From contig NZ_CP062008.1 in assembly GCF_005670685.2 (NCBI RefSeq), positions 1,612,001 to 1,676,000 on the forward strand: 64,000 nucleotides of DNA, written 5' to 3'. Of the stretch, positions 1 through 64,000 are shown in pieces; positions within the stretch are counted from its first letter, which is position 1, and every line of letters starts with the position of its first letter. Both the position numbers and the translations under genes were made by a program. This DNA comes from Mycolicibacterium mucogenicum DSM 44124 (lineage in GTDB: Bacteria; Actinomycetota; Actinomycetes; Mycobacteriales; Mycobacteriaceae). A model generated the notes under the pieces. It was given only the letters and a program-made list of their open reading frames with translations, was not told the DNA's origin and searched no databases.

Positions 1-57
1 ATCATCAAGCAGATCACCGAAGCCATCGACCGCGACACCAAGATCGCCGCCGGCTGA
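1..57 (+). CDS. C-terminal end of an unidentified protein (partial)
   Basis: The first 18 codons run open to a TGA at 55-57 and encode a short helical-looking, mixed-charge tail ending in IAAG. The rest of the gene lies outside the window. In M. tuberculosis the gene before rpiB is a DsbA-like oxidoreductase (Rv2466c), but this tail does not match the end of that protein as I remember it, so I give no function. The strand matches rpiB, which starts 62 bases downstream. Confidence 0.45.
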   Translation: MIKQITEAIDRDTKIAAG

Positions 58-119
58 GCCGGCGAGTGCGCCGGGCCGGCTGAGCCACTGATTCTGTCCC
101 GGGCCGCTGTTCTGCCAGA

Positions 120-608
120 ATGTGCGCCATGCGCGTATATCTCGGAGCCGACCACGCCGGATACGAACTCAAGCAGGCCCTGCTCGACCATCTGACCGCG
201 GCCGGCCACCAGGCCGTCGACTGCGGTGCCTTCGCCTACGACGCGGAGGACGACTACCCGGCGTTCTGCATCGACGCCGCCAAGCGCACCGTCGAGGACC
301 CGGGCAGCCTGGGCATCGTCATCGGCGGCTCCGGCAACGGCGAGCAGATCGCGGCCAACAAGGTGCCGGGCGTGCGCTGTGCGCTGGCGTGGAGCGTCGA
401 GACCGCGCAGCTGGCCCGCGAGCACAACAACGCGCAGGTGATGGGCATCGGTGGCCGTATGCACAGCACCGAAGAGGCCTTCGCCATCGTCGACGCCTTC
501 CTGGCCGCCGAATGGTCGCAGGCCGAGCGGCACCAGCGCCGCATCGACATCCTGGCCGAGTACGAGAAGACGCACGTGGCACCTGAGGTTCCGGGCGCTC
601 CCGCCTGA
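120..608 (+). CDS. rpiB: Ribose-5-phosphate isomerase B
   Basis: This enzyme interconverts ribose 5-phosphate and ribulose 5-phosphate in the cytosolic pentose phosphate pathway. At 162 aa it equals the M. tuberculosis enzyme. Active-site residues sit at the positions known for that protein: Asp11 and His12 in GADHAG, the anion-hole loop GGSGNGEQ at 69-76 with catalytic Glu75, His102, and the phosphate-binding Arg113, Arg137 and Arg141. Catalysis by Glu75 rather than Cys is the mycobacterial type. I chose the ATG at 120, which gives MCAMRVYLG; an in-frame ATG at 129 is the alternative. The nei gene follows after 16 bases and is probably cotranscribed. Confidence 0.97.
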   Translation: MCAMRVYLGADHAGYELKQALLDHLTAAGHQAVDCGAFAYDAEDDYPAFCIDAAKRTVEDPGSLGIVIGGSGNGEQIAANKVPGVRCALAWSVETAQLAREHNNAQVMGIGGRMHSTEEAFAIVDAFLAAEWSQAERHQRRIDILAEYEKTHVAPEVPGAPA

Positions 609-624
609 TCGCAAGGCCTGACAC

Positions 625-1419
625 GTGCCGGAGGGACATACCCTCCACCGGCTGGCCCGCCTGCACCAGCAGCGTTTCGGGCGGGCGCCGGTGGTCGTCA
701 GCAGTCCGCAGGGCCGGTTCGCCGATGCCGCGGCCGCGGTGAGCGGCCGGGTGCTGCGTAAGGCCGACGCCTGGGGCAAGCATCTGTTCCACCACTACGA
801 CGGTGGTGCGGTCGTGCACGTCCATCTCGGGCTGTACGGCACGTTCACCGAGCAGCCGCTGCCGATGACAGCGCCTGTCGGGCAGGTGCGCATGCGCATG
901 GTCGGGGCCGAATTCGGGACCGACCTGCGCGGCCCGACGGTGTGTGAGCTGATCGACGAGGGCGGCGTCGACGATGTCGTGGCCCGGCTCGGTGCCGATC
1001 CGCTGCGCCGCGACGCCGACCCGGGATCGGCCTGGGCGCGAATCAGTAAGTCCCGCAGGACAATCGGATCGATGCTGATGGACCAGACGGTGATCGCCGG
1101 GGTCGGCAACGTCTACCGCAGCGAGGTGCTGTACCGGCACCGGATCGACCCGCACCGTCCCGGCACGCAGCTGACCGAGGCCGAATTCGCGGAGCTGTGG
1201 ACCGATCTCGTCGCTCTCATGAAGGTCGGGGTGCGCCGCGGCAAGATTGTCGTGGTGCGTCCGGAAGACGACCACGGTGCACCGTCCTACGCCGCCGACC
1301 GGCCGCGCACCTATGTGTACCGGCGGGCGGGCGAGGCGTGCCGCGTGTGCGGCGCCACCATCCGCACCGAGGTCATGGAGGGGCGAAACCTGTTCTGGTG
1401 CCCCGATTGTCAGGTGTGA
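625..1419 (+). CDS. nei: Fpg/Nei-family DNA glycosylase (endonuclease VIII type)
   Basis: A base-excision repair glycosylase/AP lyase for oxidised pyrimidines, 264 aa. The start is GTG, and the mature N-terminus PEGHT carries the catalytic Pro2-Glu3 pair typical of Nei rather than Fpg. The middle holds the helix-two-turn-helix region with DQTVIAGVGNVYRSE around residues 153-167. The C-terminus is a zinc finger with a CxxC pair (CRVC) and a second CxxC pair (CPDC) at the end. Position directly after rpiB matches M. tuberculosis Rv2464c (Nei1). Substrate preference cannot be read from sequence. Confidence 0.93.
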   Translation: MPEGHTLHRLARLHQQRFGRAPVVVSSPQGRFADAAAAVSGRVLRKADAWGKHLFHHYDGGAVVHVHLGLYGTFTEQPLPMTAPVGQVRMRMVGAEFGTDLRGPTVCELIDEGGVDDVVARLGADPLRRDADPGSAWARISKSRRTIGSMLMDQTVIAGVGNVYRSEVLYRHRIDPHRPGTQLTEAEFAELWTDLVALMKVGVRRGKIVVVRPEDDHGAPSYAADRPRTYVYRRAGEACRVCGATIRTEVMEGRNLFWCPDCQV

Positions 1420-1422
1420 CGG

Positions 1423-2259
1423 CTAGTCGCCGCCACCGCCGCAGCCGCCACCGCAACCACCGCCGCCACAGCTGCTGCCGCCACCGCCGCAGCTGCTACC
1501 CGAGTCGCTGCTGCCGGAGTCCCAACTGCCGCTGCCGGCATCCCAACCGTTGTTGTCGTTCCAGCTGACGTCCTGGCCCTGGCCGGCGTCGAGGCCCTGC
1601 TGGTAACCCTGGTCGAATCCCGAGCCGTATCCGGACTCGAAACCCGATGCGCCGTAACTGACTCCGTGCATGCCGTCGAACAGTGCGTCGAACAACAGCA
1701 CCGAGCCGACGCCCCACGCGCCGGCGACCAGAGCCGGCTTCCACCACGGCTCGGAGTACCAGCCCTCGGGCACCGGGCGCCCGGCGACGCGGCCGCCGGG
1801 GTAGTAGTTCGGCGTGGCGGCAGTCGGACCCGGTGAGGCCTGAATCTGCCTGCCGTCGAACTGGATTCGGCGATCTTCGGTGACCGAACCCGCACCGCGC
1901 TGGCCGGCCAGCTCCTGCAGCGGGGGACCGGGGTCGATGCCCATGGCGGTCCGCGCGGCCCGTACGTAGTACAGCCCTTCCATCGCGCTCTGTTTCGCGA
2001 AGGCCGCCTGCTGGGCGGTGGTGGCCTGTTCGATCTGGGACGCGGCAGCGTTGTAGCGCTCGGACGCGTCGGCCAAGGCCTGGCGTGAGGCGTCATCGGT
2101 GCCGGTCAGGTTGAACACCTGGCCGCCGAGCATCTCGATGACGCGCCGGGCGTCCGCTTTCGCGTTGGCCAGCGCGGCCGCCTTGTTGGCCTTGTTCTGC
2201 CTGCTGAACAGGAAGAACCCAATGGCCGCGATGACGATCAGGATGAGCACGAACTCCAT
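1423..2259 (-). CDS. Membrane-anchored protein with a Cys/Gly-rich C-terminal tail
   Basis: 278 aa, function unknown. It has an N-terminal membrane anchor (residues about 3-18), then an Ala/Gln-rich helical, probably coiled-coil region (about 25-115) and a variable linker. A second hydrophobic stretch follows near 170-190 (KPALVAGAWGVGSVLLFDAL). After a Gly/Ser/Asp/Gln-rich zone the last about 25 residues are almost only Gly, Cys and Ser. Similar DUF1542-like proteins occur in actinobacteria. A -10-like TAAGCT lies 6 nt before the ATG (positions 2266-2271 on the plus strand), so the mRNA is probably leaderless. It is convergent with nei (3-base gap) and divergent from the NAD-salvage operon. 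Confidence 0.8.
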   Translation of the reverse strand: MEFVLILIVIAAIGFFLFSRQNKANKAAALANAKADARRVIEMLGGQVFNLTGTDDASRQALADASERYNAAASQIEQATTAQQAAFAKQSAMEGLYYVRAARTAMGIDPGPPLQELAGQRGAGSVTEDRRIQFDGRQIQASPGPTAATPNYYPGGRVAGRPVPEGWYSEPWWKPALVAGAWGVGSVLLFDALFDGMHGVSYGASGFESGYGSGFDQGYQQGLDAGQGQDVSWNDNNGWDAGSGSWDSGSSDSGSSCGGGGSSCGGGGCGGGCGGGGD

Positions 2260-2288
2260 GGAGGCAGCTTACCGATGACCACCGTCAC

Positions 2289-2318
2289 ATAGATATGGAC
2301 ATTTATGTCCGTATCTAT
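2289..2318. promoter_or_regulatory. 30-bp inverted repeat, candidate operator of the NAD-salvage operon
   Basis: Arms ATAGATA (2289-2295) and TATCTAT (2312-2318) are perfect complements, as are the inner arms GGACAT (2297-2302) and ATGTCC (2305-2310). Only the 2296/2311 pair and the two centre bases fail to pair. The repeat covers about -43 to -14 of a probable leaderless promoter (-10 TACGGT at 2319-2324, ATG at 2332), a position suited to repression. The NrtR-like protein encoded two genes downstream is the obvious candidate ligand-responsive binder, but this is inference. Confidence 0.7.
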
Positions 2319-2331
2319 TACGGTCATCATC

Positions 2332-3180
2332 ATGAACCTGACATTCCACGTCTTCGACACCGAACGCGGTGTGCTGGCGACCGCACCCGGAATCGTCACC
2401 AGCTATCCCGGTGGCGACACCGCGGTCCGGGAACTGGAACCGCTCGGCCCGGGATTGCGCCCGGTCGCCTGGAACCATTGCGGTGCAGTCGATTACGCCG
2501 CGGTCGGGCAGTGGGCGGCCTATCATCGCAACCGATCGACCGGTACTCCGGTGCTGGTGGCGCCGTACCTGCCGTCGGCCCGCGGCGATCACGACCCGAC
2601 CGACGACGCCCGCGTCGCCGCCCGGCTCACCGCCGCCACGGGCGTAGCGCACATCGTGACGGTGGACCCGCACTCGCCGGTCTGGGCCGACGAGGCCCGG
2701 CGCGGGGGAGCGGCCGTCACCGTCATCGAGGCCGTCGACCTGGTGGGGTGCGCCGCACACCACCCGGGCTGGGCGGGCGTCGTCGCGCCCGACAAAGGGG
2801 CCCGCGACCGTGCCGGCCGGGTGGCATCCCGGTTGGGCGTGCCGCTGTATGTCGCTGGGAAGCAACGCAATCCGGTCAACGGCAAGCTGTCGGGATTCGT
2901 CGCTCCCGAGGGGCTGCCGGACCGTGGTCGACTGCTGGTGATCGACGACATCTGCGACGGCGGCGGCACGTTCGCCGGGCTGGCCGATGCCATCCGGGCA
3001 AGCCGGCCCGAGCTGGCGCTGCACCTGTGGGTCAGTCACGGCTGCTTCACCGGACGCTGGCGGGAGAACCTCGCCGGCTACGCCTCCGTCACCAGCACCG
3101 ACTCCCGCACCACGCCCGACGGCGTGCACGTCCAACCGCTGGAACCGTTCATCGTCCGCGCTCTGACCGCATTGACCTAG
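2332..3180 (+). CDS. Ribose-phosphate pyrophosphokinase-like protein of the NadV operon
   Basis: 282 aa, PRPP synthetase/phosphoribosyltransferase fold. The PRPP-binding loop LLVIDDICDGGGTF (residues 201-214) has the paired acidic residues Asp205-Asp206. A VDPHSPVW segment near 111-118 resembles the region that binds ATP and metal in Prs enzymes. Family knowledge: such short Prs homologues are often linked to nadV and would supply PRPP for NMN synthesis. I chose ATG 2332 over the in-frame ATG 2305, because 2305 lies inside the palindrome and a -10-like TACGGT ends 7 nt before 2332, indicating a leaderless start. nadV begins 12 bases after the stop. Confidence 0.85.
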   Translation: MNLTFHVFDTERGVLATAPGIVTSYPGGDTAVRELEPLGPGLRPVAWNHCGAVDYAAVGQWAAYHRNRSTGTPVLVAPYLPSARGDHDPTDDARVAARLTAATGVAHIVTVDPHSPVWADEARRGGAAVTVIEAVDLVGCAAHHPGWAGVVAPDKGARDRAGRVASRLGVPLYVAGKQRNPVNGKLSGFVAPEGLPDRGRLLVIDDICDGGGTFAGLADAIRASRPELALHLWVSHGCFTGRWRENLAGYASVTSTDSRTTPDGVHVQPLEPFIVRALTALT

Positions 3181-3192
3181 GGGACTTTCATC

Positions 3193-4731
3193 ATGACCAT
3201 CGAAGCAACCACCACCTACCGGCCGGAAACCATTGCGGCCCTGGACGTCCTGATGGACACCGACGCCTACAAACTGGACCACCGCCGCCAGTACCCGGCC
3301 GGCACCGAGTACGTCTACTCCAACCTGACGGCCCGCGGCAGCCGGATCCCCGGCGTGCGCTGGACGGCGTTCTTCGGCCTGCAGGCGTACCTGTCGGACC
3401 TGAACCAGCGGTGGAGCGCCTTCTTCGCCGCCGACATCGACGAGGTGTGCCGGGCCTACGTAGACCGGGTCACCCAGGTGCTGGGTCCCAATGACGTTGG
3501 CGCCGAACACATCCGCCAGCTGCACGCGTATGGTCGCCTGCCGCTGCGGGTGCGGGCGCTGCCGGAGGGGACCATCGTCCCGGTCGGCGTCCCGTACCTG
3601 ACCGTCGAGAACACCGCGCCCGAATTCTTCTGGCTGACCAACTACATCGAGACCGAGATGTCGGCCGCGCTGTGGCAGCCCATCACGTCGGCGACCACCG
3701 CGTGGCGCAACCGGACGCTGCTGGACGCCCGCGCGCGGGACACCGGCGCCGACCCGGCCGCCGTCGACTGGCAGGGGCACGACTTCTCCTTCCGGGGCAT
3801 GGCCGGCAGCGCGGCCGCCGCCGCGTCGGGAGCCGCGCACCTGTTGGCGTTCACCGGCACCGACTGCCTGCCTGCACTGGGCTGGATCGACAGGAATTAC
3901 CCGGGCTCACCCGAAGACACCGTGATCGGCGGCAGTGTGCCCGCCACCGAGCACAGCGTCATGTGCGCGGGCACCCAGGACGACGAAGTCGCCACGTTCG
4001 CGCGGCTGCTGGGCCTGTATCCGACCGGCATCGTGTCGATCGTCAGCGACACCTGGGACCTGTGGCACGTCTGCACCGGCATCCTGCCGACGCTGAAAGA
4101 CACGATCACCGCGCGCGACGGCAAGGTGGTGATCCGCCCGGACAGCGGTGACCCCGAACGCATCCTGTGCGGCGACCCGCAGGCCCCGGCCGGAAGCCCC
4201 GCGCACAAGGGTGTGGTGAACCTGCTGTGGGAGGTGTTCGGCGGCACGGTCAACGCGGCCGGCTACCGGGAACTGGATCCGCACATCGGCGTCATCTACG
4301 GCGACTCGATCACCCACGACCGGGCCGACGCCATCACCGCCAACCTGATGGCCCAGGGCTATGTGTCCACCACTCCGGTGCTGGGATTCGGTTCGTACAC
4401 ATACCAGTACGTCACGCGCGACACCTTCTCCATCGCGATGAAAGCCACCTGGGTGCAGGTCGACGGTCGCGGCCGAGACATCGCCAAGGCGCCGGTCACC
4501 GACCCGGGCAAGCGCAGCGCCCGGGGCCGGTTGGCCGTCATCCGCGACCAACGGGGTCGCCTGACTCTGGTGCAGGGCGCGGCCGGTGTCATCGGGACGA
4601 CGGACGCCATGCGGACGGTGTTCGAGGACGGCGTCATCGTCAACCCGGTGACCTTCGCGCAGGTGCGCGCTACCGTGCGACGTGATTGGGCGGCATACGC
4701 CGCCGGCGAGGAGGACGCCCGTCATGGCTGA
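3193..4731 (+). CDS. nadV: Nicotinamide phosphoribosyltransferase (NAMPT/NadV)
   Basis: It condenses nicotinamide with PRPP to give NMN, the first step of a two-step NAD salvage that skips deamidation and NadE. At 512 aa it is of normal length. Visible signatures are MDTDAYKLDH and VYSNLTARGSR near the N-terminus, GGSVPATEHSVMCAG with the phosphorylatable His254, IRPDSGDP with Arg315 and Asp317, and GVIYGDSITHDRA, all conserved from bacteria to human NAMPT. It sits between the PRPP-synthetase-like gene and an NrtR-like regulator whose start overlaps its stop by 8 bases, so the three form one operon. An NMN adenylyltransferase (NadD) must be supplied from elsewhere. Confidence 0.95.
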   Translation: MTIEATTTYRPETIAALDVLMDTDAYKLDHRRQYPAGTEYVYSNLTARGSRIPGVRWTAFFGLQAYLSDLNQRWSAFFAADIDEVCRAYVDRVTQVLGPNDVGAEHIRQLHAYGRLPLRVRALPEGTIVPVGVPYLTVENTAPEFFWLTNYIETEMSAALWQPITSATTAWRNRTLLDARARDTGADPAAVDWQGHDFSFRGMAGSAAAAASGAAHLLAFTGTDCLPALGWIDRNYPGSPEDTVIGGSVPATEHSVMCAGTQDDEVATFARLLGLYPTGIVSIVSDTWDLWHVCTGILPTLKDTITARDGKVVIRPDSGDPERILCGDPQAPAGSPAHKGVVNLLWEVFGGTVNAAGYRELDPHIGVIYGDSITHDRADAITANLMAQGYVSTTPVLGFGSYTYQYVTRDTFSIAMKATWVQVDGRGRDIAKAPVTDPGKRSARGRLAVIRDQRGRLTLVQGAAGVIGTTDAMRTVFEDGVIVNPVTFAQVRATVRRDWAAYAAGEEDARHG

Positions 4732-5359
4732 GTCGCTGGCCACCTGGCTGAGCGTCGACGTCTTCGCGATGAGCCCCGGCGACGAGCCGGGGCTCATCCT
4801 CGCGCGGCGGCAACGCGAACCGCACCAGGGTGACTGGGCACTACCCGGGGTGGTGCTCGATGCGGCCAACGGAGAGACGGTCGCCGCGGCGGCATACCGC
4901 GCGCTCCGGGACCGGGCCGGCGCCGAGCCGATCGACGGACCGCCGACGGTGGCCCTCGTCGTGTCCGACCCACAGCGCGACGAGCGCGGGCACACCGTCT
5001 CGCTGGTGAACGTGATGCGCGCACATCCCGGCGACGACGCCCTGGTGGTGCGTGACGGTGACCCCGTGCCGCCGCTGCCGTTCGGCCACAACGCCATGAT
5101 CAGGGACACCGCGGCCACGGTGTCGCAGCGACTGCTGACGGACCCCGCGACCGTCGCGGCGATGTTCGGCGCCGGCTGCACGGCCGGGGAGGTCTGCGCG
5201 CTGACGACGCTGCTGTTCCACCTGTCCGGCGGCACGGGAGCCGAGCCGATTCCGCTGGCCGCGATGCGGCGCCGGCTGGAACGGGCGCCACTGTTCACCG
5301 CCGCCGGCAGCCGGCCCGCGCACACCCGGCCGGTGACGGTGTTCCGGGCCGCCAGGTAA
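4724..5359 (+). CDS. Nudix-domain transcriptional regulator, NrtR-like
   Basis: 211 aa. Residues about 1-140 form a Nudix fold. The Nudix box region (GVVLDAANGETVAAAAYRAL, then RDRAG) lacks several catalytic glutamates of the GX5EX7REUXEEXGU consensus, so hydrolase activity is doubtful. The C-terminal about 65 residues, ending in RPVTVFR, resemble the winged-helix part of NrtR regulators, which sense ADP-ribose and control NAD genes. The start ATG 4724 is preceded by a strong GGCGAGGAGG and overlaps the nadV stop by 8 bases. It probably represses its own operon through the palindrome at 2289-2318. The alternative is an ADP-ribose-type pyrophosphatase. Confidence 0.72.
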   Translation: MAESLATWLSVDVFAMSPGDEPGLILARRQREPHQGDWALPGVVLDAANGETVAAAAYRALRDRAGAEPIDGPPTVALVVSDPQRDERGHTVSLVNVMRAHPGDDALVVRDGDPVPPLPFGHNAMIRDTAATVSQRLLTDPATVAAMFGAGCTAGEVCALTTLLFHLSGGTGAEPIPLAAMRRRLERAPLFTAAGSRPAHTRPVTVFRAAR

Positions 5360-5536
5360 ACGTCGACTGCGTAAACGCTGGCAAATTGCTGGGGTAGATG
5401 GATCGGCGCGGCGCGAGGCACGCACGTTACGTTCCTGTGAACACGTCACCGACCTGGGAAAATGGTTCCACTATGAGTCGCGACCTGCTGATTTACGGGA
5501 TACGCTCCCGGCACCCTGCTGGGAGGAGATCGACTT

Positions 5537-6094
5537 ATGGCAGACGCAGAGACCGAACCGGTGGCAAACGCCCACACCGCATCGGCACCGACGGGTTGGT
5601 TCACCACCGACACCGGCAAGGTGCTGATAATCGGGGGCGGTTCCGTCCTCATCCTGCTGATCCTGTTGGGAATCGGGTCGCTTGCCGGATTCGAAATCCC
5701 GCCACCCGCGCCGGAGCCACCGGCCGCCCCGACCAGTTCCACCACGTCGGCTCCCGCCGCCACGTCGTCGGCCTCGACGACCACCACACCGGTACCCTCG
5801 CCTGCGCCGGCACCGGTCCCCGCACCGACGACGACCGCGCCCCCGAGCCCCGTGCCCGTGCCACCGACCCATCCTTCGACGGCGACGACCCAGGCTCCGA
5901 CGACCTACACGCCGCCGCCCGCCCGGCAGTACACGCCGCCGGCCAGCGCTCCCGAGCCCCCGCCCGCCGCGTCACCGTCCGCGACCGCGACCGCGACGGC
6001 GAGCTCGGAAGCCCCCGCAGCGCCCAATCCGCCGCAGTTCAACGTCATTCGCACGACCAACGGCGTGGCGCGGCCGATTCCAGGTAACGGCTAG
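5537..6094 (+). CDS. Membrane-anchored Pro/Thr/Ala-rich protein
   Basis: 185 aa, function unknown. There is a short polar N-terminus, then one transmembrane helix at about 32-50 (VLIIGGGSVLILLILLGIG), then about 130 residues of Pro/Ala/Thr/Ser with no folded domain in sight. This is a type II anchor with a wall-spanning tail, common in mycobacteria. The ATG is preceded by GGAGGAG with good spacing. It is unrelated by sequence to the NAD genes before it, which are separated by 177 bases. Confidence 0.75.
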   Translation: MADAETEPVANAHTASAPTGWFTTDTGKVLIIGGGSVLILLILLGIGSLAGFEIPPPAPEPPAAPTSSTTSAPAATSSASTTTTPVPSPAPAPVPAPTTTAPPSPVPVPPTHPSTATTQAPTTYTPPPARQYTPPASAPEPPPAASPSATATATASSEAPAAPNPPQFNVIRTTNGVARPIPGNG

Positions 6095-6146
6095 CAGGGC
6101 GACCCGAGCGCGCACACAAAACTGCACGGCCGTTAATGTCGTTGGA

Positions 6147-6554
6147 GTGTCACAGCAACTTCCCAGTTCCACGGTGTCCCCGTCGTGGCAGAAGCGGTTC
6201 GATTTCTTCAACACCTACGGCCTGCCGAACTCGACGCCCGAGTCGAAGGCGGCCTACAAGGCGCTGACGTTCATGGAGCGGGTGAAGCTGACCTCGAACA
6301 TCCTGGCGTTCCTGTTCGGCCCCATCTACTTCTTCGTCAAGGGCATGTGGCGCAAGGGGCTGACGCTGCTCGGGATCTTCGTCGCGGTCGAGGTGGTACT
6401 CGTCGTCCTCAACGTGTCGGATTCCCTCGCCCGTGCCATCGGATTCGGTCTTGCCGCCATCGGTATGTCGACCGCGAATTACGCGTACTACCTGCACGTG
6501 GTGCGGGGCAGTCAGTCCTGGAACTTGTTCGAGGGACACGGTCGGCAGCGCTAG
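6147..6554 (+). CDS. DUF2628-type small membrane protein
   Basis: 135 aa from a GTG. The N-terminus is cytosolic (SWQKRFDFFNTYG), then WRKGLTLLGIFVAVEVVLVV and neighbours give two to three hydrophobic segments. The pattern FNTYGLP...AYKALTFMERVKLTSNILAFLFGPIYFFVKGMW is split here by gaps but is typical of DUF2628 proteins, whose role is unknown. A -10-like TAATGT at 6134-6139 ends 7 nt before the GTG, so a leaderless start is likely and supports this codon. Its stop overlaps that of the convergent alkB by 4 bases. Confidence 0.8.
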   Translation: MSQQLPSSTVSPSWQKRFDFFNTYGLPNSTPESKAAYKALTFMERVKLTSNILAFLFGPIYFFVKGMWRKGLTLLGIFVAVEVVLVVLNVSDSLARAIGFGLAAIGMSTANYAYYLHVVRGSQSWNLFEGHGRQR

Positions 6555-7762
6555 CTGCCGTCGAGCCCCAACCGCTTCAGCTGTCGCGGGCTCAGCGCGG
6601 TGCGCCGGACGTCGCCGTCGTACATGGCGAGGACGCGCGGATCCATCACGCGGCGCCACAGCATCGGAACGAGGCTGAGGACCAGCATCGCCGTGTAGTT
6701 GCTCGGCAGCTGCGGTGCATCCTCGGCGTGCCGGATCACCTGGTAGCGATGCGACGGGTCGATGTGGTGGTCGGAGTGCCGCTGCAGATGCAGCAGAAAC
6801 ACGTTCATGATCACGGTGTTGCTGTTCCAGCTGTGCGTGGGGCGCAGTCGCTCGTAGCGGCCCGACGGTAGTTTCTGCCGCCGCAGCCCGTAGTGCGACA
6901 GGTAGTTCATGGCCTCCAGCAGGAAGATGCCGATGAGCGCCTGGCCGAACAGCCACGGCAGGACCACGGGCCGGAACCACAGGGCCAGCCCGGCGAACAG
7001 GATGACGCTCAGCAGCCACGCGTTGAGGATGTCGTTGCGTACGTTCCAGCGTGAATGGCCGTGGCGGTCAAGGCGTTTGGTCTCGATTCGCCACGCCGAG
7101 CGGGTGCTGCCGACGACCGAGCGCACGACGAAGAAGTACACGTTCTCACCGAAACGGGCGCTGGCCGGGTCCTCGGGTGTCGCGACGCGGACATGGTGTC
7201 CGCGGTTGTGTTCGACGTAGAACTGGCCGTACCAACTCTGGGCGAGCGCCAGCTTGCTGAGCCACCGTTCGGCGCGGTCGCGCCGGTGTCCCAGTTCGTG
7301 CGCCGCGTTGTTGGCGATGCCGCCGGACAGGCCGACCGCGACCATCAGCCCCAGCTTGTCGGTGAACGTCAACGTCACCCAGCCGCCACCGGCCCACACC
7401 CAGCAGCCGAACGCGAGTGCGAGGTACTGCGTGGGCAGGAACATGTGGGTGGCGAACCGGTAGAACTTGTCCTGCTGCAGCTCGGCCAGGATGCGGTCGG
7501 GCGCACGATCGCCCTTCTCCCGCCCCAGCAGATGATCGGCGGCCGGCCCCGCCACGAGGATCACGAAGAGTGCGGTCCACCAGAAGACGTGCAGGCGGGT
7601 GGTCCACACCAGGAGCCAGGACAGCGTCACCGCACCGGGGGCGGACGGAACCAGCAGCCACAGGTATCTCTTCGGGTCCCGCCACGTGCCCGCAGCAACC
7701 TCGGAACCCACGTCGACAGGCCGCCGGTTTCGGCGGTCCGATGGGGTGGTCGACGTGGTCAT
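6551..7762 (-). CDS. alkB: Alkane 1-monooxygenase (AlkB family)
   Basis: An integral-membrane non-haem di-iron hydroxylase that oxidises terminal methyls of alkanes or related acyl chains. 403 aa with about six hydrophobic segments. All histidine boxes are present: HELGHRR, EHNRGHH, LQRHSDHH, plus the NYLSHYG motif of AlkB. I took ATG 7762 (MTTSTTPSDRR) rather than the ORF start at 7831, because TATAAA lies 6 nt upstream (7769-7774 on the plus strand), consistent with a leaderless mRNA, and the extra residues look unlike the family. No rubredoxin or rubredoxin reductase gene is adjacent, unlike the classical alkB-rubA-rubB operon. Confidence 0.93.
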   Translation of the reverse strand: MTTSTTPSDRRNRRPVDVGSEVAAGTWRDPKRYLWLLVPSAPGAVTLSWLLVWTTRLHVFWWTALFVILVAGPAADHLLGREKGDRAPDRILAELQQDKFYRFATHMFLPTQYLALAFGCWVWAGGGWVTLTFTDKLGLMVAVGLSGGIANNAAHELGHRRDRAERWLSKLALAQSWYGQFYVEHNRGHHVRVATPEDPASARFGENVYFFVVRSVVGSTRSAWRIETKRLDRHGHSRWNVRNDILNAWLLSVILFAGLALWFRPVVLPWLFGQALIGIFLLEAMNYLSHYGLRRQKLPSGRYERLRPTHSWNSNTVIMNVFLLHLQRHSDHHIDPSHRYQVIRHAEDAPQLPSNYTAMLVLSLVPMLWRRVMDPRVLAMYDGDVRRTALSPRQLKRLGLDGS

Positions 7763-8093
7763 CGAGCATTTATACCGCCGTCCCCATGAAGTCTCGACTC
7801 GGATGGAAAAACTATTTGCCAGGACGTCCAATATTTCTGGTCAAATCGGCTTTGAACTGCAAATTAGTGCCCGAATCACATGCGAACCCGCATTGCGGCG
7901 ATTTGCATGAAATTGTCAGGAAACTCCCAGAATTTGACGGAATTACCGCACCGATGGAAGCAATTTATTGGCCACTCGGTCAATAATGATTGCGGCGCAT
8001 CGGGCAAATTCCCTTTCCGGGAGACGTAGCGCTGTTGCCCGTTTCCCGGGCGGCGCGGTCCGGGCGAGACGCCGGACGCCTGAAAACGCACCC
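7763..8093. other. AT-rich intergenic region upstream of alkB
   Basis: About 330 bases of clearly lower GC than the flanks, especially 7790-7990, with many AATT and TTTG runs. Frames that stay open here have no ribosome-binding site and no recognisable product, so I see no gene. It holds the alkB promoter (TATAAA next to the start). Such islands are typical binding places for the silencer Lsr2 in mycobacteria, which is inference only. Confidence 0.5.
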
Positions 8094-8128
8094 CAAAACA
8101 AAAGGACCGGCCTGGTCAGGCCGGTCCT
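8094..8128 (-). terminator. Intrinsic terminator of tRNA-Gly
   Basis: Read on the minus strand, AGGACCGGCCTG pairs with its complement (8103-8114 with 8117-8128) and is followed by TTTTGTTTTGGGG. This is a GC-rich hairpin plus U-tract directly downstream of tRNA-Gly. Confidence 0.8.
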
Positions 8129-8132
8129 ATGG

Positions 8133-8203
8133 AGCGGGCGACGGGAATCGAACCCGCGTAGCTAGTTTGGAAGACTAGGGCTCTACCATTGAGCTACGCC
8201 CGC
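8133..8203 (-). tRNA. tRNA-Gly (anticodon TCC)
   Basis: A complete cloverleaf on the minus strand. Acceptor GCGGGCG (8203-8197) pairs with CGCCCGC (8140-8134). The anticodon arm is CTAGT-CTTCCAA-ACTAG with anticodon TCC, and the T-arm is GCGGG-TTCGATT-CCCGT. The discriminator T and an encoded CCA follow (8133-8130). A hairpin terminator lies just downstream. It is divergent from tRNA-Pro. Confidence 0.97.
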
Positions 8204-8325
8204 GTGCACTGCTGCGATCACAGTACCGGCAGACAGTACCGGGACAGCGGCCGCCAATCCAATTGATGGTGTCGCGTGTCTAGGACGTAGTATCTCGACC
8301 GCGGTAATGCGACCGCGACGAGGCA

Positions 8326-8402
8326 CGGGGTGTAGCGCAGCTTGGTAGCGCATCCGCTTTGGGAGCGGAAGGCCGCAGGTTCAAATCCTGTCACCCCGAC
8401 CA
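8326..8402 (+). tRNA. tRNA-Pro (anticodon TGG)
   Basis: A complete cloverleaf. Acceptor CGGGGTG (8326-8332) pairs with CACCCCG (8392-8398). The anticodon arm is TCCGC-TTTGGGA-GCGGA with anticodon TGG, and the T-loop is TTCAAAT. The 3' CCA is encoded at 8400-8402. tig starts 39 bases downstream with no obvious terminator between, so partial cotranscription is possible. Confidence 0.97.
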
Positions 8403-8441
8403 CCGACTGATGGCAAGTATCAAAAAACAAGGAGTAACGCT

Positions 8442-9950
8442 GTGAAGAGCACCGTGGAGCAGTTGAGCCCCACCCGGGTTCGCATCAACGTGGAGGTGCC
8501 CTTCACCGAGCTTCAACCCGAGTTCGACCAGGCCTACAAGGAGCTGGCCAAGCAGGTCCGCCTGCCCGGCTTCCGTCCCGGCAAGGCGCCGGCCAAGCTG
8601 CTCGAGGCCCGCGTCGGCCGCGGCGCGGTGCTGGAGCAGGTCGTCAACAGCGCCATCCCGGCCCGCTACGGCGAGGCCGTCACCGCCCAGGACGTGAAGC
8701 CGCTGGGCCAGCCGGAGATCGACATCACCAAGCTCGAGGACAACGACGAGCTCGTCTTCACCGCCGAGGTCGACGTCCGCCCGGAGATCGCCCTCCCGGA
8801 CCTGAAGGCCATCAAGATCACCGTTGACCCGATTGTCATCAACGACGACGAGGTCGACGCCGAACTGCAGAACCTGCGCGCCCGCTTCGGCACCCTGACC
8901 GGTGTCGAGCGCGCGGCCGCCGACGGCGACTTCGTCTCGCTCGACCTGTCGGCCACCGTCGACGGTGAGGACGTGCCGGAAGCCAAGACCGAGGGCCTGT
9001 CGCACCAGATCGGTTCCGGTCAGCTGATCGAGGGTCTCGACGAGGCCATCATCGGCCTGAAGGCCGGCGAGTCCAAGGAATTCCCGACCACGCTGGCCGC
9101 CGGCGAGCACGCCGGTAAGGAAGCCCAGGTCACCGTCACCGTCAAGTCGGTCAAGGAGCGCGAGCTGCCGGAGCCGGACGACGACTTCGCCCAGCTGGCC
9201 AGCGAGTTCGACACCATCGACGAGCTGAAGGAGAGCCTGGTCACCCAGGTTCGCCGGGTGAAGCAGATCGGCCAGGCCGAGCAGATTCGCGACAAGGCCG
9301 TCGAGACCCTGCTCGAGCAGATCGAGGTGCCGCTGCCCGAGGCCATCGTCCAGGCGACCGTCGACGAGACCGTCCACAACGCGATCCACGGACTCGACCA
9401 CGACGAGGCCAAGTTCGAGGAGCAGCTCAAGGAGCAGGGCAGCAGCCGCGAAGAGTTCGACGCGGACACCCGCACCAACGCCGAGAAGGCCGTCAAGACG
9501 CAGCTGCTGATGGACGCCATCGCCGATGAGCTGGACGTCAAGGTCGGCCAGGGCGACCTGATGGAGCGCATCGCTCTGATGGCCCGCCAGTACGGCATCG
9601 AGCCGCAGCAGCTGATCCAGATCCTGCAGCAGAACAACCAGCTGCCGTCCATGTTCGCCGACATCCGTCGCGGCATGACCATCGCCGCTGTGGTCTCCGG
9701 TGCGACCGTCACCGACACCGACGGCAACGCGGTCGACACCGCGGAGTTCTTCGGCCCGGCCGGCGACGCCGCTGAGGCCGAGGTCGCCGAGGCCGGCGAC
9801 GAGGCCGAAGCGCCCGCCGCCGACGAGCCCGAGGCCGAGGACGAGAAGCCCGCCAAGGCCAAGAAGGCGAAGGCTGAGGCCAAGGACGAGAAGCCGGCCA
9901 AGGAAAAGAAGGCCAAGAAGGCCGCCAAGGATTCGAAGGACGAGGACTGA
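8442..9950 (+). CDS. tig: Trigger factor (ribosome-associated chaperone and PPIase)
   Basis: It binds at the ribosomal exit tunnel and folds nascent chains. 502 aa, starting at a GTG with AAGGAG ahead. The N-terminal ribosome-binding domain carries the signature GFRPGKAP (residues about 43-50). An FKBP-type PPIase domain spans about 150-245, and the helical substrate-binding arms follow to about 430. From about 440 the protein ends in a low-complexity tail of Ala/Glu/Asp then Lys/Ala repeats ([18 protein letters not shown]), longer than in E. coli and common in actinobacterial trigger factors. It lies directly upstream of clpP1P2 as in M. tuberculosis. Confidence 0.98.
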
Positions 9951-10029
9951 GTCCTCGAACTCTGATCGTGGTACAGGTGCCGCAGGTGTCTTCACTGATG
10001 CCTGCGGCACCGTCCGCTCTCCGGCGACT

Positions 10030-10047
10030 GTGACGCTGTGAGCGAAC
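10030..10047. promoter_or_regulatory. Candidate ClgR operator upstream of clpP1P2
   Basis: The segment ACGCTGTGAGCGAAC contains CGC-N5-GCG with flanks fitting the actinobacterial ClgR consensus (CGCYNANRGCG then WWS), except for a T at the central A. A -10-like TAGTGT at 10086-10091 places the transcription start near 10098, so the site would be centred about 60 bases upstream, a normal activator position. ClgR is known to activate clp genes in corynebacteria and mycobacteria; the match here is by eye. Confidence 0.5.
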
Positions 10048-10126
10048 TAGACCGCGTCGGGGACTCGCGGCCGTCGGCCGTTGGTTAGTGTCGTGTGAAC
10101 GAACTCGAGAAAGCAGGTATCCAGTC

Positions 10127-10729
10127 GTGACTGACATGCGTTCAAGCGCACCGGGGCTCAACCTCACGGACTCGGTCTATGAGCGTTTGCTTGCCGAGCG
10201 CATCATCTTCCTGGGCTCGCAGGTCGACGACGACATCGCCAACCGGCTGTGCGCCCAGATCCTGCTGCTGACGGCCGAAGATCCGTCCAAGGACATTCAC
10301 ATGTACATCAACTCGCCGGGTGGCTCGATCAGCGCCGGCATGGCGATCTTCGACACCATGGAGTTGTCGGAGTGCGACATCGCCACCTACGCGATGGGCA
10401 TGGCCGCGTCGATGGGTGAGTTCCTGCTGGCCGCCGGCACCAAGGGCAAGCGCCACGCGCTGCCGCACGCCCGCGTCCTGATGCACCAGCCGCTCGGTGG
10501 CGTCACCGGTAGCGCGGCGGACATCGCGATCCAGGCCGAGCAGTTCCACGTCATCAAGAAGGAGATGTTCCGGCTCAACGCCCAATTCACGGGCAAGAGC
10601 ATCGAGCAGATCGAGGCGGACTCCGACCGCGACCGCTGGTTCACGGCGCAGGAAGCGCTGGAATACGGCTTCGTCGACCACATCATCACCCGTGCAAACC
10701 TCAACGGCGGCAAGGGAGCCTCGAAGTGA
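10127..10729 (+). CDS. clpP1: ATP-dependent Clp protease proteolytic subunit 1
   Basis: A serine protease subunit; in mycobacteria ClpP1 and ClpP2 form a mixed 14-mer that degrades substrates fed by ClpX or ClpC1. 200 aa from GTG 10127 (VTDMRSS), the length of the M. tuberculosis protein, with an SD-like AAGCAGG 9 nt upstream; the open frame reaches back to 10088 without support. Catalytic Ser95 (GMAASMG), His120 (LMHQPLGG) and Asp169 (DSDRD) are in place. The N-terminal propeptide region is short. Its stop overlaps the clpP2 start by 4 bases, so the pair is translationally coupled. Confidence 0.97.
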
Positions 10730-11376
10730 TCTCCAAGCATCTGAACCCGGAGCTGGCTCCGCAGGCGCGTTACATCCTGCCGCAGTTCAGCGAGCGCACC
10801 CACCTCGGTGAGCGCATCGTCGACCCCTACGCCAAGCTGTTCGACGAGCGCATCATCTTCCTGGGCGCCCAGGTCGACGACGTGTCGGCCAACGACGTGA
10901 TGGCCCAGCTGCTGGTGCTCGAGTCGCAGGACCCCGATCGCGACATCACGATGTACATCAACTCGCCGGGTGGCTCGTTCACCTCGCTGATGGCCATCTA
11001 CGACACCATGCAGTACGTCCGCGCCGACATCCAGACGGTCTGCCTCGGCCAGGCCGCCTCGGCCGCCGCGGTCCTGCTGGCCGCCGGTACGCCGGGCAAG
11101 CGCATGGCGCTGCCGAACGCCCGCGTGCTGATCCACCAGCCGTCGCTCGGTGGCGTCATCCAGGGTCAGTTCTCCGACCTGGAAATCCAGGCCGCCGAGA
11201 TCGAGCGCATGCGGAGCCTCATGGAGGAGACGCTGGCGCGGCACACCGGCAAGGAAGCCGCCGTCATCCGCAAGGACACCGACCGCGACAAGATCCTCAC
11301 CGCGACCGCCGCCAAGGACTACGGGATCATCGACACGGTCCTCGAGTACCGGAAGCTCTCGGCCCAGAAGGCCTGA
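10726..11376 (+). CDS. clpP2: ATP-dependent Clp protease proteolytic subunit 2
   Basis: Second subunit of the mixed ClpP1P2 peptidase, 216 aa. The GTG start overlaps the clpP1 stop (GTGA). Catalytic Ser112 (GQAASAAA), His137 (LIHQPSLGG) and the Asp of the DTDRD motif are present. The N-terminal extension before FDERIIFLG matches the propeptide that is cleaved in mycobacteria. A strong hairpin follows 8 bases after the stop. Confidence 0.97.
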
Positions 11377-11384
11377 GTCCCACA

Positions 11385-11430
11385 ACGTGCAGCGGCCGTC
11401 AGCCCATCCGGGCTGGCGGCCGCTGCACGT
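11385..11430. terminator. Long hairpin between clpP2 and the convergent gene
   Basis: ACGTGCAGCGGCCG (11385-11398) pairs perfectly with CGGCCGCTGCACGT (11417-11430), and the inner AGCCC/GGGCT extends the stem. No real T-tract follows, which is usual for mycobacterial terminators. It lies between convergent genes and can serve both. Confidence 0.75.
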
Positions 11431-11455
11431 TTATGCCTGATGCGCCGCCGTTCGG

Positions 11456-12415
11456 TCAGGCTTTGTCGGGCTTGCCCTTCGGGGCGGGGGATGACGTGTC
11501 TGACTTGGGCTTCTTGTTCTTGGATGCACCGTGTTGTGTTGCGGATGAACTCGATGGATCGCTACGGGGAGGCGCTTGCCGTCCCGGCTTGGGCGAGGTC
11601 TGAGGGTCCGCTGTGGGCAGCGTCGGATCCGGGCCCTCGGGCGTTCCGAGCGCCGTCGCGGGTGTGGTCTTGCCGGCTCTGGTGTTCGCGGGAGTAGTTC
11701 GCGTATTCGCCGGGGCCGGCGGTGCGCGGTGCGTCGTATCGGCCGCCGGGTCGGCGGTGGTGTCTGTCGATGCACCCGGTGCCGGGGCCGACAGGGGATT
11801 CACTGTGGCAACCGGGGCGGGCGTGCCGGCTGCGGTCGCCGCCAACGGCAACACGGCTCTGATGGTGTTGAACACGGCAAGGCCGATCACGAAAGGTGCG
11901 ACAACGACGGCCCCCAGGATCATCGCCGGTACGGCCAGCTGCGGTACGGCCTGAAAAATGGGGAACTGCTGCAGGAATCCGCCGGCGATGAGCGCCGAGA
12001 CGAAGAAGACTCCGACCGCGCTCAAGGCGATCGTGGCGGGGATGGCTGAGATGGCGGCGACAATCTGGTCCGGGGTCGGAAGTGGCGGCAGGCTCGGCAG
12101 GCTGAGCGCGGCCGTGGGTGTGGGTACGACGGCGGCGGTCGGGCTCGGTGCGGCCATGGTGCCGGCCGAGGTCGGCGTCGGCGTCGGCGTCGGCTTCGGA
12201 TGGACAACCGCGAACTGCTGTTGCAGATCGCGCTGTACGGAGTTCAGAACCGTTGACAGCGAAGTGAATTGGACCACCGTCACACCTGCTTGCCCGGTGG
12301 CGGCCGTGGCCGGCGCCGCGATGAGCGGATGTGTCACCTGAGCCGCGGCCAGGATGCCGACGGTGATGGTGGCGCACCCGACGCGGTGGACGTTCGAGAT
12401 GTGGTGTGCGGTCAT
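11456..12415 (-). CDS. Exported Pro/Thr-rich membrane protein
   Basis: 319 aa, function unknown. The start at 12415 has a strong GAGGAGG upstream; the open frame to 12487 lacks one. The N-terminus looks like a signal peptide (GCATITVGILAAAQ...PATAATG). Residues about 75-110 are Pro/Thr repeats (KPTPTPTPT). Two to three hydrophobic helices lie at about 130-205 (ALSAVGVFFVSALIAGGF, AMILGAVVVAPFVIGLAVF). The last about 110 residues are a disordered Pro/Thr/Lys-rich tail. It is divergent from the secreted beta-propeller-like gene and begins the envelope island between clpP2 and clpX. Confidence 0.72.
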   Translation of the reverse strand: MTAHHISNVHRVGCATITVGILAAAQVTHPLIAAPATAATGQAGVTVVQFTSLSTVLNSVQRDLQQQFAVVHPKPTPTPTPTSAGTMAAPSPTAAVVPTPTAALSLPSLPPLPTPDQIVAAISAIPATIALSAVGVFFVSALIAGGFLQQFPIFQAVPQLAVPAMILGAVVVAPFVIGLAVFNTIRAVLPLAATAAGTPAPVATVNPLSAPAPGASTDTTADPAADTTHRAPPAPANTRTTPANTRAGKTTPATALGTPEGPDPTLPTADPQTSPKPGRQAPPRSDPSSSSATQHGASKNKKPKSDTSSPAPKGKPDKA

Positions 12416-12520
12416 GGCTGCCTCCTCGGGTGGATGTCGGCGGGCGCCCTCAGCGCGGACCGTTCCTGTAATTGTCGCGTGCGTCAATGACTGCTGTCTT
12501 CAGTCGATCGCCGTATTTGG

Positions 12521-12539
12521 CACCAAGAATCCGCCAAGG
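12521..12539. promoter_or_regulatory. CCAAG direct-repeat element, copy 1 (candidate SARP site)
   Basis: CACCAAGAATCCGCCAAGG holds CCAAG at 12523 and again at 12534, exactly 11 bp apart. It differs at one base from the element at 15448-15466. A weak -10-like CACCCT (12549-12554) follows after 9 bases, the same spacing as at the other copy. SARP regulators are known to bind heptamer repeats with an 11-bp period just upstream of the -10, and an EmbR-like SARP is encoded 1.8 kb away. Assignment to that protein is inference. Confidence 0.6.
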
Positions 12540-12595
12540 CGCCCACCGCACCCTGTGACGTGACCACGATCCCGGCCATTCGAACAGGACCTGCC

Positions 12596-13810
12596 ATGAA
12601 CCGACACTCCCGCCGCACCGCCGCCGCCCTGGCCACGGCCGCCCTGGCCGTGTCCTTGGCGGTCGGATTGCCGGTGGCCCAGGCGAATCCCACTCCCGAG
12701 GCCGCGATGCCGGTGCCGTGGAACCAGGTCGGTGACGGCTGGACGCTGGCCACCTGGAACCCGGTGGCCGGACGTCGCCCGGGCGAGCGGCCCGCGCCCG
12801 ACGAGGCGCCGCCCGCGAAAGCCGCCGACACGCTGTTCCTGATCGACCCGGCGGGGCACCGGTACGCCATCACGACATTCGAGCCGAACGACAAGGGCTG
12901 GAAGCCGCATCTGCTGGACTGGTCGGGTGACGGCGGTCGGGCATTGTTCTCGATGGGTGACGACACCGTCATCGTGGTCGATCTGCACACCGGCAACCAG
13001 ACGTCCTTCCCGACGCGCGCCTCCGCCCGTTTCAGCCGCCCGAACGGCCAGGCGATCGTGCTGTCGAGCAGCAGTCAGGACCAACCGAGCACCTTGCAGC
13101 GCGTCGACCTCGCCGGCAACGTGCAGCTGACCTACCCGACCGAGAACCTCGCCGGCGCCGGTCGATTCGGCGGCGACTACCTGGAAACACCCGACGGCAC
13201 GACGCTCGTGCTGTCGACGGCCAACCGGGGCAACGACGCGGCACCGCGAACGGACAACAGCTTCGTGCTCATGGGCAACGACGGCACCGTCGGGCGGGTG
13301 CTGCCGGTACCGATGCCCGGCGCCGTCTGCCGGACCACACGATGGCTGGCGCCAACGGATTTCGTCGCCAGTTGCACCGCGCAGAAGTCCGCCGGAAGCC
13401 AGCTGTGGAAGGTGCCGATCGACGGCTCGGCGCCGACCGCGCTCACCGCCGTCAACAACGCGAAGAACGAACCGGGATTCGACGGCGACTACGGCGATAT
13501 CGACGCCTGGCAGTTGCCCAGCGGCACCTTCGTGCAGTCGCTCGGTGCTTGCGGCGTCATCTTCCTCTCCCGCGTGACCGCTGACGGGCATACGCAGCGG
13601 GTCAAGGTGCCGGGTGCGGGTGACAAGATCGACGTCGTCGGGGCGTCCGGCGACTCGTTGATCCTGAAGTCGACGAGCGGCTGCAGCCCGTCGACGGCGC
13701 TGATGTCCTACGACCCCGCCGCGAATTCCACCAAGGTCCTGCTCGGCCCCACCGTGAACGACGGCCGCGTCGTCGACGCCATGACATTCGCGGAGGGCTA
13801 CCGGTCATGA
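12596..13810 (+). CDS. Secreted protein, beta-propeller-like
   Basis: 404 aa, exported, function unknown. A signal peptide is clear at residues 1-32 (RRTAAALATAALAVSLAVGLPVAQA). The body has repeated short beta-strand blocks with DxxG-type turns (LFLIDPAGHRYAIT, VIVVDLHTGNQTSF, SSTLQR-like, LWKVPIDG) such as those of TolB- or YncE-like propellers. Four cysteines in the second half (CRTT, ASCTA, GACGV, SGCSP) could form disulfides outside the cell. I chose ATG 12596; the frame opens at 12560 without a ribosome site. The CCAAG repeat element is 57 bases upstream. Its stop overlaps the next start (ATGA). Confidence 0.78.
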   Translation: MNRHSRRTAAALATAALAVSLAVGLPVAQANPTPEAAMPVPWNQVGDGWTLATWNPVAGRRPGERPAPDEAPPAKAADTLFLIDPAGHRYAITTFEPNDKGWKPHLLDWSGDGGRALFSMGDDTVIVVDLHTGNQTSFPTRASARFSRPNGQAIVLSSSSQDQPSTLQRVDLAGNVQLTYPTENLAGAGRFGGDYLETPDGTTLVLSTANRGNDAAPRTDNSFVLMGNDGTVGRVLPVPMPGAVCRTTRWLAPTDFVASCTAQKSAGSQLWKVPIDGSAPTALTAVNNAKNEPGFDGDYGDIDAWQLPSGTFVQSLGACGVIFLSRVTADGHTQRVKVPGAGDKIDVVGASGDSLILKSTSGCSPSTALMSYDPAANSTKVLLGPTVNDGRVVDAMTFAEGYRS

Positions 13811-14301
13811 GGCGGTTCGCGTCCGCACTGGTGGCCGTCGCTGCCGCGGCGACCCTGTCGCCGGCCGCGCACGCTGACGACCAGGTGACCACCGAGGCCT
13901 GCGGCTGGGTGCACCCCGACGAAGCCGCGGTCTTTCTCGACGGTCCGGCGACAGCCGAACCGATCCGGACCCAACTGCCTGAATTGTCTTGTGCCTACCG
14001 GGCATTCGACGAGCCACTGGGGCGGCGCAGCCTGGAATCCGATGTCCGGTTCGCCGATGCGTTCCCGTGGGACGCCGCAACGACATTCCGCCAGGTGGCC
14101 GAGTGGCCCAGGGCCACCGCGGTCGACGGCGTGGGCGTCAAGGCGGTCTGCACGTACGAACCGAATGTCACGCCGCCGTCGACGACGCTCACGGTGCTGT
14201 TGACGGGCGAACGGATCTATCGCGTCACGGGCAGCTACGTGTGGCGCTGCGAAACGCTGAAGACGTTCGCCGAACTGGCAATAGCCCGCATCGGCCGATA
14301 G
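13807..14301 (+). CDS. Small secreted protein
   Basis: 164 aa with a classical signal peptide (residues 1-24, ending in AAHADD). The mature part has cysteines at CGWVHPDEA, SCAYRAF, VCTYEPN and WRCETLK, spaced so that two disulfides are possible, resembling DUF3558-type mycobacterial exported proteins. No catalytic motif is recognised. The start overlaps the previous stop by 4 bases, so it is translated with the propeller-like protein and may act with it at the cell surface. Confidence 0.75.
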   Translation: MRRFASALVAVAAAATLSPAAHADDQVTTEACGWVHPDEAAVFLDGPATAEPIRTQLPELSCAYRAFDEPLGRRSLESDVRFADAFPWDAATTFRQVAEWPRATAVDGVGVKAVCTYEPNVTPPSTTLTVLLTGERIYRVTGSYVWRCETLKTFAELAIARIGR

Positions 14302-14320
14302 CACCCGATACCCTCGGCCC

Positions 14321-15442
14321 ATGCGGCCGACCGGAATCGATTTCGGTGTTCTGGGCACGCTGCGGATGGCCGTCGACGACCGCGTCGTCTCACTGGGCGC
14401 ACCCAAGCAGCGCGCGGTGTTCGCGATGCTGCTGCTGGGCCGCGGCCGCCCGGTGTCGGTGGATGCGTTGATCGACGCGGTGTGGGAGCAGTCACCGGCC
14501 GCGGCCGCCCGCACCGCGCTGCACTCCTACATCTCCAACCTCCGAAAGATCTTGGCGGAGTCCGGAATGCCGCGGGAGGCCCTGGCCGCCGCCCCGCCCG
14601 GATACCGGCTCGACGTGGCGGAGGACGCAACCGACCTGGGGCGCTTCGAGAAGGAGAAGCTCGCTGGGTTGCGCGCGGCGGCCGCCGGTCAGTTCCCGTC
14701 CGCGGCGGTACACCTGTCGGCGGCCCTGGCGCAGTGGCGGGGACCGGTCCTCGGCGATCTGTCCGACTTCGCTTTCGTCGACGCCGTCGCCGCCGCTCTG
14801 GTCGACGAGCGCATCTCCGTGGAGACCGCGCGTGCGGAAGCTGAAATCGCCTGTGGCCAGGCAGCTCTGGTGATCGGCCCGCTGGAGACCCTGGTCGCCG
14901 AACACCCCTACCGCGAACCCCTGTGGGCGCAGTTGATCACCGCCTACTACAGCTGTGGGCGGCAGGCGGACGCGCTCGACGCGTTCCGGCGCGTGAAGTC
15001 GATCCTGGCCGAGGACCTCGGTATCGATCCCGGCTCGGCGATAAGTGCCCTGCAGCAACGCATTCTGCGTCAGGAACCACTCGACGTTCAGGGCGCCGCG
15101 CAGGCGACGGCGGTGCACACCATCGGCCGGCTCCGCTCGGGCTCCACCCGGTCGACGGCGTCCAGGGCGGGCCTGCGCGACGCGTCCGGGCAGTGGTTTG
15201 CCCTGCGCGCGATGGCGACCCGGATCGGTCGCCAGGCCGACAACGACATCGTGCTCGACGCGGCAGACGTCAGCCGGCACCACGCCGTCATCGTCGATGC
15301 GGGCACCGGGCCGGTGATGGTGGATCTGCGTTCGGCCAACGGCGTATACGTGCAGGGCACGCGGATCGAGGCCAACACCAATCTGTTCGACGGCGACCGC
15401 ATCCGTATCGGCGCACATGAATTCACCCTCGAGCTCGGGTAG
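14321..15442 (+). CDS. EmbR-like SARP transcriptional regulator with FHA domain
   Basis: 373 aa with the EmbR order of domains: OmpR/SARP winged helix (about 5-105), bacterial transcriptional activator domain of TPR-like helices (about 110-255), then an FHA domain (about 290-370) with RIGRQADND, SRHHAVI and NGVYVQG motifs that bind phosphothreonine. In M. tuberculosis EmbR is phosphorylated by PknH and activates envelope genes; no Ser/Thr kinase gene is in this window. A -10-like TACCCT (14309-14314) ends 6 nt before the ATG, indicating a leaderless mRNA. The CCAAG elements before two flanking secreted-protein genes are its likely targets. Confidence 0.88.
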   Translation: MRPTGIDFGVLGTLRMAVDDRVVSLGAPKQRAVFAMLLLGRGRPVSVDALIDAVWEQSPAAAARTALHSYISNLRKILAESGMPREALAAAPPGYRLDVAEDATDLGRFEKEKLAGLRAAAAGQFPSAAVHLSAALAQWRGPVLGDLSDFAFVDAVAAALVDERISVETARAEAEIACGQAALVIGPLETLVAEHPYREPLWAQLITAYYSCGRQADALDAFRRVKSILAEDLGIDPGSAISALQQRILRQEPLDVQGAAQATAVHTIGRLRSGSTRSTASRAGLRDASGQWFALRAMATRIGRQADNDIVLDAADVSRHHAVIVDAGTGPVMVDLRSANGVYVQGTRIEANTNLFDGDRIRIGAHEFTLELG

Positions 15443-15447
15443 GAGCA

Positions 15448-15466
15448 CACCAAGAATCTGCCAAGG
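15448..15466. promoter_or_regulatory. CCAAG direct-repeat element, copy 2 (candidate SARP site)
   Basis: CACCAAGAATCTGCCAAGG, identical to the copy at 12521-12539 except for one base. CCAAG starts at 15450 and 15461, 11 bp apart. A weak -10-like AACCAT (15476-15481) follows after 9 bases and itself ends 6 nt before the ATG at 15488, so repeat, -10 and start form one compact leaderless promoter. Confidence 0.62.
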
Positions 15467-15487
15467 GCAGCGGCGAACCATGAGCGC

Positions 15488-16141
15488 ATGAGGATTTCGG
15501 TTCTTGCCCTGGCCGCGGCGGTGACGTTCCTGAGCGTCGCGCCGGCCGCGTCCGCTCAGCAGACGTGTGGTGCCCTGGGCGGGACGCCCGACGCCACCGG
15601 CATCTGCCGGATCCATGAGGTCGGCACCGGGTATGACCGGACCGTCGCCTTCCCGGTCGACTATCCCGACCAGCAAGCGGTCGCGGACTTCCTGGCCCAG
15701 GACCGCGCCGGTTTCGTCGGCTGGGTGGACGAGTTCGGCCGCGGCCGGGTGTACACCGAGACCGTGACGCCGACGGTGTACCGCTCGGCGCGGACCCAGA
15801 GCCTGGTGCTCAAGATCGTCGACCCGACGGGCCTGGCCCACGAAGGCCACCCCGACATCCGGTACCGGACCTTCACCTACGGAAATGGCGGGCCGATCAC
15901 CATCGACTCGCTGTTCGGGCCGGGCTCCGATCCGGCGGCGATTCTCACGCCGGTGGTGCAGCGTGCGTTGAAGGCGCGCAACGCCGCGCTGATCGAACCG
16001 GACCGTGGCTCGTACCGGAACTTCGCGCTCACCGACGAGGCCGTCACCTTCTTTTTCGGCGAAAGCCAGCTCGCGGGCAACGGTGGCCCGCTCACGGTGA
16101 CGGTCCCGGTGGATGAGCTGGGCGGTCGGCTCCAGGGATAG
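15488..16141 (+). CDS. Secreted RsiV/DUF3298-family protein, MPT64-like
   Basis: 217 aa with a signal peptide (1-23, ending ASAQQ). The mature domain has the MPT64/Rv3036c-type pattern: an N-terminal disulfide pair (TCGALGG...GICRIHE), VDYPDQQAVADFL, YRSARTQSLVLKIVD, HPDIRYRTFTYG, ITIDSLFGPGSDP, and a C-terminal DEAVTFFFGESQ. MPT64 is a secreted antigen whose biochemical role is unsettled; related proteins have been called esterases. The CCAAG element is its promoter signal. Confidence 0.82.
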   Translation: MRISVLALAAAVTFLSVAPAASAQQTCGALGGTPDATGICRIHEVGTGYDRTVAFPVDYPDQQAVADFLAQDRAGFVGWVDEFGRGRVYTETVTPTVYRSARTQSLVLKIVDPTGLAHEGHPDIRYRTFTYGNGGPITIDSLFGPGSDPAAILTPVVQRALKARNAALIEPDRGSYRNFALTDEAVTFFFGESQLAGNGGPLTVTVPVDELGGRLQG

Positions 16142-16482
16142 GCCGGACGGGCCGCGTTCTTGCGCTGGCCGCGAAACGCGTCGGCAGCTTCGATGTGCAC
16201 ACGGTAGGGTTGCGGATAGGTGAACAGCCCTGATCAGAGGCTTGCCGAGCCAACGCCACGCGGCGCCGGAAAGACACGCCAGAATCACGGTCAGCGCGCC
16301 GAGGGGTGGCAAGCCACCGATCGGGCTATGTTCTCCTGCACACGGATAAATACCACCGGAGCGATTCGGCCCTTTCGGTCGCACCGCAACGGAGCGAACG
16401 GGTAGCGTCGGGATCACACCCGGAATAACCCACTATCTGGTGTAACGACTGACGGCGACCGGAGAAAGTAGGGCCTCACCCC
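16142..16482. other. Intergenic region upstream of clpX
   Basis: 341 bases with no convincing gene on either strand. The only clear signal is the clpX ribosome-binding site near 16460. Candidate AT-richer promoter patches lie around 16195-16220 and 16415-16445, but I cannot pick a -10 with confidence. Confidence 0.4.
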
Positions 16483-17763
16483 ATGGCGCGCATCGGAGAC
16501 GGCGGTGACCTGCTGAAGTGCTCGTTTTGCGGAAAGAGCCAGAAGCAGGTCAAGAAGCTGATTGCTGGACCTGGCGTCTACATCTGCGACGAGTGCATCG
16601 ACCTCTGCAACGAGATCATCGAAGAGGAGCTGGCCGACGCCGACGACGTCAAGCTCGATGAGCTGCCCAAGCCCCAGGAGATCCGGGACTTCCTCGAGGG
16701 CTACGTCATCGGCCAGGACAACGCCAAGAAGACGCTCGCCGTGGCCGTCTACAACCACTACAAGCGCATCCAGGCGCAGGAGAAGTCGCGTGACTCCCGG
16801 GGTGAGCCGGTCGAGCTCGCCAAGTCGAACATCCTGATGCTCGGGCCGACCGGTTGCGGCAAGACCTACCTGGCGCAGACCCTCGCCAAGATGCTCAACG
16901 TGCCGTTCGCCATCGCTGACGCGACCGCGCTGACCGAGGCCGGCTACGTCGGTGAGGACGTCGAGAACATCCTGCTGAAGCTGATCCAGGCCGCCGACTA
17001 CGACGTCAAGCGCGCCGAGACCGGCATCATCTACATCGACGAGGTCGACAAGATCGCCCGCAAGAGCGAGAACCCGTCGATCACCCGCGACGTGTCGGGC
17101 GAGGGCGTGCAGCAGGCGCTGCTGAAAATCCTCGAGGGGACGCAGGCTTCGGTGCCGCCGCAGGGCGGTCGCAAGCACCCGCACCAGGAATTCATCCAGA
17201 TCGACACCACCAACGTGCTGTTCATCGTGGCCGGCGCGTTCGCGGGCCTCGAGAAGATCGTGTCCGACCGGGTCGGCAAGCGTGGTCTGGGCTTCGGCGC
17301 CGAGGTGCACTCCAAGGCCGAGATCGACACCCAGGACCACTTCGCCGAGGTGCTGCCCGAGGACCTGATCAAGTTCGGCCTGATCCCCGAGTTCATCGGC
17401 CGTCTCCCGGTCGTGGCGTCGGTGACCAACCTGGACAAGGAATCGCTGGTGTCGATCCTGTCCAAGCCGAAGAACGCCCTGGTCAAGCAGTACGTCCGGC
17501 TCTTCGAGATGGACGGGGTGGAGCTCGAGTTCACCGACGACGCCCTCGACGCGATCGCCGACCAGGCCATTCACCGCGGAACCGGCGCCCGTGGCCTGCG
17601 CGCCATCATGGAAGAGGTCCTGCAGCCGGTGATGTTCGACATCCCGAGCCGCGACGACGTCGCCAAGGTGGTCGTGACCAAGGAAACCGTGCAGGACAAC
17701 GTGCTGCCGACCATCGTGCCGCGCAAGGCGCCCCGCTCGGAGCGTCGCGACAAGAGCGCATAG
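16483..17763 (+). CDS. clpX: ATP-dependent Clp protease ATP-binding subunit ClpX
   Basis: A hexameric AAA+ unfoldase that feeds ClpP1P2. 426 aa with the ATG after GGAGAAAG. The N-terminal zinc-binding domain has Cys13/Cys16 and Cys35/Cys38 (CSFC, CDEC). Walker A is GPTGCGKT (121-128), Walker B is IIYIDEVDK near residue 182, and the pore and sensor regions are normal. The C-terminal small domain follows. In M. tuberculosis clpX is separated from clpP2 by jefA and mmuM; here the separation is the envelope island. A strong terminator follows. Confidence 0.98.
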
Positions 17764-17774
17764 GCCTCACCACA

Positions 17775-17806
17775 GGGAAAGCCCCCGCTCCGGCGGGGGC
17801 TTTCCC
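17775..17806. terminator. Terminator shared by clpX and fdhD
   Basis: GGGAAAGCCCCCG (17775-17787) pairs with CGGGGGCTTTCCC (17794-17806) around a 6-base loop. It lies between two convergent genes and is symmetric enough to act in both directions. Confidence 0.85.
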
Positions 17807-17841
17807 ATTGGGTCTATTGGCCGCTGGGGCCGGGAGAGTCG

Positions 17842-18653
17842 CTACCTGACCACGCGGTCGGGCCGGGTGTAGACGTTCATCGATTCGTTGCGCAGGAAGG
17901 CCACGAGGGTGAGTCCGGCCTGGCTCGCCAGGTCGACCGCCAACGAGGACGGCGCGGACACCGCGGCGAGCACCGGAATGCCCGCCATGACGGCCTTCTG
18001 CGTCAGTTCGAACGACGCCCGGCCGCTGACCAGGAGGACGGTGCTCGTCAGCGGAACTCGGCCCTGCTCGAGCGCCCAGCCGATCACTTTGTCCACGGCG
18101 TTGTGCCGGCCGATGTCCTCGCGGGCCACGAACATCTCACCGTCGGCGCTGAACAGCGCGGCAGCGTGCAGCCCGCCGGTGCTGTTGAACACCTTCTGGG
18201 CCTGCCGCAGCTGCTGGGGCAGCGCCGACAGGGTGGCATTGGTGACGGTGGTCGGATCGTCGCCGGGGGAGTAGTGGCTGACGGTCCGGACGGCGTCGAT
18301 GGACGCCTTGCCGCACACGCCGCACGACGAGGTGGTGTAGAAGTTGCGTGTCACGTCGACCGACGGCGGCGGGACGTGCGGTGCCAGCGTCACGTCGAGC
18401 ACGTTGTAGGTGTTGGTGCCGTCGTCGGTGGCGCCGCGGCAGTAGGCGACGCGGGCGATGTCGTCGCGCCGGGCGATGACGCCCTCGGTGAGCAGAAACC
18501 CTTGGGCCAGTTCGACATCCGAGCCCGGCGTCCGCATGGTGACGGTGAGGGGCGTGCCGTTGACCCGGATCTCCAGCGGTTCCTCGACGGCCAATGTCTC
18601 CGGCCGTGACACCGACCCACCCGAGGTGACGTGTTCAGCCCGCCGGCGCGCGG

Positions 18654-18666
<13 letters not shown>
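17842..18666 (-). CDS. fdhD: Formate dehydrogenase accessory sulfurtransferase FdhD
   Basis: It transfers sulfur from a cysteine desulfurase to the molybdenum cofactor, which formate-dehydrogenase-type enzymes need for activity. 274 aa with the key CGVCGK motif (Cys115, Cys118). The family blocks [38 protein letters not shown] and [11 protein letters not shown] are all present. Its start overlaps the end of fdhF by 13 bases, so the two are coupled. Order fdhF-fdhD matches M. tuberculosis Rv2900c-Rv2899c. Confidence 0.95.
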
Positions 18667-20993
<2,327 letters not shown>

Positions 20994-21185
20994 CTGCCCA
21001 ATCTAATCCTCACGATCGGCCTGATCAGGCCGAGAGACGGCGTTCGTGATCGGCATTTCAGATGCACTGATAGGCGGCACCTATCACCGGTGCAGGCGAC
21101 GGTGCGCCGCGCCGCCCTCGGGTACCCGGGACCTAAGTCCCTATGCCGGGTATATGACCCGGGGTACTTTCAGGAGAGCTCGACG

Positions 21186-21201
21186 ATACCCCCACCCGTA
21201 T
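21186..21201. promoter_or_regulatory. CsoR/CstR-type operator, copy 1 (degenerate)
   Basis: ATACCCCCACCCGTAT keeps the outer ATAC/GTAT arms of the family palindrome but not the inner G-run. It lies 36 bp upstream of the perfect copy at 21222. A further partial match (ATGACCCGGGGTAC) occurs near 21154-21167. Confidence 0.45.
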
Positions 21202-21221
21202 AACAATGAACTGGGAATAAG

Positions 21222-21237
21222 ATACCCCCGGGGGTAT
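21222..21237. promoter_or_regulatory. CsoR/CstR-type operator, copy 2 (perfect palindrome)
   Basis: ATACCCCCGGGGGTAT is a perfect 16-bp palindrome of the type bound by CsoR-family repressors. CstR sites in sulfide operons and RicR/CsoR sites in copper operons share this ATACCC...GGGTAT form. It is immediately followed by TATATTTAAT, the probable -10 region, so binding would block the promoter of the sulfur operon. No CsoR-family gene is present in this window. Confidence 0.75.
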
Positions 21238-21242
21238 ATTTA

Positions 21243-21258
21243 ATACCTGTAGGGGTAT
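21243..21258. promoter_or_regulatory. CsoR/CstR-type operator, copy 3
   Basis: ATACCTGTAGGGGTAT pairs over its outer five bases and the centre. It begins 21 bp after the start of the perfect copy, two helical turns away, so both could be bound on the same DNA face. Confidence 0.6.
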
Positions 21259-21300
21259 AGCTCAGAGTGGTGCTACCCAATGAAGAGAAAGAAGCCGCTG

Positions 21301-22680
<1,380 letters not shown>

Positions 22681-22700
22681 AGATCGGAGACATCACAGAT

Positions 22701-23903
<1,203 letters not shown>

Positions 23904-23937
23904 CAATGTGGTTGCTGACCCAAGAAAGGAAATCGCC

Positions 23938-24300
23938 ATGACCACCAAAACTGTCACCGCCGCCGACTTCGAGGCGACCATAACCGACAATCCCATTGTC
24001 CTCATCGATTTCTGGGCATCGTGGTGCGGTCCGTGCCGCGCCTTTGCTCCGGTTTTCGACCGATCGGCACAGTCGCATCCTGATGTGGTGCACGCCAAGG
24101 TCGATACCGAAGCGCAGCAGCAGCTTGCCGCCGCTCTCGAAATCCAGGCGATCCCAACGATCATGGCGTTCCGCGACGGCATCCTCGTGTACCGCCAGCC
24201 GGGTGCGATGCCCGCTCCGGCCCTCGAGGATCTGATCACCCGCGTCAAGGCACTCGACATGGCCGATGTGCGTGCTCAGATCGCGGGCAAGACGCACTGA
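23938..24300 (+). CDS. Thioredoxin
   Basis: 120 aa, thioredoxin fold with the active site WCGPC (Cys30, Cys33) and cis-Pro in IQAIPTIMAF. The start at 23938 has GAAAGGAAA upstream; the frame extends to 23896 without a ribosome site. Inside this operon it would reduce protein persulfides or release sulfide from the rhodanese persulfide. It is not obviously the main housekeeping thioredoxin. Confidence 0.92.
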   Translation: MTTKTVTAADFEATITDNPIVLIDFWASWCGPCRAFAPVFDRSAQSHPDVVHAKVDTEAQQQLAAALEIQAIPTIMAFRDGILVYRQPGAMPAPALEDLITRVKALDMADVRAQIAGKTH

Positions 24301-24368
24301 CCGAGATGTCGTCGCGCGCCATGCGCGATGACGCGCCCCGCCGTTCCGTTCGAGGAGAGTGAAGTTCC

Positions 24369-25148
24369 GTGAATATTGTTGTCGCCCTTGCCCTCGGCGC
24401 CGTGATCGGCGCCCTGCTGGGCCTGCTCGGCGGCGGCGGGTCGATCCTCGCGGTGCCGGCGTTGGTCTACGTGCTGGGACTCGGTATCGAGGAAGCGATT
24501 CCGATGTCGCTGTTGGTCGTCGGCATCGCCTCGGCGGTGGGCGCGCTGCCGAAGGTTCGCGCCGGCCAGGTCCAATGGCGGTTGGCCGTCGTCTTCTCGG
24601 CGGCCGGTATCCCGGCGACCTTCATCGGCAGCGCCATCGGCCGCCACCTGCCGCAGCCGGTGCTCCTCGTCGGCTTCGCCGTGGTCATGGTGCTGGCCGG
24701 AATCCGGATGCTGCAGGACAACGGCGGCACCGGTACCGCCTGCAGAGTCGGTGATTCCGGCATCAACTGGCGCCGCTGTGCCTCCAGATCGATTCCTGCG
24801 GGCTTCCTCGTCGGGCTGCTCACCGGACTCTTCGGCGTCGGCGGCGGCTTTCTGATCATTCCGGCGCTCGTGTTGATGCTCGGGGTGGAGATGCCCATCG
24901 CGATCGGTACCTCGCTGCTCATCATCGTCGCGAACTCGTTGGCGGGCCTGCTGTCCCACCTCAGCGGCACCAGCATCGACTGGACCATCGCCGCGGCGTT
25001 CGTCGGTACCGCGATCGTCGGTTCGCTGCTCGCCGGCCACCTGGGCACCCGGCTCGACACCCGGCGGCTGCAGCGCTGGTTCGCCTACCTGGTCTTCGCG
25101 GTCGCGGCGTATGTGCTCATCGACACCGTCGCCGTGAGCTTCTTGTGA
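24369..25148 (+). CDS. TauE/SafE-family sulfite or sulfonate exporter
   Basis: 259 aa with about eight hydrophobic helices in two homologous halves (GAVIGALLGLLGGGGSILAVP and GFLVGLLTGLFGVGGGFLIIP regions, the signature glycine-rich repeat of the family). The start is a GTG after GAGGAGAGTG. As last gene of the sulfide operon it probably exports sulfite, sulfide-derived anions or thiosulfate. TauE proteins accompany cstA/cstB in Firmicutes too. Confidence 0.88.
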   Translation: MNIVVALALGAVIGALLGLLGGGGSILAVPALVYVLGLGIEEAIPMSLLVVGIASAVGALPKVRAGQVQWRLAVVFSAAGIPATFIGSAIGRHLPQPVLLVGFAVVMVLAGIRMLQDNGGTGTACRVGDSGINWRRCASRSIPAGFLVGLLTGLFGVGGGFLIIPALVLMLGVEMPIAIGTSLLIIVANSLAGLLSHLSGTSIDWTIAAAFVGTAIVGSLLAGHLGTRLDTRRLQRWFAYLVFAVAAYVLIDTVAVSFL

Positions 25149-25243
25149 CGTGACCAGCGGTGTCCGCAAATCTTCACCAGACCGACATGTCGGCGACCCG
25201 TCGCGTGACGTGCGCGGTTGCCCAGCTTCTGGACAATGGCCGT

Positions 25244-25396
25244 ATGGATACCGATACCGGCCGTGGTACGCCGGGTCGCCGCGCCTGGGCCGACCCGCTG
25301 GCGTTGGGGTTCCAGGCGCACCGGCAGCTGATGCTGCTTCGCCTGCGGTGGCATGGCCGCCGTCTGGACACCCGTCCAGACGGGCAACCGGACTGA
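25244..25396 (+). CDS. Possible small protein downstream of tauE (low support)
   Basis: A 50-aa reading frame, MDTDTGRGTPGRRAWADPLA and onwards, rich in Arg and Gly with a Leu-rich helix (HRQLMLLRLRWHGRRL). No clear ribosome site and no family recognised. It could be a real cationic small protein or noise in GC-rich DNA. Confidence 0.3.
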   Translation: MDTDTGRGTPGRRAWADPLALGFQAHRQLMLLRLRWHGRRLDTRPDGQPD

Positions 25397-25746
25397 CGCC
25401 TAATCGCTTGTGCCGCCGGATGTTTCCGACGCGGCCGAGTGCTAGCGCGGACCGCTACCGATCGGTAACCGCGTTCTTAGGAATTCCACCTGCCGGAACG
25501 TGATGAAAGCCACATTTTGACAGGTGTCAAGCGGCTGCAATCGATTTGACGTGCGAATTTGTTGGGCCGCCACACCGCCTTCAATGGCGCGTCCTGGCGA
25601 GTGCACCCTAAGAGAAGTGCAATAATCGGTACTAGCAGTGACATCAAAATTTTGGCGGGCGCCGGGCTGGCGATCGTGAGCACCGTTCTGCGGCGTCTCC
25701 GAACAGTGCGACGGACGGTCGAAACAGAGTGTGAAAGGCAGGCGTC
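25397..25746. other. Intergenic region upstream of korA
   Basis: 350 bases without a supported gene, lower in GC from about 25490. Two inverted repeats stand out: TACCGATCGGTA (25456-25467) and TTGACAGGTGTCAA (25517-25530, arms TTGACA/TGTCAA). Either could be a regulator site or a -35 element for korA. The korA ribosome site AAAGGCAGG is at about 25734-25742. Confidence 0.45.
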
Positions 25747-27702
25747 GTGGGTCTCAACGACGACGACAACGGCACCGGCGCCGGGAGTGGCGCAGCCTCG
25801 CGGCAGAAGCTCGAGAAGGTCGTCATCCGCTTCGCCGGTGACTCCGGTGACGGTATGCAGCTGACCGGTGACCGGTTCACTTCGGAAGCCGCGCTCTTCG
25901 GCAATGACCTTGCGACGCAGCCGAATTACCCCGCCGAGATCCGCGCACCACAGGGCACCCTGCCCGGTGTGTCGTCGTTCCAGATCCAGATCGCGGATTA
26001 CGACATCCTCACCGCCGGTGACCGCCCCGACGTGCTGGTCGCGATGAACCCGGCCGCGCTCAAGGCCAACGTCGCCGACCTGCCGCGCGGCGGCATGATC
26101 ATCGCCAATTCCGACGAGTTCACCAAGCGCAACCTGGCCAAGGTCGGGTACGAGGAGAACCCGCTCGAGAACGACGAGCTGTCCGAGTTCGTCGTCATCC
26201 CGGTGGCGATGACCACGCTGACCCTGGCCGCCGTCGAGGCCATCGGCGCGACCAAGAAGGACGGTCAGCGCGCCAAGAACATGTTCGGGCTCGGCCTGCT
26301 GTCCTGGATGTACGGCCGCGAGCTGGAGCACAGCGAGGCCTTCATCCGTGAGAAGTTCGCCCGCAAGCCCGAGATCGCCGAGGCCAACGTGCTGGCGCTC
26401 AAGGCCGGCTGGAACTACGGCGAGACCACCGAGGCCTTCGGCACCACCTACGAGGTGGCCCCGGCCAAGCTCAAGTCCGGTGAATACCGACAGATCTCGG
26501 GCAACACGGCCATGGCGTACGGCATCGTCGCCGCCGGTCAGCTGGGTGACATCCAGGTGGTGCTCGGCACCTACCCGATCACCCCGGCCAGCGACATCCT
26601 GCACGAGCTGTCCAAGCACAAGAACTTCAATGTCCTGACCTTCCAGGCCGAGGACGAGATCGCTGGTATCGGAGCGGCCATCGGTGCGTCGTACGGCGGC
26701 GCGCTCGGTGTGACCAGCACGTCGGGCCCCGGTGTCTCGCTGAAGTCCGAGGCCATCGGCCTCGCGGTCATGACCGAGCTGCCGCTCATCGTCATCGACG
26801 TGCAGCGCGGTGGCCCGTCCACAGGGCTGCCGACCAAGACCGAGCAGGCCGACCTGCTGCAGGCGCTCTACGGCCGCAACGGTGAATCGCCCGTCGCGGT
26901 GCTGGCGCCCGCCTCCCCGTCGGACTGCTTCGACATCGCGGTCGAGGCCGTGCGGATCGCCATCGCGTACCACACGCCGGTGATCATCCTGTCCGACGGC
27001 GCGATCGCCAATGGCTCCGAGCCGTGGCGTATCCCGGACATCGCGAGCTACCCGGCCATCGAGCACACGTTCGCCAAGTCGGGCGAGCCGTTCCAGCCGT
27101 ACGCGCGTGACCCCGAGACGCTGGGGCGCCAGTTCGCCATCCCGGGTACCGCCGGTCTGGAGCACCGCATCGGTGGTCTCGAGGCGGCCAACGGCTCCGG
27201 CAACATCTCCTACGAGCCCAAGAACCACGACCTCATGGTCCGGTTGCGCCAGCTCAAGATCGACGGCATCAAGGTGCCCGACCTCGAGGTCGACGACCCG
27301 AGCGGCGAAGCCGAGCTGCTGATGCTCGGTTGGGGCAGCTCGTACGGCCCCATCGGCGAAGCGTGCCGCCGCGCCCGGCGCAACGGCGTCAAGGTTGCCC
27401 ACGCGCAGCTGCGCCACCTCAACCCGTTCCCGGCGAACCTCGAAGAGGTCCTGCGCAAGTACGACAAGGTCGTCGTGCCCGAGATGAACCTCGGCCAGCT
27501 GGCGCTGCTGCTGCGCGGCAAGTACCTGGTCGACGTCCAGTCGGTGACCAAGGTCGAGGGCATGGCATTCCTGGCCGACGAGGTCGAGGGCATCATCAGC
27601 GCGGCGCTGGACGGATCGTTGCGCGAGAAGGAAACTGACAAGGCCAAGTTCGCACGGTTGGCAGCCGCCACCGTGGAAACCGGTGTGGGAGCAAACGCAT
27701 GA
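25747..27702 (+). CDS. korA: 2-oxoglutarate:ferredoxin oxidoreductase, alpha subunit
   Basis: The CoA-dependent, oxygen-tolerant KorAB of mycobacteria converts 2-oxoglutarate to succinyl-CoA and reduced ferredoxin. 651 aa from a GTG. The N-terminal gamma-type domain (VIRFAGDSGDGMQLTGDRF, ATQPNYPAEIRAPQGT) is fused to the alpha domain (GNTAMAYGIVAAGQLGD, YPITPASDILHEL, FQAEDEIAGIGAAIGASY). Its stop overlaps korB by 4 bases. It corresponds to M. tuberculosis Rv2455c. Confidence 0.96.
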   Translation: MGLNDDDNGTGAGSGAASRQKLEKVVIRFAGDSGDGMQLTGDRFTSEAALFGNDLATQPNYPAEIRAPQGTLPGVSSFQIQIADYDILTAGDRPDVLVAMNPAALKANVADLPRGGMIIANSDEFTKRNLAKVGYEENPLENDELSEFVVIPVAMTTLTLAAVEAIGATKKDGQRAKNMFGLGLLSWMYGRELEHSEAFIREKFARKPEIAEANVLALKAGWNYGETTEAFGTTYEVAPAKLKSGEYRQISGNTAMAYGIVAAGQLGDIQVVLGTYPITPASDILHELSKHKNFNVLTFQAEDEIAGIGAAIGASYGGALGVTSTSGPGVSLKSEAIGLAVMTELPLIVIDVQRGGPSTGLPTKTEQADLLQALYGRNGESPVAVLAPASPSDCFDIAVEAVRIAIAYHTPVIILSDGAIANGSEPWRIPDIASYPAIEHTFAKSGEPFQPYARDPETLGRQFAIPGTAGLEHRIGGLEAANGSGNISYEPKNHDLMVRLRQLKIDGIKVPDLEVDDPSGEAELLMLGWGSSYGPIGEACRRARRNGVKVAHAQLRHLNPFPANLEEVLRKYDKVVVPEMNLGQLALLLRGKYLVDVQSVTKVEGMAFLADEVEGIISAALDGSLREKETDKAKFARLAAATVETGVGANA

Positions 27703-28781
27703 CGGATCTGATCGGTGCTGATCTGGGCCTGACCGAAGCCCTCAGCAAGACTGCCCTGGTTCCGACCACGGACCAGCCGCAGAAGGGCAAGGACTTCACC
27801 AGCGACCAGGAGGTGCGCTGGTGCCCGGGTTGCGGTGACTACGTCATCCTCAACACCATCCGCAACTTCCTGCCGGAGCTGGGCCTGCGCCGCGAGAACA
27901 TCGCGTTCATCAGCGGCATCGGCTGCTCGAGCCGGTTCCCGTACTACCTGGAGACCTACGGGTTCCACTCGATCCACGGTCGTGCCCCGACCATCGCCAC
28001 CGGTCTGGCGCTCGCCCGTCCGGACCTGTCGGTGTGGGTCGTCACCGGTGACGGTGACTCGCTGTCGATCGGTGGCAACCACCTGATCCACGCGCTGCGC
28101 CGCAACATCAACATCACGATCCTGCTGTTCAACAACCGGATCTACGGTCTGACCAAGGGCCAGTACTCGCCGACCTCCGAGGTCGGCAAGGTCACCAAGT
28201 CGACCCCGATGGGCTCGCTGGACCAGCCGTTCAACCCTGTGTCGCTGGCCCTCGGTGCCGAGGCGACGTTCGTCGGCCGCGCGCTGGACTCCGACCGCAA
28301 GGGTCTGACCGAGGTGCTCAAGGCCGCGGCCCAGCACCGCGGTGCCGCCATCGTCGAGATCCTGCAGGACTGCCCGATCTTCAACGACGGCTCCTTCGAC
28401 GCGCTGCGCAAGGAAGGCGCCGAGGAGCGCCTGATCAACCTGCAGCACGGCCAGCCGATCACCTTCGGCGCGGAGAACGAGTACTGCGTGACCAAGTCCG
28501 GCTACGGACTGGAGATCGGCAAGACCGCCGACGTCGATCCGTCGGACATCGTGGTGCACAACGCGCACCTCGACGACCCGGCCTACGCCTTCGCGCTGTC
28601 GCGCCTGTCGGAGCAGAACCTCGAGCACACCGTGATGGGCATCTTCCGTCAGGTGAACCGGCCGACGTACGACGACGAAGCGCGGGCTCAGATCGCCTCG
28701 GCGCGGGAATCCAAGGCGCACGACACCGCCGCTCTGCAATCCTTGCTGCGTGGCAAGGACACTTGGACAGTCGACGAGTAA
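27699..28781 (+). CDS. korB: 2-oxoglutarate:ferredoxin oxidoreductase, beta subunit
   Basis: 360 aa, thiamine-diphosphate-binding subunit. The TPP motif [20 protein letters not shown] and the following [11 protein letters not shown] bind cofactor and Mg. Cysteines in WCPGCGDY and SGIGCSSRF, with a later one (CPIF), would ligate the single 4Fe-4S cluster. The start ATGA overlaps the korA stop. Equivalent to Rv2454c. Confidence 0.96.
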
Positions 28782-28788
28782 CAACGCA

Positions 28789-29367
28789 TTGACCGAAGAC
28801 GCCCCGCTGGCCGCAGTTGTATTGGCCGGCGGGGCGTCTCGTCGTATGGGGCGCGACAAGGCCACCGTGCGGTTCCGCGGGCCGGCGGGGGAGATCACGT
28901 TCGTGGAGCAGGCGGTGGCGACGCTGCGAACCCGCTGCCAGGCGGTGTTCGTCATCGCCGCCCGTGGCCAGGGGCTGCCTGACCTGGACGCGGAAGTGTT
29001 GCGCGACGCGACTCCCGGCGTGGGACCACTGCTGGCCACCGCTCGTGGTCTGCGCGCGGCGGCCGACGCCGGATACTCGCGCGCCTTCGTGTGCGCCGTG
29101 GACATGCCGTATCTGACGACGGAGCTGATCGACGAGCTGGCCGAGTACGCGGCACGTGTCGACGCCGACGTGGTGCTGCCCTGGGACGGGCGGGATCACT
29201 ACCTGGCGGGTATCTACCGGACCGCGCTGGCCACCCGGGCCGACGAGCTGGTGGCCCACGGGCGGCGCAGCATGCGGGCCCTGGTCGACACCTCCGACAC
29301 CCAGCGCGTGGTGATGGACCGGCAGCGGGCGCTCGTCAACGTCAACAGCCCGGACGATTTGGTCTGA
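28789..29367 (+). CDS. mobA: Molybdenum cofactor guanylyltransferase MobA
   Basis: It adds GMP to molybdopterin to make the MGD form used by enzymes such as FdhF. 192 aa from a TTG at 28789; a GTG at 28750 inside korB is the alternative (205 aa) and neither has a good ribosome site. I prefer the TTG because it puts LAAVVLAGG at the usual distance from the start. Motifs are [22 protein letters not shown] and [13 protein letters not shown]. It follows korB by 7 bases, the order of Rv2455c-Rv2453c. Confidence 0.9.
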
Positions 29368-30554
<1,187 letters not shown>

Positions 30555-30596
30555 TTCCCGAAGGCTCAGAGCGCCTCAAACGCTCGAACGAGACAA

Positions 30597-30634
30597 ACAG
30601 AGGGTGTCGGACCACACGGTCCGACACCCTCTGT
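30597..30634 (+). terminator. Terminator of rpf
   Basis: ACAGAGGGTGTCGGACC (30597-30613) pairs base for base with GGTCCGACACCCTCTGT (30618-30634), a 17-bp stem with a 4-base loop, followed by CATTGTC. Confidence 0.88.
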
Positions 30635-30697
30635 CATTGTCACGGCCGTTGTCCCGGGCGGCCAGGGGTGATCCGTCACTTGATGAAACTATGGGGT

Positions 30698-31510
30698 ATG
30701 GCGACGCACGACATCGCGACCGGCCTCGGCACCCTGCGGGTCCACGTCAGTGGTTCTGGCGACCCGATTCTCCTGATGCCCAGTCTGTTGACCGACCACA
30801 CGCTGTACGCGGCGCAGGTGGCCCACTTCTCTACGAGCTACACCACGATCGCCGTCGACCCGCCGGGGCAGGGGCGCAGCGAGCCGCTGCGCAGTGCCTT
30901 CACCTTCGAGGCCAGCGCCCGGGCGTACCTCGACGTCCTGGACGCGCTTGGCCTGCCGTGGGCGCACCTCGTCGGCAATTCGTGGGGCGCCATGATCGGC
31001 GGCACGATGTCGGCGACATTCCCCGAGCGGGTCGGGTGTGCGGTGCTGCTCAACGGCACGGCGTCCGGGGGTCCCCGCTGGGACCGCCTGCAACTCGCGC
31101 TGGCGGCCCGGATGACCCGGCTGGCCGGGCGCCCACTCTTCGTGCGGTCGACGGTCGTGCCGCGCTTCCTCGGGAAGACCACGCGCCGTCAGCGGCCCGA
31201 CCTGGTCGACGGACTGGTGACGATGATCAGGCGCAACGATGCCCGGTCCGCCAGCTTCGCGGTGGAGAGCATCGTGGTCAGGCGGCCCGATCAGCATGCG
31301 CTGTTCGGCCACATCGCCGTCCCGACCCTGGTGGTGGCGGGCCGCGAGGACGCGAGTTTCCCGGTCGCCGAAGTACGCCGGATGGCCGAGGCGATTCCGG
31401 GCTCGGAGCTGGTGGTCCTGGATCGGATCGGCCACCTGGCCGCCTATGAGGCGCCCGACACCGTCAATGCCCTCATCGACGACTTCCTCGACCGCCACCG
31501 CAGGCAATAA
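30698..31510 (+). CDS. Alpha/beta-fold hydrolase
   Basis: 270 aa with the hydrolase fold: oxyanion region SGSGDPILLMPSLLTD, nucleophile elbow GNSWGAM, acid in VVAGREDASFPVAEV, and His in RIGHLAAYEAP. Substrate unknown; such proteins are often assigned as 3-oxoadipate enol-lactonase-like. ATG 30698 gives MATHDIATGLGTLRVH; ATG 30683 is also possible, and the frame is open back to 30527 across the terminator, which is not credible as coding. Single gene. Confidence 0.82.
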   Translation: MATHDIATGLGTLRVHVSGSGDPILLMPSLLTDHTLYAAQVAHFSTSYTTIAVDPPGQGRSEPLRSAFTFEASARAYLDVLDALGLPWAHLVGNSWGAMIGGTMSATFPERVGCAVLLNGTASGGPRWDRLQLALAARMTRLAGRPLFVRSTVVPRFLGKTTRRQRPDLVDGLVTMIRRNDARSASFAVESIVVRRPDQHALFGHIAVPTLVVAGREDASFPVAEVRRMAEAIPGSELVVLDRIGHLAAYEAPDTVNALIDDFLDRHRRQ

Positions 31511-31551
31511 TCGCGCGAGGTGGCGCGCCGTCATGTGCTAACAACGAAGTC

Positions 31552-33531
31552 ATGGCCCTGACACCGTTCGACGACCTGGATACGTACTTCTCTCTGCCCC
31601 GGGTGTCCGGGCTCGCGGTCTCGCCCGACGGCCGCCGCGTCGTCACGATGATCAGCGAGCTGAACGCCAAGGGCACCGAATTCATCACCGCGGCTTGGGA
31701 ACTCGACGCCGACGGTCAGCGCGAGGCGCGCCGGCTGACGTACGGAGCCAAAGGGGAGTCCCAGCCGGCGTTCACCGCGGCCGGTGACCTGCTGTTCGTC
31801 GCGGCGCGCCCCACCGACACCGACGATGAACCGCCGGCGGCGCTGTGGCGACTGCCCGCCAACGGAGGTGAGGCACAACGGATTCTGGAGCTGGCGGGCG
31901 GCGTCAGTGGTGTGCACGCGGCCCACTCGGCCGACGTCGTGGTGGTGACGGCGCCGATGCTCCCGTCGGCCGGCACGCCCGACGATGACAAGCGGCTGCG
32001 CACCCTCCGCAAGGACAAGAAGGTGTCGGCGATCCTGCACACCGGATACCCGGTGCGGCACTGGGACCACGATCTGGGCCCGGATCACACGCACCTGCTC
32101 CGTGTCGAATCCGGTGCGGCCCATGACATCACACCGCAGCCGGGGATGGCGCTGAACGAGGCCACCGTCGACATCAGCGCGGACGGCAGCTTCGCCGTCG
32201 CGTCCTGGGAGCTCCCCGCACCGGGGGCCGCGCTGCGCAGCGTCCTGGTCCGCATCGACATCGGCACGGGGGAGCGCACCGTCATCGCCGACGACCCGGC
32301 CGCCGACCTCGGGCACCCGTCGATCTCGCCCGACGGCACCACCGTCGCGTACCTGCGGGAGACGCACTCGACACCAGAGCAGGCGCCGCGGATCACCTTG
32401 TGCCGCCAGGTCTTCGGTGCCGAGCCGGTCGAGCTCACCGCCCACTGGGACCGCTGGCCGGCATCGGTGACCTGGTCGCACGACGGGTCGACCCTGCTGG
32501 TCACCGCGGACGACAACGGCCGGGCGCCGATCTTCGCCGTCGACCCGTCGAGCGGTGCGGTCACCCGGTTGACGCACGACGACTTCGCGTACGGCGAGGT
32601 GCGGCCCGTCGCCGGTGGCGCGCTGTATGCCCTGCGCAGCAGCTACCTGAGCCCGCCGCATCCGGTCCGGGTCGACGGCGACGGGTCCGTCACCGTGCTC
32701 CCGAGTGTCGAATTTCCCGAATTGCCAGGCGAATTGGTCGAGCTGACGGCAACCGCGGACGACGGTACGCCCGTTCGTTCCTGGCTGACACTGCCGGCCG
32801 GCGATGCCCCCGCGCCGCTGCTGCTGTGGGTGCACGGCGGTCCGCTGGGCAGCTGGAACACGTGGCACTGGCGGTGGAATCCCTGGCTGCTCACCGCGCT
32901 CGGCTACGCCGTGCTGATGCCGGACCCGGCGCTGTCCACCGGATACGGTCAGGACTTCATCCAACGCGGCTGGGGTGCTTGGGGTTTCGCGCCGTACACC
33001 GACCTGATGGCCGCTGTCGACGCGGCGTGCGCGCACCCGCGCATCGACAGCAGCCGGATCGCCGCGATGGGTGGCTCGTTCGGCGGCTACATGGCCAACT
33101 GGATCGCCGGGCACACCGACCGGTTCGCCGCCATCGTCACGCACGCCAGCCTGTGGGCGCTGGATCAGTTCGGGCCGACGACCGACGGCGCCTACTGGTG
33201 GGCCCGCGAGATGACACCCGAGATGGCCGAACGCAATTCACCGCACCGCCATGTCGAGAACATCACGACCCCGATGCTGGTGATCCACGGTGACAAGGAC
33301 TATCGCGTCCCGATCGGTGAAGGCCTGCGGTTGTGGAACGACCTGCTGACCCGGTCGGGGCTCCCGGCCGACGACGCCGGCACCACCGCGCACCGCTACC
33401 TGTACTACCCGTCCGAAGGGCACTGGATCGCCGCGCCGCAGCACGCCAAGATCTGGTACCAGGTGGTGGCGGCATTCCTGTCCGAGCACGTGCGCAAGGA
33501 ACACGTCGACCTGCCGGAGACCCTCGGTTAG
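31552..33531 (+). CDS. S9 family serine peptidase (prolyl oligopeptidase/acylaminoacyl-peptidase type)
   Basis: 659 aa. An N-terminal beta-propeller with WD40/TolB-like repeats (residues about 20-380: LAVSPDGRRV, HPSISPDGTTVAYL, SVTWSHDGSTLLVTADD) screens peptides. The C-terminal alpha/beta hydrolase has Ser in GGSFGGYMANW near 507, Asp in HGDKDYRVP near 580 and His in EGHWIAAPQ near 622. No signal peptide is seen, so it is cytosolic. Its TAG stop lies within the -10-like hexamer of the next gene. Confidence 0.92.
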   Translation: MALTPFDDLDTYFSLPRVSGLAVSPDGRRVVTMISELNAKGTEFITAAWELDADGQREARRLTYGAKGESQPAFTAAGDLLFVAARPTDTDDEPPAALWRLPANGGEAQRILELAGGVSGVHAAHSADVVVVTAPMLPSAGTPDDDKRLRTLRKDKKVSAILHTGYPVRHWDHDLGPDHTHLLRVESGAAHDITPQPGMALNEATVDISADGSFAVASWELPAPGAALRSVLVRIDIGTGERTVIADDPAADLGHPSISPDGTTVAYLRETHSTPEQAPRITLCRQVFGAEPVELTAHWDRWPASVTWSHDGSTLLVTADDNGRAPIFAVDPSSGAVTRLTHDDFAYGEVRPVAGGALYALRSSYLSPPHPVRVDGDGSVTVLPSVEFPELPGELVELTATADDGTPVRSWLTLPAGDAPAPLLLWVHGGPLGSWNTWHWRWNPWLLTALGYAVLMPDPALSTGYGQDFIQRGWGAWGFAPYTDLMAAVDAACAHPRIDSSRIAAMGGSFGGYMANWIAGHTDRFAAIVTHASLWALDQFGPTTDGAYWWAREMTPEMAERNSPHRHVENITTPMLVIHGDKDYRVPIGEGLRLWNDLLTRSGLPADDAGTTAHRYLYYPSEGHWIAAPQHAKIWYQVVAAFLSEHVRKEHVDLPETLG

Positions 33532-33540
33532 GTTTGCAGC

Positions 33541-34800
33541 ATGACCGCACCGCAGCGCGAATTCGACATCGTTCTCTATGGCGCCACCGGCTTCGTCGGG
33601 AAGCTGACCGCCCAGTACCTGGCCGAGAACGGAGGACAGGCGCGGATAGCGCTGGCGGGCCGGTCGATGGACAAACTGGCCGCGGTCCGCGACTCGCTCG
33701 GCGCGGCCGGGCAGGGCTGGGGCCTGATCCAGGCCGACGCCTCGTCGCAGCACACCCTCGATGCCATGGCCGAGCGGACCCAGGTGGTGGTCACCACGGT
33801 CGGGCCGTACCTCAAATACGGGCTGCCGCTCGTGGCGGCGTGCGCCGCGGCCGGTACCGACTACGCCGACCTCACCGGCGAGAGCCTGTTCATCCGGGAG
33901 AGCATCGACCTGTTCCACAAGCAGGCCGCCGACACGGGCGCCCGCATCGTGCATTCGTGCGGATTCGATTCCATCCCTTCGGATCTCACGGTCTATGCGC
34001 TGTTCAAGGCCGCCCAGGCGGACGGCGCCGGCGAGCTCACCGACACCGACTACGTGCTCCGCGGATTCTCCGGCGGGGTGTCGGGCGGCACCGTCGCCTC
34101 GATGCTCGAGCTGTTCACGCGGACGTCCGGTGACGAGGAACTGCGGCGGACCATGATGGATCCGTACACGCTGACCACCGATCGCGGCGCCGAGCCCGAC
34201 CTCGGCCACCAGACCGACACGCCGTGGCGCCGGGGCCGGGACATCGCCCCCGAACTCGCCGGCACGTGGACCGGTGCCTTCGTCATGGCCGTCGCCAACA
34301 CCCGCATCGTGCGGCGCAGCAACGCACTGCTGGACTGGGAGTACGGGCGCCGGTTGCGGTACGCGGAGCACATGAGCCTGGGGTCGTCGCCCATCGCGCC
34401 GGTGGCCTCGGCGCTGGGCACCGCGGCCAACGCGGCCGTCATGAACCTCGGCAGCCGCTTCTTCAACAAGCTGCCCCGTGGCCTCATCGACCGCGTCGTG
34501 CCGAAGCCCGGGACCGGGCCCAGCGAGCGGGCGCGCGACAAGGGCTACTACCGCGTCGAGACGTACACCCGCACCACCAGCGGCGCCCGGTACCGCTCGG
34601 TCATGGCGCAGCAGGGTGACCCGGGCTACAAGGCGACCGCGGTGCTGCTGGGCGAGAGCGGGCTGGCGCTGGCCCTCGACCGCGACCGGCTCTCGGACCT
34701 CAAGGGCGTCCTGACCCCGGCCGCGGCCATGGGCGATGTGTTGATCACCCGGCTGCCGGCCGCCGGCGTCACCTTCGAAACCGAGGCGCTGGGGCGCTGA
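33541..34800 (+). CDS. Saccharopine-dehydrogenase-like trans-acting enoyl reductase family protein
   Basis: 419 aa, equal to M. tuberculosis Rv2449c at the same locus. The N-terminal NAD(P)-binding motif is YGATGFVGKLTAQYL, followed by AGRSMDKL and VVTTVGPYLKYG. The paralogue Rv2953 is a trans-acting enoyl reductase in phthiocerol and phenolglycolipid synthesis; the role of the Rv2449c type is not settled. A TAGGTT hexamer (33529-33534) ends 6 nt before the ATG, so the mRNA is probably leaderless. Confidence 0.88.
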   Translation: MTAPQREFDIVLYGATGFVGKLTAQYLAENGGQARIALAGRSMDKLAAVRDSLGAAGQGWGLIQADASSQHTLDAMAERTQVVVTTVGPYLKYGLPLVAACAAAGTDYADLTGESLFIRESIDLFHKQAADTGARIVHSCGFDSIPSDLTVYALFKAAQADGAGELTDTDYVLRGFSGGVSGGTVASMLELFTRTSGDEELRRTMMDPYTLTTDRGAEPDLGHQTDTPWRRGRDIAPELAGTWTGAFVMAVANTRIVRRSNALLDWEYGRRLRYAEHMSLGSSPIAPVASALGTAANAAVMNLGSRFFNKLPRGLIDRVVPKPGTGPSERARDKGYYRVETYTRTTSGARYRSVMAQQGDPGYKATAVLLGESGLALALDRDRLSDLKGVLTPAAAMGDVLITRLPAAGVTFETEALGR

Positions 34801-34898
34801 TTCGCGCAGCAAGCGCCGAAGTGCTGTGCCACGCCGCCGACCCGGCTAGTGTCGGCGGCGAGGCGCTTCACACACATCGGTGACGAGGGGAACATGCC

Positions 34899-35534
34899 AT
34901 GGCTGGTCTTGACGAACTGCTCAATCAGATTCCGACACAAGAGATTGCGGCCAAGCTCGGCGCTGATGAAGGGGAGGTGAACAGCGCCGTACAACAACTG
35001 GTGCCGCTGCTGCTGGGCGGTGTGCAGCAGACTGCGCAGGACCACCCCGATACCGCGGCCGGCCTCGAAAGCGAAGCCGCCGACCATGCGGCGAGCGGGC
35101 TGCTCGACGGGGGCGTGACGGTCGACCAGGTCAACCAGGACCAGGGCGCCGACGCCATCGCGAAGATCTTCGGCGGCAATGACAGTGGCCAGGTCGCGTC
35201 GGCGCTCGCCGGTGGCGGCGCGGGCAACAGTGAGCTGATCCAGAAGCTGCTGCCGATCCTGGCGCCCATCGTGCTGGCCTACATCGGCAAGCAGCTCACC
35301 GGCGGTGGTGGCGCGGCGTCGACGCCTGCGGCATCCGGCGGCGGCGGACTCGGTGACGTGCTGGGCAACATCCTCGGTGGCGCGCTGAGCGGTAACAAGG
35401 CGGGCAGCAACGCGAACTCCGGGGACAACCCGCTCGGCAGCATCCTGGGCAGCGTCCTCGGCGGTAGCGGCAACCAGGGCGCCGGCGGCGTGCTCGGCAG
35501 TGTCCTGGGCGGGTTGTTCGGCAACAAGAAGTAG
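34899..35534 (+). CDS. DUF937 (YidB-like) protein
   Basis: 211 aa. The first about 140 residues are helical (LDELLNQIPTQEIAAKLGAD, VQQLVPLLLGGVQQ, IAKIFGGNDS), the DUF937 domain of unknown function. The rest is Gly/Ser/Asn-rich repeats of the LGSILGSVLGG type, which look like a flexible or self-assembling tail. GAGGGGAAC precedes the ATG. It lies alone between the enoyl reductase and valS. Confidence 0.85.
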   Translation: MAGLDELLNQIPTQEIAAKLGADEGEVNSAVQQLVPLLLGGVQQTAQDHPDTAAGLESEAADHAASGLLDGGVTVDQVNQDQGADAIAKIFGGNDSGQVASALAGGGAGNSELIQKLLPILAPIVLAYIGKQLTGGGGAASTPAASGGGGLGDVLGNILGGALSGNKAGSNANSGDNPLGSILGSVLGGSGNQGAGGVLGSVLGGLFGNKK

Positions 35535-35586
35535 CCCCCGAGGGGCAGTTTTATGTCAGCTCACCGGGTTTACCTAGAATTGGCCG

Positions 35587-38256
35587 GTGACTGCCAGCGA
35601 TACACCTGATCCCGCGACCGTGACTGCGGCCGATGCTCTGCCCAAAACGTGGGATCCGAGCGCGGTAGAAGCTGACATGTACCAGGGCTGGGTCGACGCC
35701 GGATACTTCACCGCCGACCCGACCAGCGACAAGCCGCCGTACTCCATCGTGCTGCCGCCGCCGAACGTCACCGGCAGCCTGCACATGGGCCACGCGCTCG
35801 ACCACACCCTGATGGACGCGCTCACCCGCCGGAAGCGCATGCAGGGTTACGAGGTGCTGTGGCTGCCCGGCATGGACCACGCCGGTATCGCCACGCAGAC
35901 CCTGGTCGAGAAGCAGCTCGCCGCCGAGGGCAAGACCAAGGAGCACTTCGGCCGCGAGGGCTTCGTGGAGAAGGTCTGGGAGTGGAAGCGCGAGTCCGGC
36001 GGCACCATCGGTGGCCAGATGCGCCGCCTGGGTGACGGCGTCGACTGGAGCCGCGACCGCTTCACCATGGACGAGGGCCTGTCGCGCGCCGTCCGCACCA
36101 TCTTCAAGCGGCTTTTCGACGCCGGCCTGATCTACCGCGCCGAGCGGCTGGTCAACTGGTCGCCGGTGCTGGAGACCGCGATCTCCGACCTCGAGGTCAA
36201 GTACGACGACGTCGAGGGCGAGCTGGTCTCGTTCCGGTACGGCTCGATGAACGACGCCGAGCCGCACCTGGTCGTGGCAACCACGCGACTCGAGACGATG
36301 CTCGGTGACACCGCCATCGCGGTGCACCCCGACGACGAGCGCTACCGCGCACTGGTCGGCAAGACCCTGCCGCACCCGTTCCTGGACCGCGACATCATCA
36401 TCGTGGCCGACACGCACGTCGACCCCGAATTCGGCACGGGCGCAGTCAAAGTCACGCCGGCCCACGACCCGAACGACTTCGAGATCGGCCTACGGCACAA
36501 CCTCGCGATGCCGACGATCATGGACACCAAGGGCGCCATCGCCGGTACCGGAACCGAGTTCGACGGCATGGACCGCTTCGAGGCCCGCGTCAAGGTGCGC
36601 GAGAAGCTGGCCGCCGAGGGCCGCATCGTCGCCGAGAAGCGGCCGTACCTGCACAGCGTCGGGCACTCCGAGCGCAGCGGTGAGGCCATCGAGCCGCGGC
36701 TGTCCATGCAGTGGTGGGTCAAGGTGGAATCGCTGGCCAAGGCTGCCGGTGACGCAGTCCGTAACGGCGACACCGTGATTCACCCGACCAGCCTGGAACC
36801 CCGCTGGTTCGCCTGGGTCGACGACATGCACGACTGGTGTATCTCCCGTCAGCTCTGGTGGGGCCACCGCATCCCGATCTGGCACGGCCCCGACGGCGAG
36901 ACCGTCTGCGTCGGCCCGGACGAGGAGCCGCCCGCGGGCTGGGAGCAGGACCCCGACGTGCTCGACACGTGGTTCTCCTCGGCGCTGTGGCCGTTCTCGA
37001 CCATGGGCTGGCCCGACAAGACGCCGGAGCTCGAGAAGTTCTATCCGACAACGGTTCTCGTCACGGGCTACGACATCCTGTTCTTCTGGGTGGCCCGCAT
37101 GATGATGTTCGGCACGTTCGTCGCCGACGACCCGGTGCTCGATGGGGCCAAGGTGCCTTTCGAGAACGTCTTCCTACACGGGCTGATCCGCGATCAGTTC
37201 GGCCAGAAGATGAGCAAGTCCAAGGGCAACGGCATCGACCCGCTGGACTGGGTCGAGATGTTCGGCGCCGACGCGCTGCGCTTCACACTGGCTCGCGGCG
37301 CCAGCCCCGGCGGCGATCTGTCCATCGGCGAGGACCACGCCCGCGCGTCGCGCAACTTCGCGACGAAGCTGTTCAACGCAACGCGTTTCGCGATGATGAA
37401 CGGTGCGGCGCCGGCCGCGCTGCCGGCTGCCGCTGAACTCACCGACGCCGACCGCTGGATTCTGGGCCGGCTCGAAGAGGTCCGCGCCGAGGTGGACAGC
37501 ACGCTGGAGCGCTACGAGTTCAGCCGCGCGTGTGAGGCGCTGTACCACTTCGCCTGGGACGAGTTCTGTGACTGGTACCTGGAGCTCGCGAAAGCCCAAC
37601 TGTTCGAAGGTGGTTCGCGCGCCGAACACACCAAGGCAGTCCTGGCCGCCGTGCTCGACGTGCTGCTCAAGCTGCTGCACCCGGTCATGCCGTTCGTCAC
37701 CGAGGCGCTGTGGAAGTCGCTGACCGGTGGTGAGTCGGTCGTCATCGCCGAGTGGCCGCAGGCATCGGGTGTCGCGCTGGACCAGGTGTCCGCGCAGCGG
37801 ATCACCGACATGCAGAAGCTGATCACCGAGGTCCGCCGGTTCCGCAGTGACCAGGGCCTCAACGACCGGCAGAAGGTGCCCGCGCGCCTGGTGGGCATCA
37901 GCGAGGCCGACCTGGATGCCCAGGTGGCCGCCGTGACGTCCCTGGCGTGGCTGACCGAGCCGGCCGACGGCTTCAACCCCTCGGCGGCAGTGGAGGTCCG
38001 GCTGTCCAAGGGCACCGTCGTCGTCGAGGTGGACACCTCGGGCACCGTCGACGTCGCCGCCGAGCGGCGCCGGCTCGAGAAGGACTTGGCCGCCGCGCAG
38101 AAGGAACTCGCCCAGACCGCAGGCAAATTGGGCAACGAGGCATTCCTCGCGAAGGCGCCGGAGGATGTGGTCGCCAAGATCAAGGCCCGCCAGCAGCTGG
38201 CCACCGAAGAGGTCGACCGGATCAATTCCCGGCTGGCGAGCCTGCCGTCCGCATGA
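35587..38256 (+). CDS. valS: Valyl-tRNA synthetase
   Basis: Class I synthetase, 889 aa, charging tRNA-Val. The HIGH-type motif is [14 protein letters not shown] near residue 58, and [12 protein letters not shown] is at about 539. Editing domain (CP1) between, and a C-terminal coiled-coil arm ([19 protein letters not shown]). The start is a GTG with TAGAAT at 35575-35580, 6 nt upstream, so the transcript is probably leaderless. The stop overlaps folC by 4 bases. Confidence 0.98.
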
Positions 38257-39689
38257 GCGCCCCCACACCCGACGAGATCGCCGAGCTGCTGCAGGTCGAG
38301 TATCTGCTCGACCAGCGGTGGCCGGAGACGAAGATCGAGCCGAGCACCGTCCGGATCGAGGCGCTGCTGGAGATGCTCGGTTCGCCGCAGCGCGGCTACC
38401 CGAGCATCCATGTGGCCGGCACCAACGGCAAGACGTCGGTCACCCGGATGATCGACGCGCTGCTGACGGCGTTCTCGCGGCGCACCGGCCGGACGACGAG
38501 CCCGCACCTGCAGGCCGCCACCGAACGCATCGCGATCGACGGAAAGCCCATCAGCCCAGCGCAATACGTCGCCACCTATACCGAGATCGAGCCGTTCGTC
38601 GAGATCGTCGACCGGCAGTCGGAAGCGGGTGAGCTGGGTGAGCCCGGCCCCAAGATGAGCAAGTTCGAGGTGCTCACCGCCATGGCGTTCGCGGCCTTCG
38701 CCGATGCGCCGGTGGACGTCGCGGTTGTCGAGACCGGCCTGGGCGGACGTTGGGATGCCACCAACGTCGTCGACGCCCCGGTCGCGGTGATCACACCGAT
38801 CGGCTTGGACCACACCGATTATCTCGGCGACACCATCGCCGCGATCGCGGGGGAGAAGGCCGGCATCATCGCCCGCCAGCAGCCCGACCTGGTGCCCGCC
38901 GGCACCGACCCCAGCACCGTCGCGGTGATCGCCCGCCAGCCCGCCGAAGCCATGGAAGTGCTGATGGCACAGGCGGTTACGGCCGACGCCGCTGTGGCGC
39001 GGGAGGACTCCGAGTTCGCCGTCCGCGGCCGGCAGGTCGCCGTCGGTGGGCAGCTGCTGGAACTGCAGGGCCTCGGTGGCGTCTACACCGACATCTTCCT
39101 GCCGCTGCACGGCGAGCACCAGGCGCACAACGCCGTCCTGGCGCTGGCCGCTGTCGAGGCGTTCTTCGGCGCCGGGGCCGACCGTCAGCTCGACGTCGAA
39201 ACCGTGCGCCAGGGGTTCGCCTCGGTGTCCACACCCGGCCGGCTGGAGCGGATGCGCAGCGCCCCAACGGTATTCATCGACGCCGCGCACAACCCGGCCG
39301 GCGCCGCCGCACTCGCTGACGCGCTGCAGACGGAGTTCGAGTTCCGGTTCCTGGTCGGTGTCATCTCGGTCATGGCCGACAAGGACGTGGCCGGCATCCT
39401 GGCCGCGCTCGAGCCGGCGTTCGATCTGGTGGTGGTGACCCACAACGGGTCGCCGCGCGCCATGGACACCGAGACGCTGGCGTCCCTGGCGGAGGAGACC
39501 TTCGGACCAGAGCGCGTCATCACCGCGCCGAACCTGCCCGACGCCATCGAGGCGGCGACGGCGCTGGTGGAGGAGTCGGGCAACGACTACGGCTCGTCGG
39601 ACGGCTTCTCCGGCTCGGGCATGGTGATCACCGGCTCGGTCGTGACGGCCGGTGCGGCCCGCACCTTGTTCGGAAAGGACCCGGCATGA
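38253..39689 (+). CDS. folC: Folylpolyglutamate synthase / dihydrofolate synthase
   Basis: 478 aa. ATP-dependent ligase that adds glutamate to (dihydro)folate. The Mur-ligase P-loop is [14 protein letters not shown], and the region [14 protein letters not shown] plus the [25 protein letters not shown] segments follow, with a C-terminal domain carrying [17 protein letters not shown]. The ATG overlaps the valS stop (ATGA), and its own stop overlaps the DUF4233 start by 4 bases. Confidence 0.97.
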
Positions 39690-40060
39690 CGGCCCCGAAC
39701 CAGCCCGACCCCTGGAAGAGCTTCCGTGGCGTGATGGCCGGGACCCTGATCCTCGAAGTCATCGTGGTGCTGCTGGCGCTGCCGGTGGTGTCGGTGTTCC
39801 ACGGTGGCCTGACGCCGCTCAGCAGCGGCTACCTCATCGGCATGGCGGTCGTACTGGCCCTGTTGTCGGGGATGCAGGGCCGGCCGTGGGCACTGTGGGT
39901 CAACATCGGCATGCAGTTCGTGCTGATCCTGGGCGCGTTCATCGACGTGACCATCGGCATCGTCGGCATCATCTTCCTGCTCGTCTGGGTCCTGATCGCG
40001 TACCTGCGGTCCGAGGTCAAGCGGCGCCAGGACCGCGGCCTGCTGCCCGGCCAGCAGTGA
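39686..40060 (+). CDS. DUF4233 membrane protein
   Basis: 124 aa with four hydrophobic helices ([64 protein letters not shown]), equivalent to Rv2446c. Always found after folC in mycobacteria; function unknown. The start overlaps the folC stop (ATGA). Confidence 0.9.
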
Positions 40061-40109
40061 GTTCCGCCCGAATCGTTCGATTCGGTTACTGACTAGTACG
40101 CTGTCCGCC

Positions 40110-40520
40110 GTGACTGAGCAGACCCTTGTTTTGATCAAGCCCGACGGCGTCAAGCGCAACCTGATCGGCGAAATCATCAGCCGGATCGAGCGCAAGGGCC
40201 TGACCTTCGCTGCGCTGGAGCTGAAGACCGTCAGCGTGGAGCTGGCGACCAAGCACTACGCCGAGCACGAGGGCAAGCCTTTCTTCGGTGACCTGCTGGA
40301 ATTCATCACCTCCGGCCCGGTTGTGGCCGCCATCGTCGAGGGCCCGCGTGCCGTCGCCGCCTTCCGGCAGATCGCTGGCGGCACCGATCCGGTGGAGAAG
40401 GCCGCGACCGGCACCATCCGTGGTGACCTGGCCCTGATCACCCAGGACAACCTGGTGCACGGCTCGGATTCGCCGGAGTCCGCGGCCCGTGAAATCGCCC
40501 TGTGGTTCCCCGGTAACTGA
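40110..40520 (+). CDS. ndk: Nucleoside diphosphate kinase
   Basis: 136 aa. It balances NTP pools by transferring phosphate through His117 (NLVHGSDS). Other motifs are [11 protein letters not shown] and [15 protein letters not shown]. Start GTG 40110 with a -10-like TACGCT (40097-40102) 7 nt upstream, consistent with leaderless transcription separate from folC. Confidence 0.98.
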
Positions 40521-40529
40521 CACTGTGGT

Positions 40530-40554
40530 CCGCCGGTAGCTGAGCTACCGGCGG
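40530..40554 (+). terminator. Hairpin after ndk
   Basis: CCGCCGGTAGCT (40530-40541) is complementary to AGCTACCGGCGG (40543-40554), a very stable stem without a T-tract, 10 bases after the ndk stop and just upstream of the rne promoter. Confidence 0.7.
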
Positions 40555-40584
40555 CACCTCGTCGGAGATTGGCCGGCGATGTGG

Positions 40585-40590
40585 GATACT
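40585..40590 (+). promoter_or_regulatory. Probable -10 element of rne
   Basis: GATACT in the context TGTGGGATACTGG is the best -10-like hexamer between ndk and rne, and implies a start near 40597. I see no good -35, which is common in mycobacteria. Confidence 0.5.
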
Positions 40591-40596
40591 GGCCTA

Positions 40597-40835
40597 CGGG
40601 TGACCTGCTTCATACCAGGAGCGGACGCCCGGATGAAGACTTAGACGACGCGACCACCCGGAGAAATCCGGGTGCGGCGCCGACCGTCCAGCCATCATTC
40701 AGCCAGGCACCGAGGGCTCCCCGTGGGCCGCTAGGTGCGAGACCACAACAATCTCGGGAGAAGTTCCCCGAGCCAATACAAGAAGCCCTCGCGTGGCCGC
40801 GTCGCAGGACGCGCCCGGGGGCTTGAGGAGAATAC
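40597..40835 (+). promoter_or_regulatory. Long structured 5' leader of rne
   Basis: About 240 nt separate the probable transcription start from the rne GTG. Local hairpins are visible: CACCCGG/CCGGGTG (40655-40661 with 40668-40674, loop AGAAAT) and CTCGGG/CCCGAG (40753-40758 with 40767-40772). AAGCCC near 40783 can also pair with the GGGCTT that abuts the GAGGAG ribosome site. A long rne leader involved in autoregulation is known in E. coli and a long one has been reported in M. smegmatis. That this one works the same way is inference. Confidence 0.55.
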
Positions 40836-43800
40836 GTGGCCGACGATGCCCAACTTGAAGACCGATCCGAAGACGCCGGCAGTGCAGCGGAGCCGATAGA
40901 GCTCCCGGAGCGCCTGCGGATTTTCTCGCTCGCCCGGATCCTCGGGACGACCAGCAAGAAGATCACCGAGACGCTCGCCGAGGTCGACGGCAGGCCCCGC
41001 AACCCGGCTTCCACGGTGACCCGTGCCGAGGCCGAGCGCGTCCGTGACCTCCTGGGACTCGGTGGCGAAGCGACGCAGGACCCGGCACCCGCCGCACCGG
41101 CGGAGGCCGCCGAGCCGGCAGCCGAAGTGCTGGTCGAGGTCGTCAGCGAAACCTCTGAAGTGACCGCCGAGGTCGCCGTCGAAGCCGTCGACGTCGCCGA
41201 AGCCGCTGTCGAGATCGCCCGCGAGGCGGCCGATGCCGGCGCCGCGGAGCCCGACGAAGACGAGCCCGAGTCGCGCCTGCTGCTCGAGACGGTCCCGGCG
41301 CCCGCCGCTGAGCCCGCCGACTACCTGCCGCTGTTCGTGGCGCCGCAGCCCGTGACGTTCCGGCCGCCGGCCGAGCCCGACGACTTCGCTGACGACGACA
41401 CCGCCGACGAGGCGGCCGACGCCGCCGACGAGGGTGGCGAGGACGGCACCGACGAAGACGGTGAGCGGCCCGCCAACCGGCGCCGTCGTCGTGGTCGCCG
41501 GGGACGTGGCCGCGGCCGGGGTGAACAGAGCAGCGACGACGCGACCGACGGTGACGCCGAAGGTGAGACGCAGGACGCGTCGGCCGAGGGCGACGAGGAC
41601 ACCGACGGCGAGGCCGACGAGGACGCCGGTGACGACGACGCGAACGCGTCGGACGGTGCCAGCCGTCGTCGCCGTCGTCGCCGCCGCCGCAAGTCGGGCG
41701 GTGCCGGTGGTGACGATGCCGATGGCGAGGCCGGTTCGCCGGACGACCCGCCCAACACCGTCGTCCACGAGCGCGCCCCGCGCGCCAAGTCGGACAACAA
41801 CGAAATCCAGGGCATCACCGGGTCCACCCGGTTGGAGGCCAAGCGGCAGCGCCGTCGCGACGGCCGTGACGCGGGCCGCCGCCGTCCGCCGATCCTGAGC
41901 GAGGCCGAGTTCCTGGCCCGCCGCGAAGCCGTCGAGCGCGTGATGGTGGTGCGCGACAAGATCCGCACCGAGCCGCCGCACGAAGGTGCCCGGTACACCC
42001 AGATCGCCGTGCTGGAAGACGGCGTCGTCGTCGAGCACTTCGTCACGTCCGCGGCGTCGGCCAGCCTGGTCGGCAACATCTACCTCGGCATCGTGCAGAA
42101 CGTGCTGCCCTCGATGGAGGCGGCATTCGTCGACATCGGCCGCGGCCGCAACGGTGTGCTCTACGCCGGTGAGGTCAACTGGGAGGCCGCCGGCCTCGGC
42201 GGCAACAACCGCAAGATCGAGCAGGCGCTCAAGCCCGGCGACTACGTCGTCGTCCAGGTCAGCAAGGACCCGGTCGGGCACAAGGGCGCCCGCCTCACCA
42301 CGCAGATTTCGCTGGCCGGTCGCTACCTGGTGTACGTGCCGGGGGCCTCGTCGACCGGGATCAGCCGCAAGCTGCCCGACACCGAGCGGCAGCGCCTGAA
42401 GGAAATCCTCAAGGAGGTCGTGCCTGCCGACGCCGGTGTGATCATCCGCACCGCGTCCGAGGGCGTGAAGGAAGAGGACATCCGCTCGGACGTCAATCGG
42501 CTGCAGGAACGCTGGAACCAGATCGACACCGAGGCCACAACTATCAAGGCCAAGGCCGCCGGCGCCGCAGTGGCGCTGTACGAAGAGCCCGACGTCCTGG
42601 TCAAGGTCATCCGCGACCTGTTCAACGAGGATTTCTCCAAGCTCGTGGTGTCAGGTGACGAGGCCTGGAACACCATCAACGGCTACGTGAGTTCCGTTGC
42701 GCCCGAACTGCTTTCGCGTATGTCGCAGTACGAGCCCGCCGGTGGGCCCACGGGTCCGGACGTGTTCTCGGTGTACCGCATCGACGAGCAGCTGGCGAAG
42801 GCGATGGATCGCAAGGTGTGGCTGCCCTCGGGCGGCACCCTGGTGATCGACCGCACCGAGGCCATGACCGTCGTCGACGTCAACACCGGCAAGTTCACCG
42901 GCTCGGGCGGCAACCTGGAGCAGACGGTCACCCGCAACAACCTCGAAGCGGCCGAGGAGATCGTCCGTCAGCTGCGGCTGCGGGACATCGGCGGCATCAT
43001 CGTCATCGACTTCATCGACATGGTGCTCGAATCCAACCGTGACCTGGTGCTGCGCCGCCTCACCGAGGCGCTGGCCCGGGACCGGACCCGCCACCAGGTG
43101 TCCGAGGTCACCTCACTCGGACTGGTGCAGCTGACCCGCAAGCGTCTCGGCACCGGCCTGATCGAGGCGTTCTCCACGACTTGTTCGCACTGCGCGGGCC
43201 GCGGCATCGTGCTGCACGGCGATCCGGTGGACACCGCATCGGCGAACGGCCGCAAGGCCGAGGCCGCCGGCGGTGCCGGTGGTGGCGGTGGCCGGCGCAG
43301 CAAGCGCGCCAAGAAGGCCGCGCCGCGCGCCGAGGAGACTCCGGTGGCCAAGGTGCCGCCGCACCCGCAGGGCGAGCACCCGATGTTCAAGGCCATGGCG
43401 GCCGCGAACGGCAAGCACGAGGACGAACTCGACGACGAAGACGTCACCGAGGACACCGAGGGCCTGGCCGACGAAGCGGCCGACAGCGATGCCGTCGAGT
43501 CCACCGAGGTGCTGACCGAGCTGGACACCGACGAAGACGTCGAAGACGACGAGGAAGCCGACGAGTCCGAAGACGACGAGGACGCCGAGGACGACGAACT
43601 CGAAGTCGAGCTCGACGAGGACTTCGAGGACAGCGACGAAGACGACGACGAGCTGGACCTCGACGACGACACCGACGAAGACGACGACGACTCGGACGAC
43701 GACTCGGATGAGGACGACGAAGACGAGGACGACGACGACGACGAGGACGAGGACGATCAGCCCGCTGAACCGGCCGTCGCCCGGGCTCCCGTCGTCCGGC

Positions 43801-43859
43801 AGCGGCGCCGCGCCGCGGCCCGTCCCGCCGGTCCGCCGGTCGGAGGTGTCGATGGCTGA
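40836..43859 (+). CDS. rne: Ribonuclease E/G
   Basis: Essential endoribonuclease for mRNA decay and rRNA maturation. 1007 aa from a GTG after GAGGAG. The N-terminal about 320 residues are low-complexity acidic with Arg-rich patches (RRRRGRRGRGRGRG, SRRRRRRRRR), the actinobacterial arrangement with arms on both sides of the core. The S1 domain lies at about 385-490 (AAFVDIGRGRNGVLYAGE). Catalytic acidic residues are in VVDVNTGKFTG and IIVIDFIDM, and the Zn-link is CSHCAGRG near 783. The C-terminus is a very acidic Asp/Glu tract followed by a basic end (RQRRRAAARPAG). Confidence 0.97.
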   Translation: MADDAQLEDRSEDAGSAAEPIELPERLRIFSLARILGTTSKKITETLAEVDGRPRNPASTVTRAEAERVRDLLGLGGEATQDPAPAAPAEAAEPAAEVLVEVVSETSEVTAEVAVEAVDVAEAAVEIAREAADAGAAEPDEDEPESRLLLETVPAPAAEPADYLPLFVAPQPVTFRPPAEPDDFADDDTADEAADAADEGGEDGTDEDGERPANRRRRRGRRGRGRGRGEQSSDDATDGDAEGETQDASAEGDEDTDGEADEDAGDDDANASDGASRRRRRRRRRKSGGAGGDDADGEAGSPDDPPNTVVHERAPRAKSDNNEIQGITGSTRLEAKRQRRRDGRDAGRRRPPILSEAEFLARREAVERVMVVRDKIRTEPPHEGARYTQIAVLEDGVVVEHFVTSAASASLVGNIYLGIVQNVLPSMEAAFVDIGRGRNGVLYAGEVNWEAAGLGGNNRKIEQALKPGDYVVVQVSKDPVGHKGARLTTQISLAGRYLVYVPGASSTGISRKLPDTERQRLKEILKEVVPADAGVIIRTASEGVKEEDIRSDVNRLQERWNQIDTEATTIKAKAAGAAVALYEEPDVLVKVIRDLFNEDFSKLVVSGDEAWNTINGYVSSVAPELLSRMSQYEPAGGPTGPDVFSVYRIDEQLAKAMDRKVWLPSGGTLVIDRTEAMTVVDVNTGKFTGSGGNLEQTVTRNNLEAAEEIVRQLRLRDIGGIIVIDFIDMVLESNRDLVLRRLTEALARDRTRHQVSEVTSLGLVQLTRKRLGTGLIEAFSTTCSHCAGRGIVLHGDPVDTASANGRKAEAAGGAGGGGGRRSKRAKKAAPRAEETPVAKVPPHPQGEHPMFKAMAAANGKHEDELDDEDVTEDTEGLADEAADSDAVESTEVLTELDTDEDVEDDEEADESEDDEDAEDDELEVELDEDFEDSDEDDDELDLDDDTDEDDDDSDDDSDEDDEDEDDDDDEDEDDQPAEPAVARAPVVRQRRRAAARPAGPPVGGVDG

Positions 43860-43865
43860 TGCCGT

Positions 43866-43889
43866 GAGGGTCCACGCGGTTTGACCCTC
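43866..43889 (+). terminator. Hairpin after rne
   Basis: GAGGGTC (43866-43872) pairs with GACCCTC (43883-43889), with a 10-base loop and no T-tract. It starts 7 bases after the rne stop, so it may be the rne terminator, but its 3' arm also forms the -35 (TTGACC) of the next promoter. Confidence 0.45.
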
Positions 43890-43910
43890 GAATAACTGGT
43901 CACGTACCCT
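43881..43910 (+). promoter_or_regulatory. Promoter of rplU-rpmA
   Basis: TTGACC (43881-43886), 18-base spacer, TACCCT (43905-43910) is the clearest sigma-A-type promoter of the window. It leaves a leader of about 125 nt before rplU. An inverted repeat AACTGGTCA/TGACCAGTT (43894-43902 with 43911-43919) straddles the -10. Confidence 0.62.
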
Positions 43911-43919
43911 TGACCAGTT
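43894..43919. repeat. Inverted repeat across the rplU -10 element
   Basis: AACTGGTCA and TGACCAGTT are perfect complements separated by CGTACCCT, which contains the -10 hexamer. It may be an operator, or a second hairpin of the rne terminator. Confidence 0.5.
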
Positions 43920-44042
43920 GTCGCCTGGCCGACACCGGCGACAGTGGGTGCCTACCGGCCCCGCACCACAGACCCGCGCTCGCAGCCTTCGGGTGGCGCG
44001 CGCCCCGCAGTAGACGAAACGAAGAACAGAGGAACACCAACG

Positions 44043-44366
44043 ATGGCAGCCGATAACGCCACGTACGCAATCGTCAAGACTGGTGGCAAGCAGTACAAGG
44101 TTGCCGTCGGTGACGTGGTCAAGATCGAGAAGCTCGACGCTGAGCAGGGCGCCTCGGTGTCGCTGCCCGTCGCTCTCGTGGTCGAGGGTGCGAAGGTCAC
44201 CACCAGCGCCGACGCGCTGGCCAAGGTCGCTGTCACCGGTGAGGTGCTCGAGCACACCAAGGGCCCGAAGATCCGTATCCACAAGTTCAAGAACAAGACC
44301 GGCTACCACAAGCGCCAGGGCCACCGTCAGCAGCTGACGGTCGTCAAGGTCACCGGCATCAAGTAA
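44043..44366 (+). CDS. rplU: 50S ribosomal protein L21
   Basis: 107 aa with the L21 patterns [17 protein letters not shown] and the C-terminal [16 protein letters not shown] that binds 23S rRNA. Start ATG 44043 with AGAGGAAC upstream. rpmA follows by 18 bases. Confidence 0.98.
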
Positions 44367-44384
44367 GTAAGGGAGCGAACAGAC

Positions 44385-44642
44385 ATGGCACATAAAAAGG
44401 GCGCGTCCAGCTCTCGTAACGGTCGCGATTCAGCCGCCCAGCGGCTCGGCGTCAAGCGCTTCGGCGGCCAGGTCGTCAAGGCCGGCGAGATCCTCGTCCG
44501 TCAGCGCGGCACCCACTTCCACCCGGGCGTGAATGTCGGTCGCGGTGGCGACGACACCCTGTTCGCCACGGCCGCCGGCTCGGTGCTCTTCGGCTCCAAG
44601 CGTGGTCGCAAGACGGTCAACATCGTCCCGGTCGAGGCTTAA
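44385..44642 (+). CDS. rpmA: 50S ribosomal protein L27
   Basis: 85 aa, starting [16 protein letters not shown], whose N-terminus reaches the peptidyl-transferase centre. There is no cleavable Firmicutes-type N-terminal extension. It is in one unit with rplU and ends at a strong terminator. Confidence 0.98.
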
Positions 44643-44661
44643 CCTTTTCCCACGAGGTGTG

Positions 44662-44705
44662 AAGCTGCCACGAGGTTTCGCCTCGTGGCAGCTTTTCTTT
44701 TTCTT
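44662..44705 (+). terminator. Intrinsic terminator after rpmA
   Basis: AAGCTGCCACGAGG (44662-44675) pairs with CCTCGTGGCAGCTT (44681-44694) around TTTCG and runs into TTCTTTTTCTT, the best classical rho-independent terminator of the window. Confidence 0.93.
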
Positions 44706-44722
44706 GAGGGAGAGGACGTCAG

Positions 44723-46183
44723 ATGGCACCCCGGTTCGTTGACCGTGTGGTGATCCACGCGCGCGCCGGCAACGGCGGCAATGGCTGTGCATCGGTACAC
44801 CGCGAGAAGTTCAAGCCGCTCGGTGGGCCGGACGGCGGCAACGGCGGCAAGGGCGGCAGCATCGTCCTGGTCGTCGACCCGCAGGTGCACACCTTGCTGG
44901 ACTTCCACTTCCGCCCGCACGTCGACGCACCCTCCGGCAAGCCCGGCGCCGGCAGTAATCGTGACGGGGCCGCGGGCGCCGATCTCGAGGTCCACGTGCC
45001 CGACGGCACCGTCGTGCTCGATGACCAGGGCCGCATGCTGGCCGACCTGGTGGGTGCCGGTACCCGCTTCGAGGCCGCCGCCGGTGGCCGCGGCGGGCTG
45101 GGCAACGCCGCACTGGCCTCGCGGGCCCGCAAGGCGCCCGGCTTCGCGCTGCTGGGGGAGAAGGGCGAGATCCGGGATCTCACCCTCGAACTCAAGACGG
45201 TCGCCGATGTGGGCCTCGTCGGTTTCCCGTCGGCCGGTAAATCCTCTCTGGTGTCGGCCATCTCGGCCGCCAAGCCGAAGATCGCGGACTACCCGTTCAC
45301 CACACTCGTGCCCAACCTCGGTGTGGTCTCGGCGGGCGACAACACGTTCACCGTCGCCGACGTCCCCGGCCTGATCCCCGGCGCCTCGGAAGGCCGCGGC
45401 CTGGGCCTGGACTTCCTGCGGCACATCGAACGCTGCGCCGTGCTGGTGCATGTGGTGGACTGCGCGACCCTGGAGCCGGGGCGTGACCCGATCTCCGACA
45501 TCGAGGCGCTCGAGGCCGAGCTGGCCGCGTATACGCCGACGCTGCAAGGGGATTCGACGCTGGGCGACCTGGCAGAGCGTCCCCGTGCGGTGCTGCTCAA
45601 CAAGATCGACGTGCCCGACGCCCGCGAACTCGCCGACTTCGTGAAGGAAGAGGTGGCGGCCAAGTACGGCTGGCCCGTCTACGAAATCTCGACCGTCAGC
45701 CGAGATGGCCTGCGCCCCTTGACCTTTGCCCTGTGGGACATGGTCGCGGCGTACCGCGCCGCACAGCCCGTGGTGGCCCCGCGCCGGCCGATCATCCGGC
45801 CCGTCGCGGTCAACGAGACCGGCTTCACCGTCGAATCGGACGGTTCGGGCGGCTTCATCGTGCGCGGTACCCGGCCGGAACGCTGGATTGCCCAGACGGC
45901 CTTCGACAACGACGAGGCGGTCGGTTACCTCGGTGACCGCCTGGCGCGCCTGGGTGTCGAGGACGAACTGCTCAAGAAGGGTGCCCGCGCGGGCTGCGCG
46001 GTGACCATCGGCGACGTCACCTTCGACTGGGAGCCGCAGACGCCTGCGGGTGTCGACATGCAGATGTCCGGTCGCGGCACCGACATTCGCCTGGAGCAGA
46101 CCGACCGCGTCGGGGCCGCGGAACGCAAGGCGGCCCGCAAGGAGCGTCGTCGGTCGGCGGAGGACACCGAGGACGACCTGTGA
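44723..46183 (+). CDS. obgE: GTPase ObgE
   Basis: 486 aa ribosome-associated GTPase linked to growth control and stress. The glycine-rich Obg fold (1-160, [20 protein letters not shown]) is followed by the G domain: P-loop [10 protein letters not shown] near 168, [15 protein letters not shown]-terminal OCT domain follows and then a charged tail ([13 protein letters not shown]). The ATG follows GAGGGAGAGGA. The proB GTG overlaps its stop by 4 bases. Confidence 0.97.
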
Positions 46184-47301
46184 CGGAGGGCTCCGGCACG
46201 GTCTCGGCGCATCGCGAGGCCGTGCGCACCGCGCGCAGCGTCGTCGTCAAGATCGGCACCACGGCGCTCACCGCGCCCAACGGCATGTTCGACGCCAATC
46301 GGCTGGCCACGCTGGCCGACGCCATCGAGAAGCGGATGAAGGCCGGTTCGGACGTCGTGATCGTGTCGTCCGGCGCCATCGCCGCCGGCATCGAGCCGCT
46401 CGGCCTGAGCCGGCGCCCGACGGACCTGGCCACCAAGCAGGCCGCGGCCAGCGTGGGGCAGGTGGCCCTCGTCAACTCGTGGAGTGCGGCGTTCGGCCGG
46501 TACGACCGGACCGTCGGGCAGGTACTGCTGACCGCCCACGACATCGCCCAGCGCGCGCAGCACAACAACGCGCAGCGCACGCTGGACCGGCTGCGGGCGC
46601 TGCACGCGGTCGCGATCGTCAACGAGAACGACACAGTGGCCACCAACGAAATCCGGTTCGGTGACAACGACCGGCTGTCGGCCCTGGTGGCCCAGCTGGT
46701 CGGGGCCGACGCGCTGATCCTGCTGAGTGACATCGACGGGCTGTACGACTCCGACCCCCGCAAGGGCAATGCGCGCTTCATCCCCGAGGTCGCCGCGTCG
46801 GGTGACCTCGACGGCGTGTCTGCGACCGGGGGCAGCCACCTGGGCACCGGCGGCATGGCCTCCAAGCTGTCGTCGGCGCTGCTGGCCGCCGATGCCGGTG
46901 TGCCGGTCCTGCTCGCGGCCGCCAGCGACGCGGCTGCCGCACTGACCGACGCCTCGGTGGGCACGGTCTTCGCGGCGCGCCCCGAGCGCATGTCGGCGCG
47001 CCGGTTCTGGGTGCGCTACGCGGCGGAGACGACGGGGACCCTGACGCTGGACGCCGGTGCGGTGCGGGCGGTCGTCGGGCAAAGAAAATCTTTGCTTCCC
47101 GCTGGGATCACCGCGGTCGCCGGACGCTTCCATGGTGGCGACGTCGTCGAGTTGCATGGCCCCGACGGCACCGCGGTGGCGCGGGGCGTCGTCGCGTACG
47201 ACGATTCCGAGCTCGCGGGCATCATCGGCCGGTCCACCCCCGAACTGCCCGTCGAGCTGCGCCGACCCGCCGTGCACGCCGATGACCTGGTAGCAATTTG
47301 A
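46180..47301 (+). CDS. proB: Glutamate 5-kinase
   Basis: First step of proline synthesis, phosphorylating glutamate. 373 aa. The amino-acid-kinase domain has [41 protein letters not shown] and [14 protein letters not shown]-terminal PUA domain is at about 285-370. The start GTGA overlaps the obgE stop. Its partner proA begins at the end of the window, 16 kb away rather than adjacent. Confidence 0.96.
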
Positions 47302-47432
47302 CGTCGACTTTGTGTGTATTTGGCTAGAATCGACGCCTCGTTCGGTGTTTTCCCTGCTGGAGAAGGCCTACCCATTAAATTAGGGTTATGCTGCCTTCGA
47401 CACCTGACGCAGCAAACAGAATTGAGGGGGCG

Positions 47433-48056
47433 ATGGCGAGACAGTCCGTGCTGGCGGTCGGCGCGCATCCCGATGACATCGAACTGGGCTGCGGCGGTGC
47501 GCTGGCAAAGCATGTCGCGGCCGGCGACCGGGTCACGATGTTGGTGGTGACCCGCGGCGAGGAGGGGCCCGGCGACTCGCAGGAGCGGGTGCGCGAGCAG
47601 CTCCGCGCGGTGGAGGTGCTCGGGGTCCACGAACTGCTGTGGGGCCAGGGTTTCGGCGACTGCCGCGTTTCGCTGCAAGAGTTCGAGCTGGTTCACCTGA
47701 TCGAAGACGCCATCGAAAAGTCCTCTGCCACAATCGTTTACACCCACACGGCCAACGACAGTCATCAGGACCACCGGGTGGTCTCCCGCTGTACCCTCGG
47801 TGCGGCGCGCTGGGTGTCGTCGATCATGACGTACGGCGGACCGTCGGCCATCGGTTTCAATCCGACGGCGTTCGTCGATATCTCCGATTCGCTGGACAAG
47901 AAGATCGAAGCCCTGATGTCGCACGTGTCGCAGGCCGAGGCCAGCGAGAAGGTCAGTGCCTCGTGGGTGCGCAGTTCCGCTGAGCACTACGGCTTCCTGT
48001 GCCGCCGGGCGTTCGCCGAGGGTTTCGAACCGGCCCGACTGGTCGTCGATTTCTGA
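47433..48056 (+). CDS. PIG-L/LmbE-family N-acetylglucosaminyl deacetylase
   Basis: 207 aa. Zinc-binding motif AHPDDIEL near the N-terminus and HxDHR-type HQDHRVV near 109 are the LmbE signatures. Family members deacetylate GlcNAc-containing sugars, mycothiol precursors, antibiotics or lipids. Start ATG 47433 after GAGGGGG. Upstream 47302-47432 is AT-rich, with TAGAAT at 47325-47330 as a possible -10. The next gene begins 4 bases after the stop, so the two form a unit. Confidence 0.88.
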   Translation: MARQSVLAVGAHPDDIELGCGGALAKHVAAGDRVTMLVVTRGEEGPGDSQERVREQLRAVEVLGVHELLWGQGFGDCRVSLQEFELVHLIEDAIEKSSATIVYTHTANDSHQDHRVVSRCTLGAARWVSSIMTYGGPSAIGFNPTAFVDISDSLDKKIEALMSHVSQAEASEKVSASWVRSSAEHYGFLCRRAFAEGFEPARLVVDF

Positions 48057-48060
48057 CCCT

Positions 48061-49368
48061 GTGCCGACCTTTCTCATTGTCGGTGCCGGCCCGACCGGGC
48101 TGGGCGCTGCCGTCCGGCTGACCGAACTCGGGATCGACCACGTGGTGGTGGACGCCGGCGATCAAGTCGGCGGCATGGCCACGTCGGTGCGCGACGCACA
48201 CGGTTTCACCTGGGATCTCGGCGGCCACGTGCTGCACAGCCACTTCGCGGAGTTCGACCGTGCGGTCGACGCCTCGGGCGTCAAGATGAACGACGTCGCC
48301 CGCAACGGCTGGGTGTGGCTCGACGGCAGCGGGCCGCAGAGTCTGGTGCCCACGCCCATCCAGCAGCAACTCGACGCGATGCCGACCGACCTGTACCCGG
48401 ACGCACCGCTGCACAACCTCGCCGATTATTACCGCAACAATTTCGGTGGCAAACTTTTTGACGAATTTTTCGGCCCCTACAACTACAAGATGTGGACGGC
48501 CCCGCTCGAGCACATCGACCACGAATGGACGTCGTTGCGCAGCGGCAGCGCCGCGCCGAACGTGCCGCGCCTCGGTTTGGCCGGCTCGGCGACGGCCCCC
48601 GCGGGCAGTTTCCCGTATCCGATCGGCGGCACCGGGGCGCTGTGGCAGGGCGTGCACGACCAGCTGCTGGCGCCAGGGACAGTGCGGCTCGGCACCCGCG
48701 TCGTCGACGTCGATGTGGCCGGGCGGGTCGCCACGCTGGATGACGGCTCGACCGTCGCGTACGACCACTGCGTCAGCTCGGCGCCGCTGACGACGGCCTG
48801 GGGCTGGCTCGGTGGCGCCGGAGCGCAGGGGACGGCCGAGCGAAACACCTTGTGCGCCAGTCGTATCTACGCGGTCGGCCTGGGTTACCGCGGTGCGGCG
48901 CCCGAGGCGCTGGCCGACAAGACCTGGCTGTACTGCCCGGACCTGGGCGTGCCGTGGTACCGGGCCACGATGCTGAACAACTACGACCCCGCCAACGCCG
49001 GCGACGGCCGCTGGAACGTCCTGTGCGAGGTGCCGCTGCTGCCGGGACAGGCACTGACCGCCGATGATGCGGTGCGGCGCACCGAGGAATCACTGCGGGC
49101 GCTGGGGGCCGACTCGGAGTACGTGGTGAGCCGGTTCGTGCAGGAAGTCCCGATGGGTTATCCCGTGCCGACCCTGGGTCGTGACGACATCGTGCGGACC
49201 GTCGACGAGCGGCTGCGTGCGCACGGCTTCTACAGCCGCGGCCGGTTCGGTGGGTGGCGCTATGAGTCGTCGAACCAGGACTACGGCTACATGCAGGGCC
49301 GGGAGGCCGTGGACAACGCGTTGTCCGGTACGCCGGAGGACGTCTACTGGCACCCGGACAGGTTCTGA
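48061..49368 (+). CDS. FAD-dependent UDP-galactopyranose-mutase-like oxidoreductase
   Basis: 435 aa from a GTG. The N-terminus is an FAD-binding Rossmann motif ([16 protein letters not shown]) with the second part [24 protein letters not shown], as in UGM and amine-oxidase-like flavoproteins. Blocks [17 protein letters not shown] and [23 protein letters not shown] also match UGM-like proteins of polysaccharide clusters. Together with the PIG-L deacetylase it suggests modification of a sugar or glycolipid. Its 3' end overlaps the convergent sirtuin by 25 bases. Substrate unknown. Confidence 0.78.
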
Positions 49369-50183
49369 GCGGCCAATTCGCCGGCCAGTAGCGCAAGGAT
49401 CTCCGAACAGCCACTCTCGATCTTCACCGTGGCCAGGTCGTCGCCGCGGGTGGTGCCGCGGTTGATGATGGCGACGGGCTTGCCGGCGGCGGCCGCGTAC
49501 CGGACGAAGCGGTAGCCCGAGTACACCGTCAACGACGATCCCGCGACCAGCAGCGCGTCGGCCGCGTCAACCAGGGCGTACGCCTGTTGCACGCGGTCTT
49601 TCGGCACGCTGTCGCCGAAGTACACGATGTCGGGTTTGAGGATGCCGCCGCAGCGCGGACAGTCCAGGTACCGGAATGTCGCGGTGTCCTCGACCGTGGC
49701 GTCGGCGTCGGGGGCCACGCCGATACTGCCGACCTCGGCCCGTTCGGTGAACCCGGGATTGAGCCGTTCCAGTTCGACGGCCAGCGCGGCCCGGGTCATG
49801 GTGTGCCTGCAGCTCAGGCAGACGACCTGCGCGTAGTTGCCGTGCAGGTTCACCACGGTCCGGGAGCCGGCCTTGGTGTGCAGTAGGTCGACGTTCTGGG
49901 TGATGACGCCGGTGACCAGGCCCGCGCGTTCCAGGGCGGCCACGGCGCGGTGGCCGGCGTTGGGCCGGCGGGCGGCCATGTGCCGCCAGCCGATGTGGTT
50001 GCGGGCCCAGTACCGCTGCCGGAAGGCCGGTCCGGACAGGAACTGCTGGATGGTCATCGGATTGCTCGGCGGCGAGTCCGGTCCGCGGTGGTCCGGGATG
50101 CCCGAGTCGGTGGAGATGCCGGCGCCGGTCAGCACGGCGAGACGCCGGTCGGCCAGCAGATTGACCAGTTCAGGAGCCTGCAC
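49344..50183 (-). CDS. Sir2-family NAD-dependent protein deacylase
   Basis: 279 aa, cytosolic; removes acyl groups from lysine using NAD and releases nicotinamide. Motifs are [27 protein letters not shown], catalytic His in NLHGNY, zinc pairs CLSC and CPRC, and [13 protein letters not shown] chose GTG 50183 since TACCCT (AGGGTA at 50191-50196) lies 7 nt upstream, indicating a leaderless mRNA; the open frame to 50258 would run into the nadE promoter. It is divergent from nadE. It is longer than Rv1151c and closer to SIRT4-like sirtuins. Confidence 0.9.
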
Positions 50184-50265
50184 GTCATCGAGGGTAGGCC
50201 GTCTGCGAGGTGACGCGACGTGACGGCGCCACAATCGCGTGCCGCAGCGATGCGACAATCAGGTT

Positions 50266-52307
50266 GTGGACTTCTATTCCGCCTACCGGCACGGATTCGT
50301 CCGCGTCGCCGCGTGCACGCACCACACCGCGCTCGCGGACCCGGCGACCAACGCCGCGTCGGTGCTGCGCCTGGCCCGCGAGTGCCACGACGACGCCGTC
50401 GCACTGGCGGTGTTCCCGGAGCTGACCCTCTCGGGGTACTCGATCGAGGACATCCTGCTGTCGGACACGCTGCTCGAGTCGGTGACCGAGGCGCTGGCCT
50501 CGATCGTCGAGGCGTCGGTCGAGTTGCTGCCGGTTCTGGTGGTGGGTGCGCCGCTGCGGCACCGGCACCGGATCTACAACACCGCGGTGGTCATCCACCG
50601 TGGCTCCATCCTTGGCGTGGTGCCCAAGTCGTACCTGCCGACCTACCGCGAGTTCTACGAATCGCGTCAGGTCGCGGCCGGTGACGATGTCGAAGGCACC
50701 ATCCGGCTGGGCGGCGTCGACGTGCCGTTCGGCCCCGACCTGCTGTTCGCCGCCGACGATCTGCCGAACTTCGTGCTGCACGTGGAGATCTGCGAGGACA
50801 TGTGGGTGCCGGTGCCGCCGAGTGCGACGGCCGCGCTGGCCGGTGCGACGGTGCTGGCCAATCTGTCGGGCAGCCCGATCACGATCGGCCGGGCCGACGA
50901 CCGCAAGCTGCTGGCCCGCTCTGCGTCGTCGCGATGCCTGGCGGCGTACGTCTATGCCGCCGCGGGGAGGGCGAGTCGACGACGGATCTGGCGTGGGACG
51001 GCCAGACCATGATTTACGAAAACGGTGTGCTGCTGGCCGAATCCGAGCGCTTTCCACGCGGAGAGCGACGCTCGGTCGCCGACGTCGACACCGAACTGCT
51101 GGCCGCCGAGCGGCTGCGGATGGGCACGTTCGACGACAACCGGCGCACGTTCGCCGACCGGACCTCCGACTTCCGGCGCATCGGATTCACACTGTCGCCG
51201 CCCGCGGGCGACATCGGCCTGCGCCGCGAGATCGAGCGGTTCCCGTTCGTGCCGTCGGATCCGCAACGGCTGCAACAGGATTGCTACGAGGCGTACAACA
51301 TTCAGGTGTCCGGTCTGGAGCAGCGGCTGCGGGCCCTGAACTTTCCGACCGTGGTGATCGGGGTGTCCGGCGGGCTGGATTCCACGCACGCGCTGATCGT
51401 TGCGGCCAAGGCGATGGACCGCGAGGGTCGGCCGCGCAGCGACATCCTGGCCTTCACCATGCCGGGTTTCGCGACCGGCGACCACACCAAGAACAACGCC
51501 ACCGCACTGGCCAAGGCGCTCGGAGTCACGTTCTCCGAGTTGGACATTCGGGACACCGCGCGGCTGATGCTCACCGAGATGGGACACCCGTTCGCGCGCG
51601 GTGAGGCCGTCTACGACGTGACGTTCGAGAACGTGCAAGCCGGGTTGCGGACCGACTTCCTGTTCCGGCTGGCCAACCAGCGCGGCGGCATCGTGCTGGG
51701 CACGGGCGACCTGTCCGAGCTCGGCCTGGGCTGGTCCACGTATGGCGTCGGCGACCAGATGTCGCACTACAACGTCAACGGCGGGGTGCCGAAAACCCTG
51801 ATCCAGCACCTGATCCGGTGGGTGATCTCCTCGGGGCAGTTCAACGACGATGTCAACGATGTGTTGCAGTCGGTGCTGGACACCGAGATCACGCCCGAAC
51901 TTGTTCCGGCGGCCGACGGTGAGGCAGTGCAGAGCAGTCAGGCCAAGGTGGGACCGTATGCACTGCAGGACTTTTCGCTCTTTCAGGTGTTGCGCTACGG
52001 CTTCCGGCCGTCGAAGATCGCGTTCCTGTCCTGGCATGCGTGGCGCGACGCCGACGCCGGTGACTGGCCGGCGGGTTTCCCCGATGACGAACACGTGGCC
52101 TACTCGCTGGCCGACATCCGGCACTGGCTGAAAGTCTTCGTCCAGCGGTTCTACTCGTTCAGCCAGTTCAAGCGGTCGGCGCTGCCGAACGGCCCGAAGG
52201 TGTCAGCGGGCGGCGCGTTGTCCCCGCGCGGGGACTGGCGGGCGCCGTCGGACATGTCGGCACGCATCTGGCTCGACGAGATCGACCGCAACGTGCCGGA
52301 GGCCTGA
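50266..52307 (+). pseudogene. nadE: NAD synthetase (glutamine-hydrolysing), broken by a single-base frameshift
   Basis: The enzyme makes NAD from nicotinate adenine dinucleotide. The N-terminal nitrilase-type glutaminase domain runs in one frame from GTG 50266 ([53 protein letters not shown]). After AAYVYAAAG the frame is lost near 50964-50967 in a G-run. Homology resumes at once one frame over with [15 protein letters not shown] and continues through the synthetase domain ([40 protein letters not shown]) to 52307. One missing G restores a 680-aa protein, essentially the M. tuberculosis length. It is either a sequencing error or a real mutation. GACAAT 6 nt upstream suggests a leaderless start. 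Confidence 0.9.
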
Positions 52308-52316
52308 CCGGGCCGC

Positions 52317-52342
52317 TTCTGACGCCCATCCGGACGTCAGAA
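52317..52342. terminator. Hairpin between nadE and the convergent HNH gene
   Basis: TTCTGACG (52317-52324) pairs with CGTCAGAA (52335-52342). The 3' arm includes the stop codon of the minus-strand HNH gene. No T-tract. Confidence 0.5.
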
Positions 52343-53944
52343 CGGTGGCGAGCTGTCGCCGTCGATGAGTTGTTGGGCGAGTTGGAGTTTGGCTTCGGCG
52401 GTCGACTCCGACTCCAGGAGCTCGGTCCAGTTGAGTTTGCGCTCGTTCCGGGTACGTCGAGCGCGGTCGTCGATGCGGGTGCGCCGGCGGGTGGGCATCA
52501 TGAGGTCGCGACCGGGTTGATCGCTGGTGGTCGCCGTAGCCGATGGTGGCGGCGCTGCCGATGGTGGCGGTGCTGTGGTAGGGAAGTGCCTGTCGGGAAA
52601 CAGGATTCGGCTACCGGGCACGGTCGTGTAGGTATGCCCGGTGGGTGCGGTCCACACGATGGTGCCGTCCGGGTTCTGGCGGGTGTGCCATCCGGTCGCG
52701 CCGGTGTAGAACGTTTTGACGAGGTGATGCTTGCGGCACTTCGGGCTGAGATTGCCGGGATGCGTGGCTCCGGCCGGCCAGGGGATGGTGTGGTCGAGGT
52801 CGGCGTCTACGGCGGGGCGGTCGCAGCCGGGGTGCATGCAGGTGATGTCCCGCATCCTCACGTAGTGGTCGAGCGTGGTCGACGGCCGGTATTGCGGTTG
52901 CCCGTCGGCCGGAACCTGCGGCGTGGTAACCGTTTTCACGGTGGCGCCGCGGGCGGCGAGGTCTGCCACGACCACCGCGGGGATCACGGGCCCGCCAGAT
53001 AGATATCCGACCGCGCTCTGGTCGACGACAGGCGCGGGCTCGGGCTGAGGCGCGAGTGCCTCGGTGACCGGGGTGTCTGCCGTCACCGGCGGTTTGGCCT
53101 CCGGCGCGTCGAGCAGTGGGTCGCTGACCGGTTGTGGCGCAGCGCCAGTCAGGACATGAATGACGACTGCTGCGGCGCGCGGATCGGTACCGGCCGCGGG
53201 GCAGTCGGGATTGCCGCAGTGGCAGGGCAGTCGATCGCCGCGGAGGGCCAGGATGCCCAACGCGTCGGCGCGGCGCTGGGCGAGGCTGCGGGGATCGTCG
53301 TCGCAGACCTCGTAGGCCATGGCGGTGAGGGTGCGCTTGAGCAGTTCGGCGTCGGTGGTCAGTAACAGACCCCAGACAGACGTGACGCCTGCGGGGTCAC
53401 CCGGCTTGCCGAACTCGACATCGCGACCGCGGACGGCGTTACGGGTACGACGCACCGCGGCCGGGTCGAACTTCTCGATCCAGCTGTCGATCTGCCGGAT
53501 CGTGTCAGCTTTCGACAATGGACCCCATTCGTGCGCGCTGCCGGCCATGGCGGTGTCGATGAGGGCGAGCGCAGCGGGGTCTTGCACGAGCTCGGTGTGC
53601 CAGCAGATCAGGGTGACCAACGGAAGTGATAGGTCCCCGCGCGCCAGCAGGGCGCCGACGTGTGGGAGCCGGTCGCGCAGTGTGAGTCCGAGGTGCATCT
53701 GACTGGCGGCTTGCCAGCGATTGATCGTCAGGGCCGCGCCGATCTCGCACGCCGCGGCGTCCCAGCCGTCGCACGCCCACAGGTCGCGGTCTTCGTGGTC
53801 GATGCAGCGGCGGTGGGTGAGTTCGGCGATGGCAGCCAGTCGGCGGGCGGCACTCTGGGCTTCGGTCCGTGTTGCGCTGGTCATCGTGTCGACCAGGGAA
53901 GCGTCGTCGGCTTCTCCGGTTTCAATCACCAGTTCTTCGTACAT
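52337..53944 (-). CDS. 13E12-repeat-family HNH endonuclease-like protein (DUF222)
   Basis: 535 aa. An N-terminal helical DUF222 domain (about 20-260) is followed by a Pro/Ala-rich linker. The HNH domain has CMHPGCDRPAVDADLDHTIP and the LSPKCRKHH part around residues 365-420, with two CxxC-like zinc ligands. Many copies of this family occur in mycobacterial genomes; some carry recombination target sites within the gene. Its cellular role is unknown and no neighbour hints at one. Confidence 0.85.
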   Translation of the reverse strand: MYEELVIETGEADDASLVDTMTSATRTEAQSAARRLAAIAELTHRRCIDHEDRDLWACDGWDAAACEIGAALTINRWQAASQMHLGLTLRDRLPHVGALLARGDLSLPLVTLICWHTELVQDPAALALIDTAMAGSAHEWGPLSKADTIRQIDSWIEKFDPAAVRRTRNAVRGRDVEFGKPGDPAGVTSVWGLLLTTDAELLKRTLTAMAYEVCDDDPRSLAQRRADALGILALRGDRLPCHCGNPDCPAAGTDPRAAAVVIHVLTGAAPQPVSDPLLDAPEAKPPVTADTPVTEALAPQPEPAPVVDQSAVGYLSGGPVIPAVVVADLAARGATVKTVTTPQVPADGQPQYRPSTTLDHYVRMRDITCMHPGCDRPAVDADLDHTIPWPAGATHPGNLSPKCRKHHLVKTFYTGATGWHTRQNPDGTIVWTAPTGHTYTTVPGSRILFPDRHFPTTAPPPSAAPPPSATATTSDQPGRDLMMPTRRRTRIDDRARRTRNERKLNWTELLESESTAEAKLQLAQQLIDGDSSPPF

Positions 53945-54036
53945 ATGTTCGATTTTAGTGATCTCAACCGCTTCAAACTACGTGGCAGGCGCAGATTGTG
54001 GATGAATCGCGTTCTGTGGATAACTTGCCGCCGCGC

Positions 54037-55200
54037 TCAGGCGGCGGCGAGCACGTTCGGCTCATCAAGGTCGTCGTCGGTCCGACGCTGAGACCGGGCG
54101 GCCGCATGCACCACCAGCGCGAAGGCGACGGTGATCGGGATGACCGGGCCGTCCATGCCGCCAGCGAGAACGGCGTCGGCCGTCGTGAAGGCCGGCGGCA
54201 CGATCTGCGCGTACAAGCTGGCCGCGGTCGGGGCCGCGGCGAAGCCCCACAGCAGCCAGCGCCAGTGCCGTTCGCGCGCCACATCGCCCGCGGCGCGGGC
54301 CCGGAACACCCCTCGCGCGGCGATTGCGATGCTGATCCAGGCCGGTACCAGGTGAAAGAGCGCGAGGCTGTGCGGTATCGCGGCGGGCAGCCGGAGGACC
54401 AGCGCGGCGTATGTCAGCGAGCCGGCAATGGCCAGTGCGAGGGCGAAGAAGTACACGCGGCGCGGGGTGGATGCGGCAACCGCGTCCACCTTCGGATGCT
54501 GCGCGAGCATGAACGCGAACACCGCGCTGCCGGGCGCGGCGACACCGAGGACGATGGAGCCCACGCCGATGTTGGTCAGCAGATCATGCTGCGGGATCAG
54601 TGGCTGGATGCCGATCCAGATCACGCGCAGCAACGGCGCCGTCATCATCAGGGCGATGCCGTAGGTCATCCAGGCCTGGTGCGTGATCACGTCGCGGCGG
54701 CGGATCGCGTAGACCGCGTACCACGCGCTACCGAGTGTGCCGATTGCCAAGGCGCGCAACTGGGTTTCGAATGCCGGGCCGATGAAGTGCTGGGCCGGCG
54801 GCGTGAAGTACAGGAACACCAACGCGGTCAGCATGCTGGCGGACATCAGTGCCAGATAGCTGCGGCCGATCCAGCGATGTACCGCCGGCCCGCGGGTGCG
54901 CAGCCGCGACGAGAACTGAAACAGCCCCAGCGTCAAGGCAAGTCCGGCCAACGTGGTGTGCACCATGAGGACGACGCGATGCTCGGCGTAGGCGCCGTGG
55001 CGCACGGATTCGACGGATCCGTCACCGACCGCGTAGGTGCGGCCGTTGATGACGGAGTTGACGGTGTCTTGCCAGCGCGACAAGCCGGGCGCGAACAGCG
55101 GCCAGGCGTAGTTGAGTGCGAGCGGCACATAGAAGACGGCGATGGCGACCGTGAGCACGAAGAATCGCCGCGACACCGCGATTCCCTTGTGGCCGTCCAT
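54037..55200 (-). CDS. DUF2306 multi-pass membrane protein
   Basis: 387 aa with about nine to ten hydrophobic segments; the first starts at FFVLTVAIAVFYVPLALNY. His-containing helices (EHRVVLMVHTTLAGLALTLGLFQF, HQAWMTYGIALMMTAPL, VHRWIGRSYLALM) resemble DUF2306 proteins, which look like haem- or quinone-binding membrane proteins but are uncharacterised. ATG 55200 is 11 nt downstream of TAGAAT (55212-55217 on the plus strand); a GTG at 55224 with AAGGTG ahead is the alternative. A second weakly hydrophobic half holds AAIPHSLALFHLVPAWISIA. Confidence 0.78.
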   Translation of the reverse strand: MDGHKGIAVSRRFFVLTVAIAVFYVPLALNYAWPLFAPGLSRWQDTVNSVINGRTYAVGDGSVESVRHGAYAEHRVVLMVHTTLAGLALTLGLFQFSSRLRTRGPAVHRWIGRSYLALMSASMLTALVFLYFTPPAQHFIGPAFETQLRALAIGTLGSAWYAVYAIRRRDVITHQAWMTYGIALMMTAPLLRVIWIGIQPLIPQHDLLTNIGVGSIVLGVAAPGSAVFAFMLAQHPKVDAVAASTPRRVYFFALALAIAGSLTYAALVLRLPAAIPHSLALFHLVPAWISIAIAARGVFRARAAGDVARERHWRWLLWGFAAAPTAASLYAQIVPPAFTTADAVLAGGMDGPVIPITVAFALVVHAAARSQRRTDDDLDEPNVLAAA

Positions 55201-55281
55201 TTGAACGTCAGATTCTAGGGCCACACCCGGTCACCTTGCAGTATTTGCTGAAGCAGAACCGTCGCGCGGCTTTCGGGGTGT

Positions 55282-55488
55282 TCAGAGCCTGTCCATCTCG
55301 CGAGCCATGCACACCTGCTCCAGATAGCTGTGATACGCCGCGCGCGACGCCGGTTCCGCCGCCGCGGGAGTGGACAGCCACCGCACGGCGGCCGAGATGA
55401 CGGACTCGGCTTCGGTCCACCAGCGGGTCACTGCCGGGTGGGTGTTCGCCATGCGGAAGTGCATTGTGGCGGTGGGGGTTTGGTTCAT
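55282..55488 (-). CDS. Small conserved-looking protein of 68 residues
   Basis: MNQTPTATMHFRMANTHPAV begins the frame, after a strong AAGGAG with 7-base spacing, which is the main evidence that it is real. The sequence continues with a Trp/Ala-rich helical part (TRWWTEAESVISAAVRWLS) and ends in a Met/Arg tail. No family recognised and no signal peptide. A 16-bp inverted repeat AGTAG-N6-CTACT (55506-55521) lies just upstream and may control it. Confidence 0.6.
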   Translation of the reverse strand: MNQTPTATMHFRMANTHPAVTRWWTEAESVISAAVRWLSTPAAAEPASRAAYHSYLEQVCMAREMDRL

Positions 55489-55774
55489 CGGAGTGCTCCT
55501 TGTCGAGTAGTGACTCCTACTGTCTCGCCAGGCGGCGGGCATTCCATCGGCCGTGATGCGTACTTCGCAAAGGTGCACGCCGACGGCGTCATCTACGCCA
55601 TGTGCGCATACGTACGCACCGCTGCTGAGTTGTCGCGCGCAGAGTTGCCCGATGGCGGTCGGTGGGTGCCGGAACGGGGCGAAGCGTCACCACGCCGACT
55701 GATGCCCGAGGCGTCCGGCCGAGGCGTTGCTGCTAGCGGCTATGCCGGAGCGGCGGCGCGCACAGACAACTCGC

Positions 55775-57025
55775 TCAGGAAGCCGCCCGCCACGACTGAT
55801 CGACGCGGTCGAACGCGATGGGCAATGTGAGCGGTCCGCTCAGACCTACCAACGGCTTCCACGGGACCGGCCCGGTCACGCGGGCATTGGGCATGCGCTG
55901 AGTCATGAGGGCGAGCGCTTCGGCCAGCTCCATCTTGGCCAGGTGCACGCCGAGGCAGTAGTGCATCCCGGCGCCGAAGGTCTGCATCGCCGGGGCGCCC
56001 GCACGGGTGATATCGAGTCGGTCGGGATCGGCGTACACGGCGGGGTCGCGGTTGGCCGCGCCGGTGTTGACCTGCAGGAAAGTTCCTGCGGGGAACAGCA
56101 TTCCGGCGAGTTCGACATCCTCGCGGGCCATCCGGAGAGAGCTGATCACGATCGGGGAGTGCCGCATGGTCTCTTCGACGGCGCGGTCGGCCATGTCCGG
56201 GTGCGCCCCCAGGAGGGCCCACTGGTCGGGGTGCTCGCACAGGACCTGTACCGAAGCGGAGACCTGGTTGCGGGTGGTGTCGGTGCCGGCCGCCAGCAGG
56301 CCGGTGGACAGCATGCGCAGTTCGTCGGCGCTGAGGCGGTCTCCGTCCTCTTCGGCGCGGATGAGATCCGAGATCAGATCGTCGGTGAGGTTGTCGCGGC
56401 GACGGGCGACCATGTCGTCGATGTAGCCGTCGAGTGCGTCCCATGCGGTCAGGATCGCGGTCTCGTGCTCGGCGACGTGCCAGTCGAAGGCCTGCATGAA
56501 GTCGTCGACCCAGGCCGACAGTTGCGCCCAGTCCTCGGCCGGGGCGCCGAGCAGCGCACAGATGACCGGGGTCGGGTACTGCCGGGCGATGTCGCTCACC
56601 ACATCGCAGTGCCCGCGGGCCACCTGGCGATCGATCAGGTCGCTGACGACGTCGACGACCGTGGTGCGCAATCGCTCGATCGCGCGGCGACTGAAGGCCG
56701 TGGCCACCAGCCGGCGCAGACGGGTGTGCTCGGGGCCGTCGATGCTGATGATCGATGCGCTGACCCGGTCCCACACCGGGCCGGAGGTGATGCCCTGGGC
56801 CACGAGGAACATGCCCTGGGGAATCCGGAATCGTGGATCCCGCAGCACCTCGTGTGCCAGGTCGTAGGTCAGCACCTCCGGTCCGTGCGGGCCCATCGCG
56901 ATCGGCGACTGTGCACGCGCAGGCCCGAGGATCGCCTGCGCTTCGTCGGGGCTTTGCGCGTCCGAGTAGTCGATGGCCGGAAGCGCGACGTCGAACACGC
57001 TCGGAATACCGCTGGCGATGGTCAT
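55775..57025 (-). CDS. Cytochrome P450
   Basis: 416 aa soluble P450. I-helix oxygen-binding motif AAGTDTTRNQ, K-helix ExxR in EETMR, and haem loop FGAGMHYCLGVHLAKME with the Cys ligand. The family includes actinobacterial terpene, steroid and antibiotic hydroxylases; the substrate cannot be told. The ATG lies 6 nt after GATAGT (57032-57037 on the plus strand), indicating a leaderless mRNA. No ferredoxin or reductase gene is adjacent, so electrons come from elsewhere. It is downstream of, and on the same strand as, the PEBP gene, with 87 bases between. Confidence 0.95.
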   Translation of the reverse strand: MTIASGIPSVFDVALPAIDYSDAQSPDEAQAILGPARAQSPIAMGPHGPEVLTYDLAHEVLRDPRFRIPQGMFLVAQGITSGPVWDRVSASIISIDGPEHTRLRRLVATAFSRRAIERLRTTVVDVVSDLIDRQVARGHCDVVSDIARQYPTPVICALLGAPAEDWAQLSAWVDDFMQAFDWHVAEHETAILTAWDALDGYIDDMVARRRDNLTDDLISDLIRAEEDGDRLSADELRMLSTGLLAAGTDTTRNQVSASVQVLCEHPDQWALLGAHPDMADRAVEETMRHSPIVISSLRMAREDVELAGMLFPAGTFLQVNTGAANRDPAVYADPDRLDITRAGAPAMQTFGAGMHYCLGVHLAKMELAEALALMTQRMPNARVTGPVPWKPLVGLSGPLTLPIAFDRVDQSWRAAS

Positions 57026-57112
57026 GCATCGACTATCCGGCGCTGCGGCCGGCAGATCATCCGCTAAGTGGCGTATATCTGCGCGTCAGTTACGTAGGCC
57101 GCGCCAGAGGCA

Positions 57113-57688
57113 TCACCGTTCGTAACTCCCCGTCAGGATGCCCCTCGCCAGGACGTGGTGGGCTGCCGCGGCGATCAGGTGCTTGGCCGAATTGATGTCC
57201 GCCGGCAGCGGGCAGTCGAGCGCGAGCAGATGGAACCGGTAGCGGTGTGGGCCGTGCCCCGGAATGGGCCGCGGTCCGGAATAGCCGGTCTTGCTCAGTA
57301 CCGTCGGGATGACACGCACCTGGTCTGCGGTGAACGCCCCGGCGGCAAGGCCGCTGACGTTCGGTTCCAGCACTGCGATGCTGTGGATCAGTGGCGTTGG
57401 CAGCGGTACATCGACATCGTCGAGTACGAGAACCAGCTGCCGGCTTTCGGCGGGCACACCCGCCCACTGCAGTTCGGGTGACCGGTTGTGGCCGACGCCG
57501 GGACCGGCGCACGCGAGCGGCATCGGCGCGCCGTCGGCGAATTCCGGGCTGGACACCGTGATGGTCTGCGGAGCCGTGAATCCCTGGCCCACCAAGGGAC
57601 TTCGGGCTGGGTCGGCCCGCATCGGACGCAGCACGCGGCCGATGGCCGCGATAGCGTGCGGTCCGTGCCGCTTCGCGATGGGCATCAT
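57113..57688 (-). CDS. PEBP-family (YbhB/YbcL-like) protein
   Basis: 191 aa phosphatidylethanolamine-binding-protein fold: [60 protein letters not shown] and [20 protein letters not shown], where family members hold a ligand pocket. Bacterial members are suggested kinase inhibitors or small-molecule binders, with little proof. The start overlaps the leuD-like stop by 4 bases, so it is the last gene of the diacid operon. Confidence 0.87.
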
Positions 57689-58263
57689 GCACCGCTCCCG
57701 GCGCTGCGCATGGCGACCGTCGAGGATCGCAGCAGTCCCGCGAGTTCGCCTGGCAGATAACCCTGCTCAGCCAGCCGCGGCATGACTCCGCCACTGCTGA
57801 TGATGTCGAGCAAGAGTCCGGGGAGTGCAGTGACGTGCCCGGCGGCGCCGGTGCTGTCGTTGCGCCAGGTCCCCTCTGTCAAGTCGAAGGTGCCGGTATC
57901 GCCCTCGGTGAAGAGCCGCGTCGCGCCGGGGAGCGTCATCGCCGGGAGACCGGCGTTCACCGCGTTCCGGAAGAACAGCGAGTTGAATTCTTCGGCCACC
58001 AGCCCCGCCACCCCGAGCTCGGTGAACAGTGCGGCGACGGGACGCGACGAGCCGACACCGAAGTTGCGGCCGGCGACCACTACATCGCCCCGTTGCACGG
58101 CGTCCGTCCAGCCGGCACGCACTTCGTAGAAGATGTGCCGGGCGGCTTCGGCCGGCTCCATCTTCATGGCGAATGCCGGATACATGGCATCGGTGTTCAG
58201 GTCGTCGCCGAACACCCAGACACGGCCGCTGAAGGTCACGGGTTTGATCGCTGTCGGGGTCAT
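57685..58263 (-). CDS. Aconitase-family small subunit (LeuD/DmdB-like)
   Basis: 192 aa, the swivel domain of a heterodimeric hydro-lyase. [15 protein letters not shown] and the substrate loop [13 protein letters not shown], followed by [12 protein letters not shown], are typical. ATG 58263 overlaps the large-subunit stop (ATGA). In this context it more likely belongs to a 2-methyl- or 2,3-dimethyl-malate dehydratase than to leucine synthesis, because it sits with an ICL/PEPM-type lyase and a PrpD-type gene and not with leuB. That reassignment is inference. Confidence 0.88.
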
Positions 58264-59507
58264 GCGGTCACCATCCTCGCGTCGGTGATGTACCCCGCGA
58301 CCGCCGATGCGGCGACGGTCGCGGGAGATGCCATGAAAATCTGGGCTTCGGTGCTGCCCATGCGGCCGGTGAAATTTCGGGTGCTTGATGTCAGACACAC
58401 TTCACCCGGCCCGACGACGCCCATGTGGTATCCGAAGCACGCGCCGCAGGTCGAGTTGGTGACCACGGCGCCGGCGTCAGCGATGTCCTGCAGGTAACCC
58501 AGGCGCATGGCCTCGCGGTACACCGCCTGCGATGCCGGGGTGACGAGCAGCCGAACCCCGGGCGCAACCGACCTGCCGCGCAACACCTTCGCGATGATCT
58601 CCAGGTCTTCCAGCTGGCCGTTGGCACACGAGCCGACGAACGCCTGGTCGATCTTCTGGTGCTCCAGCTGGGACACCGGCACTCCGTTGCGACTGACGGT
58701 CCCGGGCCGCGCGACGTAGGGCTCCAGGGTACTCAGGTCGAGGCGTCGGACCTCAGCGTAGTGCGCGTCCGGATCAGGTTGGGCGGCAACGTATCCGGTG
58801 ACGCCCCGCTCGAGTAGGCAGTGCTCCAGGACATCGTCGGATTCGAAGGTGGCGAAATCGGCCGATACCTCGGCGCACTGTGTGGCGATGGTTCGGCGGT
58901 CGTGCATCGGGATCGACGCGAGTCCCGGCCCGCCGAATTCGAGGTTCAGATTGGCGGCGTCGCCGTACTTGTCGGCGAGGTACAGGAACACATCCTTGCC
59001 GCTGACGGTTTCTGGTTTGGCCCCGATGAATTCGTAGCGGATGGTGGGAGCGACCTGGAACCAGGTGCTCCCGGTGCACATGATGGAGTACACCTCCGCC
59101 GGGCCCAGGCCGCGTGCGGCGGTGTTGAAGGCGCCGGCCGCGCAGGTGTGGGAATCGGTGCAGGCCAACACTTCTCCGGGGCGCGCCAAACCGTTCTCGG
59201 CGATCACCTGATGGCAGATGCCGTGCCGGCCCACGTCATAGAAACGCTCGATGCCGAAGTCGGCGGCGAACTTTCGGGCGTGCGGGCCGCCGGCCGCGTC
59301 CTTCAAAGTCGGCGCGGGTACCGCGTGGTCCATGACGATCGCCAACTTGTCGGGATCGTTGATGCGGCTCGGTGGAATCCACATGGTGGCGAACTGCAGG
59401 TCGATCAGCACCGTCATGTCGACGTCGACGACGACGGTATCGCCTGGCGACACCGCCTCGAGTCCGGCTTTGCGGGCGAGAATTTTCTCGATGATGGTCA
59501 GGCCCAT
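58260..59507 (-). CDS. Aconitase-family large subunit (LeuC/DmdA-like)
   Basis: 415 aa, the short form of the 3-isopropylmalate dehydratase large subunit, clearly shorter than the about 470-aa bacterial LeuC of leucine synthesis. The 4Fe-4S ligands are in [11 protein letters not shown] and [20 protein letters not shown] is the active-site region. The start at 59507 has GAAAGGAGTGACC upstream; longer frames to 59630 lack one. It begins 2 bases after the lyase stop. Short LeuC forms include dimethylmaleate hydratase DmdA of nicotinate fermenters, homoaconitase-like and citramalate dehydratases. Confidence 0.9.
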
Positions 59508-59509
59508 GG

Positions 59510-60376
59510 TCACTCCTTTCCAGCGATCTTGGCGTCGAGCGTGGCCCATTCGGCCAGCCCGACGAGGTCGAAGAATCCGGCCGGTCCGGTGGGCGCGAAC
59601 TCGGCGGCATTGGTGCCACGTAGTTCGCACAATCCCTCCACCATGGCGAAGGTGGCGCGGGCCAGGACATTTCCGGGATGGATGGCGATCGCGTAGCCCA
59701 GCTGTTGCAGCCGCTCGGCCGATTCCAGAGGAGTCAGGCCACCCAGCACGAGATTGATCAACAGCGGGGCCTCGACTTCACGAGCGATGCGTTCGATTTC
59801 CTCGGTGCCCTGCGGTGCCTCGACGAAGATGACGTCCGCCCCCGCGGCGGCGTATCGGTTGGCCCGTTCGATGGCGGCATCCAGACCTAGCGGTGCGCGG
59901 GCGTCGGTGCGCGCCACGATCAGCAGGTCGTCGTCGGAACGGGCGTCGAGGGCTGCCGCCAGGGTCTGTTCGAACACCGCAGTGTCGACGACCTGCTTGT
60001 CGGGCAGATGGCCGCACTTCTTCGGAAAGACCTGATCCTCCAACTGAATTGCGGCGACCCCGGCGCGGTCGAACAAGCGGACCGTGCGCGCGACATTCAG
60101 TGCGGCGCCGTAACCAGTGTCCGCGTCGGCGATGAGAGGAACGTCGCCGAGTGCCTCGACGAGCATCCGCGCTCGCTCGACCATCTCGGTCTGCGTGACC
60201 AGGCCGATATCGGGCAGGCCGAAACCGGACGCGGCGACACCGGCGCCCGTCATGTACGCGGCGCGATGGCCTGTGCGTTTGGTCAGGTGGGCGGACAGGC
60301 CGTCGAAAACCCCTGGTGCGATGATCAATTCACCGCTACTCAGCAGTCGTCGCAGGGTCTGGCGTGGCGTGGTCAT
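59510..60376 (-). CDS. Isocitrate lyase/PEP mutase superfamily lyase (2-methylisocitrate or 2,3-dimethylmalate lyase-like)
   Basis: 288 aa TIM-barrel enzyme that cleaves a C-C bond of a 2-hydroxy diacid to give pyruvate-type products. Mg site in IADADTGYG, active-site loop KKCGH in LEDQVFPKKCGH, and IVARTDAR. These fit PrpB (2-methylisocitrate lyase) and Dml (2,3-dimethylmalate lyase) but also oxaloacetate hydrolases. CGGAGA precedes the ATG. It lies 10 bases after the MmgE/PrpD gene in the operon. Confidence 0.9.
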   Translation of the reverse strand: MTTPRQTLRRLLSSGELIIAPGVFDGLSAHLTKRTGHRAAYMTGAGVAASGFGLPDIGLVTQTEMVERARMLVEALGDVPLIADADTGYGAALNVARTVRLFDRAGVAAIQLEDQVFPKKCGHLPDKQVVDTAVFEQTLAAALDARSDDDLLIVARTDARAPLGLDAAIERANRYAAAGADVIFVEAPQGTEEIERIAREVEAPLLINLVLGGLTPLESAERLQQLGYAIAIHPGNVLARATFAMVEGLCELRGTNAAEFAPTGPAGFFDLVGLAEWATLDAKIAGKE

Positions 60377-60386
60377 ACGTCTCCGT

Positions 60387-61808
60387 TCAGTCCAGTGCGC
60401 CGGTGACCGGCGCGGCGAGTAGGTCGATGAGGTGGTCGATGCCGTCTGCGGTCTCGAGGTTCAGCACGGCTGCTTCGATGGCCGTGGCGCGTGCCCGGTC
60501 GGTGACCCGGTCGGCCAGGGCGTGGAATTTGGCGACCAATTCGGCATTGGTGACCGGATCGGTCGGCGCGCCGTGCGGTTCGTCGACGCGCGCGTGGTGC
60601 CGGACGCCGTCGGCAGTGGTGACCACGACATCGGTTCGGAAGCGTTCGGTCACCGGCGCGCCCGCCAGTGATTCGTCGAGATGAACCTCGATGCGGTCGA
60701 TCAGGTTCCAGATATCGTCGGCATCGAGGCGGCTCGCGGTGAATTGCTCGGGCAGCACATTGCCGTCGAGCAGGGCCGCCGCCACGGCGTATCCGATGTT
60801 CATCTGGGCGCCGATCGGTTCCAGCGGGCGCTCCAGCACCCACCAGCCGTGCTTGTAGACGGTCTCGCCGACGGTGATGTCGATATGGGAGATCCGTTGG
60901 CCCGTAATCTCTTCGCGGACACGGCGAGCCGCGTCGATGGCGCCGTGCAGACCGCCCATCCCGGCATACGACTTGACCATGATGGTCGTGGTCTCCCAGT
61001 GCTGACCGAGCTGAGCGGTCAGCGCTGCCGCATCGGGTTGGTGGCCCTCGCCGAAGACACTGAGGAATCCGCCGTATTCGCGTTCGAAGACCCGTTTGAT
61101 GCCGGTGTATCCGGCGGCGGCCAGGCCGGCGGCGTAGAACCCGTTCCGCGCGGCGAACCCGTGCTGCATGCGCTTGCTCATGGCTTCGTACTGCGCAGCC
61201 ATGAGGCCTGACGACTGGGTGGCTGCCAGTCCGAGCGCGTCTTCCAGCTGGGCTGCATCCAGCCCACGCAGTTTCCCGGACGCCACGGCGGCGGTGTGGG
61301 TGCCGAACACCGGGCCGGAGTGCCATCCGCGATCCAGCATCTGGCTGCCGTGCAGGGTATAGCCGACCCGAGGGCCCACCTCGAAGCCGGCGATCGCCGC
61401 AGTCAGGAAGTCGGACCCACTCACCGCTCCGGTGAGCGCGGCGGTCGACAACAGCGCCGGAATCACCAGCGAGCAGCTGTGCAGCGGAGCCAGGGGATGG
61501 AAGTCGTCGAGCTCTAAACCCTGGATGAAGGTGCTGTTGAGGATCGCGGCGCCCACGGCGCTGGTGCTGCGCCCGGTGCCGATCACCGACACGTCACCGG
61601 CCGGCTCGAGACCCGTCACCGCGTCGGTGGCCACGCGCGACCACGGCAGACCGGAACCGATCAGTGCACACCCGACGCCGTCCAGCAGCAGGTGCTTGGC
61701 CCGCTCGAGCACCGGCGCGGGGACGTCGTCCAACGACAGTTCGGCGACCCACGTGGCCAAGGCCCCGGTTGGCCCGGTCGGGTCGACCGGTGCTGTTGCT
61801 CCCGACAT
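60387..61808 (-). CDS. MmgE/PrpD-family protein (methylcitrate dehydratase-like)
   Basis: 473 aa, first gene of the operon. The all-helical MmgE/PrpD domain has HLLLDGVGCALIGSG, GTGRSTSAVGAAILNSTFIQGLELDD, TAAIAGFEVGPRVG and KSYAGMGGLHGAIDAA. Family members dehydrate or isomerise 2-methylcitrate, cis-aconitate/itaconate-type acids and iminodisuccinate. Start 61808 with a strong CAGGAGG; the frame to 61853 would enter the palindromic operator. It is divergent from the GntR gene. Confidence 0.9.
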   Translation of the reverse strand: MSGATAPVDPTGPTGALATWVAELSLDDVPAPVLERAKHLLLDGVGCALIGSGLPWSRVATDAVTGLEPAGDVSVIGTGRSTSAVGAAILNSTFIQGLELDDFHPLAPLHSCSLVIPALLSTAALTGAVSGSDFLTAAIAGFEVGPRVGYTLHGSQMLDRGWHSGPVFGTHTAAVASGKLRGLDAAQLEDALGLAATQSSGLMAAQYEAMSKRMQHGFAARNGFYAAGLAAAGYTGIKRVFEREYGGFLSVFGEGHQPDAAALTAQLGQHWETTTIMVKSYAGMGGLHGAIDAARRVREEITGQRISHIDITVGETVYKHGWWVLERPLEPIGAQMNIGYAVAAALLDGNVLPEQFTASRLDADDIWNLIDRIEVHLDESLAGAPVTERFRTDVVVTTADGVRHHARVDEPHGAPTDPVTNAELVAKFHALADRVTDRARATAIEAAVLNLETADGIDHLIDLLAAPVTGALD

Positions 61809-61833
61809 TGCCACCTCCTGATGAGTCATCATG

Positions 61834-61853
61834 TTGTTATATACATATAACAA
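61834..61853. promoter_or_regulatory. Perfect 20-bp palindrome in the divergent promoter, candidate GntR operator
   Basis: TTGTTATATACATATAACAA has nine-base arms that are perfect complements around AC. It is the only AT-only-looking stretch in this GC-rich neighbourhood, 25 bases before the MmgE/PrpD start and about 45 before the GntR start, and it contains the likely -10 elements of one or both promoters (TATATA/TATAAC). The GntR protein next door is the natural binder, which is inference. Confidence 0.78.
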
Positions 61854-61897
61854 GTGAAATCGCGGTTGGGCAAGGGGGAATGTGTCACCATGGCGCG

Positions 61898-62680
61898 GTG
61901 CGGGAAGTCCGGGACGTCAAAGCGATGACGGCAGACGCTGGTGTGGCGTTGCATCGCCAGCTGTTCCTGGTGCTGCGCGACGAGATCGCACGTGGCGCGC
62001 TGGTGGCCGGTGATCCGCTACCGAGCGAGCAGTCGCTGTGCGATCAGTTCGGGGTCTCGCGGATCACTGTCCGACGCGCGTTGGCGGACCTGGCCGACCA
62101 GGGTCTCATCGAGCGCCGTCACGGCGTGGGTTCCTTTGTCCGGCAGACTGATTCGGCCAGAGTGCCCGAGTTGCGGTCATACTCCGATGCACTGCACCGG
62201 ACTCAGTTCGAAACCGATGTCGACGTGATCGAGTTCGATGTCCGGGCGGCGCCGGCCGTCGTCGCGGACGCACTCGGCATCGCGGGGGAGATGCTGCACG
62301 TGCTGCGGGTGCGCCGGGAGCGCCGGACCGGCGAGCCGCTGATGGTCACCGAGGCATGGTTGCCTGCCACCCTCGCCGAACCGGTGTCGCCCGTATCTCT
62401 CACCGAGAACGCGCTCTACGACCTGTTGTCCGACGCGGGCATCGTGATCGACCGCATGGTGCATGAGCTGACCGCCGAGGTTGCCAGTCCGGCCAACGCC
62501 AGGCTGCTCGACGTGGCGATCGGCTCGGCGCTGATCCGCGTCAACCGGTTGGCCTATGCCGCCGGCAGCCCGCATCACTATCTGTCGATCGTGTTGTCGC
62601 CCAGCCGAAGCCGAGTGCTGGTCAGTCAATCGCCGGACCAGGCCGGCGGGCTGGCGATCGCCCACGACGTCCGCGGGTAG
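61898..62680 (+). CDS. GntR-family (HutC/UTRA) transcriptional regulator
   Basis: 260 aa from GTG 61898; ATG 61925 and ATG 61880 are other candidates and none has an ideal ribosome site. The winged helix (about 20-85) has LHRQLFLVLRDEIARG, LPSEQSLCDQFGVSRITVRRAL and IERRHGVGSFV. The UTRA effector domain (about 100-245) contains RVRRERRTGEPLMVTEAWLP. HutC-type regulators usually repress catabolic genes until an acid or its CoA ester binds. It is divergent from the MmgE/PrpD-ICL-LeuCD operon across a perfect palindrome. Confidence 0.9.
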   Translation: MREVRDVKAMTADAGVALHRQLFLVLRDEIARGALVAGDPLPSEQSLCDQFGVSRITVRRALADLADQGLIERRHGVGSFVRQTDSARVPELRSYSDALHRTQFETDVDVIEFDVRAAPAVVADALGIAGEMLHVLRVRRERRTGEPLMVTEAWLPATLAEPVSPVSLTENALYDLLSDAGIVIDRMVHELTAEVASPANARLLDVAIGSALIRVNRLAYAAGSPHHYLSIVLSPSRSRVLVSQSPDQAGGLAIAHDVRG

Positions 62681-62687
62681 TGCGCGT

Positions 62688-63539
62688 TCAGCCCAGCGCG
62701 TCCTCGATGACCTCGTCCCGCGGTGCGCAATCGCCGGCACCGGGGGTCAGTGTGGCAAGGGCACCGGCGGTCACGGCGCGCCGGAGGGCATGTGCGGGGT
62801 CTGCGGTCCAGCCCGCGGCCAGGACGCCCGCGAAGACGTCGCCCGCGCCCGTGGTGTCGAGCGCTTCCACCTCGGGTGCGGGGACATGCGTCTCGCCGTC
62901 GGGCGTGCGGTGCACCGCGCCGTCGGCGCCGCGCGTGATCACCAGGTGTGGGACGGGCCAATGCCATTGGGCCGCTTCGATTTCATTGACGATCACCACG
63001 TCGGTGACGGCCGCCAGCTCGGCGAGCGCGTGCGGATCGGTGCCGGCGGGAGAGGCGTTGAGCACGACGGTGGCGCCGCTGTCCTTCGCCAGCCGCGCCG
63101 CCGCCAGCGCCGTGGCCGGCGGGATTTCCAACTGCAGCAACAGCACATCGCAGTCGGCGACCACCGCGCGAACGTGTGCGGAATCCAGGGTCAGGTGCCC
63201 GTTGGCGCCCGGCGCCACCACGATCATGTTCTCGGCGTTCGCACCGACCATGATCGCCGCGGTGCCGCTCGGGACGGGCAGGCTGACCGTCCCGACGAGT
63301 CCGACACCGTTGTCCTGCAAGTGCTTTCGCAGAGCCGCCCCGGTGGCGTCGGCCCCGAGCGCGGCGACGAGCTGGACGTCGGCACCCGCGCGCGCCGCGG
63401 CGACGGCCTGATTGCCGCCCTTGCCGCCGGGCTCCGAATGCAATGACGACGCCAGCACCGTCTGCCCCGGTCCCGGCAGGTCTGCGAGACCGAACACCAG
63501 ATCCATGTTCACGCTGCCCACGACAGTGATGCGAGTCAC
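62688..63539 (-). CDS. rbsK: Ribokinase (PfkB family)
   Basis: 283 aa from a GTG. It phosphorylates ribose, feeding the pool that RpiB uses. PfkB signatures: [27 protein letters not shown], and [17 protein letters not shown] with the catalytic Asp of GAGD. TACGGT (ACCGTA at 63546-63551) ends 6 nt before the GTG, indicating a leaderless mRNA. It is convergent with the GntR gene (7-base gap) and divergent from proA. The M. tuberculosis counterpart, Rv2436, also lies near nadE. Confidence 0.9.
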
Positions 63540-63595
63540 CGGGCCACCGTAGCCCCGACCGGCCCGAACCGCGGATACCTCGTTACCCTGGGTTA

Positions 63596-64000
63596 ATGAG
63601 TGTGCACGCAGCTACGGACACCGATCTGCGCCAGCAGGTGCATGACGCCGCCCGGAGGGCCCGCGTCGCGTCGCGCGTGCTGGCCACGCTGACCACCGAA
63701 GCCAAGAACCGCGCGCTGCACGCCGCGGCCGATGCCGTGCTCGCCGCCGCGGACGTGGTGCTCGCCGCCAACTCCGAGGACATCGACGCCGCGCGCGCCG
63801 CCGGCACCGCCGAGGCGATGATCGACCGCCTGGCCCTGAACCCGCAGCGACTCGACGGCATCGCCGCCGGATTGCGGCAGGTCGCCGGGCTGCCGGACCC
63901 CGTGGGCCAGGTGCTGCGCGGCAGCACGCTGCCCAACGGCCTGCAGATTCGTCAGCAGCGGGTGCCGCTCGGCGTGGTCGGCATGGTCTACGAGAGCCGG
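63596..64000 (+). CDS. proA: Gamma-glutamyl phosphate reductase, N-terminal part (runs off the window)
   Basis: The first 135 residues of the NADPH-dependent second enzyme of proline synthesis: [69 protein letters not shown], nearly as in M. tuberculosis ProA. TACCCT (63584-63589) ends 6 nt before the ATG, so the mRNA is probably leaderless. It forms a divergent leaderless pair with rbsK. The catalytic Cys lies beyond the end. Confidence 0.96.

What the first reader, a model, noticed from the sequence alone, without database searches (positions are those of the whole stretch)
12521..15466. A 19-bp element with 11-bp-spaced CCAAG repeats precedes two secreted-protein genes flanking an EmbR-like SARP
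CACCAAGAATCCGCCAAGG (12521-12539) and CACCAAGAATCTGCCAAGG (15448-15466) differ at one base although the surrounding DNA is unrelated. In each, CCAAG recurs after exactly 11 bp, and a -10-like hexamer follows 9 bases after the element. Established knowledge: SARP activators bind heptamer direct repeats of 11-bp period placed close to the -10. An EmbR-like SARP-FHA gene lies between them, so a small, possibly PknH-type-kinase-controlled regulon of exported proteins (beta-propeller-like, disulfide protein, MPT64-like) is suggested.
Basis: partly seen in the sequence, partly recalled or inferred. Interest (0 to 1): 0.75.

Follow-up and report, generated by a model that had tools for sequence, protein, structure and literature searches.

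The report
EmbR-family activator box for secreted proteins
A short repeated DNA sequence found twice in this mycobacterial window is very probably the landing site of the EmbR-like activator encoded between the two copies; here it marks promoters of exported-protein genes, and it recurs together with that kind of regulator in many other mycobacteria.

Summary
Both 19-mers are where stated. The own genome has exactly five perfect CCAAGAAnCnnCCAAG-N11-AnnnT sites and none with one mismatch; all five precede genes with Sec-type N-termini. Two bracket the EmbR-like gene, the first ahead of a likely operon that includes it.

In 248 Mycobacterium genomes a relaxed form gives 443 sites in 114 genomes; the reversed pattern gives 6 hits. 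108 of the 114 encode an EmbR homologue, against 24 of 134 without sites. Sites follow one recognition-helix type, H-S-Y-[IV]-S-N: 101 of 107 genomes with it, 13 of 141 without. The own genome encodes that helix once, in the window gene. Scanning for the repeats alone finds xAnnnT exactly 10 bp downstream in 47 of 72 sites, and start codons peak where a leaderless start is expected. This is the AfsR/SARP promoter layout.

I read it as the operator of the EmbR family. Binding, activation and kinase control are untested. The four own-genome Emb loci lack the box. My searches found no such operator in print.

The parts
12521..12539 (+). Operator 1: direct repeats CCAAG at 12523-12527 and 12534-12538
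   Evidence: kept in L032, L033, L046 and G206
12549..12554 (+). -10-like hexamer CACCCT of promoter 1; expected start of transcription about 12561
   Evidence: spacing test; start site inferred
12596..13810 (+). Gene 1: exported TolB-like beta-propeller protein, 404 aa
   Evidence: model pLDDT 83.3, best PDB matches TolB; start chosen
13807..14301 (+). Gene 2: small exported cysteine-containing protein, no Pfam family; overlaps the end of gene 1
14321..15442 (+). EmbR-like activator (OmpR-type DNA-binding domain, BTAD, FHA); helix H68-S-Y-I-S-N73
15448..15466 (+). Operator 2: direct repeats CCAAG at 15450-15454 and 15461-15465, five bases after the activator's stop codon
   Evidence: kept in L032, L033, L046, G206, G149 and G157
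15476..15481 (+). -10-like hexamer AACCAT of promoter 2; expected leaderless start at ATG 15488
   Evidence: start site inferred
15488..16141 (+). Gene 3: exported Rv3036c/MPT64-like protein with DUF3298

Best explanation
The element is the operator of the EmbR-like SARP encoded between its two copies. Two protomers bind side by side, one to each 11-bp repeat (CCAAGAATCCn), from about -38 to -23. They stand in for the missing -35 contact and let RNA polymerase use a weak -10 ([C/G/A]AnnnT) 10 bp downstream. In this genome that would switch on five promoters, all of exported-protein genes; the first lies ahead of gene 1, gene 2 and the activator gene, so the activator probably raises its own level. 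Shown by sequence: the sites, their fixed geometry, their conservation, their co-occurrence with the EmbR family and with one recognition-helix type, the start-codon peak. Inferred: binding, activation, autoregulation, and gating through the FHA domain by a phosphothreonine partner.
For: Five perfect sites, no near misses, each before a Sec-type gene. Operator 2 kept in 7 of 7 species with an 88-97% or identical activator, operator 1 in 5 of 7; the two without it (G149, G157) also lack genes 1-2. 443 sites against 6 control hits in 248 genomes. EmbR homologue in 108 of 114 genomes with sites, 24 of 134 without. H-S-Y-[IV]-S-N helix: sites in 101 of 107 genomes with it, 13 of 141 without; within homologue-bearing genomes 101 of 107 against 7 of 25. 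S69 and N73 align with AfsR T88 and R92, the two base-contacting residues. The helix is encoded once in the own genome, in the window gene. Repeat-only scan: xAnnnT at exactly 10 bp in 47 of 72, at 21 bp in 16, at any other distance 0-6. Start codons at offset 22 in 24 of 150 sites, mean 3.2 at offsets 24-89.
Against: No binding or expression data. 24 homologue-bearing genomes have no relaxed site (two of them, G137 and G152, have one strict site). Six genomes with sites have no homologue found, among them G008 (5 sites, 70% complete) and G089 (4 sites, 92% complete). Six genomes have the HSY helix but no site; L061 has HAY and a site near it. Of 70 embR loci with non-QAH helices, 33 have no box of 13 bits or more near embR. 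Genome counts are not corrected for shared ancestry. The matrix for one search came from sites selected for the hexamer, some perhaps from the same species.
Confidence: 0.85

Rival explanations
1. The operator is read by another regulator that is inherited together with the EmbR family, or in this genome by the 53% paralogue at 4055121-4056218; the window gene is then only a target.
For: A second full-length homologue exists. Six genomes have sites but no homologue found. No binding data.
Against: The paralogue's helix reads S-A-Y-V-S-N and its locus has no box (best -6.6 bits). Sites follow the HSY helix at a base-contacting position. Sites bracket the window gene and its orthologues, and lie on both sides of embR in 9 of 80 named loci.
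Confidence: 0.1
2. The element is a promoter for an alternative sigma factor: CCAAG-N6-CCAAG would be its -35 region, with no activator.
For: Fixed distance to a -10-like hexamer.
Against: Exact 11-bp repetition, a degenerate third copy upstream and full triple repeats in some loci fit a repeat-binding activator rather than a sigma factor; co-occurrence with the EmbR helix.
Confidence: 0.03
3. Chance or a dispersed repeat element.
For: The bare CCAAG-N6-CCAAG is not enriched by count in the genome (6 against 10 for the control).
Against: Flanks are unrelated; the full form has five perfect and no one-off sites; 443 against 6 control hits in the genus; the box and hexamer stay while neighbouring bases differ between species.
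Confidence: 0.02

Closest known systems
AfsR and the afs box of Streptomyces coelicolor (SARP family; PMC10936776, passages and one section)
   Same: Two 11-bp direct repeats over the -35 region (-40 to -19 there, -38 to about -17 here); the 3' repeat a few bases from a weak -10 (CACTGT there, CACCCT here); a homologous SARP domain (113-116 bits) with aligned DNA-contacting residues.
   Different: Different repeat sequence (CCAAGAATCCn); S69 and N73 in place of T88 and R92; FHA domain in place of NOD/TPR; often a third copy; targets are exported proteins rather than antibiotic genes.
EmbR of Mycobacterium tuberculosis (PDB 2fez/2ff4; PMC9239209, passages)
   Same: Same domain order over residues 6-372 (446 bits), the HSYxSN helix, and aligned FHA residues. 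Boxes also lie beside embR in named slow growers such as M. gastri and M. szulgai.
   Different: The window gene sits in the clp region with no kinase neighbour. EmbR was proposed to act on embCAB; the four own-genome Emb loci have no box, and in the cited study an embR deletion left embCAB unchanged.

Membership tests
SARP family (regulator) | OmpR/PhoB-type DNA-binding domain followed by BTAD | tested here: met
   Trans_reg_C 36.1 bits and BTAD 155 bits, both over cut-off
SARP family (promoter) | Direct repeats with 11-bp (or 22-bp) period, the 3' repeat close to the -10 | tested here: met
   Both window sites; xAnnnT at 10 bp after the last CCAAG in 47 of 72 repeat-only hits. Counting the repeat as a heptamer CCAAGnn gives the 8 bp quoted in PMC10936776
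SARP family (function) | Binds the repeats and activates transcription | not testable with these tools
   Needs footprint and transcription assays
EmbR subfamily | C-terminal FHA domain with the phosphothreonine-binding R, S and N | tested here: met
   FHA 66.5 bits; RIGR, SRHH and NG motifs align with 2fez; that these are the binding residues is recalled
EmbR subfamily | Control by PknH or another Ser/Thr kinase | not testable with these tools
   No kinase beside the gene; PknH_C domains exist elsewhere in the genome
EmbR as regulator of embCAB | Operator at the emb genes | tested here: not met
   Best score 8.4 bits, on the opposite strand, at the four Emb loci with 1.5-kb flanks, against 30.7-40.1 bits at the five sites

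The most novel reading that the evidence does not exclude
Across mycobacteria the main job of EmbR-type SARPs is not embCAB but a family-wide operator code: two or three tandem CCAAGAATCCn repeats that let a weak -10 fire, often without a leader, at genes for exported and other small proteins and at the activator's own operon, with target sets exchanged freely between species. EmbR subfamilies with another residue at position 69 would read other operators, still to be found.
Probability: 0.5. Interest if true: 0.8.

Novelty: new member of a known kind. Interest (0 to 1): 0.68.

Why it matters
EmbR has a crystal structure and kinase data, yet its in vivo regulon is called unresolved in the abstract of PMC9239209 (passage), and the embCAB model did not hold in that study's deletion mutant. 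A sharp operator with a matching recognition residue turns this into a list of predicted promoters in many species that ordinary binding and expression tests can check. It also suggests that the AfsR mode of activation, known from antibiotic control in Streptomyces, is widely used in mycobacteria.

Tried and rejected
Bare CCAAG-N6-CCAAG as the site definition: rejected, not above control in the genome. The site at 286218 (L001): rejected as chance, CCAGTC where the -10 should be. GTG 12560 as start of gene 1: rejected. 'All targets are exported' for the genus: rejected. By a crude heuristic that tries several in-frame starts, 65 of 150 downstream ORFs look exported, against 7 of 50 window genes (p 1.5e-4) and 39 of 124 genes in ten embR loci (p 0.046); in the window's ortholog group 18 of the 19 fetched sites (of 27 strict sites in those five genomes) do. 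Spread beyond the genus: 11 of 263 other genomes of the order have isolated hits (13 hits; control 4), read as chance; 14 of 35 same-genus genomes in that call have hits.

Limits. The 150 sites analysed are those fetched, of 197 strict sites; one search did not list the rest. The matrix count (82 hits of 11 bits or more in 80 loci against 3 for the reversed matrix) may include sites the matrix was built from. Start-codon counts at offsets 11 and 14 are artefacts of fixed pattern letters and were set aside; 8 of the 24 starts at offset 22 belong to one gene family. L033 and G204 are the same genome (contig length 110586) and count once. Literature: searches in an open-licence library; for only 20 of 100 papers were listed.

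Full report
OBSERVATION. The two 19-mers stand at the stated coordinates and differ at one base. CCAAG recurs after 11 bp in each. In the window the pair pattern occurs twice and no shuffle of 100 reached that. The bare pattern is not enriched in the whole 6.10-Mb genome (6 against 10 for the reversed control). What is special is the full form: CCAAGAAnCnnCCAAG, eleven bases, AnnnT. It occurs five times perfectly, never with one mismatch, and three times with two; the control gives four at two or fewer mismatches.

THE FIVE SITES. Window 12523 and 15450, and genome positions 2046390 (+), 3082459 (+) and 5045838 (-). The hexamers are CACCCT, AACCAT, CACCCT, CACCAT and CATGCT, each starting 10 bases after the second CCAAG. 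Each site precedes a gene with a Sec-type N-terminus: a beta-propeller protein, an Rv3036c-like protein, a DUF6636-like protein (26.8 bits, just under the cut-off of 27), a small FNPQPEPP protein and a small cysteine-containing protein. The propeller was checked with a model (mean pLDDT 83.3) whose best Foldseek matches are TolB proteins (E 5.5e-10, TM about 0.4).

LOCAL ANATOMY. Order: trigger factor, two Clp proteases, a divergent gene, operator 1, gene 1 (12596-13810), gene 2 (13807-14301, overlapping gene 1), the activator (14321-15442, 19 bp later), operator 2 five bases after its stop, gene 3 (15488-16141), clpX. Operator 1 thus probably drives an operon that includes the activator; this positive feedback is inferred from gene order only. 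ATG 15488 is the seventh base after the hexamer, as a leaderless message would need. No kinase was seen: not among the six neighbours scanned, nor as a catalytic-loop motif in long frames of the window.

THE ACTIVATOR. Pfam gives Trans_reg_C, BTAD and FHA. Its best solved relative is EmbR 2fez/2ff4 (446 bits), then AfsR. The genome holds a second full-length homologue at 53% identity.

CONSERVATION. Seven species have the activator at 88% identity or more (the window, L032, L033 = G204, L046, G206, G149, G157). Operator 2 is kept in all seven, in G149 with one base outside the strict pattern. Operator 1 is kept in five. G149 and G157 have no operator 1, and there the activator follows the second Clp protease by roughly 0.15 kb or less, with no room for genes 1-2.

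GENUS-WIDE TEST. In 248 genomes drawn from the genus the strict form gives 197 sites in 81 genomes, the control 3 hits. The relaxed form RAGRAWYYNYCAAG-N10-SAnnnT gives 443 sites in 114 genomes, the control 6. EmbR homologues (E 1e-80 or better) occur in 132 of 248. Sites and homologue go together: 108 of 114 genomes with sites, 24 of 134 without (Fisher 4e-38; shared ancestry is not corrected for). Against: those 24 genomes, two of which (G137, G152) have one strict site; and six genomes with sites but no homologue found, among them G008 (5 sites, 70% complete) and G089 (4 sites, 92% complete).

RECOGNITION HELIX. In AfsR, T88 and R92 of the recognition helix touch bases. They align with S69 and N73 here. 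Of 29 readable EmbR proteins from the 24 site-free genomes, 22 carry something other than HSY (HTH, HVY, HAY, HTY, HAH or QAY) and 7 carry HSY. A DNA pattern for H-S-Y-[IV]-S-N-x-R, after dropping four genomes whose only match reads H-T-Y, marks 107 genomes, 101 with sites; 13 of the other 141 have sites (Fisher 1e-46). Within homologue-bearing genomes it is 101 of 107 against 7 of 25. Some serines were admitted by a degenerate codon pattern. The own genome encodes this helix once, at 1626522, inside the window gene; the paralogue reads S-A-Y-V-S-N.

GEOMETRY. A scan of 80 embR loci with the repeat columns alone gives 72 sites; xAnnnT starts 10 bases on in 47, and 21 bases on, one period further, in 16; every other distance up to 29 has 0 to 6. 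In 150 fetched sites ATG or GTG is commonest at offset 22 (24 sites), then 27 (10) and 23 (9), leaving aside offsets fixed by the pattern; the mean over offsets 24-89 is 3.2. Offset 22 as +1 puts the repeats at -38 and -27, close to the AfsR box (-40 to -19). Hexamer position 1 is C or G in 94% and T in 1%, a weak -10. A degenerate third copy lies directly upstream; some loci have three good copies.

WIDER TARGETS. Downstream ORFs of the 150 sites fall into 55 BLAST clusters. Several large clusters show no signal peptide. In the window's group 18 of 19 look exported. Boxes stand on both sides of embR in 9 of 80 loci and on at least one side in 38; only 1 of 10 loci whose EmbR has the QAH-type helix has one, a weak one. 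In L071 the gene behind the box is DUF732; in L074 a kinase gene follows embR. Outside the genus hits are at about chance level.

MECHANISM. Most likely two (sometimes three) protomers bind the repeats, stand in for the -35 contact and let the housekeeping polymerase use a weak -10, as shown for AfsR (PMC10936776). The FHA domain suggests gating by a phosphothreonine partner; nothing here tests that.

RELATION TO WHAT IS KNOWN. It works like an AfsR-type SARP box, and the regulator is an EmbR-subfamily protein by domains and sequence. The embCAB role ascribed to EmbR finds no support here: no box at the four Emb loci; in PMC9239209 (passages) an embR deletion left embCAB unchanged. I found no published EmbR operator.

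Noticed in passing
L039, L053, L061, L065, L071, L085, L098, L107, L110, just after the hexamer: The hexamer is followed by GATGTCA in many of these loci, at promoters placed downstream of embR; the ATG lies before the expected transcription start, so it may be a promoter or leader element. Unexplained.
   Followed up: no
L071:9127, L039:10954, L171, L181, L209, L252: Three strong CCAAGAATCCn copies in tandem, all in 11-bp register, which suggests binding by three protomers.
   Followed up: partly
L276-L280, L283-L289, L291, L292; L054, L067 and similar: EmbR subfamilies with HTH, HVY or QAH helices, mostly in genomes or loci without this operator; they may read other repeats.
   Followed up: partly
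window 11456-12487 (-): Divergent proline- and alanine-rich protein with no Pfam family next to operator 1; in G206 the divergent ORF called there looks different.
   Followed up: no
genome 2191360-2192733 (-), L311: A fourth arabinosyltransferase (PF04602) away from the cluster of three at 5.72-5.73 Mb.
   Followed up: no
L116, L127, L129, L174, L207, L213, L219, L251 and the L121 cluster: In other species the operator stands before genes without a signal peptide; in the L116 family the start codon is at offset 22 in 8 of 8.
   Followed up: partly
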